Virus record (IMG/VR): IMGVR_UViG_3300008111_000121
Location: 1-51,179 of that record
Strand: one strand, 5' to 3'
Origin: a virus
DNA length: 51,179 bases
Made by a program: the position numbers and the translations under genes. The notes beneath the pieces were generated by a model. The model made no database searches, was not told the DNA's origin, and saw only the letters and a list, made by a program, of their open reading frames with translations. Shown piece after piece: positions 1-51,179 of this stretch. Each line of letters opens with the position of its first letter. The stretch's first letter is position 1.

Positions 1-9
1 AACGCACAT
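1..9 (-). CDS. start of a gene running off the left edge (partial)
   Basis: Only three codons (M-C-V) are inside the window, so no function can be given. The start is inferred because the ATG directly follows the leader AAATCAAATCAGTATG on the minus strand. The same A-rich leader precedes most other minus-strand genes here. It lies just downstream of a palindromic hairpin, as expected for the next cistron of the operon. Confidence 0.4.
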
Positions 10-29
10 ACTGATTTGATTTGTGGGCA

Positions 30-45
30 GTGTCTTTGAAGACAC
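30..45 (-). repeat. 16-bp dispersed near-palindrome, copy 1
   Basis: GTGTCTTCAAAGACAC read on the minus strand: 7-bp perfect arms around a CA centre. It sits in the 3' untranslated region of the minus-strand operon, between the 53-aa gene and the next start codon. As RNA it can form GUGUCU/AGACAC closed by a UCAA loop. No T-run follows on the minus strand, so termination is uncertain; an mRNA 3'-end or processing hairpin is as likely. Confidence 0.8.
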
Positions 46-113
46 AGAACCCGATTATTGAACTGATATTGAACGAAGATACGACATAAATTAGACATAT
101 CCAAATTTATTTT

Positions 114-275
114 TTAATAAACTTTCTTTGCCCTGAATTTTGTTCGCTCTAAATGGGGTCTGTCCACAATGAATTTGTAGTACGCCTTGTCAACAGCCTC
201 CCACTTTGTGTGGGCGACTACTGACCATACGCATACCTGTCCATAGAATACTTTGAAATAATGTTGACTTTCCAT
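114..275 (-). CDS. hypothetical small protein, 53 aa
   Basis: An uninterrupted frame starting at ATG behind the leader TTTAAATCAAGTCAATATG and ending in TAA. The protein is aromatic- and basic-rich (starts MESQHYFKVFYGQVCVW, ends FRAKKVY). No family is recognised. It follows the zinc-knuckle-like gene by 18 bases in the same operon. The leader motif and tight packing support it as a real gene despite its length. No signal peptide or membrane helix is seen. Confidence 0.6.
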   Translation of the reverse strand: MESQHYFKVFYGQVCVWSVVAHTKWEAVDKAYYKFIVDRPHLERTKFRAKKVY

Positions 276-293
276 ATTGACTTGATTTAAAAA

Positions 294-575
294 TTAATAA
301 TCATCTTCCAACCTTTCACCTGCATAGGACTCATCGAAGTACCTATCCTTCCTGTACGGATACTTGTCACTCTCGTAACAATCTCCACACCAATGCCCTG
401 TGCTGTACCCATAGGCGTCACTCTCTTCGCTAACGTTTGCCTTAGTACCACAGCCCCTGCAAGGGACTAAGTTCTCATTGCAACGCTCACATAGATTTTC
501 GTCAAACCACATATCGTGGTGACCTTGGGAGCACCCACATCCTGAGCACTCCCATACATCATTTGCTCTTGTCAT
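294..575 (-). CDS. small Cys-rich, zinc-ribbon-like protein
   Basis: A 93-aa protein with four CxxC-type pairs (CSGCGC near residue 10, CERC near 29, CRGC near 39, CGDC near 63) and nearby His residues. This suggests two zinc-binding knuckles, that is, a zinc ribbon or treble clef. The C-terminus is acidic and aromatic. Such proteins in phages usually bind nucleic acid or a host protein, but nothing here says which. The start codon follows the stop of the upstream cistron almost directly (its coding end is 2 bases away), so translation is probably coupled. The zinc-binding assignment is an inference from cysteine spacing only. Confidence 0.7.
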   Translation of the reverse strand: MTRANDVWECSGCGCSQGHHDMWFDENLCERCNENLVPCRGCGTKANVSEESDAYGYSTGHWCGDCYESDKYPYRKDRYFDESYAGERLEDDY

Positions 576-576
576 C

Positions 577-771
577 TTACTTTCTTTTTGATACGTGATA
601 GATTCTGATGCCGTTCTCGATTTTCATATCGATGGGATACACATCCACCAAGACATTGAGGTAGTACTTATACTCCTTTAATTTGTCCTCCGGTAGATAT
701 AATAGCCTGTCGATTACATCTTGAATGGTTTCGTTTCTTTGTTGTTCGGTTGTCATTTGTTCCTTTGTCAT
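577..771 (-). CDS. hypothetical protein, 64 aa
   Basis: A 64-aa charged protein. Residues 10-45 look helical (the ETIQDVIDRLLYLPEDKLK segment). The C-terminus is basic (VSKRK). The start is supported by the leader AAAATCAAATCAAAATG. No family recognised. It lies between the one-helix membrane peptide and the Cys-rich gene with minimal spacing, so all three are one transcript. A small regulatory or anti-host peptide is possible but unsupported. Confidence 0.65.
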   Translation of the reverse strand: MTKEQMTTEQQRNETIQDVIDRLLYLPEDKLKEYKYYLNVLVDVYPIDMKIENGIRIYHVSKRK

Positions 772-783
772 TTTGATTTGATT

Positions 784-909
784 TTAGTTTTTTGAATTTG
801 AAGAGATTTCATCTCTCCAATGTTGAATTAAAGTTTTAACAAACACGTATAAAACGATGACTGACAGGCTAATAACTAAAGCCTCTAAAATTGTGATGTG
901 TGTGCCCAT
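784..909 (-). CDS. small single-pass membrane protein, 41 aa
   Basis: The frame starts MGTHITILEALVISLSVIVL, then YVFVK, with a single hydrophobic helix at about residues 6-25, followed by a short hydrophilic tail (HWRDEISSNSKN). This reads as a one-pass peptide with a cytoplasmic C-terminus. The start is strongly supported by the leader AAAATCAAATCAAATG directly before ATG. It overlaps nothing and fills an otherwise unexplained gap in the operon. A function cannot be named; early phage operons often carry such peptides. Confidence 0.6.
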   Translation of the reverse strand: MGTHITILEALVISLSVIVLYVFVKTLIQHWRDEISSNSKN

Positions 910-928
910 TTGATTTGATTTTATTGGT

Positions 929-1144
929 TTACAATTGAACGCCTAAAACGTCCTTTAATGATTTTGAAATAAATTCGTGACATCGGCTGAATCTATCTTT
1001 GATAGTTATTCTGCCAATTTTTAAAGTCCACGTTCCATCTGAAAATTTTGTGATGGTTGACACAGGCGCTGTCTCATCAGGAATAAATCCTTCCTGTCTG
1101 AATACTCCCTGCACTTTCATAGTAAATAAAACATCTTGTCTCAT
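929..1144 (-). CDS. hypothetical protein, 71 aa
   Basis: MRQDVLFTMKVQG... with a likely beta-rich core (KFSDGTWTLKIGRITIKD). The open frame extends upstream, but that extension would read through the hammerhead and the palindrome. The ATG chosen here follows the leader TTAAATCAAATCAAATG, 22 bases after the ribozyme's last base. The mRNA for this gene would therefore begin with a 5'-OH end at the ribozyme cleavage site. No family recognised. Confidence 0.7.
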   Translation of the reverse strand: MRQDVLFTMKVQGVFRQEGFIPDETAPVSTITKFSDGTWTLKIGRITIKDRFSRCHEFISKSLKDVLGVQL

Positions 1145-1165
1145 TTGATTTGATTTAAATGGTTT

Positions 1166-1216
1166 CCTGTTTCGTCCTGTTAGACTCATCAGGCAAGGCA
1201 AACACCTTGCGACAGG
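1166..1216 (-). ncRNA. type III hammerhead ribozyme 1
   Basis: All core elements are present on the minus strand, in order. Stem III 5' strand is CCUG, then U16.1 and C17 with cleavage after position 1211. Stem I is GCAAGG/CCUUGC with loop UGUUUG. CUGAUGA follows at 1192-1186. Stem II is GUCU/GGAC with loop AACA. GAAA is at 1173-1170, then stem III 3' strand CAGG. The triplet cut is GUC, the classic one. Stem III is the open stem, hence type III. The layout resembles the satellite tobacco ringspot virus hammerhead. It lies in the gap between the 82-aa and 71-aa genes and reads in the direction of their transcription. Confidence 0.93.
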
Positions 1217-1236
1217 CTGTGTCTTTGAAGACACAG
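1217..1236 (-). repeat. palindromic hairpin, copy 2 of the 16-bp element, directly 5' of hammerhead 1
   Basis: The 16-mer GTGTCTTCAAAGACAC (1219-1234) is extended here to the 20-base palindrome CTGTGTC..GACACAG. It starts eight bases after the stop of the 82-aa gene and abuts stem III of hammerhead 1. After ribozyme cleavage it would be the 3'-terminal hairpin of the upstream mRNA, which could protect it from 3' exonucleases (inference). Confidence 0.8.
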
Positions 1237-1243
1237 GCTCTTT

Positions 1244-1492
1244 TTAGAATCTGTGATACATCGACCCTTTTGCATTCGGGAAAACTGACCTATCATATTT
1301 GTTGTTTTCAACCCATTTATCGTAACCTTCTAGCAATGCTTTGAACTCTGCCTCGTGGTTTACAGGGTCAAGTTTAACGCACATCAGGTTGTCCTCAATT
1401 TTAGAAAATTTAATTTTTGATTCTGTCAGGTAGCAATCCCACACTTTACTAAAATCAAAATAGTAATGCTCTTGAACGTTTTTAAATGTCAT
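1244..1492 (-). CDS. hypothetical protein, 82 aa
   Basis: Starts MTFKNVQEHYYFDFSKVWDC. A longer frame begins nine codons upstream, but this ATG has the A-rich leader ACCAAATAAAATG typical of the operon. The protein is mixed charged with several aromatic residues; no motif is recognised. It is flanked on both sides by hammerhead ribozymes, so its mRNA could be released as a monocistronic unit with a hairpin at each end. A further hairpin (GGAGGTTTGAAACCCTCC on the minus strand, about 1508-1525) lies in its 5' leader. Confidence 0.7.
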   Translation of the reverse strand: MTFKNVQEHYYFDFSKVWDCYLTESKIKFSKIEDNLMCVKLDPVNHEAEFKALLEGYDKWVENNKYDRSVFPNAKGSMYHRF

Positions 1493-1534
1493 TTTATTTG
1501 GTTTTGTGGAGGGTTTCAAACCTCCGGTTTTAAA

Positions 1535-1587
1535 TGCTGTTTCGTTCTTTTGAACTCATCAGGCAGAGCAAACACTCTGCGACAGCA
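1535..1587 (-). ncRNA. type III hammerhead ribozyme 2
   Basis: A second complete hammerhead on the minus strand. Stem III is UGCUG/CAGCA plus the U16.1-A15.1 pair, with C17 at 1581. Stem I is GCAGAG/CUCUGC with loop UGUUUG. CUGAUGA is at 1562-1556. Stem II is GUUC/GAAC with loop AAAA, then GAAA at 1543-1540. Compared with hammerhead 1, the core and stem I loop are identical. Stem I, II and III pairs have changed on both strands while remaining paired, which is direct evidence for a conserved RNA structure. Confidence 0.93.
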
Positions 1588-1606
1588 GGAGGGCAATTTG
1601 CCCTCC
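1588..1606 (-). terminator. strong hairpin directly 5' of hammerhead 2
   Basis: A 19-base perfect inverted repeat: GGAGGGCAA, one central base, TTGCCCTCC. It lies between the stop codon of the amidoligase-like gene and stem III of hammerhead 2. It occupies the same place as the palindrome before hammerhead 1 but has an unrelated sequence. No T-run follows, so it is more likely a 3'-end protecting hairpin than an intrinsic terminator. Confidence 0.55.
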
Positions 1607-1611
1607 CTGTG

Positions 1612-2523
1612 TCAATTCTCAATCCATTTGAGGATGTCTTGGTGAACCTCTCCTGTAAGGATATATTTTTGAAATAGCTTCGACAATCTTATTACTTCAT
1701 TCACTTTGTCCTCATTCCCATTGTACATAGATTTTAAAATTGGCGTTACGATTTTAATCATCGAGTCAAATTTGCCCTTCTTATTCACTGCGAAATTCAC
1801 AACCTCATACATTAACTCGTAACGCCTCATCATCTGCTTTACTGACTCAAAGCGAGACGGCAACCTGAACTCAAGGCAATTTTCTTTCACGAGCGCAACC
1901 TGATATTTGTAGTGCCAATCATAGCGACCTAAACGCCTTGCCTCATCCTCTGTTACCATCCTCTTATTTTTGTTGCAATAGCTATTTTTTAGCCTATTTC
2001 TAAACAGGGCATAGATGATGCCGGCATAATTACGAACCTCCAATCTAATCTCATTGCCTGTCATTCCCTCCACGCCTAAGGTTATGTGACCTCCGCAATT
2101 TTGAGCGGATGGGCTGAACTTGTCATCGATGATTTTCTCTGCCTTGTGCATCATATCAAAAACCTTCGTGCGCCACATTCCTGCAGGCAATAGGGGTAAA
2201 ATGTGAGTCACTGCCTCATACCCATCCACGCCCGGATGCTCGCCACAGCTTCCGTCACGCTCAAAACCGCAAAACAATTCATATTCACGTACTGCGCCTC
2301 TGTGCAATGTGTTTTTTTCAACCTCCATTCCGATGGTAAATTTGGCGCTGTATTCCATCCCGTCAAATTTGATAACGTCCCTTTGCTGTGTCTTTTTAAG
2401 ACCTGCGATGTCGATATTGCTTTTGCTCTTGTGTAACATTAGCGGAGCGGGTTTGTGATGGTATCTTGTCACTGAACCTCTCATGCTGTCTCCTGTGGTT
2501 GTGTAAACGATTCCTGTATTCAT
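1612..2523 (-). CDS. amidoligase-like (carboxylate-amine ligase fold) protein
   Basis: A 303-aa protein with the motif series of the putative phage/plasmid amidoligases (COOH-NH2 ligase superfamily). These are GMEVE (65-69), ERDGS (88-92), CGGHITLG (143-150) and LEFR (217-220), where acidic residues and His would hold Mg-ATP. The family is thought to form amide bonds on proteins or peptides, but the substrate is unknown. The C-terminal third is helical. The start follows CACATCAAAATG. It is the second cistron of the minus-strand operon, after the 216-aa gene. Function is inferred from motifs; a related ATP-grasp-like ligase is the alternative. Confidence 0.6.
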   Translation of the reverse strand: MNTGIVYTTTGDSMRGSVTRYHHKPAPLMLHKSKSNIDIAGLKKTQQRDVIKFDGMEYSAKFTIGMEVEKNTLHRGAVREYELFCGFERDGSCGEHPGVDGYEAVTHILPLLPAGMWRTKVFDMMHKAEKIIDDKFSPSAQNCGGHITLGVEGMTGNEIRLEVRNYAGIIYALFRNRLKNSYCNKNKRMVTEDEARRLGRYDWHYKYQVALVKENCLEFRLPSRFESVKQMMRRYELMYEVVNFAVNKKGKFDSMIKIVTPILKSMYNGNEDKVNEVIRLSKLFQKYILTGEVHQDILKWIEN

Positions 2524-2540
2524 TTTGATGTGGTTTTATA

Positions 2541-2556
2541 GTGTCTTTGAAGACAC
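2541..2556 (-). repeat. 16-bp dispersed near-palindrome, copy 3
   Basis: Exact GTGTCTTCAAAGACAC on the minus strand, five bases after the stop codon of the 216-aa gene and 18 bases before the ATG of the amidoligase-like gene. As elsewhere in the operon it marks the 3' end of a cistron. No hammerhead accompanies it here. Confidence 0.8.
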
Positions 2557-2560
2557 AGGG

Positions 2561-3211
2561 TTAAAATTGAGAATTTAAAAAAGCTACTGCCTCCGCTACT
2601 TCACCGCTCGTGCCATTGGTTTTGATGTTTCCGTTTGCATCAATTTTTAGTGACACTTTTTTGCCGTCTGTATTTTTGTAGGTAAAGGAAAAGATGGTTT
2701 CCGCTCTTGTTTCTACCTGTGCGCCTGTGCCTTCGCCTTCGCCTTCTGCTTCGCCTTCTCCACTGCCTTCGCCTGTTTCTCCACTGCCTGCGCCTGTTGT
2801 TTCCATCTGCTTAGCGAATTTCAATAATCCCTCTAATGACCTGTTAGGCTCTTGACCTTGTGCCTCTGCCTCTTCACATTTGGTTTTGAACGTGGCAATG
2901 GTTTCCTCCTGTAGTCTGCCTGCCTTTACAACCTTGTAGAAAAAAGACTTTTGCCATCCGAAAACTTTCTGCCCGATTTCCTCATTGCTCCAAGTGATGC
3001 CCTCTTCGTTCATTAGGCTTCTGCCCTCTTCAGAGGCAAACCAATCAACAGCAGAGGTAACCAATTTGGACAGCGCCAATGTTTGTTCAAATTTTTTCTT
3101 CTTTGCGTTCGTGATGGTTCTTTGCACGCTGCGAATTTCTGTAAGATTCAAACCTTGTTTTACTGCAGGTAGGTTTAGGAAAGCCTGCTCGATGTTTAGC
3201 AAATTGCTCAT
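2561..3211 (-). CDS. hypothetical protein with acidic Gly-Glu linker, 216 aa
   Basis: First gene of the minus-strand operon. Residues 1-135 are helical and charged, with a basic patch (TITNAKKKKFEQ) and a region (WSNEEIGQKVFGWQKSFFYK, near 75-95) that could be a helix-turn-helix. Then comes a low-complexity acidic stretch (GSGEGEAEGEGEGTG). A compact C-terminal beta-like domain follows (TIFSFTYKNTDGKKVSLKID). The likely reading is a DNA-binding or replication-associated protein, but no family is recognised. Its position beside operator-like repeats is compatible with an autoregulated early protein (inference). Confidence 0.6.
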   Translation of the reverse strand: MSNLLNIEQAFLNLPAVKQGLNLTEIRSVQRTITNAKKKKFEQTLALSKLVTSAVDWFASEEGRSLMNEEGITWSNEEIGQKVFGWQKSFFYKVVKAGRLQEETIATFKTKCEEAEAQGQEPNRSLEGLLKFAKQMETTGAGSGETGEGSGEGEAEGEGEGTGAQVETRAETIFSFTYKNTDGKKVSLKIDANGNIKTNGTSGEVAEAVAFLNSQF

Positions 3212-3243
3212 AACTGATTGATTTTTAATGATTTAGGTTAATT

Positions 3244-3286
3244 GTTGTACATTGCTAGTGCAATGCCTGTACAATATTAGTACAAT
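3244..3286. promoter_or_regulatory. operator-like cluster of TTGTAC/GTACAA repeats
   Basis: Within 43 bases there is TTGTAC (3245-3250), an inverted repeat CATTGC-tagt-GCAATG (3250-3265) and two direct copies of GTACAAT (3269-3275 and 3280-3286). It lies upstream of the minus-strand operon. On the minus strand TAATATTG, one base from the TAnnTTTG consensus, overlaps the repeats. This suits an operator over the operon promoter; the binding protein is not known. Confidence 0.4.
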
Positions 3287-3400
3287 ACTTTGATATAAAA
3301 AACAATTATTTTAAAAATGTGGATAACTATTTTTTGTGAGCGGAATATTTACAGGTCAAAAGATGGGGATGGGGTTACCTCTCTTCTGCAACCTTGTGCA

Positions 3401-3416
3401 GTGTCTTCAAAGACAC
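3401..3416 (+). repeat. 16-bp dispersed near-palindrome, copy 4
   Basis: Exact GTGTCTTCAAAGACAC on the plus strand in the control region, followed directly by the GGAGG-rich tract. It is the first copy oriented with the rightward genes, but no gene ends immediately upstream of it. This makes it unlike the other intergenic copies. Confidence 0.75.
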
Positions 3417-3674
3417 AGGAGGAGGCAGGGAGGAGGAGCGGAGACAGGAGGAGGGATGGCAGGGAGGAGGCACGAGCGCCACAGGAACGGGAGCGGAGGC
3501 GCAATGGTTAGCGCCTCTGCTACTACATAGGCACGCTACGGAAAAGCTAAAAAATCCGGCAGGGGATTTTGAAAACGCACCCCCACCCCCTCAAAAAAAA
3601 ATGACTTTCGTTTTCGGGTCGGCTGCGCCAAATGCCCCTATAACCCAAACACTACTACTATCTGAAAATTTTTT

Positions 3675-3682
3675 TATCTTTA
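3675..3682 (+). promoter_or_regulatory. weak TAnnTTTG-like promoter element
   Basis: TATCTTTA, one base off the Bacteroidota -7 consensus TAnnTTTG, lies 39 bases before the ATG of the 85-aa gene. No clear -33 TTTG is seen at the usual spacing. A tentative promoter for that gene. Confidence 0.3.
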
Positions 3683-3721
3683 CTCTGAAATATTTCTAAA
3701 AACGTTTTAAAACAAATTATT

Positions 3722-3979
3722 ATGAAACTAAAATTCAAAGACTCGATTTACAAGAAGGATTTGAGTAATAGCATCTATCAGCAGAGTGGAGCCAATTTTG
3801 GTTTGACTGTGAATGGTGGTATGCTAATCAACAATCGTCCTGATGGTCAGACCGGTATCCAACAGGCTGCCGAGGTAAAGAAGGTAATTAAGAAAGCTGA
3901 GAAGGTTCAGATGATGTCTGAGGCTGTTTACTTGGGTAATATCCGTTCAGAGATGATGGAAGGACCTGAGATGGACTAA
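3722..3979 (+). CDS. hypothetical protein, 85 aa
   Basis: MKLKFKDSIYKKDLSNSIYQ..., with a Gly/Asn-rich middle (NGGMLINNRPDGQTG) and a helical second half with an acidic end (EMMEGPEMD). No family is recognised. It is transcribed alone: a control region lies on its left and an intrinsic terminator follows its stop, so it is probably a monocistronic transcript. Codon use and composition match the rightward genes. Confidence 0.6.
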   Translation: MKLKFKDSIYKKDLSNSIYQQSGANFGLTVNGGMLINNRPDGQTGIQQAAEVKKVIKKAEKVQMMSEAVYLGNIRSEMMEGPEMD

Positions 3980-4009
3980 GTTATTTTGAGGTTAAATGTT
4001 GTTTAGAGG

Positions 4010-4039
4010 AGGGCTCAATATTGAGCTCTCTTTCTTTTT
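4010..4039 (+). terminator. intrinsic terminator after the 85-aa gene
   Basis: The hairpin AGGGCTCA-ata-TTGAGCTCT (8-9 bp, one G-U pair) is followed by CTTTCTTTTT. It lies 30 bases after the stop codon. Confidence 0.6.
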
Positions 4040-4058
4040 GTACCTACCTATGTTAAAT

Positions 4059-4365
4059 TCGACATTATTGTCATTAATTTATGTCGTTTTTATGTCGACT
4101 TGATTTTTCTAACTTATTGATTATTAATACTTTATTTCTTTAATGTCGAAAATGTCGATTTTAAAGAGAATATTTTATGGGAAAAATATAATATAAAGGA
4201 GGTAAATATATATATATAATAGGGAGAAAAATTCTGCATTTACGGCACAACAGTGTCGTAAACTCAGCTAAACCCTTGATACTATTGCGTTTGAGCGAAT
4301 GTCGAGTTTTGACAAACCAACATATACTTGGCATAAATCGACATCAAGATTTTAAATTCCGACAT
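4059..4365. repeat. cluster of ATGTCGA boxes in an AT-rich noncoding region (possible origin or operator)
   Basis: ATGTCGA or its complement, or a one-base variant, occurs at 4059-4065 (rev), 4081-4086, 4092-4098, 4143-4149, 4152-4158, 4299-4305, 4338-4344 (rev) and 4360-4365 (rev). The same region has a TA-dinucleotide tract (about 4206-4218). It also has a hairpin, TTTACGGCAC/GTGTCGTAAA (4239-4262), and two small ones, AACGC/GCGTT (4369-4380) and TACCC/GGGTA (4405-4418). Iterated boxes beside an easily melted AT tract are typical of a replication origin or a multi-site operator; which one is not known. No gene is seen from 4040 to 4521. Confidence 0.5.
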
Positions 4366-4478
4366 TAGAACGCTTGCGTTTTAATAATCGAAGTGTAATC
4401 TCCCTACCCTTACGGGTATAATCTATTAATTGGAATAAATAATTTTTAAAAATAATGGTTAATATACCGAAGGTTGAC

Positions 4479-4486
4479 TATATTTG
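4479..4486 (+). promoter_or_regulatory. TAnnTTTG promoter element of the chaperonin operon
   Basis: TATATTTG matches the Bacteroidota -7 element and lies 36 bases before the first ATG of the operon. No good -33 TTTG is visible. The leader that follows ends in TTAAATTAAATCAAATG. Confidence 0.45.
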
Positions 4487-4521
4487 TACATCAATATTGA
4501 TTAACAATTAAATTAAATCAA

Positions 4522-4713
4522 ATGAGTAATGAAATGCCTTGGGAGCCAACTTTTGGAAAAGAACTATGTGCTGAGTTAGCAGACTTGTTATATGATAATA
4601 GGCAAAAAGATATTGAAGGTTTATTTATTGAGCATTCTATATTTTCTGCTGCTATTACAGATATTTTAAAAGCACAGATGATGGTTGTAAAGTCTTTAAC
4701 ATTAAAATTTTAA
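4522..4713 (+). CDS. hypothetical protein upstream of groEL, 63 aa
   Basis: MSNEMPWEPTFGKELCAELA..., helical and acidic in the first half, with a hydrophobic second helix (IFSAAITDILKAQMMVVKSL). No family is recognised. It has the typical TTAAATCAAATG leader and ends five bases before the groEL ATG, so it is the leading cistron of the chaperonin operon. It may be a small partner or regulator of the chaperonin (inference from position only). Confidence 0.65.
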   Translation: MSNEMPWEPTFGKELCAELADLLYDNRQKDIEGLFIEHSIFSAAITDILKAQMMVVKSLTLKF

Positions 4714-4718
4714 ATAAA

Positions 4719-6332
4719 ATGGTAGAAACGTCAGGAGTTGGGTATTCACCCAAGGATTTGCAGTTCGGTTCGGACGGCAGAAAGAAACTTATCAGTGGTG
4801 TAGTAAAGATGTCTAAGGCTGTTAAGTCAACGCTTGGACCAAGTGGTAACACTGTACTCATTGAGAGTCCACATCACACACACGGCATTACAGTTACCAA
4901 AGATGGTGTAACAGTTGCCAAGTCAATTGACCTCATTGACCCAAGCGAGAACCTTGCGGTTAAGATGATGAAAGAAGCGGCAGACAAGACAGCTACCGCT
5001 GCCGGTGATGGTACAACCACAGCGATTGTCTTGACTGAAGGATTGGTACTTGGTGGACTTGAGCATATCAAAGAGGATATGAACAGGACTGAGGTGCTGA
5101 GACATATGGTGGACATTAGTAACAAGGTGGTGGACAAGTTAAGACGTAAGGCAAAGAAAGTGAGCAGCACGATGTTATTGGATGTGGCATCAATAAGTGC
5201 CAACAATGACAGAGAGATTGGTCGCATTATTGCTGAGGTGTATAAAGACGTAGGTAAGACCGGTATTGTTACAGTGGAGAGAAGCCAAACGGCAGACACA
5301 TATGCTGAGACGACCAAGGGATTGAAGTTTGACAGGGGGTATTTGAGTCCGATGTTTATCAATGACGTGAAAAAGGACGAGTGTGTGTTTGAGGATGTGA
5401 TGGTATTGGTAGCTGATATGGAGATAGCTAACATCCTGCAGATTGAAAACGTGTTGAAGCCAATCATTAGTGAGGGAAAGAAGCTACTTATCATTTCTCC
5501 GTGTAATACAAACGTGGTTAACACGCTTGCAGCGAACACAGTGAAGGGGAATTTGAAAGTGGTGGCTGTGCCTCCGCCTAATTTTGGCTACAAGCAGCAC
5601 GAGTTGATGCAAGATATTGCGATTAGTGTAGGAGCAACCTACTATAGTGAGAAGACGGGTGATGATTTGAGCCATATCAACTACGGAGACTTAGGTCACG
5701 CAGGGAAAGTTATTGTGAGCAAGGACAAAACTGTGATTATTCGCAGTGCAGCCAAGGCTGACCAAGCAGCAATTGATGAAAGAGTGGCTCAATTGTGGGA
5801 GGCACATAGTCAAGCGACTAAAAAAGCGGACAAAGACTTCTTATTGGAGAGAATAGCGTCACTTACAGGTGGCATTGGTGTAATATTCGTAGGTGGTCAG
5901 ACTGACCTTGAGCAAAAAGAGTTGTATGATAGAGTTGATGATGCAGTTTGTGCAGTACGTTCCGCACTTGAGGAGGGTATTTTACCGGGTGCCGGCAAAG
6001 CGTTACTTGATGAGAGTGCTGAGATTGAAATGTTAGGCACAAGTCGTGAGTATGAGGCAGCAGTTAACATTGTTCGCAACGCTCTTATGGCTCCATTCCA
6101 ACAAATCTTGGCTAACGCAGGATTGAAACCAAGTGATGTGTACAAAGAAGGTACGCCTGTTGGTCACGGATACAACCTAAAGACCGGTCAGATGGGTGAC
6201 TTGGTGCAGATGGGTGTAATTGACCCGTTAAAGGTGACACGCAGTGCGCTTCAAAACGCAATCAGTGTAGCTGTAACCATCCTAAGTACAAACGCAATTA
6301 TCACAATGGCTCGTAGCTACGAGCAACAATAG
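4719..6332 (+). CDS. groEL: phage-encoded GroEL-type chaperonin (Hsp60)
   Basis: A 537-aa group I chaperonin, close to the 548 aa of E. coli GroEL. TLGPSGN (39-45), KDGVTVAK (61-68) and GDGTTTA (96-102) form the nucleotide pocket, including the catalytic Asp. The C-terminal equatorial half has GGIGVIFVGG, then RVDDAVCAVRSALEEGILPG, where the second catalytic Asp is kept. The intermediate and apical domains are full length. The C-terminus ends MARSYEQQ and lacks the Gly-Gly-Met tail that lines the cavity floor of bacterial GroEL. It should form an ATP-driven folding ring, probably for capsid or tail proteins, with the downstream co-chaperonin. An N-terminal extension of about 10 residues is unusual. 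Confidence 0.95.
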   Translation: MVETSGVGYSPKDLQFGSDGRKKLISGVVKMSKAVKSTLGPSGNTVLIESPHHTHGITVTKDGVTVAKSIDLIDPSENLAVKMMKEAADKTATAAGDGTTTAIVLTEGLVLGGLEHIKEDMNRTEVLRHMVDISNKVVDKLRRKAKKVSSTMLLDVASISANNDREIGRIIAEVYKDVGKTGIVTVERSQTADTYAETTKGLKFDRGYLSPMFINDVKKDECVFEDVMVLVADMEIANILQIENVLKPIISEGKKLLIISPCNTNVVNTLAANTVKGNLKVVAVPPPNFGYKQHELMQDIAISVGATYYSEKTGDDLSHINYGDLGHAGKVIVSKDKTVIIRSAAKADQAAIDERVAQLWEAHSQATKKADKDFLLERIASLTGGIGVIFVGGQTDLEQKELYDRVDDAVCAVRSALEEGILPGAGKALLDESAEIEMLGTSREYEAAVNIVRNALMAPFQQILANAGLKPSDVYKEGTPVGHGYNLKTGQMGDLVQMGVIDPLKVTRSALQNAISVAVTILSTNAIITMARSYEQQ

Positions 6333-6339
6333 AAAGATT

Positions 6340-6483
6340 ATGATAAAATTTAATAATGGGTTAGTAATATTAGGCAATCCCCAAATTACCAAAAGTGGAT
6401 TTGGGGTCAAAATAATAAATGACTTTGGATTAAATTTAGAATTATCAAATAATATTTGGAATATATTAATTCAAAATAAATGA
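6340..6483 (+). CDS. small protein between groEL and groES, 47 aa
   Basis: The frame runs MIKFNNGLVILGNPQITKSG... to ...WNILIQNK and its TGA overlaps the groES ATG (ATGA). The composition is Asn/Ile-rich with possible beta strands. Exact ATGA overlap and placement between the two chaperonin genes argue for a real, translationally coupled gene. A remnant leader peptide is the alternative. No family recognised. Confidence 0.5.
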   Translation: MIKFNNGLVILGNPQITKSGFGVKIINDFGLNLELSNNIWNILIQNK

Positions 6484-6737
6484 AACCAATAGGTAAATAC
6501 ATTGTAGTCAAAGACATACACGAGACCGTGACTACGGAAAGTGGTCTGATATTGTCAGGCGAGGATACCAATCAGCTTAGATACAAGAAGGCTTCTGTTA
6601 TTGCAGCAGGCACTGACGTTGAAGCAATTGAGCAGGGTGATGAGTTGTACTATGACAAGGCTCACAGCTTCACAATGCTGATTGATGATGCGCAATACAC
6701 TGTCATCTCAGAACGTGACGTTGTGGTTGTGGTCTAA
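6480..6737 (+). CDS. groES: GroES-type co-chaperonin
   Basis: An 85-aa Hsp10-fold protein: KPIGKYIVVKDIHE at the start, GLILSGED in the mobile-loop region, ASVIAAGTDVEAIEQGDEL, and a typical end (YTVISERDVVVVV). It is about ten residues shorter than bacterial GroES. The mobile loop (about residues 18-35, GLILSGEDTNQ) keeps the hydrophobic Leu-Ile-Leu tripeptide that docks on GroEL. Start and preceding cistron overlap by four bases. It should cap the phage GroEL ring. The last bases overlap convergently with the regulator on the other strand. Confidence 0.85.
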   Translation: MKPIGKYIVVKDIHETVTTESGLILSGEDTNQLRYKKASVIAAGTDVEAIEQGDELYYDKAHSFTMLIDDAQYTVISERDVVVVV

Positions 6738-7186
6738 TCCTCAGCTTCAGGCTTACGATACTTATTCTCTCTTTGATAAGCGTTCATTTGGATGATAGCA
6801 TTCCGGTAAACCTTGTCACTGTAGGACACATTCTTAGCAAACAATGGGTTTGCAGCAGTACTAACGGGGATTTCTTCCCCGTTTAGTATTTTATAGATAG
6901 ACCCAATTATCCTTTTGGATTTGTATGACAGGTCATACAGGGTCTTTTCTCTACCTTTTCTCTTGCGAAAAATTTCTATCCATCCTTGGCGCTTCAGCTT
7001 ATGGAACCGACCTACTTCCCAACTTACGGTCTCGTTAAACTCCAAGAATTTTTCCTGACCGAAGTATCCTTCCGAGTAAAGGAACAGTAAAATATCGAGG
7101 TCAGATTGCCCCAAACCGTATTTTGATTTGATGTAGTACCTAACTACCCTCCAAAATTTTAGGTAATCATTTGGTGGTGTTTTCAT
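6734..7186 (-). CDS. MarR-like winged-helix regulator
   Basis: A 150-aa protein. Residues 8-60 (WRVVRYYIKSKYGLGQSDLD, then ILLFLYSEGYF) and the following helix-strand-wing region (WEVGRFHKLKRQGWIEIFRK and RKGREKTLYDLS) fit a winged helix of the MarR type. Then comes SYKSKRIIGSIYKILNGEEI, as in flavobacterial MarR-like proteins. It is the only minus-strand gene in the right-hand 44 kb. It is divergent from the late cluster and its promoter overlaps theirs, so it may control the switch to late genes (inference). The leader AAATTAAATCAAATG supports the start. Its stop codon overlaps the groES stop. Confidence 0.7.
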   Translation of the reverse strand: MKTPPNDYLKFWRVVRYYIKSKYGLGQSDLDILLFLYSEGYFGQEKFLEFNETVSWEVGRFHKLKRQGWIEIFRKRKGREKTLYDLSYKSKRIIGSIYKILNGEEIPVSTAANPLFAKNVSYSDKVYRNAIIQMNAYQRENKYRKPEAED

Positions 7187-7201
7187 TTGATTTAATTTTA
7201 T

Positions 7202-7222
7202 TACATTTGTATGGCAAAGTTA
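7202..7222. promoter_or_regulatory. overlapping divergent TAnnTTTG promoters
   Basis: TACATTTG on the plus strand (7202-7209) points to the late cluster. TAACTTTG on the minus strand (7222-7215) points to the winged-helix gene. Both match the -7 consensus and lie within 21 bases, so polymerase could occupy only one at a time. -33 elements are not obvious for either. Confidence 0.45.
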
Positions 7223-7232
7223 TAATTTTATT

Positions 7233-7466
7233 ATGGCAAAAAAGAAACCACAACCAAGTAACGCTGAAGATATTGAGTCTATAAGAGAGACTTTAGATAG
7301 TCTTAACTTTAGAAACGACCAAGCTGAACGTGTGCAATCTATGCAACGTGGTAGAGAAAGAGTTCGTGATAGAATTGGTAGAAACAAGGAGCGTAGAGTA
7401 GCTACTGCAGGTAGAACATCTTTGCAAACATTAAACAGTTCATTAGGAAACCAATTTAAAAAATAA
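7233..7466 (+). CDS. hypothetical basic coiled-coil protein, 77 aa
   Basis: MAKKKPQPSNAEDIESIRET..., rich in Arg, Lys and Gln, mostly helical, with a strongly basic centre (RGRERVRDRIGRNKERR). First gene of the rightward late block, just after the divergent promoter. It could bind DNA or the nucleocapsid; no family is recognised. Codon use matches the following small genes. Confidence 0.65.
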   Translation: MAKKKPQPSNAEDIESIRETLDSLNFRNDQAERVQSMQRGRERVRDRIGRNKERRVATAGRTSLQTLNSSLGNQFKK

Positions 7467-7470
7467 TAAA

Positions 7471-7758
7471 ATGGCAACGAAACAATTAGGCAATCCAAAA
7501 TGTGCACCGGGTAAATCTTGCGCTGCAACTACAAGTGAAGGAATGCGTGAAGATAGAAAATCAGCAGGTAGTCTTGCTAAAGGTGCAAGACAACAACAAC
7601 GTGAGTCTAACAAACAAGTTAGACAAAGTGCACGTGAAGGTGCATCGTTTCAAAAAAAATATAGTAAAGCATATGATGCTGCTGAGAAAGCTAATCCTGA
7701 GAAAGGATACAAGTGGCTTGACAGCACAGCTATGGCAAATATTTATGGTCGTAAATAA
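7471..7758 (+). CDS. hypothetical basic protein, 95 aa
   Basis: Starts MATKQLGNPKCAPGKSCAAT, then EGMREDRKSAGSLAKGARQQ. The middle is Ser/Gln/Arg-rich and the C-terminus is compact (NPEKGYKWLDSTAMANIYGR). Two Cys lie near the N-terminus. It follows the previous gene by four bases. A longer overlapping frame (+1) is a shadow. Likely a small virion or DNA-associated protein, on composition only. Confidence 0.65.
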   Translation: MATKQLGNPKCAPGKSCAATTSEGMREDRKSAGSLAKGARQQQRESNKQVRQSAREGASFQKKYSKAYDAAEKANPEKGYKWLDSTAMANIYGRK

Positions 7759-7788
7759 ATTAATTTATAATTTTAAAAAAACAAAAAA

Positions 7789-7977
7789 ATGAAAAAGTCA
7801 GTTCCAAATCTTCCTGCATCTTCTAAGTTACAACCTCCTTCAGGTGGTGGTCCACAAATCAAGAATGCATTAAAAGCAAAACCATTAGCAATGTCTAAAG
7901 GCGTTCCTTCTAAAGGTGCTAAAGTTGCTGTTAAAGCTGCAGGTGTAGCTAAGAAATTAGTTAAAAAAGCAAAATAA
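7789..7977 (+). CDS. hypothetical Lys/Ala-rich protein, 62 aa
   Basis: Low-complexity basic protein: a Pro/Ser-rich first third (MKKSVPNLPASSKLQPPSGG) and then Lys-Ala repeats (KGAKVAVKAAGVAKKLVKKA) resembling histone H1 tails or nucleoid peptides. The predicted pI is very high. It may condense packaged DNA or bind the genome (inference). It follows a spacer of 30 bases with an A-rich leader. Confidence 0.6.
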   Translation: MKKSVPNLPASSKLQPPSGGGPQIKNALKAKPLAMSKGVPSKGAKVAVKAAGVAKKLVKKAK

Positions 7978-7983
7978 AAAACA

Positions 7984-8160
7984 ATGGCAAAGTCAAAATT
8001 AATTGAAGAAGTAATTCAAGAAGATGTTGTGGTATCTGAAGAAGTAGCTGCTGAAGTAAAGAAAGCTGTTGCTCCTAAAGACCCATATGCAGTTCCTGAA
8101 TTAAAAGAAAAAGATATTGTAACAACTCCGGGTCACACAAAGCGTGACTTTAGAAACTAA
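7984..8160 (+). CDS. hypothetical acidic protein, 58 aa
   Basis: MAKSKLIEEVIQEDVVVSEE..., strongly acidic first half (Glu/Val repeats) and a basic end (PGHTKRDFRN). It lies six bases after the 62-aa gene. In contrast to its neighbours it is acidic, so it could pair with one of the basic proteins (inference). No family recognised. Confidence 0.6.
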   Translation: MAKSKLIEEVIQEDVVVSEEVAAEVKKAVAPKDPYAVPELKEKDIVTTPGHTKRDFRN

Positions 8161-8201
8161 TTTCTGTTTGCGTAGCATACAGAATTAGAAACTGTTAAGA
8201 T

Positions 8202-8669
8202 ATGGCAGACAAGTCAAAAATGCAATGTAACCGTCCTACTGCTTCGGATAGACCGGGCAAGAAGAAGATGGTTAAAGCCTGTTCCGGAGGGGAGGAGAAA
8301 CTCCTCCACTTCGGAGCCAAAGGCTATGGTAATAATTACTCTGCTGCTGCTCGTAAAAGTTTTAAAGCAAGAGATGTATTCCCATCTGCTCGTGCATCAC
8401 AAGCAATAGCTAAGTGTCGCAAGGGTTCAGGTGTGGTGAGAAAGACTGAGGCAGGCAGTAGTTTGAAAAGGTGGGAGAAAGAGAAGTGGCAGGATACAAA
8501 AACAGGTAAAGCCTGTGGTGCAGGTGGTAGCAATGAATATTGCAGACCAACAACAAGAGTGTCTTCAAAGACACCGAAAACAAAATCGGAAATAAGTCCT
8601 TCTAAACTTGCCTCTAAAAAAGCTGAGAAGTCAAGAGTTGGTATGGGTAGAAGAGTTTTAAATATTTAA
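8202..8669 (+). CDS. DUF5872-like phage protein with N-terminal virion-associated module, 155 aa
   Basis: Two modules are visible. Residues 20-55 (KKKMVKACSGGEEKLLHFGA, then KGYGNNYSAAARKSFKAR) match a Cys/Gly motif known from small phage virion-associated proteins. Residues 85-130 (KRWEKEKWQDTKTGKACG ... YCRPTTRVSSKTPKT) match the DUF5872-type motif of viral proteins, with conserved Trp-Lys-Trp spacing, two Cys and RVSSKTPKT. Function is unknown, probably DNA- or capsid-associated. The GTGTCTTCAAAGACAC element lies exactly on the RVSSKTP codons. Family recall is from memory and moderate. Confidence 0.55.
   Translation: MADKSKMQCNRPTASDRPGKKKMVKACSGGEEKLLHFGAKGYGNNYSAAARKSFKARDVFPSARASQAIAKCRKGSGVVRKTEAGSSLKRWEKEKWQDTKTGKACGAGGSNEYCRPTTRVSSKTPKTKSEISPSKLASKKAEKSRVGMGRRVLNI
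8559..8574 (+). repeat. 16-bp dispersed near-palindrome, copy 5 (inside a gene)
   Basis: Exact GTGTCTTCAAAGACAC within the 155-aa gene, read as Val-Ser-Ser-Lys-Thr, part of the motif RVSSKTPKT. Same orientation relative to transcription as all other copies. Confidence 0.8.
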
Positions 8670-8679
8670 AATTAAAATT

Positions 8680-8901
8680 ATGAACAGAGATTATCCATTA
8701 TCACCGACTCCTATGGCAGGATTTGTTCCTGTTTTAGATGGAGTTAAAGTAAAAAAAGGACCAAACAGAAGTGTTGCTAAAAGAACTACTGTTAACGAAG
8801 ATGGCAGCAAAAAAGTTGTAAAAGAAGTTGTCAACAATCGTGGTTATAAAGTTGTAAGAAAAGTTGATGGTAAACGTACTGAACTAGGTAAGTCTTATTA
8901 A
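8680..8901 (+). CDS. hypothetical basic protein, 73 aa
   Basis: MNRDYPLSPTPMAGFVPVLD... then a beta-hairpin-like repeat rich in Lys/Val (VNEDGSKKVVKEVVNNRGYK, VVRKVDGKRTELG). Strongly basic. Eleven bases after the previous gene. No family recognised; a small head-associated or DNA-binding protein is plausible. Confidence 0.6.
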   Translation: MNRDYPLSPTPMAGFVPVLDGVKVKKGPNRSVAKRTTVNEDGSKKVVKEVVNNRGYKVVRKVDGKRTELGKSY

Positions 8902-8902
8902 T

Positions 8903-9028
8903 ATGAAAAACGTAATAAAAAAAGCAGCAAAGTACGAATCTAAGAAATCATTGGAAGGTCCAATGAAGTTTCTTAAAGGGAACGTAACTAAACCTGCAAA
9001 AACAATAACACTTAAAAAAAAGAAATAA
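8903..9028 (+). CDS. very small basic protein, 41 aa
   Basis: MKNVIKKAAKYESKKSLEGP... ending TITLKKKK, about one-third lysine. The start lies one base after the preceding stop codon, so it is translationally coupled. No family recognised. Confidence 0.5.
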   Translation: MKNVIKKAAKYESKKSLEGPMKFLKGNVTKPAKTITLKKKK

Positions 9029-9033
9029 TAGCT

Positions 9034-9192
9034 ATGAGCAAGTTCAAACAACTAAGCGAAAAGATTCAAAAGAAACAAGGTGTTAGTGAGAAATCAGCTA
9101 ATGCTATCGCAGCTACAATTGGTCGTAACAAGTATGGTGCTAATGTTTTTTCTAAGATGGCTACTAAAGCTAATAAAGGCAAAAAGAAGTAA
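9034..9192 (+). CDS. small basic protein, 52 aa
   Basis: MSKFKQLSEKIQKKQGVSEK then SANAIAATIGRNKYG, ending KANKGKKK. The segment QGVSEKSANAIAATIGRNKYG resembles a short helical motif (KG.S...A..IA..IGR.KYG) seen in many small phage proteins. Gene spacing is 5 bases before and 1 base after, typical of this cluster. Possible role in DNA binding in the capsid; unproven. Confidence 0.6.
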   Translation: MSKFKQLSEKIQKKQGVSEKSANAIAATIGRNKYGANVFSKMATKANKGKKK

Positions 9193-9193
9193 T

Positions 9194-9370
9194 ATGCAAC
9201 AACAACAAAACAAAAGCAAAGGTCTTGGCGACACTATTGAGAAGTTTACAACTGCTACCGGTATTAAGAAGGTAGTAGATACTGTAGCGAAAGCAACAGG
9301 CAAAGATTGTGGATGTAAAGAACGCAGAGACGCTTTAAACAGAGCATTTCCTTATCAAGATAAAAAATAA
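9194..9370 (+). CDS. small conserved protein with CGC motif, 58 aa
   Basis: Starts MQQQQNKSKGLGDTIEKFTT; the body ATGIKKVVDTVAKATGKDCG then CKERRDALNRAFPY has a helix, a CxC motif and an aromatic end. An upstream frame extension overlaps the previous gene and is rejected, because this ATG is one base after the previous stop. The sequence resembles small proteins found beside late genes in flavobacterial phages; no function is known. Confidence 0.6.
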   Translation: MQQQQNKSKGLGDTIEKFTTATGIKKVVDTVAKATGKDCGCKERRDALNRAFPYQDKK

Positions 9371-9375
9371 AAAAT

Positions 9376-9867
9376 ATGTCAGTTTTCAAAACAACATTTA
9401 CAAGAGCATTAAGAGTTATACCTACTGATAATGCTGACGTTCCTACACCATATGTTATTAGTACAGGAACAAACACTTCTGCTGTAACTAATCAATTAGT
9501 AAATACAGCAGGTAATTTTATAAACTTAAATGTAGCTGTTGGTGATATTGTTTACAATACAACTGATGGAACTGCTGCAACTGTAGTATCAGTAACAAGT
9601 GCAACTGTTATTGTTCTTAATGCAAATATATTTGCTGCGACAGGAAAAAACTATGTTATCTATCAAGATTCTCCACAAACAAGTGGTGGTAACAACGGAT
9701 GTTTCTTATTTATAGGAGGAGCAGGCAACGTAGCAGTTACAACAATTGGAGGAGATGACATTACATTCAATGCAGTTCCTGTTGGAACAATTTTACCTGT
9801 ACAAGTTTTAAAAGTTAAGGCTTCAGGCAGCGGTACAACAGCAACATTAATTAACGCACTTTGGTAA
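9376..9867 (+). CDS. putative virion structural protein with a repeated beta module, 163 aa
   Basis: A Thr/Val/Asn-rich, beta-strand protein starting MSVFKTTFTRALRVIPTDNA. Residues 30-97 (GTNTSAVTNQLVNTAGNF ... GDIVYNTTDG ... NIFAATGKNYVIYQ) are clearly homologous to a segment of the 312-aa connector-region gene at 32967 (GTNTSVVSSQLVDSTATF ... GDVVTNLTTG ... NIFLAAGNAYAIFS). This points to a shared surface or decoration module on the particle. The C-terminus (VPVGTILPVQVLKVKASG) resembles phage head or tail decoration folds. It is the first larger gene after the small basic cluster. Confidence 0.6.
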   Translation: MSVFKTTFTRALRVIPTDNADVPTPYVISTGTNTSAVTNQLVNTAGNFINLNVAVGDIVYNTTDGTAATVVSVTSATVIVLNANIFAATGKNYVIYQDSPQTSGGNNGCFLFIGGAGNVAVTTIGGDDITFNAVPVGTILPVQVLKVKASGSGTTATLINALW

Positions 9868-9876
9868 TTTAATAAT

Positions 9877-10167
9877 ATGAATCACCAAGATAACAGCAGA
9901 CTTGATATTATGGCAGACGAATTAGAGTCTATCAAAGCAGAAGTTTCTGAGATGAAGGCTATGCTTAAAGATGTATATACTCTTTTAGCCGGCAATCCAA
10001 TTGACAAAGATTCAAGTGGGCTTATTGGTAATTTTAAAGAAGTTAAGAAAGAAGTATATGAGTTAAAAGCTGAGTTGAAAAGATACAAGGCTTACTTCTA
10101 TGCGTTGGTTACTTTGGTTGGATTAGGTGCATTAAAAGTTATTACTGAATTTATACTTAGAAAATAA
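9877..10167 (+). CDS. coiled-coil protein with C-terminal membrane helix
   Basis: 96 aa: residues 12-78 are a long charged helix (DELESIKAEVSEMKAMLKDV ... KKEVYELKAELKR), followed by one hydrophobic helix (YALVTLVGLGALKVITEFIL) and a two-residue basic end. Topology is a tail-anchored membrane protein, as in small holin or spanin-like genes of lysis cassettes. It shares four bases (TAATG) with the next gene. Confidence 0.6.
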   Translation: MNHQDNSRLDIMADELESIKAEVSEMKAMLKDVYTLLAGNPIDKDSSGLIGNFKEVKKEVYELKAELKRYKAYFYALVTLVGLGALKVITEFILRK

Positions 10168-10298
10168 TGGCAAAGGCAACAAACACAAGTTCTTATATCA
10201 GAAAGCCTAAGAAAAGAGGCGTAGCTGCAAAAAATAAAACAAGTACGAATAAAGCAAGCAAACTTTATAAGAAAGCGTACAGAGGTCAAGGACGATAA
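10167..10298 (+). CDS. very small basic protein, 43 aa
   Basis: MAKATNTSSYIRKPKKRGVA ... KLYKKAYRGQGR, nearly all Lys/Arg/Ser/Ala. Its ATG overlaps the previous stop (TAATG), so translation is coupled. The tail KLYKKAYRGQGR looks like a nucleic-acid-binding peptide. No family recognised. Confidence 0.5.
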   Translation: MAKATNTSSYIRKPKKRGVAAKNKTSTNKASKLYKKAYRGQGR

Positions 10299-10309
10299 AT
10301 AATACTACA

Positions 10310-10603
10310 ATGGCAGTAAAAAATTTAAACCCAATAACGAGCGTAATGGACTTCAAAACATTTGCGAAGAATCCAATTGTAGCTACGTTATTCTTGGTAT
10401 TGATAGCGGTATCGTACTTATACATAGATGTTAAATCAACATTTAAAGAGCAGATAGTTTCTCAAAGTGCAAAGGTTGATAAGCTAGAAAGCAAAGTTGA
10501 AGTTATGCAGTTGACTTTAAGAAAGACCGACTCATCATTGGCTGCAGCTACTTCTAAGCTAAGCACGTTAGAACAATTAGGTAAAATTCAAAGCATTAAG
10601 TAA
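10310..10603 (+). CDS. signal-anchor coiled-coil membrane protein, 97 aa
   Basis: One membrane helix at about residues 24-42 (IVATLFLVLIAVSYLYI) followed by a heptad-rich coiled coil to the C-terminus (AKVDKLESKVEVMQLTLRKT...). This is the topology of an inner-membrane spanin or a holin partner. The stop codon overlaps the next start (TAATG), and the neighbour is a lipoprotein, as in i-spanin/o-spanin pairs (inference). Confidence 0.6.
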   Translation: MAVKNLNPITSVMDFKTFAKNPIVATLFLVLIAVSYLYIDVKSTFKEQIVSQSAKVDKLESKVEVMQLTLRKTDSSLAAATSKLSTLEQLGKIQSIK

Positions 10604-10950
10604 TGAAGTATTTATTTTTACTTTTTCTAACAGGATGTACATTAAGTGCTCAACAGCAAGATGCAGAGCAAGAAAAAGATGCTGAGTTTAAAAAGCTAAT
10701 TGAGAATGCAAAGCAAAATCATAGCAATTTTCATCAGGTACACGAAAAGGCAAAAAAGAAAGAAGACAAATTAGTTGCTCAGGCAATTACTAAAATAGTA
10801 ACTTTGAAAGCAGAAGTTAAAGACCTTAAAAGCGAGATTAGTGGTATGAAGGTTAGGGTAGATACAGTGTACATACACGATACCATTCAGATTAAAGAGA
10901 AGAAGAACTTTTGGGGTAAAACTAAAGTTGACACTACAAATAACGAATAA
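10603..10950 (+). CDS. lipoprotein, possible o-spanin-like, 115 aa
   Basis: Starts MKYLFLLFLTGCTLSAQQQD: a short signal with lipobox-like LTGC at residues 9-12, so probable acylation at Cys12. The rest is helical with a coiled coil (ITKIVTLKAEVKDLKSEISG), then VDTVYIHDTIQIKEKKNFWG near the end. Together with the previous membrane gene it could bridge the two host membranes during lysis. A plain secreted protein cleaved at SAQ is the alternative. Confidence 0.55.
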   Translation: MKYLFLLFLTGCTLSAQQQDAEQEKDAEFKKLIENAKQNHSNFHQVHEKAKKKEDKLVAQAITKIVTLKAEVKDLKSEISGMKVRVDTVYIHDTIQIKEKKNFWGKTKVDTTNNE

Positions 10951-11213
10951 TGAAAAAAGTTTTTAATTGGTTAGGAGGTTTTTTTTCCTCAGAAAGTGGA
11001 ACATCAAGTAAGAGATTAGTAGGTATAATTGGAGCGTTTGCTTTGTTTTATACCCTATATGATAACTCAAAGACTCAGGGTGACTTTGCTCCGGCAGACT
11101 CACTTGTATGGGCAACGTTTGCACTTAGTGCTGTGGCATTAGGTCTTACAACCATTGAGGCAGTAACAGGATTAATTAAAGGATTTAAAGGTACAGACAA
11201 TGAAAATAAGTGA
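10950..11213 (+). CDS. two-helix membrane protein, holin-like, 87 aa
   Basis: Two hydrophobic helices: LVGIIGAFALFYTLY (about 23-37) and SLVWATFALSAVALGLTTIE (about 51-70), separated by a short charged turn. The ends are basic and soluble. The size and placement directly before the M15 peptidase fit a holin that releases the endolysin. It overlaps the peptidase gene by 14 bases. No specific holin family is recognised. Confidence 0.6.
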   Translation: MKKVFNWLGGFFSSESGTSSKRLVGIIGAFALFYTLYDNSKTQGDFAPADSLVWATFALSAVALGLTTIEAVTGLIKGFKGTDNENK

Positions 11214-11682
11214 GCACTTAGACTTATCTGAGTTAATCAGAAGCGAATCAGCTAAGCGTAATGGCATTAGTAATATGCCTACAGAAGAGCATATTGCCAA
11301 CTTTAAGTTATTAGCTGAGAATGTATTTGAGCCTATTCGCAATAACTTTAGATGTCCAATTCATATCTCAAGTGGATACAGGTCTGCTGAACTTAACAAA
11401 TGCATTGGTGGCTCATCTACCTCTCAGCATTGCAAAGGTCAGGCTGTTGACATTGATATGGACGGCACTCCAAATGGTGTGACTAATAAGATGGTCTTTG
11501 ATTATATCAAGGACAACTTAGAGTTCGACCAATTGATAGCTGAGTTCCCAAAACAGGGTAAGCCTGATTGGGTGCACGTTTCTTACAGTGAAGGTAAAAA
11601 TAGAAAGCAAATACTTGTAGCTAAAAAGGTTAATAGTAAAACTACATACATATCTTACAGTAGTGAAAAAGACCTTTCATAA
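11200..11682 (+). CDS. M15-family peptidase, endolysin (peptidoglycan D-Ala/L-Ala endopeptidase type)
   Basis: 160 aa with the M15/VanY-like zinc site: SSGYRS at 57-62, H77 and D84 in QHCKGQAVDID, and H126 in DWVHVSY. These ligands hold the catalytic zinc that cleaves peptidoglycan cross-links or stems. The N-terminal part (LDLSELIRSESAKRNGI) is the usual Peptidase_M15_3 start. Phage endolysins of this type lack a signal peptide, as here, consistent with release by the holin-like neighbour. It ends exactly where the endonuclease begins (TAATG). Confidence 0.85.
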   Translation: MKISEHLDLSELIRSESAKRNGISNMPTEEHIANFKLLAENVFEPIRNNFRCPIHISSGYRSAELNKCIGGSSTSQHCKGQAVDIDMDGTPNGVTNKMVFDYIKDNLEFDQLIAEFPKQGKPDWVHVSYSEGKNRKQILVAKKVNSKTTYISYSSEKDLS

Positions 11683-12359
11683 TGGCTTATGTATACAGGC
11701 ATATTAGGTTAGATAAAAATCAACCATTTTACATTGGCGTTGGAACGTATGATACATACAAAAGAGCGTACGATAAAAAAAACAGGAATTTACATTGGAA
11801 TAATATCGTCAAAAAAACTGATTATGAGGTTGATATTTTAATTGATGGGCTTTCAGAAAAAGATGCTTTTGCTAAAGAGATTGAATTTATATCTTTATAT
11901 GGAAAGTCTTGTAATGGAGGTTTGCTTTGTAATATAACTGACGGTGGAGAGGGAGGATTTTTAAGTGAAGAGGTAAATGAAAAGAGAAAATTAGCCTTAT
12001 TAGGTAGGAAATTACCAAGTCATATTAAAGAAAAGATAAGAATAAAGGCTATTGGAAGGAAGGCAAGTTTTCTTACAAAAGAAAAAATGTCTGAAATACA
12101 TAAGAAAAACGGAACAGGAATATGGCTTAAAAGCAAAGGTCACCAAAATGGTAATGCAAAATCTATTTCTCAGTTTGATTTAGATGGTAATTTTATAAAA
12201 ACTTGGGAATGTTCTGCTTATGCTTGCAAGGAATTATTAATAAATAAGTCTTCATTGTCTTCCGTTTTAAATGGCAATCAAAAAACAGCAGGCGGTTTTA
12301 TATGGAAATTTCATAAAATCAAATCAAATGGCAAAACATCTTACCTTAATATTACTTAG
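11682..12359 (+). CDS. GIY-YIG homing endonuclease with NUMOD1 domain
   Basis: 225 aa. Residues 3-90 form a GIY-YIG nuclease: YVYRH, FYIG (16-19), R28, the catalytic acid within AKEIEFISLYG (about E66), and CNITDGGEGG. A linker follows. A NUMOD1 DNA-binding unit lies at about 163-212 (SISQFDLDGNFIKTWECSAY ... GGFIWKF). A free-standing homing endonuclease inserted in the lysis cassette. It overlaps the next lipoprotein gene by 32 bases, including that gene's TCAAATCAAATG leader. Confidence 0.85.
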   Translation: MAYVYRHIRLDKNQPFYIGVGTYDTYKRAYDKKNRNLHWNNIVKKTDYEVDILIDGLSEKDAFAKEIEFISLYGKSCNGGLLCNITDGGEGGFLSEEVNEKRKLALLGRKLPSHIKEKIRIKAIGRKASFLTKEKMSEIHKKNGTGIWLKSKGHQNGNAKSISQFDLDGNFIKTWECSAYACKELLINKSSLSSVLNGNQKTAGGFIWKFHKIKSNGKTSYLNIT

Positions 12360-12783
12360 TTTTTTACTATTCTCTTGTGCCTCAAGGAAGGTAGCGGTTA
12401 CCAAGACACAAGTAGAGACCCATATTGACAGCACAGTTGTCGAAAAGAAGGATAGCGTTTCTGTACAGCAGAACGCTATTTCTATTAAAGAGGATATTGA
12501 TGAGGTTGAGATAGTACCTATTGATACAGCTAAGCCACTCGTAATTGATGGTAAGCAGTACTTCAATGCGACAGTTAGGCTTAAGAAAACACGCAGACAC
12601 GTAGTAGACTCATCAAAATCCACTGTGTCTAAGTCTATTGAGAATAAGGTTTCGGTCAAGAAGGATATTAAAGCTAAAGGCTTTGAGAAGAAGGTCGACA
12701 AGAAAGCGAACTACTCAATGTTTTTATGGATTATTTTAATCTTATTAGTGCTATGGTTAGCACGTAAGTATCTACCAAAATGA
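12328..12783 (+). CDS. lipoprotein with C-terminal membrane helix, 151 aa
   Basis: Starts MAKHLTLILLSFLLFSCASR: signal peptide with lipobox FLLFSC, acylated at Cys17 (expected). The middle is charged and Val/Lys-rich (KVAVTKTQVETHIDSTVVEK...). The end has a second hydrophobic helix (MFLWIILILLVLWLARKYLP). This start is chosen over an upstream in-frame ATG because it has the AAAATCAAATCAAATG leader and a proper signal. The double anchoring suggests a spanin-like lysis protein (inference). The end is clean, followed by a promoter. Confidence 0.6.
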   Translation: MAKHLTLILLSFLLFSCASRKVAVTKTQVETHIDSTVVEKKDSVSVQQNAISIKEDIDEVEIVPIDTAKPLVIDGKQYFNATVRLKKTRRHVVDSSKSTVSKSIENKVSVKKDIKAKGFEKKVDKKANYSMFLWIILILLVLWLARKYLPK

Positions 12784-12797
12784 TAATTTTTATTTAC

Positions 12798-12805
12798 TAT
12801 ATTTG
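12798..12805 (+). promoter_or_regulatory. TAnnTTTG promoter element before the tail-fibre block
   Basis: TATATTTG lies 21 bases before the ATG of the 79-aa gene. The region between contains ATAAATTAAACTTAAATCAAATG. No -33 TTTG at the usual distance is evident. Confidence 0.5.
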
Positions 12806-12826
12806 TATAAATTAAACTTAAATCAA

Positions 12827-13066
12827 ATGGCAAACTTAACAGCAGAAGAATTGGATTTTATCCAAAAAGGAACACAAGATTTTACTAAGATTAAAATTAG
12901 TCTTGGAGACCTTGAGTTAAAGAAACAATCCCTTATTGCTCAAGCAGAGAAAATAATGGAGGCTTTCTCAAATAACGAAAAAGTTCTTATTGAGAAATAC
13001 GGTCCTAATGCTGTAATTAATACGCAAACAGGAGAAGTAAAACAAAAAGAAGATGGGAAAAATTAA
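12827..13066 (+). CDS. hypothetical helical protein, 79 aa
   Basis: Starts MANLTAEELDFIQKGTQDFT, chosen at the ATG after TTAAATCAAATG rather than an upstream frame start. Mostly helical and charged (ISLGDLELKKQSLIAQAEKI), with a small C-terminal hairpin (VINTQTGEVKQKEDG). It overlaps the mini-fibre gene by 14 bases. Possibly a fibre-assembly or late structural helper; unrecognised. Confidence 0.6.
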   Translation: MANLTAEELDFIQKGTQDFTKIKISLGDLELKKQSLIAQAEKIMEAFSNNEKVLIEKYGPNAVINTQTGEVKQKEDGKN

Positions 13067-13319
13067 TTCATATCCTAATAATTCTACCCCGCAGTTAAAT
13101 GATAAACTTGTAGGTACGAGAGTTGGTAATTCACCTCCCGATGCAACTTATAACTTTACTCCTGCGTTGTTGTTAGCATTATTTCAGGCAAACTTTAACG
13201 CTACATCAATTGTTATAGCAAACGTTCCTGTATATGCAGATAATGCAGAAGCAGTAGCAGCCGGATTAGTTGTTGGTAAACTTTATAGAACAGGCGACTA
13301 TTTGAAAATAGTGCATTAA
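13053..13319 (+). CDS. mini-fibre: short protein sharing the tail-fibre N-terminal domain, 88 aa
   Basis: Residues 1-45 (MGKINSYPNNSTPQLNDKLV, GTRVGNSPPDATYNFT) align with the N-terminus of the following giant fibre (MSKISTYEVAPVPKLSDKLI, GTSVGGEIEDVTYNFT). The C-terminal half (YADNAEAVAAGLVVGKLYRT then GDYLKIVH) is a short beta motif common in phage fibres. It could attach to the same site as the fibre or be a remnant of an exchange. Intact frame, so treated as a gene. Confidence 0.6.
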   Translation: MGKINSYPNNSTPQLNDKLVGTRVGNSPPDATYNFTPALLLALFQANFNATSIVIANVPVYADNAEAVAAGLVVGKLYRTGDYLKIVH

Positions 13320-13332
13320 AATTTCTTAGCGG

Positions 13333-16300
13333 ATGTCAAAGATTAGTACATACGAGGTCGCCCCGGTGCCTAAACTATCCGACAAACTAATCGGAACAAG
13401 TGTTGGCGGTGAAATTGAGGACGTAACGTATAACTTTACTTTACAGGAGTTATTAGATGTATTCCTTCCCGTTATCCCTGCAAATAACTTGCAGGGTATT
13501 TTGGATTATGGGAATACCGCTACGCAAGATATTAACTTGTTTGGTACAATAACAACTACTAATCTTGAAGTAACTGATACCGCAAACTTATTTATAACCT
13601 ATCTAAATGAGGAGACTCATATAGTAGGTAGTTTGTTTGATTCTGCTGATTCTGTTGGAACAGCAGGTCAGGTTCTTACAAGTACAGGTGAAGGAGTTGA
13701 GTGGTATACGCTTCCTCCTATCTTTACTCCTAATTTAGAACAAGTCTTAACAGAGGGTAATACTTCTGATATTGGCATTATATTAGATGCAAATATTGAG
13801 GCAATAGGTGTTATTGCTGATACAGCAAACATAGCAACTGAGTTATCAATTCAAGGAACAGTTGTAGACTATAATGAGTCTGCAGGTTCTGCAGGTCAGG
13901 TTTTAGAAAGTACTTCAACAGGTGTTCAATGGGTTAACCTACCTGTTTATAGTGCGACATCTCCACTTCTATTTAATCCTGCAACAGGCGTATTCAGTAT
14001 TCAAGTAGCTAATAGTACTCAAAACGGATACCTTAGTTCAGCTGATTGGATTACTTTCAATGGTAAGCAAAATGCAGGTTCGTATATTACAGCTCTTACA
14101 GGCGAAGCTACTGCTACCGGTCCGGGTTCAGTTCCCATTACACTTAACAATGCTTCGGTAATAAATAAGGTTCTTACAGGACTGAATGTTACAGGAGGTA
14201 ATGTACTTGCAACTGATAGTATTTTAACAGCGTTCGGTAAAGTTCAAAACCAAATAAATGGCTTAGTAGGTGGCGTTCAATATCAAGGTACGTGGGATGC
14301 TGCTACAAATACACCTACTTTAACAAGTAGTGTAGGTACACAAGGTTATTATTATATAGTTAGCGTTGATGGTAATACCAACTTAAATGGTATTACTGAT
14401 TGGAAGGTAGGGGATTGGGCAATATTTAGTGGTGGTGTTTGGCAGAAAGTGGACAACACTGACTCAGTTACATCTGTAAATGGGTTCACAGGAGCGGTAA
14501 GTCTTACGACTGACAACATACCTGAGGGTACAACAAATTTATATTTTTTAAATAGTAGAGCAAGAGCAGCTGTTAGTGCAACGTCACCTTTGTTGTATAA
14601 TAATACTACGGGTGTATTCAGCATTCAGCAGGCAAGCGGTATTCAGAATGGATTTCTTTCAAGCACTGATTGGACTACATTTAATAGCAAACAAGATTAC
14701 TTGGGTGGAACCGGCTTAGTTAAATCTACTGCCGGAACCATCACATATATTACTGATAACTCAAGCAATTGGAACACGGCTTATAATAGAAGCCTTACAA
14801 GTGCTGCGGTTACAGGTACGTCAACAAAGACGCTTACACTTAATCAACAAGATGGCGGTACTATTACTGCTTCTTGGAGTGATGCTGATACAGGACTTAC
14901 ATCAGTAGGTCTATCAATGCCATCAGCATTTACTGTATCGAACTCACCATTGACTTCAAACGGTACAATCGGTGTTACGGGTGCGGGCACAACGGCTGAG
15001 TATATTCGTGGAGATGGTAGCTTAGCTACTTTTCCTTCAATTATATCTGAGGCGCAAAATTTAGTAACTGAGGTATATAATAGTTCAGGTGCTACATTAA
15101 CAAAGGGTACTGTTGTTTATATCAATGGTGGTCAAGGTAACTTACCTACAATCACTAAGGCAATTGCAACAGGAGACCCTACATCTGCTCAAACATATGG
15201 TGTTGTTAGAAGTGACATCACCAATATGAATAATGGGTATGTGGTAGTAACAGGTAGATTAGCAGATTTAGATACAAGAGATTACACTCCGGGTCAACAA
15301 CTTTATTTAAGTTCAACTACGGCAGGTGCTTGGACTCCAACTAAACAATATGCTCCTGCACATTTAGTGTATGTAGGTATTGTAGTAAGAGCGCATCCTA
15401 CACAAGGTGTTGTTGAGATTTTAATTCAGAATGGGTTTGAGATGGACGAGTTGCACAATGTGGCTGCTCAGAATCCTGACAATAATGATATTCTGCAATT
15501 TAAGACCTCAACAAATTTATGGACTAAAGTTGCAGGTACAACAACAAATATTGCTGAGGGTACAAACCTTTACTATACAGACTTAAGAGCGAGAGGTGCA
15601 CTTAGCTTAACAACTACAGGCACGAGCGGAGCAGCGACTTACGACAATACTACGGGGGTGTTTAATATTCCGCAGTATCAAGAGGTAATTACTAATCCAA
15701 TAACAGGAACAGGTACAACTAATACCTTATCAAAGTTCACAAGTGCTTCAAGCATTGGTAATAGTAATATTACTGATACAGGTTCTTTAATTACTTTAGG
15801 TTCTAATACTTATGTGAATGGTTCAATGGGATTTGGAACATCTACTGTTGGTAGTTATATTATAAGAATTGTATCACCATTAACAGGTGGTACTACCACT
15901 TATGGTATTAGTAATGCTCCTACTATTCAATCAGATGTTACGGGGGCATCTATTTTGTTTAGGACTGCACCTTCAACTGTTGCTTCTACTTTTACTTTAG
16001 GAAGTTTACAACATTTTACTGCTGGTACAACAACAATAGGTGCAGGTTCAACAGTTACAAATCAGTTTGGGTTTTTAGTATTATCAACTGCAATTGGTGC
16101 AACTAATAACTATGCCTTTTCAGGTCAATTATCTGCTGCAACAAACACTTGGAACTTACATATGTCAGGTACTGCTAATAACTATATGGCAGGTGCTTTA
16201 GGTATAGCTAGGACATCTCTGCCTAATATGAATTTAGGTATTGATAGAAATATTACAGGCTCAACTGTTTCTTATGGTATTTTTAATGGAGGTGCTATTC

Positions 16301-17937
16301 AAAGTGATGTTACAGCTACAGGTGTGTATTATACCACTTCTGCTGCTACTGCTGCCGCCACTTTTACATTAAATGCTCTTAATCATTATAGTGCAGTACA
16401 AAGTACTTTTGGTGCAGGCTCAAGTGTTACTACCCAAACAGGTTTCTTGGTTAATGCAAGTTTAATTGGAGCTACAAACAATTGGGGTTTTAGAGGAGCA
16501 ATTCCAAGTGGTACAAATCGCTTTAATTTATATATGGATGGTACTGCTAATAACTATTTAGCAGGAGATACAGGAATAGGTGGTGTTGCAGCATATATTT
16601 CAAGTGGTCCAATTTTAACTTCAACATTAACAAATGGTGGTAGTGGGTATGTAGATGGTACTTATACTGATGTAGCAACAACACTTATATCTTCAACAGG
16701 TGTAGGTGCATTATTTACAATAGTTGTAAGTGGTGGAATAGTAACATCTGCTACTTTAACTTGGGGAGGTGTTTTTTATAAAACAAATGATACTATATCT
16801 GTATCTAATACTTTATTAGGTGGAACAGGTAGTGGGTTAATCATTACAGTAAACACAGTTGATTCATCTCAATTAACTATTGCAAATGCAAATGGTGGTG
16901 ATATTTCTTTATTTAGAATTGATACAGGATTGGTTACAGGAGACAATCTTGGAACTATTAAATTTTTAAGTAATGATGCAAGTACAAAGGCAAGCGGCAT
17001 TCAAGCTGAAATAGGTGCTTATGCAGCAGGTTCTGCAGGTGGTGCTTATTTATCATTTTTAACTTCAACAGGAGCAGGTGGTGCATTAACAGAGCAGGTA
17101 AGAATAGGTAACGGAGGTCAAGTAGGAATTGGTGGTGCTTATTCTTTGACAGGATATTCTTTAAGAGTTTCTAAAAATATTACAGGTGCAGTAAACTCAT
17201 ATGGAATTGCATCTGATGGAGAAATTCAATCAGGCGTAACAACAAGTGCCAATTTATTTTACACATCAGCAACAACTGCAGCTACTACATTTACATTAAC
17301 AAGTTTAAATCATTTTGCTGCAGTACAAGGTACATTTGGCGCAGGTAGTACAGTTACTAATCAGTATGGATTTATAGCAGGTTCTTCATTAATAGGAGCA
17401 ACTAACAACTATGGCTTCTTTGGTAACATAGCAAGTGGCACTAATCGTTGGAACTTATATATGAACGGAACTGCTAATAACTACTTAAATGGAAATACAG
17501 GCATAGGTAGTACTATTCCAAGTGGAAAATTAGAAGTTAACGTAGGTTCAAGTGCTGCATATTTTACAAGGACTGCAGGAGACAATGGTGCAATTAATCC
17601 TGCTTTAGCAATTTTAACATCATCAACTGCATCAAGGATTTATTCTTATGGTACTGCTTTAGAATTTTTTACTGCAGCGGTTGGTGGTACTGCTACCGAA
17701 AAAATGCGTTTAAGTGACATTGGGTCATTTGGAATTGGCACAGGCTCGTCAATTAATGCTTCAGCTAAAGTACAAATAGATAGTACCTCTCAGGGCTTCT
17801 TGCCTCCGAGAATGACATTAGCACAAAGAACAGCAATAGCTTCTCCTGCAACAGGATTAATAGTATATCAGACTGATGGGGTTGAAGGATTATGGGTTAA
17901 TACAAGCACAGGTTGGCGTGAATTGACAGTAGTATAA
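13333..17937 (+). CDS. giant tail fibre protein 1, 1534 aa
   Basis: The N-terminal attachment domain (1-50) matches the mini-fibre. A low-complexity beta-rich shaft follows, with a ~150-residue segment (LSSADWITFNGKQNAGSYIT ... VNGFTGAVSLTTDNIPEG) also found in fibre 2. Then come a carbohydrate-fibre-type domain (NGGQGNLPTITKAIATGDPT...), three tandem ~110-residue repeats (NITG..YGI ... GTANNYL) and a C-terminal module (FLPPRMTLAQRTAIASPATG ... WRELTVV) seen at fibre ends in Bacteroidota phages and prophages. It has no S74 chaperone. Likely the receptor-binding side fibre. Confidence 0.85.
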   Translation: MSKISTYEVAPVPKLSDKLIGTSVGGEIEDVTYNFTLQELLDVFLPVIPANNLQGILDYGNTATQDINLFGTITTTNLEVTDTANLFITYLNEETHIVGSLFDSADSVGTAGQVLTSTGEGVEWYTLPPIFTPNLEQVLTEGNTSDIGIILDANIEAIGVIADTANIATELSIQGTVVDYNESAGSAGQVLESTSTGVQWVNLPVYSATSPLLFNPATGVFSIQVANSTQNGYLSSADWITFNGKQNAGSYITALTGEATATGPGSVPITLNNASVINKVLTGLNVTGGNVLATDSILTAFGKVQNQINGLVGGVQYQGTWDAATNTPTLTSSVGTQGYYYIVSVDGNTNLNGITDWKVGDWAIFSGGVWQKVDNTDSVTSVNGFTGAVSLTTDNIPEGTTNLYFLNSRARAAVSATSPLLYNNTTGVFSIQQASGIQNGFLSSTDWTTFNSKQDYLGGTGLVKSTAGTITYITDNSSNWNTAYNRSLTSAAVTGTSTKTLTLNQQDGGTITASWSDADTGLTSVGLSMPSAFTVSNSPLTSNGTIGVTGAGTTAEYIRGDGSLATFPSIISEAQNLVTEVYNSSGATLTKGTVVYINGGQGNLPTITKAIATGDPTSAQTYGVVRSDITNMNNGYVVVTGRLADLDTRDYTPGQQLYLSSTTAGAWTPTKQYAPAHLVYVGIVVRAHPTQGVVEILIQNGFEMDELHNVAAQNPDNNDILQFKTSTNLWTKVAGTTTNIAEGTNLYYTDLRARGALSLTTTGTSGAATYDNTTGVFNIPQYQEVITNPITGTGTTNTLSKFTSASSIGNSNITDTGSLITLGSNTYVNGSMGFGTSTVGSYIIRIVSPLTGGTTTYGISNAPTIQSDVTGASILFRTAPSTVASTFTLGSLQHFTAGTTTIGAGSTVTNQFGFLVLSTAIGATNNYAFSGQLSAATNTWNLHMSGTANNYMAGALGIARTSLPNMNLGIDRNITGSTVSYGIFNGGAIQSDVTATGVYYTTSAATAAATFTLNALNHYSAVQSTFGAGSSVTTQTGFLVNASLIGATNNWGFRGAIPSGTNRFNLYMDGTANNYLAGDTGIGGVAAYISSGPILTSTLTNGGSGYVDGTYTDVATTLISSTGVGALFTIVVSGGIVTSATLTWGGVFYKTNDTISVSNTLLGGTGSGLIITVNTVDSSQLTIANANGGDISLFRIDTGLVTGDNLGTIKFLSNDASTKASGIQAEIGAYAAGSAGGAYLSFLTSTGAGGALTEQVRIGNGGQVGIGGAYSLTGYSLRVSKNITGAVNSYGIASDGEIQSGVTTSANLFYTSATTAATTFTLTSLNHFAAVQGTFGAGSTVTNQYGFIAGSSLIGATNNYGFFGNIASGTNRWNLYMNGTANNYLNGNTGIGSTIPSGKLEVNVGSSAAYFTRTAGDNGAINPALAILTSSTASRIYSYGTALEFFTAAVGGTATEKMRLSDIGSFGIGTGSSINASAKVQIDSTSQGFLPPRMTLAQRTAIASPATGLIVYQTDGVEGLWVNTSTGWRELTVV
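15865..17515 (+). repeat. three ~340-bp repeats within fibre 1
   Basis: Copies at about 15865-16210, 16240-16580 and 17170-17515. Each encodes a module with TFTL near the middle, GAGS.VT.Q.GF, IGATNN and GTANNY. The third is separated from the second by an unrelated ~590-base insert. Repeats this similar can recombine and change fibre length. Confidence 0.65.
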
Positions 17938-17959
17938 AATAAATAATTAACTTTGGATT

Positions 17960-20900
17960 ATGGCTTTAGCTAACATAACAAATAACATCTTAACAGACAC
18001 CGGAGTTAACGTATCAAGTTTAACTCCTACGTCTACTACTATATCTACAACTGCACCTTTACAAGGTGGCGGAGACCTTAGTGCGAACAGAACATTATCA
18101 ATAACACAATCAGGAACATCTGCAAATGGATTCCTTTCTTCAACTGATTGGAATACATTCAATAATAAGCAAGCGGCAGGTAACTATATGACCTCACTTA
18201 CAGGTGAGGCTACGGGAACGGGTCCGGGTGCGACTGCAGTAATTTTAAATAATGCATCAGTAACAGCTAAGGTTCTTACGGGTGTTAATATTACCGGTGG
18301 TTCAATTAGTGCTTCTGATAGCATTCTTACAGCTTTTGGAAAAGTACAGAACCAAATCAACGGATTAATCGGCAGTTCAATATACCAAGGTGTATGGAAC
18401 GCTGCAACTAACACACCTACTTTACAGAGTGGCGTTGGTGTAAGAGGTTACTACTACATTGTAAATGTGGCAGGTACTACAAATCTTGATGGAATCACAG
18501 ATTGGTTTGTGGGCGATTGGGCGATATTTGACGGAACAGCTTGGCAGCAGGTAGATAATACTGACGCTGTAGTAAGTGTTAATGGTCAAACAGGTGCTGT
18601 TAGTTTAACCACTGACAATATTCCTGAAGGAGCAACCAATCAATACTTCTTAAATAGCAGAGCACGTGCAGCATTAAGTTTTGCTGCAGGCAGTGGTGCG
18701 TATAATAGCACTACAGGTGTTATTACTATACCAACTAATACAAGTCAGTTAACCAATGGTGCTAACTTTATTACATTAGCATCACTTAGTGGAACGGCTC
18801 CTATTCAATATAATAGTAGTACAGGTGCTATCAGCATTACCCAATCAGGTACATCTTCAAACGGGTTCTTGTCAAGTACTGATTGGAACACGTTTAATAA
18901 TAAGCAAAGTGCTTTAACTAATCCGGTAACAGGTACAGGTACTACAAACTACCTACCTAAGTTTACAGGTACAAGTACAATAGGGAATAGTAGTTTACAA
19001 GATGATGGTAGCAATGTTTTTTTAAGTAATGGTTATTATATCTCAACAAGAACAGATAATACTTCTGTTTTAAGAACGCATTTATTAATGCAAAGAGGAA
19101 GCGGTGCAGGAACTTACGCTGATATTTTTACGGCAGGAGATACTGCAAATGGAGTAGCTTCTATGCAATTTGGATTTAATTCAAGTGCAAAAATGATACT
19201 TACCGCTTCAGGCAATTTAGGTTTAGGAGTAACACCAAGTGCGTGGGGTAGTGGTTCAACTGCGTTTGAAATTGGTAATGGTGCTATTTGGAAATCTGGT
19301 AGCCGTTCAGTTGATTGGATTGCAAATGGTTATTATGATGGTACGAATTATATATATAATCTAACTAATGCTGCAACATTTTATAGGCAATATGACGGTC
19401 AGCATCAATGGCATCAAGCTCCTTCAGGAACGGCAGGTAACGCTATATCCTTTACCCAAGCAATGACGTTAGATGCGAGTGGGAATCTTTTGTTAGGTGG
19501 TACAAGCACCAATAGCGGTAGGTTGCAAGTTACGGGAACTGCAAATAATTGGACACAAACTATTTTAGCGTCAACTACTTCAGGACAATCTTATGGTTTA
19601 TTAGTAACAGCAGGAACAACTTCTACAGATGCTTCTTTTTATGTTAGAAATGCAGCAGGAACATCTCCTTATTTATATATTAGAGGAGATGGTAATGTGG
19701 GTATAGGTACTACAAGTCCAACGGCTAAATTAGAGGTAGTTGGTGGAACAATAAATAACCAAATAGCAAGGTTCATAACTGCTGATTTTCCTACACATAG
19801 CATTGGACTTGGTGTAGATGGCGCAGGTTCGGAATGGGGTGCTTCTATATTCCAAGATGATGTAAAAAGATTTACTATTGATGGGAATGGTGGTATATTA
19901 GTTGGTTCAAGTTATCAAAGTAGTAATGCTCCTGCAAATGGTGCTATCATTCAAGGTAACGTAGGTATAGGTACTTCATCGCCCGGAACTAAATTACAAG
20001 TTAATAGTACAGCAGGAACTTATGGAATAACAAATACTAACGGAACTGTAACTATTGGAACATATATTGAAGCGTCAAATACTTATGCATCATTTGGTAC
20101 TTCATCAAACCATCCTATTGGATTTTTTACTAATAACAATGCTCCGCAGATGTATATTAATACATCGGGCAACGTAGGTATAGGTACTACATCGCCAAAC
20201 AATAATACAATATCAGCTTTTGATGCCTTAACTATTGGTAAGACATCTACATCGTCATCGGCTTTAGTATTTACAAACGGAAGTTCGACTATATGGGGCT
20301 TTAATTATGCCAATGCTTCAAAATATACATTATCTTCTTCTACTGATTTAGCATTTGAAACAGGCGCAAGTTGGAGTGAAAAGATGCGCATAACAAGTGT
20401 GGGGAATGTACTTGTGGGAACAACAACTGCTACGGGTTCATTAAATACTGAAATAACAATTAATAACTCAAGTGCGGGGAACTATGCAGGTATTGGATTT
20501 AAAACGGCAGACACTAATAGAGGATACATTGGAGCAACAAGTACAAGTATTGAAATAGGAGCAATAGGTTTTACTTCATTCTACACAGGCGGTGGCTTTG
20601 AACGTATGCGCATAACAAGTGGAGGTAATGTAGTAATTGGAAATACAGTTCCATCAAATGTTGGATTAACAATATACGGCTCAAATGCAGCAACTATTTA
20701 TCAAACTGCAAACACAGGAACGGGAGCAGCAAATGGTTTTTATGTTGGGCATACAGGAGATATAAGCTATATATGGAATTATAATAATTACCCAACTGTT
20801 TTTGCTACTAACAACACCGAACGTATGCGCATAACAAGTGGGGGGCAGGTGTGTATTAATACAAGTGGTGGGACAAGTGGTGGTGTTTTCCATCCATTTA

Positions 20901-22609
20901 TAGTTAAAGCAACTGCATCATATTCACAAGGAATTTGGGTTGAGGCTGCTACTAATGATTCTGCAATATTTTTAGATAATAATGGTTCAGTTCCAACTAT
21001 AGGTGTTTCATATAGAACATCGGCAGGGTATTTGCCACTAGCGTTTTCAACAAACGGCACCGAACGTATGCGCATAACAAGTGGGGGGAGTTATGAATTA
21101 AGAAATACAGTATTCTCAACATCAACAGATGTAACAACTACAACATACAAGCAATTATATCCAAGCGAATATAATATAGCTCAGATTGCAGTAAGAACTG
21201 ATGGACAATTTTATACAGGTGCTTTTAGTTTTAGAACCGCAGATGCTTCTAATGCAAATGTTCTTTTAGAACGTATGCGCATTCAATCTGATGGAACTAT
21301 TAGATTAAACGCAGGGGGAGAAACAACATCAGCAACTTTACAATTTTATGCTGACCCAACACCATCTAATGGAGCAAGCATAGCAGTTAGTTATTTAGGT
21401 TCAGGTTCTTATGGTCCTTTGACATTTGGCACAGGCGGAAGCGAGCGTATGCGCATAACCTCAAGCGGTAACATAGGTATAGGCACTACGAGTCCTGTAA
21501 CTCGTTTAAATTTAGCAGGAAGTTCAACACAATACATTACATTAACAAACGGTGGTGCAGACGGTGTTCCAAATGCAGTTCAAGGTGGTATAATAGGACA
21601 AGCAAGATTGTCTAATAATAACCTTGCTCAAATGGCTTCTATTCTATTTAGAAATCAAAATAGCGCTGCTTGGTATCTAGGTGAAATTACTTTTAACACT
21701 AATGGTACAGATGGTACTAATCCAAGTGTTTCACCTACCGAAAGAATGAGAATAAATTCTGATGGCTTGGTAGGTATAGGTACTACATCGCCAAGTGCAA
21801 ATTTAGAAGTTGTTGGAGGAAGTAATACCGCAACAAGTTTTGGTAGTTTTATAGTTAGGAATAGTTCTAATGCAGGTATGTCTTTTGGTGCATCTTCTAC
21901 TTCTTACGCTTGGATACAAGGGAATATTTATGGCACAGGAATAGCGCCTATTGTTTTACAATCTAATGGCGGTAACGTAGGTATTGGAATCACTAACCCT
22001 AATGTGCCTTTAGATGTTCAAGGGAATATTCGTATTAGAGGAGCAAGTTCTTCAAGCTATTTACTTTTTAATACTGATGGTTCAACAAATAATTATGGAG
22101 GCATAGAAGTTAATAATGACATTTCAAATGGAACTTCAATGCGTTTTTATAATCTTACATCAGGGAGTTTAACTGAGAAAATGCGTGTAACAAGTGGTGG
22201 TGATTTATTAGTAAATGCAACAGCAACCACTCAAGGAGCTAAGTTCTATGTAAATGGGATAGGTGCATTTGGAAGTGTATATGTTGGAGCATTAGGTACA
22301 GGAACTGTTTACTCAAATGCAGGATTCCTAACCAATACCAACCCTTCAGACAGAAGATTAAAAAACAATATCATACCACTTACCTATGGTCTATCTGATA
22401 TATTAAAATTAAATCCTGTTTCATATAATTGGAAAGATGGAACCAATGGTAAGCAATTTGGATTCATAGCACAAGAAGTACAAGAAATAATGCCTGATGC
22501 AGTAAAGCAAGGAGAGTATCTTGGACTTGAAAAAGACGCTATCTATTCAGCTTTGGTAAATGCAATTAAAGAACTTAAACAAGAATTAGACACTTTAAAA
22601 AACAAATAA
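17960..22609 (+). CDS. giant tail fibre protein 2 with C-terminal S74 auto-chaperone, 1549 aa
   Basis: The shaft is beta-rich. The N-terminal portion (LSSTDWNTFNNKQAAGNYMT ... GQTGAVSLTTDNIPEGATN) is paralogous to fibre 1. The rest carries many copies of GNVGIGTTSP and ERMRITSGG. The last ~90 residues are a peptidase S74/intramolecular chaperone domain: SDRRLKNNIIPL starts at S1463, then YNWKDGTNGKQFGFIAQEVQ, ending in a coiled coil. In this family the chaperone assists trimer folding and is cut off at the Ser-Asp bond. Expected to form a trimeric receptor-binding fibre. Confidence 0.9.
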   Translation: MALANITNNILTDTGVNVSSLTPTSTTISTTAPLQGGGDLSANRTLSITQSGTSANGFLSSTDWNTFNNKQAAGNYMTSLTGEATGTGPGATAVILNNASVTAKVLTGVNITGGSISASDSILTAFGKVQNQINGLIGSSIYQGVWNAATNTPTLQSGVGVRGYYYIVNVAGTTNLDGITDWFVGDWAIFDGTAWQQVDNTDAVVSVNGQTGAVSLTTDNIPEGATNQYFLNSRARAALSFAAGSGAYNSTTGVITIPTNTSQLTNGANFITLASLSGTAPIQYNSSTGAISITQSGTSSNGFLSSTDWNTFNNKQSALTNPVTGTGTTNYLPKFTGTSTIGNSSLQDDGSNVFLSNGYYISTRTDNTSVLRTHLLMQRGSGAGTYADIFTAGDTANGVASMQFGFNSSAKMILTASGNLGLGVTPSAWGSGSTAFEIGNGAIWKSGSRSVDWIANGYYDGTNYIYNLTNAATFYRQYDGQHQWHQAPSGTAGNAISFTQAMTLDASGNLLLGGTSTNSGRLQVTGTANNWTQTILASTTSGQSYGLLVTAGTTSTDASFYVRNAAGTSPYLYIRGDGNVGIGTTSPTAKLEVVGGTINNQIARFITADFPTHSIGLGVDGAGSEWGASIFQDDVKRFTIDGNGGILVGSSYQSSNAPANGAIIQGNVGIGTSSPGTKLQVNSTAGTYGITNTNGTVTIGTYIEASNTYASFGTSSNHPIGFFTNNNAPQMYINTSGNVGIGTTSPNNNTISAFDALTIGKTSTSSSALVFTNGSSTIWGFNYANASKYTLSSSTDLAFETGASWSEKMRITSVGNVLVGTTTATGSLNTEITINNSSAGNYAGIGFKTADTNRGYIGATSTSIEIGAIGFTSFYTGGGFERMRITSGGNVVIGNTVPSNVGLTIYGSNAATIYQTANTGTGAANGFYVGHTGDISYIWNYNNYPTVFATNNTERMRITSGGQVCINTSGGTSGGVFHPFIVKATASYSQGIWVEAATNDSAIFLDNNGSVPTIGVSYRTSAGYLPLAFSTNGTERMRITSGGSYELRNTVFSTSTDVTTTTYKQLYPSEYNIAQIAVRTDGQFYTGAFSFRTADASNANVLLERMRIQSDGTIRLNAGGETTSATLQFYADPTPSNGASIAVSYLGSGSYGPLTFGTGGSERMRITSSGNIGIGTTSPVTRLNLAGSSTQYITLTNGGADGVPNAVQGGIIGQARLSNNNLAQMASILFRNQNSAAWYLGEITFNTNGTDGTNPSVSPTERMRINSDGLVGIGTTSPSANLEVVGGSNTATSFGSFIVRNSSNAGMSFGASSTSYAWIQGNIYGTGIAPIVLQSNGGNVGIGITNPNVPLDVQGNIRIRGASSSSYLLFNTDGSTNNYGGIEVNNDISNGTSMRFYNLTSGSLTEKMRVTSGGDLLVNATATTQGAKFYVNGIGAFGSVYVGALGTGTVYSNAGFLTNTNPSDRRLKNNIIPLTYGLSDILKLNPVSYNWKDGTNGKQFGFIAQEVQEIMPDAVKQGEYLGLEKDAIYSALVNAIKELKQELDTLKNK
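19690..21800 (+). repeat. interspersed ~25-bp DNA repeats within fibre 2
   Basis: Two repeat families are near-identical in DNA. GAACGTATGCGCATAACA (encoding ERMRIT) occurs near 20602, 20819 and 21062, with variants near 20386, 21270 and 21447. GTAGGTATAGGTACTACA (encoding VGIGTT) occurs near 20170 and 21772, with variants near 19694, 19961 and 21471. The DNA-level identity suggests recent duplication or gene conversion. Confidence 0.6.
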
Positions 22610-22611
22610 AA

Positions 22612-22968
22612 ATGGCAACAACAGTATTTGAATGGGTAATCAGCCAATTAAATTGCGCTGTAGAATCAGAAGGTTTACCTGACGTTATCAATGTAATACA
22701 TTGGCGTTATAACGCAACACAAGTAGATGGAGACAAAACTTACTTCGCTGACACCTATGGTGCATCAAGCGTAGCACAACCAAATCCACAAGACTTTATC
22801 CCTTACGCTGATGTAACTGAGGCTGAAGTTATTGGATGGTTAGAAGAAATCCTTCCTGTGGAAGCTATGCAGGCAAGTCTTGAGGCTAACATTGCGCTAC
22901 AAATTAACCCTGTTGAGGTGACATTACCATTACCTTGGTTACCACAACCTACACCTCCAACTTTGTAG
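22612..22968 (+). CDS. conserved phage protein next to fibre gene, 118 aa
   Basis: MATTVFEWVISQLNCAVESE... with IHWRYNATQVDGDKTYFADT, and a Pro-rich end (LPLPWLPQPTPPTL). The pattern FEW....L.C ... V..IHWR resembles small phage proteins found after tail fibre genes (a DUF7936-like group, from memory). It starts three bases after the fibre stop. May be a fibre-assembly helper or small tail protein; function unknown. Confidence 0.55.
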   Translation: MATTVFEWVISQLNCAVESEGLPDVINVIHWRYNATQVDGDKTYFADTYGASSVAQPNPQDFIPYADVTEAEVIGWLEEILPVEAMQASLEANIALQINPVEVTLPLPWLPQPTPPTL

Positions 22969-23016
22969 TTCAATAAATATTTATTACTTTTACATTATTA
23001 AATCAAATCAAATAAA

Positions 23017-23403
23017 ATGAAGTACAAAGACCTAAACATTTTAGTAGCATCTATCAATGCTGTTATTGGCGGACAAGAAACAAAAGTTCAGAAGAAGTTA
23101 TTCAAGTTGTACGAAAAGGTTAAGCCTTTCCACGAATCTTATAACGCTCAGCGTGATGAGTTACGTTTGGATAATGCCGCAACGGATGACAAGGGTATTC
23201 TTTTAATGGACGAAAAAGGTGAATACAAATTCAATAAGGAAGGCGTAAAGAAGCTGACCAAAGACATTGAAGCCTTAAACGAGAAAGAATTTGACTTCAA
23301 ACCTATTGAGGTTATCAATACCAATGGATTAGAGAAGTTTACGTTTCTTGAAGATTGGACTACAGGAATCACTTTTGTTAAGGAAGAAGAGGAAGAACTC
23401 TAA
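23017..23403 (+). CDS. hypothetical helical protein, 128 aa
   Basis: MKYKDLNILVASINAVIGGQ... Long amphipathic helices (KVQKKLFKLYEKVKPFHESY, KEGVKKLTKDIEALNEKEFD) and an acidic tail (VKEEEEEL). The start has the leader AAATCAAATCAAATAAAATG. First gene of the block that leads into terminase. Its stop overlaps the next start (TAATG). Unrecognised. Confidence 0.65.
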   Translation: MKYKDLNILVASINAVIGGQETKVQKKLFKLYEKVKPFHESYNAQRDELRLDNAATDDKGILLMDEKGEYKFNKEGVKKLTKDIEALNEKEFDFKPIEVINTNGLEKFTFLEDWTTGITFVKEEEEEL

Positions 23404-23630
23404 TGGATATTCGTAAAATATCAATAGGACCGGACTATAAGGGTGGTGCTATGCACTATCTTGTAGGGCAGAAAGTCCTTGGCGATACTAACGAAATACA
23501 CCTTATCAAATTTGATATAGAGAAGCAATCTATCAAGATTTACATCATAAACGAGAAGGCGGAGGTTGTACTTTGGAAAGAGTTCAATTCCACCATTCCT
23601 ATATCCATTGAATATAACATCAACATCTAA
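23403..23630 (+). CDS. hypothetical beta-rich protein, 75 aa
   Basis: MDIRKISIGPDYKGGAMHYL then VGQKVLGDTNEIHLIKFDIE, ending TIPISIEYNINI: a compact mostly beta protein. Coupled by TAATG overlaps at both ends. It sits in a conserved-looking row of small genes before TerL. Function unknown. Confidence 0.6.
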   Translation: MDIRKISIGPDYKGGAMHYLVGQKVLGDTNEIHLIKFDIEKQSIKIYIINEKAEVVLWKEFNSTIPISIEYNINI

Positions 23631-24193
23631 TGAGGTCGCCATTCTATTTCATAGCCAAGCCGGTTAATGGAAAGCGATACGACAACACAAAAGAGATAGG
23701 AGGTATTGAACTTATTGTCAGTACATCTGAGGAGGACCACAAGTTCTCTAATCGATTTGCAGAGGTCGTTGAACTTCCATTGGGGTATAAAGGACCCATT
23801 AAACGAGGTGACACTTTACTTGTGCACCATAACGTATTTAAGTTTTATAATGATATGCGGGGTAGGCAAAAGAGTGGCAAGTCTTTTTTTAAAGACGACC
23901 TATTCTTTATAGAGACGGAGCAGTTTTTTATGTATAAGCAGGACTCCACGTGGAACGCTTATGATAGATTTTGTTTTGTCAAGCCTATCCCCACTACACA
24001 AAGCTATATCAAGAAGCCATTTACCAATGAGCCACTTGTTGGTATAATGAAGTACCCCAATCAATATTTGATTGATAAAGGCATTAAAGCAGGTGATATG
24101 GTTTGCTTTTCTCCGGATAGTGAATACGAGTTTACCGTAGATGATGAGAAGTTATATCGGATGTATGACCATCAAATAACAATCAAACTATGA
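23630..24193 (+). CDS. hypothetical protein with GroES-like barrel features, 187 aa
   Basis: Residues 48-90 (VELPLGYKGPIKRGDTLLVH then HNVFKFYNDMRGRQKSG) and 150-187 (GIKAGDMVCFSPDSEYEFTV, DDEKLYRMYDHQITIKL) show a GD.L.V.H ... Y.F.VD..KLYR pattern like a GroES-type beta barrel. This is only a fold guess. Translational coupling with the genes on both sides is evident. It may have a chaperone or virion role; no family is claimed. Confidence 0.5.
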   Translation: MRSPFYFIAKPVNGKRYDNTKEIGGIELIVSTSEEDHKFSNRFAEVVELPLGYKGPIKRGDTLLVHHNVFKFYNDMRGRQKSGKSFFKDDLFFIETEQFFMYKQDSTWNAYDRFCFVKPIPTTQSYIKKPFTNEPLVGIMKYPNQYLIDKGIKAGDMVCFSPDSEYEFTVDDEKLYRMYDHQITIKL

Positions 24194-24663
24194 ATCTAAT
24201 CACATTCGACAATATTATCAAAGACCCAATATCCTATGTATCAGATATACACTTGCACGGGTTTCAAGACGTGGCAGATGGTGACAACGTTTTCAAAAAC
24301 ATTCAGCCAAGAGACGCTAACGATGAGTTTGCCGTATACTGCCGTGAACTATTTAATGGTTATAAAGTAGCATTCAATTTTGTTAGAAAGTCTCCTGAGG
24401 GTCAGAAAGAACCCAACTTTATCCATACGGATGAGATGATGGGTGACCTTACTTGCATTCTCTATCTAAACGAGGAGTCACCAAATGCAGATGGTACAAC
24501 AATATATGACAATGATGAAAAGCCTATATTTACAATGTACTCTAAGTTCAATCGTATGATAGCATTCAGTTCGGTTCTTCCGCACTCGAGGAATATTTTT
24601 GAGAATTTTGGACAGGGTGAAGATGCAAGATTGGTTCAGGTAGTATTTTTAAAAGCTAAGTAA
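24190..24663 (+). CDS. 2OG-Fe(II) oxygenase-like protein
   Basis: 157 aa. The facial triad is visible: H79 and D81 in FIHTDEMMGDLTCILYLN, H132 in LPHSRN, and R147 in DARLVQVVFL to bind 2-oxoglutarate. The spacing fits the DSBH fold of P4H-type dioxygenases. The likely chemistry is hydroxylation of a protein or nucleic-acid target using Fe(II), O2 and 2-oxoglutarate; the target is unknown. It overlaps both neighbours by one to four bases and lies two genes before TerL, so it is expressed with the packaging genes. Confidence 0.75.
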   Translation: MNLITFDNIIKDPISYVSDIHLHGFQDVADGDNVFKNIQPRDANDEFAVYCRELFNGYKVAFNFVRKSPEGQKEPNFIHTDEMMGDLTCILYLNEESPNADGTTIYDNDEKPIFTMYSKFNRMIAFSSVLPHSRNIFENFGQGEDARLVQVVFLKAK

Positions 24664-24950
24664 TGAGAGATACTAAAGAAATAAAACTACGAATTATTGA
24701 AGCGGGTTACAAAGCTGTCAACCATCTTGTAAAGGTGGCTGAAGAGGATATTATTAATACCGAGTCAGATACAGATGTGTCTGCCGATAAGATGAAGAAT
24801 GCAGCAGCAGCTAAGAAGTTAGCCATCTTTGATGCGTTTGAGATACTGAGTAGAATAGAAGCGGAGAAAGAAAATCTTGAGTCCGTTGAAAGAGGAATAA
24901 GTAAAACAGATACAAAACAAGGATTTGCAGAAAGAAGGTCAAAACAATAA
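24663..24950 (+). CDS. probable terminase small subunit or TerL partner, 95 aa
   Basis: Helical and charged: MRDTKEIKLRIIEAGYKAVN..., with a helix-turn-helix-compatible N-terminal half and ending KQGFAERRSKQ. It overlaps the TerL frame by 26 bases, as small terminase genes often do. The ending GFAERRSKQ is also seen in small proteins preceding TerL in related phages (recall). Assigned by position and size, not by a proven domain. Confidence 0.45.
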   Translation: MRDTKEIKLRIIEAGYKAVNHLVKVAEEDIINTESDTDVSADKMKNAAAAKKLAIFDAFEILSRIEAEKENLESVERGISKTDTKQGFAERRSKQ

Positions 24951-27174
24951 TCTATGCCGTATAGTCGATAATCATATACCGGCTGCCGTTATCTCTAACA
25001 AAAATAGAGTGAGGTCGTGGCTATATGGGTATAACGACCAATACGATGTTGTTGTAATTTCAAAGACCGGACAGATAGGACAGATAGTAGAGATAGCAGG
25101 ATTAATTATTGCTCTTCCACTTGCTCCTGATAAGTGTCTTCAAAGACACTCCGCTAAAGCCGAACAGTATTGGGAGCGTCAGCCATTACCCCGTGAGTTA
25201 GCCAAGATACAATCCATATTTCAATGGAATGAAAAGCCAAAAGATTTTAAAGACCGTTGGGTCGATTATATAGAGCAGGAGTTTGACTACCGTGAACAGG
25301 GATATTGGTTTATGAACAATGGGGTCAAAACCTACATAACCGGCTCGCATTATATGTACTTGCAATGGTCAAGTATTGACGTGGGTTATCCTGACTTTCG
25401 TGAAGCCAATAGAATCTATTGGATATTTTGGGAAGCCTGTCGTGCAGACCCAAGGTCATTTGGTATGATATACCTAAAGATTAGACGTTCGGGGTTCTCG
25501 TTTATGTCATCCTCAGAGTGCGTGAACATAGGTACGCTCGCACGTGACGCACGTATAGGTATCTTATCTAAGACGGGTTCCGATGCTAAGAAGATGTTCA
25601 CCGATAAGGTTGTACCTATCAATAGCCGTCTACCATTCTTTTTCAAACCGGTGATGGATGGTATGGACAAGCCAAAAACTGAGTTGGCATATAGGGTACC
25701 GGCAGCAAAGATTACCAAGAAGAATATGTATGAGACTGACGACAATGATGTCGATGGACTTGATACATCAATAGATTGGAAGAATACTGAGGATAACTCA
25801 TACGATGGAGAGAAGCTACTATTCTTGGCTCACGATGAGTCTGCTAAATGGACTAAGCCTGTAAACATTAAAGAGAATTGGCGTGTAACCAAAACCTGTC
25901 TTCGCTTGGGTAGTAAGATTATTGGCAAGTGTATGATGGGTTCAACGTCCAATGCTTTAAGCAAAGGCGGGCAGAACTATAAAGATATTTACGAGGACTC
26001 AAATGTAAAAATCCGTAACGCCAACGGGCAGACCAAGAGTGGTCTATATGCCATATTTATTCCGATGGAGTGGAATATGGAGGGATTCATTGACAAGTAT
26101 GGTCATCCTGTGTTTCGTAAACCTGAGGAGCCTATTATGGGTGTGGATGGTGTTATGATAAAGAACGGAGCCATTGACTATTGGGAAGCGGAGGTTGACT
26201 CATTGAAAAATGATGCTGACGCACTGAACGAGTTTTACCGTCAGTTCCCACGTACAGAGTCTCACGCTTTTCGTGATGAGAGCAAGCAAGCCTTGTTTAA
26301 CCTGACCAAGATATATCAGCAGATTGACTATAACGACTCAATGATTAAAGAGCATTACCTTACTCGAGGAATGTTTTCTTGGAAGGATGGTATTAAGGAT
26401 ACGCAGGTAGTTTGGACCCCGGACCCAAGAGGTAGGTTCAATATAAGTTGGGCACCACCTAAGCATATGCAAAACAACATACACATCCGAAATGGGATAA
26501 AGTATCCCGGTAACGAGCACCTTGGCTCTTTTGGATGTGACTCTTATGACATATCAGCGGTTGTTGGAGGCAGGGGGTCTAATGGCTCTTTGCACGGTAT
26601 GACTAAGTTCCATATGGACGATGCGCCTGTCAATGAGTTTTTCTTGGAGTATATTGCCCGTCCACAAACAGCAGAAATATTTTTTGAGGAAGTATTAATG
26701 GCTTGTGTTTTCTATGGAATGCCTATCTTAGTAGAGAATAACAAACCGAGACTTTTGTATCATTTGAAAAACAGAGGTTACAGAGGTTTCTCAATCAATA
26801 GACCTGACAAGCAAATGGCAAAGCTGACAAAGACTGAGCGGGAGTTAGGTGGTATACCAAACTCATCTGAGGATGTTAAGCAAGCGCACGCTGCAGCCAT
26901 TGAGTCGTATATTGAGAAGTTTATAGGATTTGATTTAGAAGCTAAATATAGAGACCCGGAACAAATGGGTACAATGCCGTTCACAAGAACGCTTGAGGAT
27001 TGGGCAAAGTTTGACATTTCTGATAGAACTAAATTTGATGCCTCTATTAGTTCGGGTTTAGCCATTATGGCTAACCAAAAGCATCTATATGTTTCTGAGA
27101 AAAAAGAATCAAAATTAATTATTAACTTCGCTAAATATAAGAACGAAGGTACAACAAGTCAATTGATTAGATGA
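24925..27174 (+). CDS. terL: terminase large subunit
   Basis: A 749-aa frame. ATPase half: a degenerate Walker A (KIRRSGFSFMSSS, 185-197), Walker B LLFLAHDE (298-305) with the catalytic Glu, and the coupling region GSTSNALSKGG. Nuclease half: GCDSYD with D539/D542, MPILVENNK, and a late acidic site. The frame has no early ATG. The first possible start is TTG at its left end, overlapping the previous gene, and residues from about 37 on (NDQYDVVVISKTGQIGQIV) look conserved. This suggests non-ATG, coupled initiation. The 16-bp palindrome lies in codons 70-75. Confidence 0.88.
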   Translation: MQKEGQNNNLCRIVDNHIPAAVISNKNRVRSWLYGYNDQYDVVVISKTGQIGQIVEIAGLIIALPLAPDKCLQRHSAKAEQYWERQPLPRELAKIQSIFQWNEKPKDFKDRWVDYIEQEFDYREQGYWFMNNGVKTYITGSHYMYLQWSSIDVGYPDFREANRIYWIFWEACRADPRSFGMIYLKIRRSGFSFMSSSECVNIGTLARDARIGILSKTGSDAKKMFTDKVVPINSRLPFFFKPVMDGMDKPKTELAYRVPAAKITKKNMYETDDNDVDGLDTSIDWKNTEDNSYDGEKLLFLAHDESAKWTKPVNIKENWRVTKTCLRLGSKIIGKCMMGSTSNALSKGGQNYKDIYEDSNVKIRNANGQTKSGLYAIFIPMEWNMEGFIDKYGHPVFRKPEEPIMGVDGVMIKNGAIDYWEAEVDSLKNDADALNEFYRQFPRTESHAFRDESKQALFNLTKIYQQIDYNDSMIKEHYLTRGMFSWKDGIKDTQVVWTPDPRGRFNISWAPPKHMQNNIHIRNGIKYPGNEHLGSFGCDSYDISAVVGGRGSNGSLHGMTKFHMDDAPVNEFFLEYIARPQTAEIFFEEVLMACVFYGMPILVENNKPRLLYHLKNRGYRGFSINRPDKQMAKLTKTERELGGIPNSSEDVKQAHAAAIESYIEKFIGFDLEAKYRDPEQMGTMPFTRTLEDWAKFDISDRTKFDASISSGLAIMANQKHLYVSEKKESKLIINFAKYKNEGTTSQLIR
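25134..25149 (+). repeat. 16-bp dispersed near-palindrome, copy 6 (inside terL)
   Basis: Exact GTGTCTTCAAAGACAC, read as Lys-Cys-Leu-Gln-Arg-His. The reading frame differs from that of copies 5 and 8, so conservation of the DNA, not the peptide, is the constant. Confidence 0.8.
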
Positions 27175-29606
27175 AAAATGTAACAATCAACATAAACACG
27201 GCAGTATTTCCAAGTCAAATGGCAACTGATGCTGAAAAAGCAACTGATGCATTTGGGTTGCAAGTCGGGCAAGCCATCCAATATGAGTGGTTCCGTAAAG
27301 ATGGTAACTCGTGTAGATACTATGGTCAATGGAGAGATTTTCGTAGACTTAGATTGTATGCACGTGGAGAACAATCAATTGCTAAATACAAAAATGAATT
27401 AGCGATTGACGGAGATTTATCTTATCTAAATTTAGATTGGACTCCTGTTCCTATCCTTCCAAAGTTTATTGATATTGTTGTTAACGGAATGTCTGACCGT
27501 TTATTTAAAGTAAAAGCATATGCGCAAGATGCGATGTCTCAATCAAAGAGAAGTAAGTATCAAGAAATGCTTGAGACACAAATGGCAGGTAAACCTGTTC
27601 TTACAAAGATTCAAGAGTTAACAGGAGTAGACCCATTTATGATGGACCCTGAAGAACTTCCTGAAACAGACGAAGAGTTATCATTATATATGCAGCTTCA
27701 TTATAAGCCTGCAATTGAAATAGCCGAAGAAACTGCAATCAATACAATCTTTGATGACAATCATTATGATGACATCAGAAAGAGATTGGATTATGATATT
27801 GCTGTTATTGGTATTGGTGTAGCTAAGCACGAGTTCTTACAAGGAGAAGGCGTTAAGATTTCTTACGTAGACCCTGCTAACATTGTATACAGCTATACAG
27901 AAGACCCATTCTTTAAAGATTGTTTTTATTGGGGTGAAATTAAAACGCTTCCAATAACAGAGTTAATGAAGATTGACCAATCATTAACAAGAGAAGATTT
28001 ACAAGAGATTACACAATACAGTCAATCGTGGTATGACTACTACAACGTAGCGCAGTTCTACGAGAATGATATGTTCTATAGAGACACTTGCACTCTTATG
28101 TATTTCAATTATAAAACGACTAAAAAAGTTGTCTATAAAAAGAAGTATCTTGAGAATGGTGGTACTCGTGTAATTGAGAAAGATGAAAAGTTCAACCCTC
28201 CGACTGAAATGATGGAGGAAGGTAACTTTGAAAAGATTGAAAAAACAATTGACGTTTGGTATGAAGGTATTATGGTAATGGGTACTAACATCCTATTACA
28301 ATGGAAGATGTCTGAGAATATGGTTCGTCCTAAGTCAGCGTCTCAACACGCTTTACCAAACTATGTAGCTTGTGCTCCTCGTATGTACAAAGGAGTTATT
28401 GAATCACTATGTCGCAGAATGATACCATTCGCTGATTTGATTCAGGTTACGCACTTAAAACTACAACAAGTTATTGCACGTACTGTACCTGATGGTGTAT
28501 TCATTGATGCTGATGGCTTAAATGAAATTGACTTAGGTACGGGTAACGCATACAATCCTGAGGATGCACTTAGATTATATTTCCAAACAGGTAGTGTAAT
28601 TGGTAGAAGCTATACTCAAGATGGTGACTTTAACAATGCAAGAGTGCCTATCACTCAGTTGACATCTAACTCAGGTGCAGCTAAAACGCAGATGTTAATC
28701 ACCAATATGAATCACTACATTGATATGATTAGGTCGGTGACCGGTCTTAACGAAGCAAGAGATGGTTCTACCCCTGACCCTAACGCATTGGTTGGTGTTC
28801 AGAAGTTAGCTGCATTAAGTTCTAATACAGCAACAAGACATATCCTTGACTCTTCATTGTTTATATATCGTTCATTAGCTGAAGCTATTACTTACAGGGT
28901 TGGCGATATATTAGAGTACTCAGACTTTAAGGATGAGTTTATCAATCAAATTGGTAAATACAACGTGTCAATCTTAAACGAGATTAACGACTTATACATT
29001 TACGACTTTGGTATATTCATTGAGGTTTCTCCTGATGAAGAGCAAAAAGCACAACTTGAGGCTAACATTCAGATGGCACTTTCTAAAGGTGACATCAACC
29101 TTGAGGACGCTATTGACATCCGTGAGATTCGTAATCTTAAATTGGCTAACCAATTACTTAAGGTTAAGAGAGTTAGAAACCAAGAACGTGAAGAGAAGAT
29201 GGCTATGCAGAAGCAATCAATTATTGCTCAGCAACAATTGAAGTCTCAAGAGATGGCTTCTCAAGCTGCAATGCAAAAGATTGAAATGGAGACAAACTCT
29301 AAGATGCAGATTAAGCAAGCTGAAGTGGCATTTGAAATTCAGAAACTTGAGAAGGAAGCTGAAATGAAAGCGTTACTTATGAGAGAAGAGTTCCAATACA
29401 ATATGCAATTGCAAGGAATAGAGGTTGGCAATTTAACTGAAAGAGAGAAAATGAAAGAAGATGCGAAAGCAAAAAGAATTAGTCAACAAAATACCGAGCA
29501 ATCCAAATTAATCAATCAAAGAAAAAATAATCTACCTCCAATGAACTTTGAGTCAAATGAGGATAGTTTAGATGGCTTTGATATGGCGGAATTTGAACCT
29601 CGATAA
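27171..29606 (+). CDS. portal protein, 811 aa
   Basis: Starts at the ATGA overlap with the terL stop. Helix-rich with a clip and wing region (FGLQVGQAIQYEWFRKDGNS ...), and a long stem of helices with a conserved-looking Asn/Glu-rich part (SVTGLNEARDGSTPDPNALV). The C-terminal barrel-like coiled coil (about 630-770) is rich in Gln/Glu/Met (QQQLKSQEMASQAAMQKIEM). The last 40 residues are acidic. Length and place between TerL and a scaffold-like gene match podovirus portals. The dodecameric ring is inferred. Confidence 0.85.
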   Translation: MKNVTININTAVFPSQMATDAEKATDAFGLQVGQAIQYEWFRKDGNSCRYYGQWRDFRRLRLYARGEQSIAKYKNELAIDGDLSYLNLDWTPVPILPKFIDIVVNGMSDRLFKVKAYAQDAMSQSKRSKYQEMLETQMAGKPVLTKIQELTGVDPFMMDPEELPETDEELSLYMQLHYKPAIEIAEETAINTIFDDNHYDDIRKRLDYDIAVIGIGVAKHEFLQGEGVKISYVDPANIVYSYTEDPFFKDCFYWGEIKTLPITELMKIDQSLTREDLQEITQYSQSWYDYYNVAQFYENDMFYRDTCTLMYFNYKTTKKVVYKKKYLENGGTRVIEKDEKFNPPTEMMEEGNFEKIEKTIDVWYEGIMVMGTNILLQWKMSENMVRPKSASQHALPNYVACAPRMYKGVIESLCRRMIPFADLIQVTHLKLQQVIARTVPDGVFIDADGLNEIDLGTGNAYNPEDALRLYFQTGSVIGRSYTQDGDFNNARVPITQLTSNSGAAKTQMLITNMNHYIDMIRSVTGLNEARDGSTPDPNALVGVQKLAALSSNTATRHILDSSLFIYRSLAEAITYRVGDILEYSDFKDEFINQIGKYNVSILNEINDLYIYDFGIFIEVSPDEEQKAQLEANIQMALSKGDINLEDAIDIREIRNLKLANQLLKVKRVRNQEREEKMAMQKQSIIAQQQLKSQEMASQAAMQKIEMETNSKMQIKQAEVAFEIQKLEKEAEMKALLMREEFQYNMQLQGIEVGNLTEREKMKEDAKAKRISQQNTEQSKLINQRKNNLPPMNFESNEDSLDGFDMAEFEPR

Positions 29607-29625
29607 AAATGTCAAAATTTTTGTA

Positions 29626-29633
29626 TAAGTTTG
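29626..29633 (+). promoter_or_regulatory. TAnnTTTG promoter element before the scaffold gene
   Basis: TAAGTTTG, followed by a short leader (TATAAATTAAATTAAATCAAATG), 21 bases before the ATG. Another nearby TTTTTG is at the wrong spacing to be the -33 element. Confidence 0.45.
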
Positions 29634-29653
29634 TATAAATTAAATTAAATCAA

Positions 29654-30763
29654 ATGGAATTAAAAGTTAGAGCATTAGACATTATTGAACCTAAAAGTGT
29701 TCAAGAGGTCGAAAAGGAATTACTTGATAAACACGAAGAATCTTTAAGTCAAGATAACAATCCGGAACCGGAGCCAATACAAAATGACCCGGAGCCTGAA
29801 CCCGAGCCTCAACCTCAGGAAGTTGGTATTGATTTAAAAGATGAAGACGTTCTTTCATATATTGGTAAGAGATATAATAAGCAAATAAACTCTTTAGATG
29901 ATTTAGTGGCAGAGCGAGAAGCATCTGAACCACTACCTGAAGATGTGGCTGCTTATATGAAATATAAAAAGGAGACAGGGCGTGGCTTTGAAGACTTTCT
30001 TAAATTAAAGAAAGACTTTGACGCAATGGACCCTGACCAACTTTTAAAAGAATACTTAACTTCTACACAGGAGGGTCTTGATAGTGATGACATTGAGACA
30101 TTAATGGATGAGTACAGATACGATGAGGATTTGGACGAAGAAACAACCATTAAAAGAGTAAAAATCGCAAAAAAGAAAGTTCTTGCTGAAGCCAAGAAAT
30201 ATTTCAACTCTCAGAAAGAGAAATATAAAATGCCACTTGAGTCAAGCACGGCATTAGTTCCTGATGAAGAGAGAGAAGTATATGAAAGCTATAAGCAATA
30301 TACTAAGCAGGCAAAGACAATCGAGGAGGAGAACAATCGTAAACGTAAATGGTTTGACCAAAAAACGAACGATGTATTTAGCGGAGAGTTCAAAGGTTTT
30401 GAGTTCAATGTAAATGACAAAAAAATTGTTTTTAATCCGGGAGATGCCAACGAATTAAAGAAAAACCAATCTACGCCACAGAACTTTATTAATAAGTTCT
30501 TGGATGAGCAAGGGTTGATTAAAGACGCAGTTGGTTATCATAGGTCTTTAGCTATGGCAATGCAACCTGAGAAGTTTGCCAAGTTCTTTTATGAACAAGG
30601 ATTGGCTGATGCGACAGACGATGTAACTCGTAAAATCAAGAACATCAATATGTCCACCAACCGAGCACCTGAAATTGGTAAATCTACAGAGGGAGTGCAG
30701 GTGAAAGCGATAAACCCTGATTCAGGACGAAACCTGAAAATTCGCAGCATAAAAAGAATTTAA
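29654..30763 (+). CDS. scaffolding-like protein, 369 aa
   Basis: Acidic, Pro/Glu-rich N-terminal half (EPEPIQNDPEPEPEPQPQE) followed by helical, highly charged segments (KKETGRGFEDFLKLKKDFDA ... DEYRYDEDLDEETTIKRVKI) and a helical C-terminus. It sits between portal and capsid genes, where T7-like phages encode the scaffold (gp9). Scaffolds are acidic, elongated and helical, as here. No sequence family match is claimed. Confidence 0.65.
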   Translation: MELKVRALDIIEPKSVQEVEKELLDKHEESLSQDNNPEPEPIQNDPEPEPEPQPQEVGIDLKDEDVLSYIGKRYNKQINSLDDLVAEREASEPLPEDVAAYMKYKKETGRGFEDFLKLKKDFDAMDPDQLLKEYLTSTQEGLDSDDIETLMDEYRYDEDLDEETTIKRVKIAKKKVLAEAKKYFNSQKEKYKMPLESSTALVPDEEREVYESYKQYTKQAKTIEEENNRKRKWFDQKTNDVFSGEFKGFEFNVNDKKIVFNPGDANELKKNQSTPQNFINKFLDEQGLIKDAVGYHRSLAMAMQPEKFAKFFYEQGLADATDDVTRKIKNINMSTNRAPEIGKSTEGVQVKAINPDSGRNLKIRSIKRI

Positions 30764-30784
30764 AACAATTAAAAATCTAAAACA

Positions 30785-32061
30785 ATGGCAGGTTCATTAT
30801 TGAGTAATCCTACCTTTGCGTTGCAGCCAAGTGCTGAGCAGGTAGCGTTACAGACAAACTACATTACCAACTTCAACTTCTTGAATCAGTATCTTCCTGA
30901 TACATACGAGAAGGAATTTGAGCGTTATGGTAACAGAACAATCGCATCTTTCTTACGTATGGTAGGAGCAGAGATGCCTTCTAACTCTGACCAAATCAAA
31001 TGGGCAGAACTTCAGGTGTTTTCAACAAAGCAATCGTTACAGCTGTTCCTTCTGCAACTACTTTCACAGTAGCTTACTATGAGACTGCAGGTCAAGCATT
31101 TGCTGTTTCTACTCAATGTACTGTATTCATTTACGGTTCTGAGTTCAAGAAAGGTACTAACGGAATGGTTGGTTCTTTAGAAGCTGAAGATTCAATCTTC
31201 TCTAACAACCCTATTATCATCAAAGATAAGTATGCGGTTAACGGTTCTGATATGGCTCAAATCGGTTGGGTAGAAGTAACTACTGAGAATGGTGCTACAG
31301 GATACCTTTGGTATTTAAAGAGTGAGCACGAAACTCGTTTACGTTTTGAAGATTACCTAGAAACTTCAATGATTGAAGCTGTTCCGGCTGCATCTTCTTC
31401 AGGTGCTGCTACTGCAGGTTACATCGGTTCTGAAGGTATCTTCTACGTAGTAAACAACCGTGGTAACGTTTGGGGTGGTGGTACTCCAACAACTTTAAGC
31501 GATTGGGATTCTATCGTTTCTCGTCTTGACAAGCAAGGTGCTATCGAAGAGAACGTAGTATTCGTAAATCGTGGTTTAAGTTTTGACATCGACAATATGT
31601 TAGCTACATTGAACGGCTACACTTCAGGTGGTGTTGCTCAATCAGCTTCATTCGGTCTTTTCGACAACGATGTTGATATGGCGTTAAACTTAGGTTTCAC
31701 AGGTTTCCGTAGAGGTTACGACTTCTACAAGTCTGATTGGAAATACCTAAACGACCCAACAATGCGTGGTGGTTTAAACCAAACCGCAGGTACTGCAACA
31801 GGTACTATCACAGGTTTAATGGTTCCTGCAGGTTCTACTTCAGTATACGACCAAATTATGGGTAAGAACGCTAAGCGTCCTTTCTTACACGTAAGATATC
31901 GTGCTTCTGAAGCTGAAGACCGCAGATACAAAACTTGGATTACAGGTTCTGCCGGTGGGGCTGCTACAAGCGACCTCGATGCAATGGAGGTTAACTTCCT
32001 ATCTGAGCGTTGCGTATGTACTTTAGGTGCAAACAACTTCGTATTATTCCGTTATGGATAG
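30785..32061 (+). CDS. major capsid protein (HK97-fold expected), broken by a frameshift
   Basis: The 5' part encodes MAGSLLSNPTFALQPSAEQV ... MVGAEMPSNSDQIKWAE. The 3' part, in another frame, encodes SGVFNKAIVTAVPSATTFTV ... GANNFVLFRYG. The switch lies about 31010-31025; one extra base there restores a 425-aa protein (1277 nt, two more than a multiple of 3). DQIKWAE followed by a beta-rich body and a compact end fits podovirus capsid proteins. Codon use is GC-richer and optimised relative to neighbours, suggesting high expression. A single-base loss, from assembly or mutation, is likelier than programmed frameshifting. A strong terminator with the palindrome follows. Confidence 0.7.
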
Positions 32062-32077
32062 TCGATAGGTCTATACA

Positions 32078-32112
32078 GGAGGGTGTCTTTAAAGACACTC
32101 TCCTTTTTTTTA
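32078..32112 (+). terminator. intrinsic terminator after the capsid gene, with palindrome variant
   Basis: Stem GGAGGGTGTCTT/AAGACACTCTCC (one G-U pair) around a centre of TTTAAA, followed by nine T. The core GTGTCTTTAAAGACAC (32083-32098) is the perfectly palindromic variant of the 16-bp dispersed element. Confidence 0.85.
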
Positions 32113-32135
32113 AATCAAATTAAATCAAATATAAA

Positions 32136-32879
32136 ATGGCAAAAATTACAACACCTGTGGACAAGGTCTACAAGTTAAAAATAGGAAACCCTTTAAGCTA
32201 CACTTTAGCTTCAAGAAATCACCCTCGATTCCCACTAATGTGGTTTGACGAGAAGAATAATGTTAATCGTGCTCTTAGGTATTCTACCAATCAGAAGTCA
32301 CCTTTTGAAGATGAGCAAGACGGAACAGCAATTATTGAACCTGTTATTTTTGAAGACGGGTTTTTAAGAGTTCCAAAAAACAATCCTGTATTGCAACAAT
32401 TCCTTCACTACCACCCATTAAACGGTGTTATCTTTGGAGAGGTTGACAAAGAAAAGGATGCAGCAGCTGAAGTTGATGAACTTAATTTAGAGATTGAGGC
32501 AATGATGGAAGCTAAGCAATTGTCTATTGACCAAATCGAGACTCTTACAAGAGTTATCTTTGGCAAGGACCCTTCTACAGTATCAACTGCAGAACTTAAG
32601 CGTGACATCCTGATATTCGCTAAGAGAGAGCCAAAAGACTTCTTGAATATCTTGAATGACCCTGAATTAAAGTTCCAAGCAAAAGTTCGTTTATTCTTTG
32701 AGAATAAGCTATTGATACTCAGAAACAATGACAAAGAGGTGTGGTTTAATACCTCTACAAATAAGAAGAAAATGCTTTCAGTTCCTTTTGGAGAAGACCC
32801 ATATGATATGGTTGCCCACTTCTTACAAAGCGATGAAGGTCTTGATTCCTTAAAAATGTTAGAAGCACTTTTAGGGTAA
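32136..32879 (+). CDS. virion structural protein, 247 aa
   Basis: MAKITTPVDKVYKLKIGNPL... with FPLMWFDEKNNVNRALRYST then NQKSPFEDEQDGTAIIEP, a motif group seen in head-connector region proteins of marine Bacteroidota phages (recall). The second half is helical, with a long charged segment (TVSTAELKRDILIFAKREPK). Leader TTAAATCAAATATAAAATG. It lies between capsid and tail genes, so probably a head-to-tail connector or inner head protein. Unassigned family. Confidence 0.6.
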   Translation: MAKITTPVDKVYKLKIGNPLSYTLASRNHPRFPLMWFDEKNNVNRALRYSTNQKSPFEDEQDGTAIIEPVIFEDGFLRVPKNNPVLQQFLHYHPLNGVIFGEVDKEKDAAAEVDELNLEIEAMMEAKQLSIDQIETLTRVIFGKDPSTVSTAELKRDILIFAKREPKDFLNILNDPELKFQAKVRLFFENKLLILRNNDKEVWFNTSTNKKKMLSVPFGEDPYDMVAHFLQSDEGLDSLKMLEALLG

Positions 32880-32912
32880 TATATTTTGATTATTGATTGA
32901 TGGTTAGAAAGA

Positions 32913-32941
32913 AGGGCACTTATTGTGCCCTCTTTTTTTTT
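32913..32941 (+). terminator. intrinsic terminator
   Basis: AGGGCAC-ttatt-GTGCCCT stem-loop, 7 bp, with nine T after it (32933-32941). It follows the 247-aa gene by 33 bases and directly precedes the next promoter. Confidence 0.8.
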
Positions 32942-32944
32942 ATG

Positions 32945-32952
32945 TATATTTG
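32945..32952 (+). promoter_or_regulatory. TAnnTTTG promoter with near-leaderless start
   Basis: TATATTTG, with TTG at 32923-32925 as a plausible -33 (19-base spacer). The ATG follows after 14 bases, so the transcript would have a very short leader. The -33 lies inside the preceding terminator stem. Confidence 0.5.
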
Positions 32953-32966
32953 TAAAAAAAGAACTA

Positions 32967-33905
32967 ATGATAAACTCAGTTAGAAATACGGTATTGTCTG
33001 TGTTGAATAAAAACAACTACGGATATGTATCTCCTTCTGATTTCAATCTGTTTGCTCAAAATTCGCAGATGGAAATTTACGAGGAATATTTTAGCAGCTA
33101 TAACAAAGTTATAAATGCTGAAAATGCAAGAATATCAGGGGTAGACTATGCTGATATGGAGCAACCTATTGCGGAGGTGTTAGAGTATTTTTTACGTACA
33201 GATTATCTTTCAAAAATATCTGCTAATAAATTTTCAATGCCTACACCTTCAACTACCGGTTATTTAACCTATATGTTGTTGGATGTTAAATGCAAGCCTG
33301 TAACTCTTAAAACAGGAACAAATACTTCTGTAGTTAGCAGTCAGTTAGTTGACAGTACTGCAACATTTTTAACCAATGGTCTTTCGGCAGGAGATGTAGT
33401 TACAAATCTTACTACAGGTTTGGTATCTACGGTAGTGTTAGTTCTTAGTAATACAGCAATTCAGTTAGATTCAAATATATTTTTGGCGGCAGGAAATGCC
33501 TATGCGATATTTTCTTCTTCAACTATTAATCAAGCAGAAAAGGTAATTAACAGTAAACTTAGTTTACTACTTAATTCTAACTTAACTCAACCAACAATAG
33601 AGTTCCCTATTTATGCATTACAAGGCGAAGAGTTAACTTTTTATCCTACAACTATAAGCAACAAAGGGCAGGTTCTTGCAACCTATTTTAGGTATCCTAA
33701 AGTTCCAAAGTGGACATATATTACTTTGGCTAATGGTGAGCCTGTATTTGACCAATCACAATCTGATTACCAAGACTTTGAATTACCTCCTGAAGATGAA
33801 TACAAATTAATTACAAGGATTCTTCAGTATTGTGGTATATCTATTCGTGAATCCGATGTTGTACAATTTAATATGGCTAAAGAGCAACAAGAAAAAAATC
33901 CATAA
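32967..33905 (+). CDS. connector-region structural protein, 312 aa
   Basis: Starts MINSVRNTVLSVLNKNNYGY after a very short leader; an upstream in-frame extension lies in the terminator and is rejected. The N-terminal half is helical, and KNNYGYVSPSDFNLFAQNSQ resembles tail-adaptor starts. Residues 116-185 (GTNTSVVSSQLVDSTATFLT ... GDVVTNLTTG ... NIFLAAGNAYAIFS) are the same beta module as in the 163-aa protein at 9376. The C-terminal third has EGELTFYPTTISNKGQVLAT-like strands. Probably a head completion or tail adaptor protein. Confidence 0.6.
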   Translation: MINSVRNTVLSVLNKNNYGYVSPSDFNLFAQNSQMEIYEEYFSSYNKVINAENARISGVDYADMEQPIAEVLEYFLRTDYLSKISANKFSMPTPSTTGYLTYMLLDVKCKPVTLKTGTNTSVVSSQLVDSTATFLTNGLSAGDVVTNLTTGLVSTVVLVLSNTAIQLDSNIFLAAGNAYAIFSSSTINQAEKVINSKLSLLLNSNLTQPTIEFPIYALQGEELTFYPTTISNKGQVLATYFRYPKVPKWTYITLANGEPVFDQSQSDYQDFELPPEDEYKLITRILQYCGISIRESDVVQFNMAKEQQEKNP

Positions 33906-33917
33906 AAAAAATAATAT

Positions 33918-34841
33918 ATGGCATATATATCACAATATCAATACTATGAGAACGGAGGTGTACAACCTGAAGATGCCAATTGGGGGTCGTATCAATACAT
34001 TAGTCTTCAAGACATTGTAAACAACTTCTTATTGATGTACTCAGGCAACCACTCATTGGTAAACAATGAGGAGCGTTTTAAAGTATTGTTCCACGCTAAG
34101 CGTGCTATTCAGGAGTTGAACTACGATGCGTTTAAAGAAATTAAAGTATTGGAGTTGACTGTACCTGATATGCTTAGATACATCTTACCTTCTGACTATG
34201 TCAATTGGGTTCGTATTTCATTATACAAAGATGGTTGGTTAAGACCATTGACTGAGAATATTCAAACGCTATCATCTAAAGCATACTTACAAGATAATAC
34301 AGGTCGTATTTTATTTGACCAATATGGTAATGCATTAAGTCCTCAGTATTCTGATATTGACTTTGATAGATTAACTAAAACTAAGAAGAGTATTTATTTA
34401 AACCAAGGCAACCAATTTAACGGACAGTTAGGTTGGAACTACGATGGTATGTGGTATTTTGACTACAACATTGGTACAGCATATGGTCTTAATACTGAGA
34501 CAGCAAATTTTAATCCTACCTTTAATGTTGACAGAAAAGGTGGTGTTATCAACTTTGATTCATCAATGTCAGGTCAGCAATGTATTCTTGAGTATGTGTC
34601 TGATGGTATGGAACAAGGAGACAACTCTTTGATTACCGTTAATAAATTATTTGAAAAATATATTTACGCTTCTATTCAATATGACATTTTAAATTCTAAA
34701 TTAGGTGTGCAAGAATATATTGTTTCTCGTGCTCGTAAGGAGAAAAGTGCATTGTTGAGAAACGCAAAAATTAGAATTAGCAATATTCATCCGGGAAGAC
34801 TATTAATGAATCTCAGAGGATTAGACAAGCAAATAAAATAA
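33918..34841 (+). CDS. tail tube A / head-tail adaptor-like protein, 307 aa
   Basis: Residues 30-110 are helical (DIVNNFLLMYSGNHSLVNNE ... FHAKRAIQELNYDAFKEIKV) and then LPSDYVNWVRISLYKDGWLR. This fits the helical tail tubular A type (T7 gp11-like adaptor), which binds below the portal. The middle has a beta insertion and the C-terminus is helical and basic (RARKEKSALLRNAKIRISNI). It abuts the next gene by one base, which is tail tube B in this order. Assigned by position plus fold pattern. Confidence 0.65.
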   Translation: MAYISQYQYYENGGVQPEDANWGSYQYISLQDIVNNFLLMYSGNHSLVNNEERFKVLFHAKRAIQELNYDAFKEIKVLELTVPDMLRYILPSDYVNWVRISLYKDGWLRPLTENIQTLSSKAYLQDNTGRILFDQYGNALSPQYSDIDFDRLTKTKKSIYLNQGNQFNGQLGWNYDGMWYFDYNIGTAYGLNTETANFNPTFNVDRKGGVINFDSSMSGQQCILEYVSDGMEQGDNSLITVNKLFEKYIYASIQYDILNSKLGVQEYIVSRARKEKSALLRNAKIRISNIHPGRLLMNLRGLDKQIK

Positions 34842-34842
34842 G

Positions 34843-37800
34843 ATGGCAAACATTACAAGGAATTTTATAGCAGGTAGGATGAATAAGGTAATGGACCAAA
34901 GGTTATTACCTGATGGAGAATACATAGATGCTATGAATATCAGAATGGGGTCTACAGAAAATTCTGAGTTAGGAGTTATTGAAAACACAAAAGGCAACCT
35001 GCCTTTGACTACATTAAAATATATTAATGGTACTCCACTTAGTGCTAACGCAAGATGTATCGGTTCTATTGAAGATAGTGCCAACGATACATTGTATTGG
35101 TTTGTACACGACTCAAGTTTCCCTGTTGGATTAACCGGCAAACTTGACTTGATTGTTTCCTTTAATGTATTTACTAATATCTTAACATACCACATTATTA
35201 GTATTAATGATGGTGGCAATGTTAATACCACACTTAATTTTAATCCTACTTATTTAATCACGGGAGTTAATATTATTGATGGTCTTTTATATTTTACCGA
35301 TGACTATAACGCTCCACGTGTAATTAACGTAAGAAGAAACTACGCTAATCCTATTAGTAACATAGACCAAATTACAGCTGAATCTATACTTGTGATTAAA
35401 AAACCACCTGTACAGTCTCCATTAGTAGAGCCTTTTGTAACTAATGGTCAGGAGAATTACTTAGATACAAGATTTATATGTTTTGCATATAGATACAGAT
35501 ATATAGATGGGGAGTACAGTGCTACCTCACAATGGTCTCAGCCTGCTTTCGTTCCCAATCCTTTTGAGTTTAGCGTGGAAAGTTTCCTTAACGAAGGGAT
35601 GACCAACATTTGCAATGCAGCAAAAATTACATACAATTCAGGAGACTCTCTTGTAGTTGGTGTAGACTTATTGTTTAAGCAATCAAATGGCAATATCATA
35701 AAGGTTATTGAGAAACTTGACAAGTCTAATTTAGGACTTGCTAATAATACTGACTATACTTATACGTTTACAAATAGTAAGATATTTACGGTTCTTCCTG
35801 AGTATGAAATACTTAGATTGTACGATAACGTTCCACGTTACGCTAAGGCTCAAACAATTATGGGCAATAGACTAATGTATGGTAACTATGTAGAGGGATA
35901 TGATTTGATTGATAATGATGGTGTTCCAATAAAACTTGAGTACACTACAGCTTTGGTATCCACTCCAATTGGTAATGAGGAGCTAACTGATGCAACTGTG
36001 TCAGGCAACTATACCATTAATGGAAGTGTTAATATAGCGAATGCTACTGTTACTATAGACTTAGCAGGTAAGAATTTAGTTGCCGGCTCCGCAATAAACG
36101 TAGAGATAGCTATTGACCATTCACAATTTACAGGTCAAACTCCATTTCCTACAGAAACAACACAGAATGTTAGATTGAACTTTGCGTTCTTTTTATCTAC
36201 TACATACACATCAGTGTATCAATTAGCAACAAGTGTAGAGTTCCAAAATGCAGTAGGTACGGCAGCTAATATACAAACAGTAGCAAATGCTTGTAATGGT
36301 ATTACATTTACCGATTCATTTAACTGCGCTATTCCTAACAACTTAGATGCTTTTACCAAAAATGGTAGTGGTATTAGTGCTGTTGGTCAACCGGTATCTA
36401 TTATAACAAGTCCTGCGAGCAGTCTGATTGGATTCCAATTTCCTGCAATGAGGTATGTAAATAATATTGTTACTCCTACTCAAACTTTTTATGAGTATTA
36501 TGAAGTGACATTTGCAGAAGCTACTTTCCAAGAAATTGCAAACACACAGAGCCTACATAGCAATCGTGACTATGAGATTGGCATTGTGTATATGGATGAA
36601 TTTAATAGAGCAACAACAGCACTTGTTAGTCCTAATAATACTGAGCATATTCCTTGTGGATTATCTGCTTTTAAGAATACTCTTCAAGTAACCATCCCTG
36701 CTACTCAAAGTCCTCCCGCTTGGGCAACAAGATATAAGTTTGTTATTAAGCCTGACGAAGAAAATTATGAGACAATTTATTGTAGCATATTCTTCCAAGA
36801 CCCAATAACCAATAACGCATACTTCTTGCTTGAGGGAGAGAACGCACGTAAGGTAGAGGTGGGTGATAGATTGATTGTGAAAGCTGACTCTACAGGACCA
36901 ACTGCAAATTGCGTATATGCAACAGTGCTTGAGAAGTCCGGTCAGACATCTAATTTTATAGAGATACCAAGTGCATTAGACCCGGAAGTGTTTATACCAA
37001 TTCCTGCAGGTATCTATATGAAGATAAATCCTAATAGCTTTAATATTATTCAGGACGAGTTAGCTATCATACAACCGGGTAAGCAAAGTGTTACTTCTCC
37101 AAGAGGAGGAGATTTCCCTATTCTGTATTATCCAATGAATAGATACGACACAGCTACATCAGCTTGGGTTGATTACAGCATACCTGCAGGTAGCAGGATT
37201 GTAATGACAATTAGCCAAACAAGAAGCGGTGTTGGAGATTCTTGCGAAAAGAGAACTAACCTTTTACAAAAAACAATAATTGCTTCAAACGATTACGACA
37301 ATATGTACGAGTGGTTTGTTGGCGATAACGTTGAGCAGTTCTTAAATGACGGTGAAAGATTTGCGGATGCCGGTCAATGCGTTCCTGACAATGAATTTAT
37401 TCCGGGAATTACAAATACTGCAGGAGATATATTAACTGATTTATGTATTAACTACTATAAGTTTTATAGAAATACATCAACCAATCAACTGCAATTAATG
37501 ATTACGGGTACATTACCTTGTACCGGAGTTGGATACCCTAACGCTCGTGCTTCAAGTGTAGAAGCAAACTTTGTGGTATTCAGAGCAGATAAGAACTTAA
37601 TATTTGAGACTCAGCCAACAGATGCATTGCCTGATGTTTTCTTTGAAAACAATATGTCGTTTGCCATTACCAATGGTAACCATATGGGCAATATTCAAAA
37701 CCAATCTATTGGCGCAGGTACTCCTGCAATTGTAGATACTATGTTCTTTAACTGTTTTGCTTTTGGAAACGGAGCAGAGAGTTATAAGATTCGTGACTCA

Positions 37801-39261
37801 ATTGTAGGTAACTCATTTAACTTAGGCAACAGGGTTACATCTGTATCTGCTCAAGACTATCAAGAGGCTGATAGATTTGCTGACATTACATATAGTGGTG
37901 TTTATAATGCTGAGTCAAACGTAAACAAACTAAATGAGTTCAATGCAGGTCTTGTAAACTACAAGAACTTGGAGGCTTCATTTGGAGATATTTATATATT
38001 AGACGGAAGAGAGACTGACGTTCTTGTTTTACAAGAAGATAAGATTTCATACGTATTGGCTGATAAGAATTTATTATCGGACTCTACAGGAGGTGGTGTT
38101 GTATCATCTGTGCCTGAGGTATTGGGTACTCAGATTGCTCGTGTTGAGAAATACGGTATCAGCTTTAACCCTGAGAGTTATGTGCAATGGGGTTACGACA
38201 GATTCTTTACAGATGCCAAAAGAGGTGCTGTATTACAATTAAGAGGTAACTCATATTCTAACGAAGCCTTAAAGGTTATCTCTGAAATGAATATGAGAAC
38301 TTGGTTTAGAGATGAGTTTATTACTCAGTTTAATACTCAAAAACTTGGAGGGTATGACCCTTATATGAACGAGTATGTTCTATCTATAAACGCTCGTGAA
38401 CTACCATACAGACCTGAGTGTTTGGATTGCGGTGTGTCTCAGACATTTACTTTAACCACACTTGCTGAAGAGCAAGGCTCAAATAGTTATTGCGTAGACT
38501 TAGGTCCTACGGTTGGCATTACTGATATTGAGTATACAGTATTCAGCATTAGCGAAGGTGGTACATTTGAGGTTATTGCAGAGTACGATGGAAGTACCTA
38601 TACCTCAGGAGAGGTTTCTGAAAGCGGTACACTTAGCTTTGATAAAGACAATGTATCAGTAGAAACAGTAGACATTACCATTAACTATACCGGTGACATA
38701 TCACTTGGTATGCTTGCTAATTGTTGTCAAGCTGATTCATTAAGTATTATTCAGATTGTTCTTACAAGCGATTACGATTCAGGAGATACTGTACACGCAG
38801 AATACAGATGGACGAATGGTTCATTTGTTTCTCCATTGCAGTCAAGTCTTGTAACATTTGCATCAGGAACCACTAATCCTATCGTGTCAAGATACAATCT
38901 TACAACTGATAGCGTTGGTACAGGTGGATTCCCTCCTGCAGGTAGTGTAATGAGTTTGATTTCAAACAAATTCTCTACAGACACATTTGTGTTTACTCCT
39001 GCAGAAGACAAGTTTAAATACCACGTATCTAATACGTTGTACGCAAACAATAGTTCTGCTATCAATACGTTATTAGGATTGGCAACAACTGCTACTCCTA
39101 ATGAGGGTGGTGGCAATTATAACTATGCTGAATTTACAGTACCTACTCTTCAAAATTATTTATATTTGATATGGGATTTTAGACAATCGGTTCCTGTAAC
39201 TTTATGCTACTCAGATGAAGACATAACTGATGTGTGCTGTAATTGTACAACCCCTTCATAA
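34843..39261 (+). CDS. tail tube B / nozzle-like protein, 1472 aa
   Basis: N-terminus MANITRNFIAGRMNKVMDQR then LLPDGEYIDAMNIRMGSTEN, a pattern typical of T7 gp12/P22 gp10-type tail stabilisation proteins (N-F-x-G...LP.GEY.DA.NI). It has repeated beta-propeller-like units (VIDTLYWFVHDSS-like segments with DG.LYFTDDYNAPRVINV). The C-terminal ~600 residues contain extra beta domains and end with a Cys-rich tail (CCNCTTPS). It is about twice the T7 size, as in other Bacteroidota podoviruses. Forms the tail tube and probably the nozzle. Confidence 0.75.
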   Translation: MANITRNFIAGRMNKVMDQRLLPDGEYIDAMNIRMGSTENSELGVIENTKGNLPLTTLKYINGTPLSANARCIGSIEDSANDTLYWFVHDSSFPVGLTGKLDLIVSFNVFTNILTYHIISINDGGNVNTTLNFNPTYLITGVNIIDGLLYFTDDYNAPRVINVRRNYANPISNIDQITAESILVIKKPPVQSPLVEPFVTNGQENYLDTRFICFAYRYRYIDGEYSATSQWSQPAFVPNPFEFSVESFLNEGMTNICNAAKITYNSGDSLVVGVDLLFKQSNGNIIKVIEKLDKSNLGLANNTDYTYTFTNSKIFTVLPEYEILRLYDNVPRYAKAQTIMGNRLMYGNYVEGYDLIDNDGVPIKLEYTTALVSTPIGNEELTDATVSGNYTINGSVNIANATVTIDLAGKNLVAGSAINVEIAIDHSQFTGQTPFPTETTQNVRLNFAFFLSTTYTSVYQLATSVEFQNAVGTAANIQTVANACNGITFTDSFNCAIPNNLDAFTKNGSGISAVGQPVSIITSPASSLIGFQFPAMRYVNNIVTPTQTFYEYYEVTFAEATFQEIANTQSLHSNRDYEIGIVYMDEFNRATTALVSPNNTEHIPCGLSAFKNTLQVTIPATQSPPAWATRYKFVIKPDEENYETIYCSIFFQDPITNNAYFLLEGENARKVEVGDRLIVKADSTGPTANCVYATVLEKSGQTSNFIEIPSALDPEVFIPIPAGIYMKINPNSFNIIQDELAIIQPGKQSVTSPRGGDFPILYYPMNRYDTATSAWVDYSIPAGSRIVMTISQTRSGVGDSCEKRTNLLQKTIIASNDYDNMYEWFVGDNVEQFLNDGERFADAGQCVPDNEFIPGITNTAGDILTDLCINYYKFYRNTSTNQLQLMITGTLPCTGVGYPNARASSVEANFVVFRADKNLIFETQPTDALPDVFFENNMSFAITNGNHMGNIQNQSIGAGTPAIVDTMFFNCFAFGNGAESYKIRDSIVGNSFNLGNRVTSVSAQDYQEADRFADITYSGVYNAESNVNKLNEFNAGLVNYKNLEASFGDIYILDGRETDVLVLQEDKISYVLADKNLLSDSTGGGVVSSVPEVLGTQIARVEKYGISFNPESYVQWGYDRFFTDAKRGAVLQLRGNSYSNEALKVISEMNMRTWFRDEFITQFNTQKLGGYDPYMNEYVLSINARELPYRPECLDCGVSQTFTLTTLAEEQGSNSYCVDLGPTVGITDIEYTVFSISEGGTFEVIAEYDGSTYTSGEVSESGTLSFDKDNVSVETVDITINYTGDISLGMLANCCQADSLSIIQIVLTSDYDSGDTVHAEYRWTNGSFVSPLQSSLVTFASGTTNPIVSRYNLTTDSVGTGGFPPAGSVMSLISNKFSTDTFVFTPAEDKFKYHVSNTLYANNSSAINTLLGLATTATPNEGGGNYNYAEFTVPTLQNYLYLIWDFRQSVPVTLCYSDEDITDVCCNCTTPS

Positions 39262-39270
39262 AAAACATAT

Positions 39271-40548
39271 ATGGCAGTAAGTTCAACATACTATTTAAAC
39301 GCACCATCACTTGGGTCCGCAACAGCTGTATTCTCAAATGCAGCTTTAACTACCCTTGCAGCCGATGGCTTTTATTCTGATGGCGTAATATCAAGAGAGC
39401 AGGTTAGTGGGGTATTATTACCACAGCAGACTTGCCCATCTTGTGCTACCCCTTGTGGAGAAACAGTTACCGCAAGTGGTGGTCAAGGCATTTATCTGCT
39501 TGATTTAGAGACCGGGACCACTGTGGGTGACGTAGGTGCTGTCATTGTAAGATTTGAGCCTTATGGAGTCCCTGATGGCATTAGAGGAACACTTGGTGTT
39601 AACGTCTACAATAAACTTGTTTCATCTGTAGATGGCTTACATCAAAGTAGTAATGCAGGAAGTTTTACATACGTAGGTCAAACAAGTGGAGATTGCGGAA
39701 TATCAGGAACAACTTACCCTGCATTAGCAGAGTTTACTTATAATGGAACAACATTTATTGCTACAGGCGATACTCAAAGTGTAACTGTAGCACCGGGCGA
39801 TGTGTCATTAGGCGCATCTGCTCCCGGTAATTGCCTAATGGTAATACCAAAACTTACAGCGTCTCCATCTATTATTAACTTTGAGGTAGTTGGTCCGTGT
39901 AGTGGGACAGCTTGGCAGATGTCAGTGGCTTGCCCTGAACTTCTTACAGGATTTAGTTCAAGTGTTAGTGCTGTATCATCGGTAGCTGCGTGTGCTTTAT
40001 CTGAAACCACGACTTATTACAATGCTTCATTGGCTAACACTCCGGGCACAGTTGGTCTTTATGACTTGGTGTTTGCAGATGCTTACGGGGCTACCCCATT
40101 GACTGCAGGATTCTATCGTGCATCAGGCTCAATTACCGGTGGTAATGATTGGTTTCAAGTTAGTTCAGCAGGTGTAGTTGTGGCTTTAGGGGTTTGTGCT
40201 CCAACAACTGCGTCTTTAGCTTGGTCATTTACAGAAGCAGGTGGTTCGGTAGGTACTATGGATTTATATGTGAATGGCTCTATTGTTGAAAGTAGAAGTG
40301 TTACATCAAGTGGCACACGTACTGTATCTGCAGGTGACACCATTAACGTACAAGTTACTTGTGCACAATGCACAGGTGGTGGAGGAACGTATGCAAATGC
40401 ATACTCTACAGGAATAAACGTTGATTCTGATTGTTCTTCAACAGGGGGTGCAAGTATATTTACATCAGTTTACACTGTAGTAAGTGGAGATTTAGGAACA
40501 ACATTAAACTTAAATACATTTGCAGTATGCGATACTGCTTGTGTGTAA
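39271..40548 (+). CDS. virion tail protein with Cys-rich N-terminus, 425 aa
   Basis: Starts MAVSSTYYLNAPSLGSATAV. SNAALTTLAADGFYSDGVIS then REQVSGVLLPQQTCPSCATP is a short YY-L-x-x-P ... FYS-G...R repeat known from flavobacterial phage tail proteins (recall). The body is Ser/Thr/Gly-rich, beta, with Ig-like features (VAPGDVSLGASAPGN, GTMDLYVNGSIVESRSV). At least 14 Cys, several as CxxC. Likely tail decoration or a short tail-fibre-like protein. Confidence 0.55.
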   Translation: MAVSSTYYLNAPSLGSATAVFSNAALTTLAADGFYSDGVISREQVSGVLLPQQTCPSCATPCGETVTASGGQGIYLLDLETGTTVGDVGAVIVRFEPYGVPDGIRGTLGVNVYNKLVSSVDGLHQSSNAGSFTYVGQTSGDCGISGTTYPALAEFTYNGTTFIATGDTQSVTVAPGDVSLGASAPGNCLMVIPKLTASPSIINFEVVGPCSGTAWQMSVACPELLTGFSSSVSAVSSVAACALSETTTYYNASLANTPGTVGLYDLVFADAYGATPLTAGFYRASGSITGGNDWFQVSSAGVVVALGVCAPTTASLAWSFTEAGGSVGTMDLYVNGSIVESRSVTSSGTRTVSAGDTINVQVTCAQCTGGGGTYANAYSTGINVDSDCSSTGGASIFTSVYTVVSGDLGTTLNLNTFAVCDTACV

Positions 40549-40559
40549 AATAAATAATT

Positions 40560-41330
40560 ATGGCGAATAAAACATTGACATACAAGGATGACATAACAGG
40601 GTGGGTATCATTCTATTCTTATTATCCTGATTGGATGATTGGGATGAATAACTACTTCTATACATTTAAAGGAGGAAATTTGTATCGTCATAATGTTAAT
40701 CCGCTTAGAAATACATTCTATGGTACGTATACACCAAGTAGCGTACAAAGCGTATTTAATACATCACCTCTTGAGAATAAGTTATTTAAAACCATCAACT
40801 TGGAGGGGGATGATAAGTGGGCGGTAACCTTAGAAACTGACCTGCAATATTCAGGATTTATACAATCAACTTGGTTTGAGAAGAAAGAGGCATCGTTTTT
40901 TGCCTTTATTAGGAACAATAGCGTTGGTGAACTTGCTTTAAGAAGCGTGAATGGTATAGGCAGAAGCACAAGTGTTACGGGTGGTAACGTCATTAATTTT
41001 GCTCCATCAATTGAGATTGGTAGCATTATTAGTGTTGGAGACTATTTCTACTTCTCAGTTCCTCCATATACGACCCCTGTACTTGCAGGTGCTGTAACAG
41101 CAATTACGGTAGATTTAATTAATGGTATCAACAGAATTACCATCAATACTACCATACCGGGAACGACACCAATACCTATACAAACCGCATTTTTCTTGTA
41201 CATTAAGAACTCAGTGGCAGAATCTCACGGAGTATTAGGACATTATTGTACATTTAATATAGTAAACGGGTCTACAGACAAAGTTGAACTGTTTGCGGTG
41301 GAGTCTGATGTTATGAAAAGTTTTCCTTAA
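40560..41330 (+). CDS. tail structural protein, 256 aa
   Basis: Beta-rich: MANKTLTYKDDITGWVSFYS, YYPDWMIGMNNYFYTFKGGN, YRHNVNPLRNTFYG, then FKTINLEGDDKWAVTLETDL. The alternating aromatic pattern (YPDWMIGMNNYFYTF) suggests a tail-tube associated beta barrel. It lies between the tube proteins and the ejection-protein genes, so it is probably a tail-tip component. No family claimed. Confidence 0.55.
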   Translation: MANKTLTYKDDITGWVSFYSYYPDWMIGMNNYFYTFKGGNLYRHNVNPLRNTFYGTYTPSSVQSVFNTSPLENKLFKTINLEGDDKWAVTLETDLQYSGFIQSTWFEKKEASFFAFIRNNSVGELALRSVNGIGRSTSVTGGNVINFAPSIEIGSIISVGDYFYFSVPPYTTPVLAGAVTAITVDLINGINRITINTTIPGTTPIPIQTAFFLYIKNSVAESHGVLGHYCTFNIVNGSTDKVELFAVESDVMKSFP

Positions 41331-41336
41331 ATTTAA

Positions 41337-41344
41337 TATCTTTG
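41337..41344 (+). promoter_or_regulatory. TAnnTTTG promoter before the core protein genes
   Basis: TATCTTTG ends 7 bases before the ATG of the GNAT-like gene. Transcription from it would give a nearly leaderless mRNA; it may start the internal core protein operon. Confidence 0.4.
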
Positions 41345-41351
41345 TAACGAT

Positions 41352-41762
41352 ATGGCATTATACATACGAGAATTAAACGAAACCGATTACGATGATATTC
41401 TCGTTGATTGGTGGAAACAATGGGAATGGACGGCTCCGCAAAGAGACTTCCTTCCTGACAATGGTAAAGGTGGTATTATTGTTTACGATGACGATACCCC
41501 TGTGTGTGCAGGATTTATGTATTTGACCAATTCAAAAGTTAGTTGGGTAGATTGGATTATATCTAATAAAGAATATACCAAGAAGCCTGAGAGAAAAGAT
41601 GCTATTGAATTATTGGTATCTGCATTGACCGAAATATCTAAGAAGTCAGGAGGTAAATATGCTTATGCTTTAATAAAAAACAATAGCCTTATAAGTACTT
41701 ATGAATCTCTTGGATATATCAAAGGCGATAATTACACAAGTGAAATGATAAAATTATTATAA
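41352..41762 (+). CDS. GNAT acetyltransferase-like protein, T7 gp13-like position, 136 aa
   Basis: A GNAT-like fold is suggested by strand-helix order: MALYIRELNETDYDDILVDW, then GIIVYDDDTPVCAGFMYLTN (beta 4-type strand), SWVDWIISNKEYTKKPERKD (acetyl-CoA loop region, although the R/Q-x-x-G-x-G/A motif is not clear), and a C-terminal IKNNSLISTYESLGYIKGDN. In T7 the small internal core protein gp13 at this same place is also GNAT-like. Catalytic activity is doubtful because the cofactor loop is altered. Confidence 0.6.
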   Translation: MALYIRELNETDYDDILVDWWKQWEWTAPQRDFLPDNGKGGIIVYDDDTPVCAGFMYLTNSKVSWVDWIISNKEYTKKPERKDAIELLVSALTEISKKSGGKYAYALIKNNSLISTYESLGYIKGDNYTSEMIKLL

Positions 41763-41763
41763 T

Positions 41764-42579
41764 ATGGGAGTAGCAACAGGAATAGCAGCAGCTTCATTAG
41801 CATTAACGGCAGCTTCAACAGCAGGTTCTTTTATACAAGCAGGTAAGCAAAGAGACAATATGCGTCAAGCAGAAGCTGATGCTGAATTAGCAATGGAGGA
41901 AGCAAGAAAGAAATTGGAAACCAATTTCTATAAAGGCTTATCTATTAATAAAGAACCATATGAACTCCAAAGAGAAGCATTGTTATCTTCAGGAGCACAA
42001 GCTATACAGGCAGGTGTAGAAAGTGAAAGAGGTGCAGCTGCTACGGCAGGTCGTGTACAGATGGCACAGAACGAAGCGCAAGCAGGAATCAGGTCTGATA
42101 TGGGAAGAGAGATGCAACAACTTGAGCAATTAACTGCACAAGAACAAAGTCGTCTTCGTGATGTTGGTGCTCAGTTAGATTTAGAAGAGGTTGCAGGTGC
42201 TCAATTGGCAGCAGCAAATTCACAAGAGTTAGCAGCGCAAGCGCAACAACAAGGAATGGAAGGTCTTATAAGTTTAGGACAACAGGGTGTTAGTCAAATA
42301 CCATTGTTTCAAAAAACAAATCCTGTAAAGCCACTAATAGCTGACGTAAAAGTAGGTGCATTACCGCCTGCAATGGCTGCATTTGCTGCACAACAAAGTA
42401 GTGCTCCTATTGCTGCTCCATCAAGTCCGGCTTTTAAAGGTGCTCCTTTATTGAATAATACAACGCCTAAGCCTCCTGCAGTTCCTGCTTTTTTACAAAG
42501 TCCACAACAAAGACAACAAAATTTTAGATTTTATAGTCCATCTACGTATCAGAATCCTTTTGATATATTTGGAAAATAA
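41764..42579 (+). CDS. internal virion (core) protein, T7 gp14-like, 271 aa
   Basis: N-terminal hydrophobic helix (ATGIAAASLALTAASTAGSF), then a long Ala/Gln/Glu-rich coiled region (QAEADAELAMEEARKKLETN ... AGVESERGAAATAGRVQMAQ) and a Pro-rich end with SPSTYQNPFDIFGK. T7 gp14 is also a small helical core protein that becomes part of the ejection channel in the outer membrane. The gene starts one base after the GNAT-like stop. Strong positional support. Confidence 0.7.
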   Translation: MGVATGIAAASLALTAASTAGSFIQAGKQRDNMRQAEADAELAMEEARKKLETNFYKGLSINKEPYELQREALLSSGAQAIQAGVESERGAAATAGRVQMAQNEAQAGIRSDMGREMQQLEQLTAQEQSRLRDVGAQLDLEEVAGAQLAAANSQELAAQAQQQGMEGLISLGQQGVSQIPLFQKTNPVKPLIADVKVGALPPAMAAFAAQQSSAPIAAPSSPAFKGAPLLNNTTPKPPAVPAFLQSPQQRQQNFRFYSPSTYQNPFDIFGK

Positions 42580-42592
42580 TAAAAATATATAA

Positions 42593-44449
42593 ATGGCAAC
42601 ATACTATAAATACGCAGAACGAAGTGCTGACTCGCAGATAAATTGGGCTGAGGTTGGTAAGAATATGAGCGATATGCTCCTTGAGGAAAATCGTATTCGT
42701 GAACAAAAAAAGACTGCAATTGATGCCGCTTCACGTAAGTATGGTCAGGTGCTTGCCAACTCTCCTATGGGAGAACACAGAACTGCAAGAGAAGCTACTT
42801 TAAAGTTTGCTGATGATGCTGCTAATTATATGAGAATGCAAGACCAACTTTTGAAGTCAGGTCAAATGAAATTAAAAGACTATACAATTGCTCGTCAAAA
42901 TTTATTGGACGGAACTGAAAATGCATTTGCTGCAATGAAAGAGTTTCAGAATGATTATGGTGAGTTAATGGAAAGAGCAAAGACCAATCAATCTGCTCTT
43001 CTTGAGTTAAGAAGTATGGAGCAGGTTCAAAAATTTGGCAATTGGACTAAGTCAGGTTTTTATATTAATCCAACAGACGGTAATGTTAACGTTGCTATGA
43101 TGACTGAAAAAGACATTAATGGCAAAAAAGTTTATACGATGGATGACAATCCGGGTGAATTTGCATCTGTAAATTACGTAAGAGGATTAATTAAAACAAG
43201 GTTTAATAGGTACGACCCTAACGCAGCAGCTGATGGTTTTGTTAAAGCTATGGGTACTCAAATTGAAGCAGTACAGAAAGCTGTAGCTGATTTGAGGAAT
43301 CAGGGATTGATTCAAACTGTTACTGACATTAGAAATAAAAAGACTATAGACCCTGTAACAAATCAAATTATATACAACATTGATATGGCTGAAAATCAAG
43401 CCGTACAAGCCGCACTTGCTAATGATTACGATAGAGCATCACTTCTTACTGATAGTAAAAAGACTGCTCCTAATGGTAAGCTGTATGATTTTACAGACAA
43501 TGCTCAAGAAGCTGCAGCTAATCCTAATTTAATACTTAAAACATACGACCCAAATACGGGTCAAATTGCTCTTAAGTTTACTGATAAGCAGATTAAGGAT
43601 TCTAACGATTATATGTTAACTGAATTTAGAAGAAGATATGATTACGAGAAAGACATTAAAACAACTCCTCAAACTCAATTACAAGAACGTAGAGCACCTA
43701 CTCCGGGAGAGATTGATGAGAAAAATAAATTAGCAGATGCTAGAAACTTTGCGCAAAATATGGCTACAGCATTAACAGGAAAAGACCCTGTTGCTGTTGG
43801 CAATGCAATTAAATATTTAGCAAATAAGTCAGGTAAGATAGTTAATAGAACAGCATCCGGAATTACTGTATCAAATACAGATGGTTCAAATGCAAGTACA
43901 TACAATTTTAATGAAGCAGGAAAATTAGCTGACCCTAAAAAATTAACTACTGCGTTGGTTTCTGCTTTTGGTGTTGAGTTACCTGAAGACAAAATAGTTA
44001 ACTTTGCTAATCAATTTATAGGAAACAATCCATTAGAAACAAAAACATCAGCATCAGGATTCGCTCCTAAACCAACAAATATAAGTCCAATAGATGCGTA
44101 TAATCGGGAAGTAGATGTTTCAGTTTCAAAAAGTCCTGCAGCTAAATGGGCTTCAGAGGATGCTTTTGCTAAAGAATTAAATAATGCTGTTACTAAATTT
44201 GGATATACGGCTAAGTCTTCACTTGCAACAGAAGGTGTATATTTGAGAGATAAAGATGGTAATGATTCTGAAGTTTTTGAAATAACAAAAGATGAAGCAC
44301 AAAATAAAAAAGTATTGAAACGCATTTCTGATTGGATTAAAAATGACCTTAAAGGAGCGACACCTGAAGAAAAGGAAGCAAATGCAGGAAGTGCACTACA
44401 AACATTAGGTGTTACAAAACCGGGTGGGGTAGGAGCAAAATATAACTAA
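42593..44449 (+). CDS. internal core protein, T7 gp15-like, 618 aa
   Basis: Helical, charged, starting MATYYKYAERSADSQINWAE. Long coiled segments (AREATLKFADDAANYMRMQD, TGKDPVAVGNAIKYLANKSG) and few hydrophobic runs. The size and order (after gp14-like, before the giant gp16-like gene) match gp15 of T7-like ejectosomes, which forms a ring in the core. No close family motif is claimed. Confidence 0.65.
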   Translation: MATYYKYAERSADSQINWAEVGKNMSDMLLEENRIREQKKTAIDAASRKYGQVLANSPMGEHRTAREATLKFADDAANYMRMQDQLLKSGQMKLKDYTIARQNLLDGTENAFAAMKEFQNDYGELMERAKTNQSALLELRSMEQVQKFGNWTKSGFYINPTDGNVNVAMMTEKDINGKKVYTMDDNPGEFASVNYVRGLIKTRFNRYDPNAAADGFVKAMGTQIEAVQKAVADLRNQGLIQTVTDIRNKKTIDPVTNQIIYNIDMAENQAVQAALANDYDRASLLTDSKKTAPNGKLYDFTDNAQEAAANPNLILKTYDPNTGQIALKFTDKQIKDSNDYMLTEFRRRYDYEKDIKTTPQTQLQERRAPTPGEIDEKNKLADARNFAQNMATALTGKDPVAVGNAIKYLANKSGKIVNRTASGITVSNTDGSNASTYNFNEAGKLADPKKLTTALVSAFGVELPEDKIVNFANQFIGNNPLETKTSASGFAPKPTNISPIDAYNREVDVSVSKSPAAKWASEDAFAKELNNAVTKFGYTAKSSLATEGVYLRDKDGNDSEVFEITKDEAQNKKVLKRISDWIKNDLKGATPEEKEANAGSALQTLGVTKPGGVGAKYN

Positions 44450-44467
44450 TAGATATAAACAAATAAT

Positions 44468-47400
44468 ATGAACGAGCAAGCATTACAGGACGCATACAAT
44501 TTATTTGTAAGTCAAGGATACAAAAAAAGTATTGATGACTTTAAACAATTAATTGCAACAAACCCTGAAGCGTTAAATGATTCTTATAGTTTATTTAAGT
44601 CTCAAGGTTATAACAAAAGTGTTGATGATTATAAAAATCTATTAGGAGTTTCTTCTGTTGCAGGTCAGCCTATTGTAAAAAAAAAAGTTACTACGGCTTT
44701 ACCTTCGGAAGTTGGTTCTGTGGTTTCGTCAAAACCGACTGAAGATAAAGAAGTTGGATTTATTGGCAATTTAGCTTCATCTCTTGATAAGGCTGTTTTA
44801 AAAGGTTTTATTGGAGAGCCTATAAAAGCATTAGGTACATTTTTAGAATGGGGTACAAGTAAAGTTACCGGAGGTTCAGGTAAAGCGCCTATTAGCGATG
44901 CTTTAATAAAATTTGGTACAGAATACAATAAAATTATTGATGAACTTACCCCTCAGGATGAAGAGTTCAAAGGAACATTAACAGACCAATTTGGTCAAGC
45001 ATTTGGGCAATTAGCATCTTTGGTTGCTACACAAGGTGCTGCAGGATTAATAGGAAATGCAGGTAAAGCTGCAACTGCATTAGAAATGGCACAGATGTCA
45101 GCGCAAGCTATCCCAAAAGCAACAGGCGCTTTTACGGCAGCTGCTAAAGAACTTGGTAAGACAATAAGCGCACCTGCTTCAGTAAGTGCAGGTCTTGCAA
45201 TGGGTCAATCTGAATTTGAAAGAGCAAAAGAGGCAGGAGCAACTGATGAACAGGCTTACAATGTATTCTTAAAAAACTTATCCGTTGGTTCTGTTTTAGA
45301 AGCCATTCCTGTTATGGGATTCTTAAAAAGATTCAATAAAGCATCTGCAGGTGGTGTAGTCAATTATTTAAAAACTAAAGCAGTAGGTGGTCTTGTCGGT
45401 GGTACTGAGGAGATGACTACTGAAGTAATGCAGCAGTTGTACGCTAACCAAACAGCAAAAGATATATATAATACGAATCAGGATTTATTTGAAGGCGTTG
45501 CTGAATCAGGAGGAGTAGGTTTTGGTGTTGGTTTCTTGCTTAACGCAATGGGTGCTAATGCTAAGATTCTTAGAAAAGAAGGAAAAAATGAAGAAGCAGA
45601 TGTTGTAGAGCAACAAATAAAAGAATTTGAGCAGCAAGCAAAAAATGGCGGACCTTCATCATATGCCTTTAATGGTATAAAAATACAACCTCTTCAAAAA
45701 GAAGACGGAACTATTGAAGACCCGACCTCGCTTATGACATCCATTATTGATAATATGGATGGCAATGAATTAGCAAAAGCTAATATTGAAATAGTTAATG
45801 ACCCTGCTCTTAAATTAAAGATGCAAGACAAAATTGTTACGGCATCTATTAAAGAACAAGTAAGGCAAGGTAATCCTGAACTTAATGAACCGAGCATTAA
45901 TGCAATTACTGAATTAGAAAAAGAACTAAGAAAATTAGAAGGTAATACCACTCAGACAGGTAAGGATAAAGCTGCAGCCATACGTGCTCAGATTAAAAAT
46001 ATTCAAGAGAATCAGCTACAAGAAGAAGCTGTAACAGAAACAATAAAATCAGAACAAGATGCCATTCAAAAGCAAGCAGCAGGTCAAGTACCTGTACAGC
46101 CAACAACCGGAATTAGCCAAGAAGTGGAGGGAGGAAAGCCCCAAGCAAAACTTGAAGGCATTACCGAAGAAGGTGAAACAACTGAAGTCAATCAAAAAGA
46201 AGTAATCATTGGTGCTCCTAAACAAGTGTCTTCAAAGACACTAACAGAACAAGAGCAGATTGCTCGTATGGAAGAAATGTTTGCTGAGCAGGAAGTGCCT
46301 GATGCTCCTCCTGTAAATCAAGGCACGTCAGTAACTAACAAGTCTGCATTAGACCAAGTAAAGACTAAACTAAAAGATGATGCAAAAATATCTATTGTGG
46401 AGTCGGCACAAAGAGTCCTTACAACACTTCAATCAGTCCTTCCAAACTTTGACATTGTAGTGCACGATACCGATGATAGTTACGAAGCAGCTATGGGTTC
46501 AATTAATGCAACCCCGGATTCTGCAGGTAACTTCTCATATGTTAAAATGCCTGATGGGTCATATGTTGGTCGTATTGACATCAACTTAAATAGAGCAAAC
46601 CAAAGAACAGTAGGTCACGAAGTTGCCCACGGTGTTATGCTTAAAGCATTTGGAGAAAGTCCTGAGACATTTAAGAGCTTCAAGAACAGGATTGCATCTG
46701 TACTAAGTGAGAGTTCAAACAAGCAGCTATCTGACTTTGCAAGTCAATACGCTGAGATTGATTCATACGAGGAGTATCTTGCTGAATTAACTGCCGCATT
46801 AGAGCAACAGGAAGGCAAGATTGATACCACTACAATGCAGAGAATAGCTGCATTAATTAATGAGTTGGTATCTAAAATTACTAATGGAGCATTCACTCCA
46901 TTCCAAAATACGGCTGATACCAAAGAAGCAGTTGAGTTCTTTAGAAACATATCAGAGTCAATCCGTAAAGGTGAGGCTATCAAAGAAGCTGATATTGCTA
47001 TTAAAAAGAAAGATACAAAAGAGGCTAAAGCTGAAAGAAAATCAAAGGCTCAGATAATTGGTCGTAACGCACAGCTATCTGCTATTGCTAAGTTTAATTT
47101 AAACTTGGCTCGAGAGATGCAGAATAATAAGATGCCTGCTAAAGATATTAGATTGGCTACCGGTTGGGAGAAGGGTTTAGATAAAAAATGGAGATACGAA
47201 ATTCCTGATGGTAAGTTTAAAGACATTGACTTAGATGATTTAAAAAAAATAATTGATAACGATGGTACAGCTATTAGGGTTTCTAAATTAGGAGATATAT
47301 TTGATGCTCCTGATTTGTACCAAGCATATCCTGAAATTAAAGATATAAACGTTAGATTTAAAGAGTTGCCTCCAAGAAACTACGGTTCTTTTAATATTAG

Positions 47401-48754
47401 AGATAAAGTAATTACGGTTAATAAAGACCTGTACAATGAAAAAAGACCGGAGGCAGAGTTGACTATGCTTCACGAAATGCAGCACTACATTCAAAACGTA
47501 GAGTTGTTTGAGCGTGGGTCTAATCAAGCGTATGCTCCGATTATGATGAAGTATATTATTAATGACTTCAAAAGCAAGGTTGATGCTCAAAAAAAGAATT
47601 ATGATGAATTAAAAAAAGCATTCCCTGATAACAAAGAGGCTATTAAAAATTACCGTGATTTATATAAGTCAGCTAAAGAAAAATACGAAAAGGTTAAAGA
47701 CTTAGCATTACAAAAGCAAAGCAAGGAGACAAAAAAATCTCTTAAAGAAATGGGAGAAAGCGCAGGCGTAACTATTTCTACCTCTGATATATTTGGCAAG
47801 AAAGCTGCTGACGCATTTAACCTGTACTACAGAGTAGCAGGTGAAGTTGAAGCAAGAAACGTAGAGAACAGAAGCAAGTTAACTCCTGAGGAAAGAAGAA
47901 AGACAATGCTTGCTGAGACAGAGAACATTGACAGGGAAGACCAAATTATGTTTGATAACAGCGAGTTACTGTTTACCGAAGAGGTTCAAAATCTAAAAGA
48001 AGAATTTCCTGTATCAAAGGCGCAGCTTAGCAATGACAATAAGGTTTCAAAACTAATTAAAGATGCAAGAGCGCAAGGATTTTCTGAGGCTGCCATTGAG
48101 ACATTCTTAAAAGGTAAAGGTTTTAGTACTCAGCAAATCAATGCAGCAATGGGTAAAGAAACAGAAGCTGCAGGGAGAGTTGCTTTATCTGAAGAGATGC
48201 TACCGGGTTACACCAACTTAATGGCAAAGGTGGATTCATTGATTAAAAAAGGAGATTCATTAAGAGGCGTTCTTAGTTTCTTAAAAAATTCTAATGAATA
48301 CATAAACGCTACTGACATCCAAAAAGAAAAGTTAGTTCGTGAACTACGTAAGAAACTTGGTATTAGAGAGAAGTCAGCGCCAACGGCTCAAAGACTACTT
48401 GGATTAATACAGGATGTTACTAAGATTACATTAACTGAAAAGCAGTTCTTTACTAAGCAAATTAAAGACTTGGCAAGAGGGGCAAAGGATGCCAAGAAAC
48501 TGTGGAGACAAGCAAGCAGTGAGTTAACCAAAGAATTAAAAGAATTAGCATCTTCAGGTAAGATTACAGCTAAGCAATTGGCTGCTGTATTACGTAAGTT
48601 TTCTTCTGTAGATATGTTCAAAGAGAAGTCAATAGAAAAGTTTGTTGACTATATGGAGAAGGTATTCTCTGATGCAGAGTACGCAAGCAAACTTGATTTT
48701 GCAAGAAGCACGCTTAAAAAAAGTTACCGAAGATATATTGGATGCAATTGCTGA
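44468..48754 (+). CDS. giant internal ejection protein (T7 gp16-like/polyvalent protein), N-terminal part to the frameshift
   Basis: 1428 aa before the shift at 48716-48722. Residues 5-57 are two repeats (QDAYNLFVSQGYKKSIDDFK; NDSYSLFKSQGYNKSVDDYK). A hydrophobic region follows (about 175-290 and 345-375), which may insert in a membrane. HEVAH at 717-721 and a downstream Glu in EEYLAELTAAL form a possible zincin metalloprotease. Next is WEKGLDKKWRYEIPDGKFKD, known from polyvalent proteins, and a second HExxH (HEMQH, 1002-1006). This is a multi-domain injected protein; proteolytic activity is predicted only from motifs. It ends at an out-of-frame TGA. Confidence 0.8.
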   Translation: MNEQALQDAYNLFVSQGYKKSIDDFKQLIATNPEALNDSYSLFKSQGYNKSVDDYKNLLGVSSVAGQPIVKKKVTTALPSEVGSVVSSKPTEDKEVGFIGNLASSLDKAVLKGFIGEPIKALGTFLEWGTSKVTGGSGKAPISDALIKFGTEYNKIIDELTPQDEEFKGTLTDQFGQAFGQLASLVATQGAAGLIGNAGKAATALEMAQMSAQAIPKATGAFTAAAKELGKTISAPASVSAGLAMGQSEFERAKEAGATDEQAYNVFLKNLSVGSVLEAIPVMGFLKRFNKASAGGVVNYLKTKAVGGLVGGTEEMTTEVMQQLYANQTAKDIYNTNQDLFEGVAESGGVGFGVGFLLNAMGANAKILRKEGKNEEADVVEQQIKEFEQQAKNGGPSSYAFNGIKIQPLQKEDGTIEDPTSLMTSIIDNMDGNELAKANIEIVNDPALKLKMQDKIVTASIKEQVRQGNPELNEPSINAITELEKELRKLEGNTTQTGKDKAAAIRAQIKNIQENQLQEEAVTETIKSEQDAIQKQAAGQVPVQPTTGISQEVEGGKPQAKLEGITEEGETTEVNQKEVIIGAPKQVSSKTLTEQEQIARMEEMFAEQEVPDAPPVNQGTSVTNKSALDQVKTKLKDDAKISIVESAQRVLTTLQSVLPNFDIVVHDTDDSYEAAMGSINATPDSAGNFSYVKMPDGSYVGRIDINLNRANQRTVGHEVAHGVMLKAFGESPETFKSFKNRIASVLSESSNKQLSDFASQYAEIDSYEEYLAELTAALEQQEGKIDTTTMQRIAALINELVSKITNGAFTPFQNTADTKEAVEFFRNISESIRKGEAIKEADIAIKKKDTKEAKAERKSKAQIIGRNAQLSAIAKFNLNLAREMQNNKMPAKDIRLATGWEKGLDKKWRYEIPDGKFKDIDLDDLKKIIDNDGTAIRVSKLGDIFDAPDLYQAYPEIKDINVRFKELPPRNYGSFNIRDKVITVNKDLYNEKRPEAELTMLHEMQHYIQNVELFERGSNQAYAPIMMKYIINDFKSKVDAQKKNYDELKKAFPDNKEAIKNYRDLYKSAKEKYEKVKDLALQKQSKETKKSLKEMGESAGVTISTSDIFGKKAADAFNLYYRVAGEVEARNVENRSKLTPEERRKTMLAETENIDREDQIMFDNSELLFTEEVQNLKEEFPVSKAQLSNDNKVSKLIKDARAQGFSEAAIETFLKGKGFSTQQINAAMGKETEAAGRVALSEEMLPGYTNLMAKVDSLIKKGDSLRGVLSFLKNSNEYINATDIQKEKLVRELRKKLGIREKSAPTAQRLLGLIQDVTKITLTEKQFFTKQIKDLARGAKDAKKLWRQASSELTKELKELASSGKITAKQLAAVLRKFSSVDMFKEKSIEKFVDYMEKVFSDAEYASKLDFARSTLKKSYRRYIGCNC
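46226..46241 (+). repeat. 16-bp dispersed near-palindrome, copy 8 (inside the giant gene)
   Basis: Exact GTGTCTTCAAAGACAC, read as Val-Ser-Ser-Lys-Thr, in the low-complexity linker (GAPKQVSSKTLTEQEQ). Same orientation and same reading frame as the copy in the 155-aa gene. Confidence 0.8.
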
Positions 48755-51179
48755 AGAGCAGTCTCTTGCAGATGAATTAGCTGATAGATTTAACGAGTCT
48801 CCTAATAAATTATTTAGTGATGATGGAAAGTTAGATTTTGCTCAAAGCCTAAAAGAGATGGTTAAAGAAGGTGAGATTACTGAAGCGGAGGCTGATATAA
48901 TGCGTAAGTATAAGTCAGATATACTCCCTCAAGTAGAGTCAAAAAAAATGACCGAGCAAGAAATTGCAGAAGAGAAGGAAGGTTTAATAAGAGAGATTGA
49001 AGATGCTAATGTTGATTCAAGTGGTTTGCCTACGGCAGATGAGCGTTCATTGGCAAATCAATTAAGAGACCTAATCAAAACAAAAGCAATCGACAAGCTG
49101 AACAATACAGACTTGAAGAATTTGCTTAAAGTAATTAGCAACATCAACAATAATTACTTGCCTCATTTTGCTCAGGTATTGGTAGAAAAAATGAATGCTA
49201 TCAATGAGGGAGAGAAGTTATCTTCTGCGGTAGGGAAAGCAAAACTGCCTAAACTATCTACATTGTACGCTAAGTTCAAAAATTTATTTACCGGTAAGGG
49301 TGCTACTCTTGAGTTGGTTAGAAGAAGTCCTCTTTACTATATAGACCAAGTGTTTGGTAACTTTAAAACTAAGGACATCTACAACTCACTATTGAAGAAA
49401 GCGGCTCAAGGTGAAGCAAGATTTACATCAGAACTAAAGAAGGTTCAGAATATATTAGAAAGAGCAGAAGAGAAGGTTGCTAAGTCATTTGACCTTGATG
49501 GGAATGACACATTGATGTCTAAATTCAAGATGATGACCTATATGATTCAGCTTGAGTATGATTCAAACGTAGGGGATAAACAAGTTAATCCTGCAGCTGA
49601 TTATCTTAAAGCTACAATCAAACATATTGATGAAGGCAAATCTCAATTTGGTGAGCGTGATGCAGAGATGCTACAAGACATACTTAACAAGTACGGAAAA
49701 GTTGTAGGCAAGGATGAGAATGGTAAAGACATTATTGAGATAGACAATCAGAAGCTGTACGATTCATTTAACAAAGCAGAGAAGGATGCCATTAAGGATA
49801 TTCGTGGTATCAATGAGTCATTAAGAGGTAAGGCTGAGTATACTGCAGCAATTATTCGTGGCGATAAAATCAGTCCACTAAATAACTACGTACACTTAAA
49901 CGTACTTCACGAGACTCAACCTAATGAGTTGACATCAGGCTCTGCCTTTATCACTGAGTTCAACAACTCAATGAGACCATCTACAAAGGCTAAGTCTTTG
50001 ATAGCAAGAACAGGTAAGGTTTCTCCTTTGAACTTTGATGTGTTTGCATCTGCTCAGCGTGGCGCTAAGTTTGTATTGATGGATTACAATTTAACTGAGC
50101 CAATCAGGACTGCTCGTAAGACGCTTAATCAGGCTCTTTTAAACTTGGAGGAGCAAGGAAGAATACCTAAGGAAAACAGACAGGTATTTAATGCCATAAG
50201 AGATGCGTTTGAAGAGGCTGTTGAGAATCTTTTGACCAACTCTTATATCTCAAATGCTTTCTTAGATAATGTCATTGATTACATAAACAAGCAAGGTTAC
50301 AGAGCCGTTCTCGCAGGAACAAGCAGATTTGTATCAGAGTTAAGTTCAAACATCTCGTTTGCAATTATTTCGGACCCGAGCGCATTTAAGACAGGTTACG
50401 ATAATAGAGATGTGATTATGTCTACTGATGCTCCTACTATTATGAGTAATGTAGGTAGTACTCAAACAAGTAGAATCTTCCCTACTGATACTTTATCAGG
50501 CAAGTTGATTGACACAAACGTATTGAACCAAGCGAATGGTATTAAGGGCGGTAAAGCAAAAGGATATATTGCCAATAAAATTCAACAACTATTTAACCGT
50601 ACAGGTAAAAAGTATTTGAACACTGTAGAGTTAACAGCAGATGCTTTAATATCTACACCGGATAAGATTGTAATGCGTCCTATTTGGTTTGGTTCATTTG
50701 CAAATGAGTTTAAAAAGATTACAGGCAAAGACGTAAACTTTGATAAGATTGCTGCCAACGATGAGGCTTATATGTCTCAGAACAAAGAGGCGATTGATAA
50801 GTCAAAGAACTTTGCTGACGAGCGTTCTGTGTTTACGGGTGCTTCAGATAATGCGTTTATGGGAATCCTAAAAGGAACTCCTAAACCTAATCAAAGCGGA
50901 TGGTTAAGAGCGTTTAATAACTTTAATAACTTTATGACTCGCTTCTTGATATTTGAATATGCTACTGCACGTGCAGGTATCAATGCTGCTATAGGCAATG
51001 GCTCAATGACTAAGAAGGAAGGTGCTGCATTGGTTGCTGCGGTTACCACTCGTATGATGGTATACAGCTTACTAACTCAGGCTTTAGGTAATGGTCTTAT
51101 GGGTCTATTCTTTGATGACGAGGAGGAAGAAAATGACGATACAATCCTTCAAAACATTGGTCAAGCATTTGCATCTGCA
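48723..51179 (+). CDS. giant ejection protein, C-terminal part in the shifted frame (continues past the window)
   Basis: From GTT after the A7 run the +1 frame is open for 819 codons to the right edge. VTEDILDAIAEEQSLADELA directly continues the helical region of the upstream part, and the total would exceed 2240 aa. The region has long helices (LKEMVKEGEITEAEADIMRK, EIAEEKEGLIREIEDANVDS) and a membrane-active-looking end (TRFLIFEYATARAGINAAIG ... LTQALGNGLMGLFFDDEEEE). A +1 shift or one surplus A is needed to join the parts. Confidence 0.75.

Follow-up and report, generated by a model that had tools for sequence, protein, structure and literature searches.

A strong hairpin followed immediately by a hammerhead ribozyme may act, in the phage operon described here, as a punctuation module that forms mRNA 3' ends, leaving the upstream mRNA capped by a hairpin while transcription continues; a probability of roughly 60% is given to this reading. 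The window, meaning the whole stretch of DNA that was analyzed, comprises the 51,179 nucleotides of virus record IMGVR_UViG_3300008111_000121 and carries two type III hammerheads. Motifs of this kind are found at an orthologous position and on the operon strand in related phages, their stems covary, a hairpin abuts many of them, and the gene that follows them turns over.

Two type III hammerheads in a phage operon

Hammerhead 2 (1587 to 1535, minus strand) is composed of stem III (1587-1582/1540-1535), C17 at 1581, the stem I hairpin (1580-1563), the core (1562-1556), stem II (1555-1544) and GAAA (1543-1540), and reads UGCUGU-C^GCAGAG-UGUUUG-CUCUGC-CUGAUGA-GUUC-AAAA-GAAC-GAAA-CAGCA, with cleavage predicted at 1581/1580. 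Hammerhead 1 (1216 to 1166, minus strand) is laid out in the same order, with stem III at 1216-1212/1170-1166, C17 at 1211, the stem I hairpin at 1210-1193, the core at 1192-1186, stem II at 1185-1174 and GAAA at 1173-1170; it reads CCUGU-C^GCAAGG-UGUUUG-CCUUGC-CUGAUGA-GUCU-AACA-GGAC-GAAA-CAGG, with cleavage predicted at 1211/1210. Both were found by the Rfam model RF00008, by a descriptor, by folding and by a custom covariance model. They hold the core CUGANGA ... GAA(A15.1), U16.1 and H17, all in type III order; stems I and II are closed by loops and stem III is open in the fold and in the RF00008 alignments, and when each motif is folded singly the minimum free energy structure is that of a hammerhead. 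At the level of sequence the two are confirmed as type III hammerheads, with self-cleavage predicted from the class, which bears out the preliminary description of two complete motifs on the minus strand; the 5' ends that it expected, 1210 and 1580, coincide with the predicted cleavage positions.

A permissive scan with RF00008 (Hammerhead_3) produced full-length alignments over core and stems at 37.9 and 42.3 bits (E 9.4e-6 and 5.5e-7; 4.5 kb searched), so the check with Rfam hammerhead models that had been proposed does recover both motifs, though below the curated gathering cut-off of 48.5; for this reason an Rfam scan of the window at default settings returns no match. A related motif in locus L071 scores 47.6 against the same model. 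The custom covariance model, for which 37 motifs including both of those in the window were used, gives the window pair 68.2 and 73.4 bits and the next best place in the window 10.7. No type I hammerhead was found in the window by a type I descriptor scan, and the same descriptors match neither type III (0) nor type I (0) once the sequences of 80 related loci are reversed. Chance matches were considered and are ruled out by the gap in model score and by these reversed controls. Across the motif set, loop I recurs as UGUGUG, UGUGUA, UGAGUG or UGUUUG and loop II as NAAA, recurrent sequences that suggest a tertiary contact between the two loops; the window hammerheads presumably resemble the satellite tobacco ringspot virus hammerhead (loop I UGUG...).

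The terminase large subunit, portal, tail fiber and GroEL homolog of the virus record match phage families. The terminase shares 78.8% identity with its counterpart in the uncultured podovirus genome MW202828.1 and about 44% with those of Flavobacterium phages, with Cellulophaga phages likewise among its matches, and judged by these proteins the phage is a relative of Flavobacterium/Cellulophaga phages. The GroEL homolog is encoded at 4719-6332 (PHROG 5725, E 3.2e-135). A longer assembly, IMGVR_UViG_3300021598_000208 (G001; 63,549 bases), holds the same operon, in which both window motifs recur and a third hammerhead lies beyond the window (G001 31581-31530), 2.3 kb further on and 37 nt past the stop codon of the gene termed GATase-GGCT; its stem II is closed by U.U and its cleavage site is GUA. 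The operon runs in the order 216-aa gene, hairpin, P0001, hairpin, hammerhead 2, P0002, and then hairpin, hammerhead 1, P0003 and small genes, hairpin, GATase-GGCT, hairpin, hammerhead 3.

The conserved hammerhead belongs to the 3' end of the gene P0001 (1612-2523, minus strand, 303 aa). The P0001 protein has no credible Pfam match among 32 members searched and no sequence match in the PDB. Its predicted structure has a pLDDT of 94.5, and each of the 50 Foldseek matches listed is a glutamine synthetase, GmaS, YbdK or PafA (best E 6.6e-6, TM about 0.33); structure comparison gave a VIA Z of 9.2 and an rmsd of 4.3, with 191 and 190 positions aligned with 1tt4 and 1r8g. From this modeling P0001 appears to be amidoligase-like, with a glutamine-synthetase/YbdK-like fold and low TM-scores. 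P0002 (1244-1492, minus strand, 82 aa) is located between hammerheads 2 and 1, inside the predicted 370-nt fragment 1580-1211; it has no match in named phages and, besides the same phage, one weak relative among the 80 loci. P0003 (929-1144, minus strand, 71 aa) follows hammerhead 1. The class II GATase-GGCT gene enters the window with its first codons only (1-9, minus strand) and encodes 366 aa in the longer assembly; the protein matches Pfam GGACT (E 1.1e-22) and, weakly, GATase families. The operon thus pairs an amidoligase-like protein with a class II GATase-GGCT fusion (window 1612-2523 and 1-9; L002 8765-9865), and both genes are present in 73 of the best 80 of 88 viral loci.

Conserved position, covariation and exchange of the downstream gene

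Related loci were fetched with the GATase-GGCT protein as bait and not with the ribozyme, and the best 80 of 88 viral loci were retained. Type III hammerheads number 138 in these loci, without exception on the operon strand, with at least one in 73 loci, none in 7 and exactly one in 36. A further scan, for type I, gave 28 copies spread over 14 loci of the 80, and these too share the strand of the operon. At site 1, defined as the position after the stop codon of the P0001 ortholog, a hammerhead begins 22-60 nt past the stop in 63 of the 73 loci that have an ortholog, the lowest P0001 protein identity within these 63 being 39%. Absence of the motif from relatives in which the surrounding genes are conserved would have counted against the preliminary description; the opposite is found. 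When the orthologs are clustered by single linkage (71 of 73 P0001 proteins usable), an identity threshold of 90% leaves 54 clusters, 45 of which keep site 1, and one of 70% leaves 34, of which 28 keep it, so redundancy does not explain the conservation. A hammerhead also occurs 28-76 nt downstream of the GATase-GGCT stop codon in 33 of 79 loci. In whole records from the 80 loci the custom model finds hammerheads in 32 of 34, and among 23 records collected earlier, some of them picked for having hammerheads, 18 were positive and 13 held three to five. MW202828.1, the nearest named genome, has relatives of P0001 and GATase-GGCT and no hammerhead by the custom model.

Of the ten loci that are exceptions at site 1, four have a variant hammerhead there: the core of L351 differs by one change, L365 and L374 carry an extra U ahead of stem II, and in L348 the site is occupied by a type I hammerhead. 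The other six (L334, L315, L373, L371, L372 and L377) are without a hammerhead there; L334 has a long hairpin instead, and in L371, L372 and L377 P0001 adjoins the GATase gene. The elements at site 1 of L315 (4730-4805) and L373 (5205-5250) look by eye like a tRNA T-arm plus acceptor; ARAGORN and Rfam call no tRNA at either site, and perhaps these elements are another processing signal. The loci with type I copies are L322, L325, L332, L333, L336, L348, L349, L352, L362, L366, L367, L368, L378 and L380, with stem I GGUUAA/UUAACC in many copies and several copies in some loci. The cultured Cellulophaga phage phi18:3 (KC821620.1; L381:3995-4049) has a type I hammerhead between gp050 and gp049, four genes upstream of the ardA-like gp045.

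A first broad sequence pattern matched at least 120 viral stretches, with type III hammerheads by descriptor in 31 of 120 and not in 89. The pattern CTGATGATTNNNAAANNNATGAAACNG gave 7 matches in bacterial and archaeal genome contigs, with hammerhead stems by descriptor in 0 of 7. Placement of 159 motifs relative to ORFs put 120 in intergenic positions, 15 in same-strand ORFs and 24 in opposite-strand ORFs by a crude caller, and conclusions on placement are based on the homology-anchored sites rather than on these calls.

The gene downstream of site 1 was taken as an ORF of 30 aa or more that begins with ATG and lies within 140 nt. Such an ORF is present in 61 of the 63 loci, where it represents 30 families, while the gene upstream stays the same; the ribozyme is therefore associated with the 3' end of the latter. 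Two type III motifs on one strand that flank a short segment also recall retrozymes and viroid-like RNAs with the type III fold, in which case the hammerheads would free the 370-nt RNA 1580-1211, containing P0002, for ligation into a circle. Circular RNAs are the means by which retrozymes spread (PMC6155905), and spliced or circular products are reported to have gone undetected in the work of PMC3088659. Unlike retrozymes and viroid-like RNAs, the present motifs have no conserved unit length, have genes in between and belong to a DNA phage operon: 36 of the 80 loci hold a single type III hammerhead, the 65 consecutive-pair spacings span 310 to 3697 nt, and the genes after site 1 are unconserved. 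Excision and circularization is accordingly rated very improbable.

An alignment of 35 of the 63 site-1 motifs, from which near-duplicates were removed by hand, has 12 of 15 pairs changing on both sides and 97.7% of cells paired, with a covariation score of 0.767, as opposed to 0.228 when shuffled and at most 0.150 when slid; further pair types number 30, compared with 30.4 in shuffles, and show no excess. In the broader set A1, 13 of 15 pairs change on both sides and the score is 0.733 versus 0.237. The earlier proposal that the stems are under selection for structure is strongly supported by the covariation at the orthologous site. The free exchange of the downstream gene, together with the dispersal of 16-nt dyads over the genome, would also suit a recombination boundary, at which the hairpin and hammerhead DNA serves mainly as short homology for cassette exchange and ribozyme activity is incidental. 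Against this, the stems change by compensating pairs around a fixed unpaired core, and in L348 the position of type III is taken by type I, which indicates selection on RNA and not on DNA homology; a recombination boundary is held to be quite improbable.

Variation in the core is of several kinds, with U.U, A.A, an inserted U and A9 to U all present. In L002, L071, L133, L191, L220 and many other loci stem II is closed by U10.1.U11.1 or A.A, mostly with A17, and a further phage hammerhead group has an extra U before stem II. On the tree of P0001, six or more switches of class (G-C, U.U or A.A) occur at site 1; since positions 10.1 and 11.1 were set in the search patterns, the frequencies of the classes do not measure abundance. 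Among unique stem I hairpins, A17 occurs in 69 of 79 with U.U and in 13 of 57 with G-C (Fisher p 1.6e-14, the rows being related). The P0001 tree yields two independent U.U/A17 pairs on supported branches, which point the same way or show no difference, and five on all branches, too few for the coupling of U10.1.U11.1 with A17 to be more than suggestive. A U10.1-U11.1 variant is mentioned in PMC3088659, and PaP3 is named there among the tested core variants, in a passage that does not assign the U.U to that phage; hammerhead 3 and many motifs of the group share its U.U closure, often with A17, whereas both window motifs have the normal G-C closure. With one U.U motif as query, partial matches were obtained in 79 named phage records, 72 of them of Pseudomonas, and the two records inspected, the Pseudomonas phages PaP4 and DL54 (Bruynoghevirus), each hold a full U.U type III motif. 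In both PaP4 (L299:233-289) and DL54 (L300:700-756) the 3' strand of stem III overlaps an annotated gene start. The PaP4 sequence upstream of the hammerhead forms hairpins no better than shuffles do (z -1.08), and stem III is absent from its fold. Variant cores could signify that the motifs are relics that no longer cut in vivo and persist as structured spacers; yet both window motifs have canonical cores, covariation is strong, and the U-U mismatch is described in PMC3088659 as supporting higher activity than any other mispair, making a relic hardly credible.

The abutting hairpin and its repeated words

Upstream of hammerhead 2 the GC-rich hairpin GGGAGGGCAAAUUGCCCUCC (1588-1607, minus strand) abuts the 5' side of stem III in the fold, and the 5' side of stem III of hammerhead 1 is abutted by the hairpin CUGUGUCUUCAAAGACACAG (1217-1236, minus strand), which includes a repeated 16-nt dyad. 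Another GC-rich hairpin, terminator-like on the plus strand, is seen at 1507-1526 in the leader between hammerhead 2 and P0002. With abutting defined as a strong hairpin that ends at the 5' side of stem III or one base before it, 44 of 63 hammerheads at site 1 and 32 of 33 after GATase-GGCT are so preceded; the remaining 19 of 63 at site 1 have no perfect hairpin by this rule, imperfect ones being present in some, and none is visible at site 1 of L341, L342, L343 and L345. Among motifs fetched by sequence pattern an abutting hairpin is found in 79 of 159; dinucleotide shuffles give an expectation of 3.3, and on the 3' side there are 8. The share is 50 of 59 within P0001/GATase-GGCT loci and is lower outside them, 29 of 100 (2.2 expected). 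In the sense (minus) strand of window positions 1-4600 there is no terminator-like site, i.e., a GC hairpin followed by a U-tract.

The predicted cut in type III lies 4-8 nt past the hairpin-proximal end of stem III. In type I, stem III has a median of 12 pairs and is by topology closed and upstream of the cut; 16 of 25 distinct type I copies hold one of four 16-nt words in this stem, and the same words precede type III hammerheads in 30 of 63 cases at site 1 and 25 of 33 after GATase-GGCT. As the word-bearing hairpin stands before type III and inside stem III of type I, the upstream product would be hairpin-ended in both permutations. When hammerhead 1 is folded together with its upstream hairpin (78 nt), the minimum free energy fold breaks the ribozyme, with the stem III strand partly in the hairpin; the efficiency of hammerhead 1 may therefore be lower or hinge on co-transcriptional folding.

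The dyad GTGTCTTNNAAGACAC / GTGTCTTYRAAGACAC occurs eight times in the window, at 30, 1219, 2541, 3401, 8559, 25134, 32083 and 46226, where 0.00 copies are expected by chance with one mismatch allowed. Word counts were made in 13 records per word, these having been chosen after inspection of their hairpins: GTGTCTTNNAAGACAC has 11 copies in the longer assembly, 10, 16 and 13 in three relatives and 0 in eight others. In those eight, GTCYGTTNNAACRGAC has 10 and 15 copies in two records and one copy in another, GAGGGTTNNAACCCTC has 11 and 8 copies in two records and one copy in another, and GTGTACANNTGTACAC has 6 copies in one, while G049 has none of the four words; in all, 10 of the 13 records have one of the four words repeated 6-16 times. 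Copies without a hammerhead are found at 2541-2556 (minus strand), at the gene end upstream of P0001, and at 30-45 (minus strand), just upstream of the GATase-GGCT start. The copy at 32083 is followed by a U-tract and resembles an ordinary terminator, and the copies at 8559, 25134 (terminase) and 46226 fall within listed ORFs, so the hairpin may have another role.

One such role would be that of a protein-binding site, DNA operator-like or in RNA, for a phage factor, with the hammerhead next to it serving some other end, for example the trimming of a 5' leader or 5' triphosphate from the downstream mRNA. The repetition of the words, also away from hammerheads, fits this, as does the short distance from hammerhead to next start codon, a median of 22 nt at site 1. 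It sits poorly with the constant partner being the upstream gene and not the downstream one, and with the many abutting hairpins that are not a word, such as that at 1588-1607, and is judged unlikely. A broader proposal, which is doubtful at present, holds that the lineage has replaced operon termination by a ribozyme 3'-end machine, in which many genomes would place their own 16-nt word, probably read by a cognate phage factor, at chosen mRNA 3' ends (in the adjacent hairpin for type III, inside stem III for type I); word and reader would change together while the cut stays.

Proposed formation of mRNA 3' ends and relation to known systems

In the 3'-end-forming module favored here, the operon would be transcribed right to left into one long RNA, and after the stop codons of certain genes, chiefly P0001 and GATase-GGCT, a strong hairpin would form, with the hammerhead immediately after it. 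The hammerhead is expected to cut itself, both the cleavage and the end chemistry of these RNAs being inferred from the known class. The upstream mRNA would then end in the hairpin and a tail of 4-8 nt bearing a 2',3'-cyclic phosphate, like the 3' end made by an intrinsic terminator, and the downstream RNA would begin with a 5'-OH and the stem I hairpin. RNA polymerase would keep going, the fates of neighboring cistrons would be separated, and the downstream gene would become exchangeable; the hairpin may protect the 3' end, to the presumed benefit of the upstream mRNA. The circular-RNA, recombination and binding-site readings are less likely than this one. Intrinsic terminators give a hairpin-ended upstream mRNA, and tRNA punctuation is a form of processing between cistrons; in contrast to both, the cut here would be made by a ribozyme in the RNA itself, and no U-tract is involved.

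Clustered hammerheads that flank single genes have been described in prophages (Perreault et al. 2011, PMC3088659), where three tandem arrangements cleave in vitro and a triple hammerhead from A. tumefaciens is active when cloned in E. coli. The preliminary description was therefore only partly right in calling several hammerheads per operon unusual, and since such clusters have been in print since 2011, the pair in the window is not novel in itself. The prophage clusters likewise place several hammerheads between phage operon genes, and processing of long transcripts has already been proposed for them (PMC3088659); here, apparently in contrast, dozens of phages keep a hammerhead at a single orthologous site, where the gene before it stays the same, the genes after it are swapped and a hairpin abuts it. 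The literature searched, mostly titles and the beginnings of abstracts, contained no hairpin-plus-hammerhead 3'-end module. As far as this search extends, the following are new: an orthologous site kept at one gene end, with exchange of the genes after it; the abutting hairpin; and the recurrence of the same repeated words in type III and type I.

The role of hammerheads in prokaryotes and phages was regarded as an open question in a 2017 review (PMC6155905). With one conserved ribozyme position, and with its natural replacements by type I and by variant cores, a role in processing that had been vague becomes a definite prediction for 3' ends. If the prediction is true, self-cleavage can stand in for a terminator without halting the polymerase, which would be useful for operon building.
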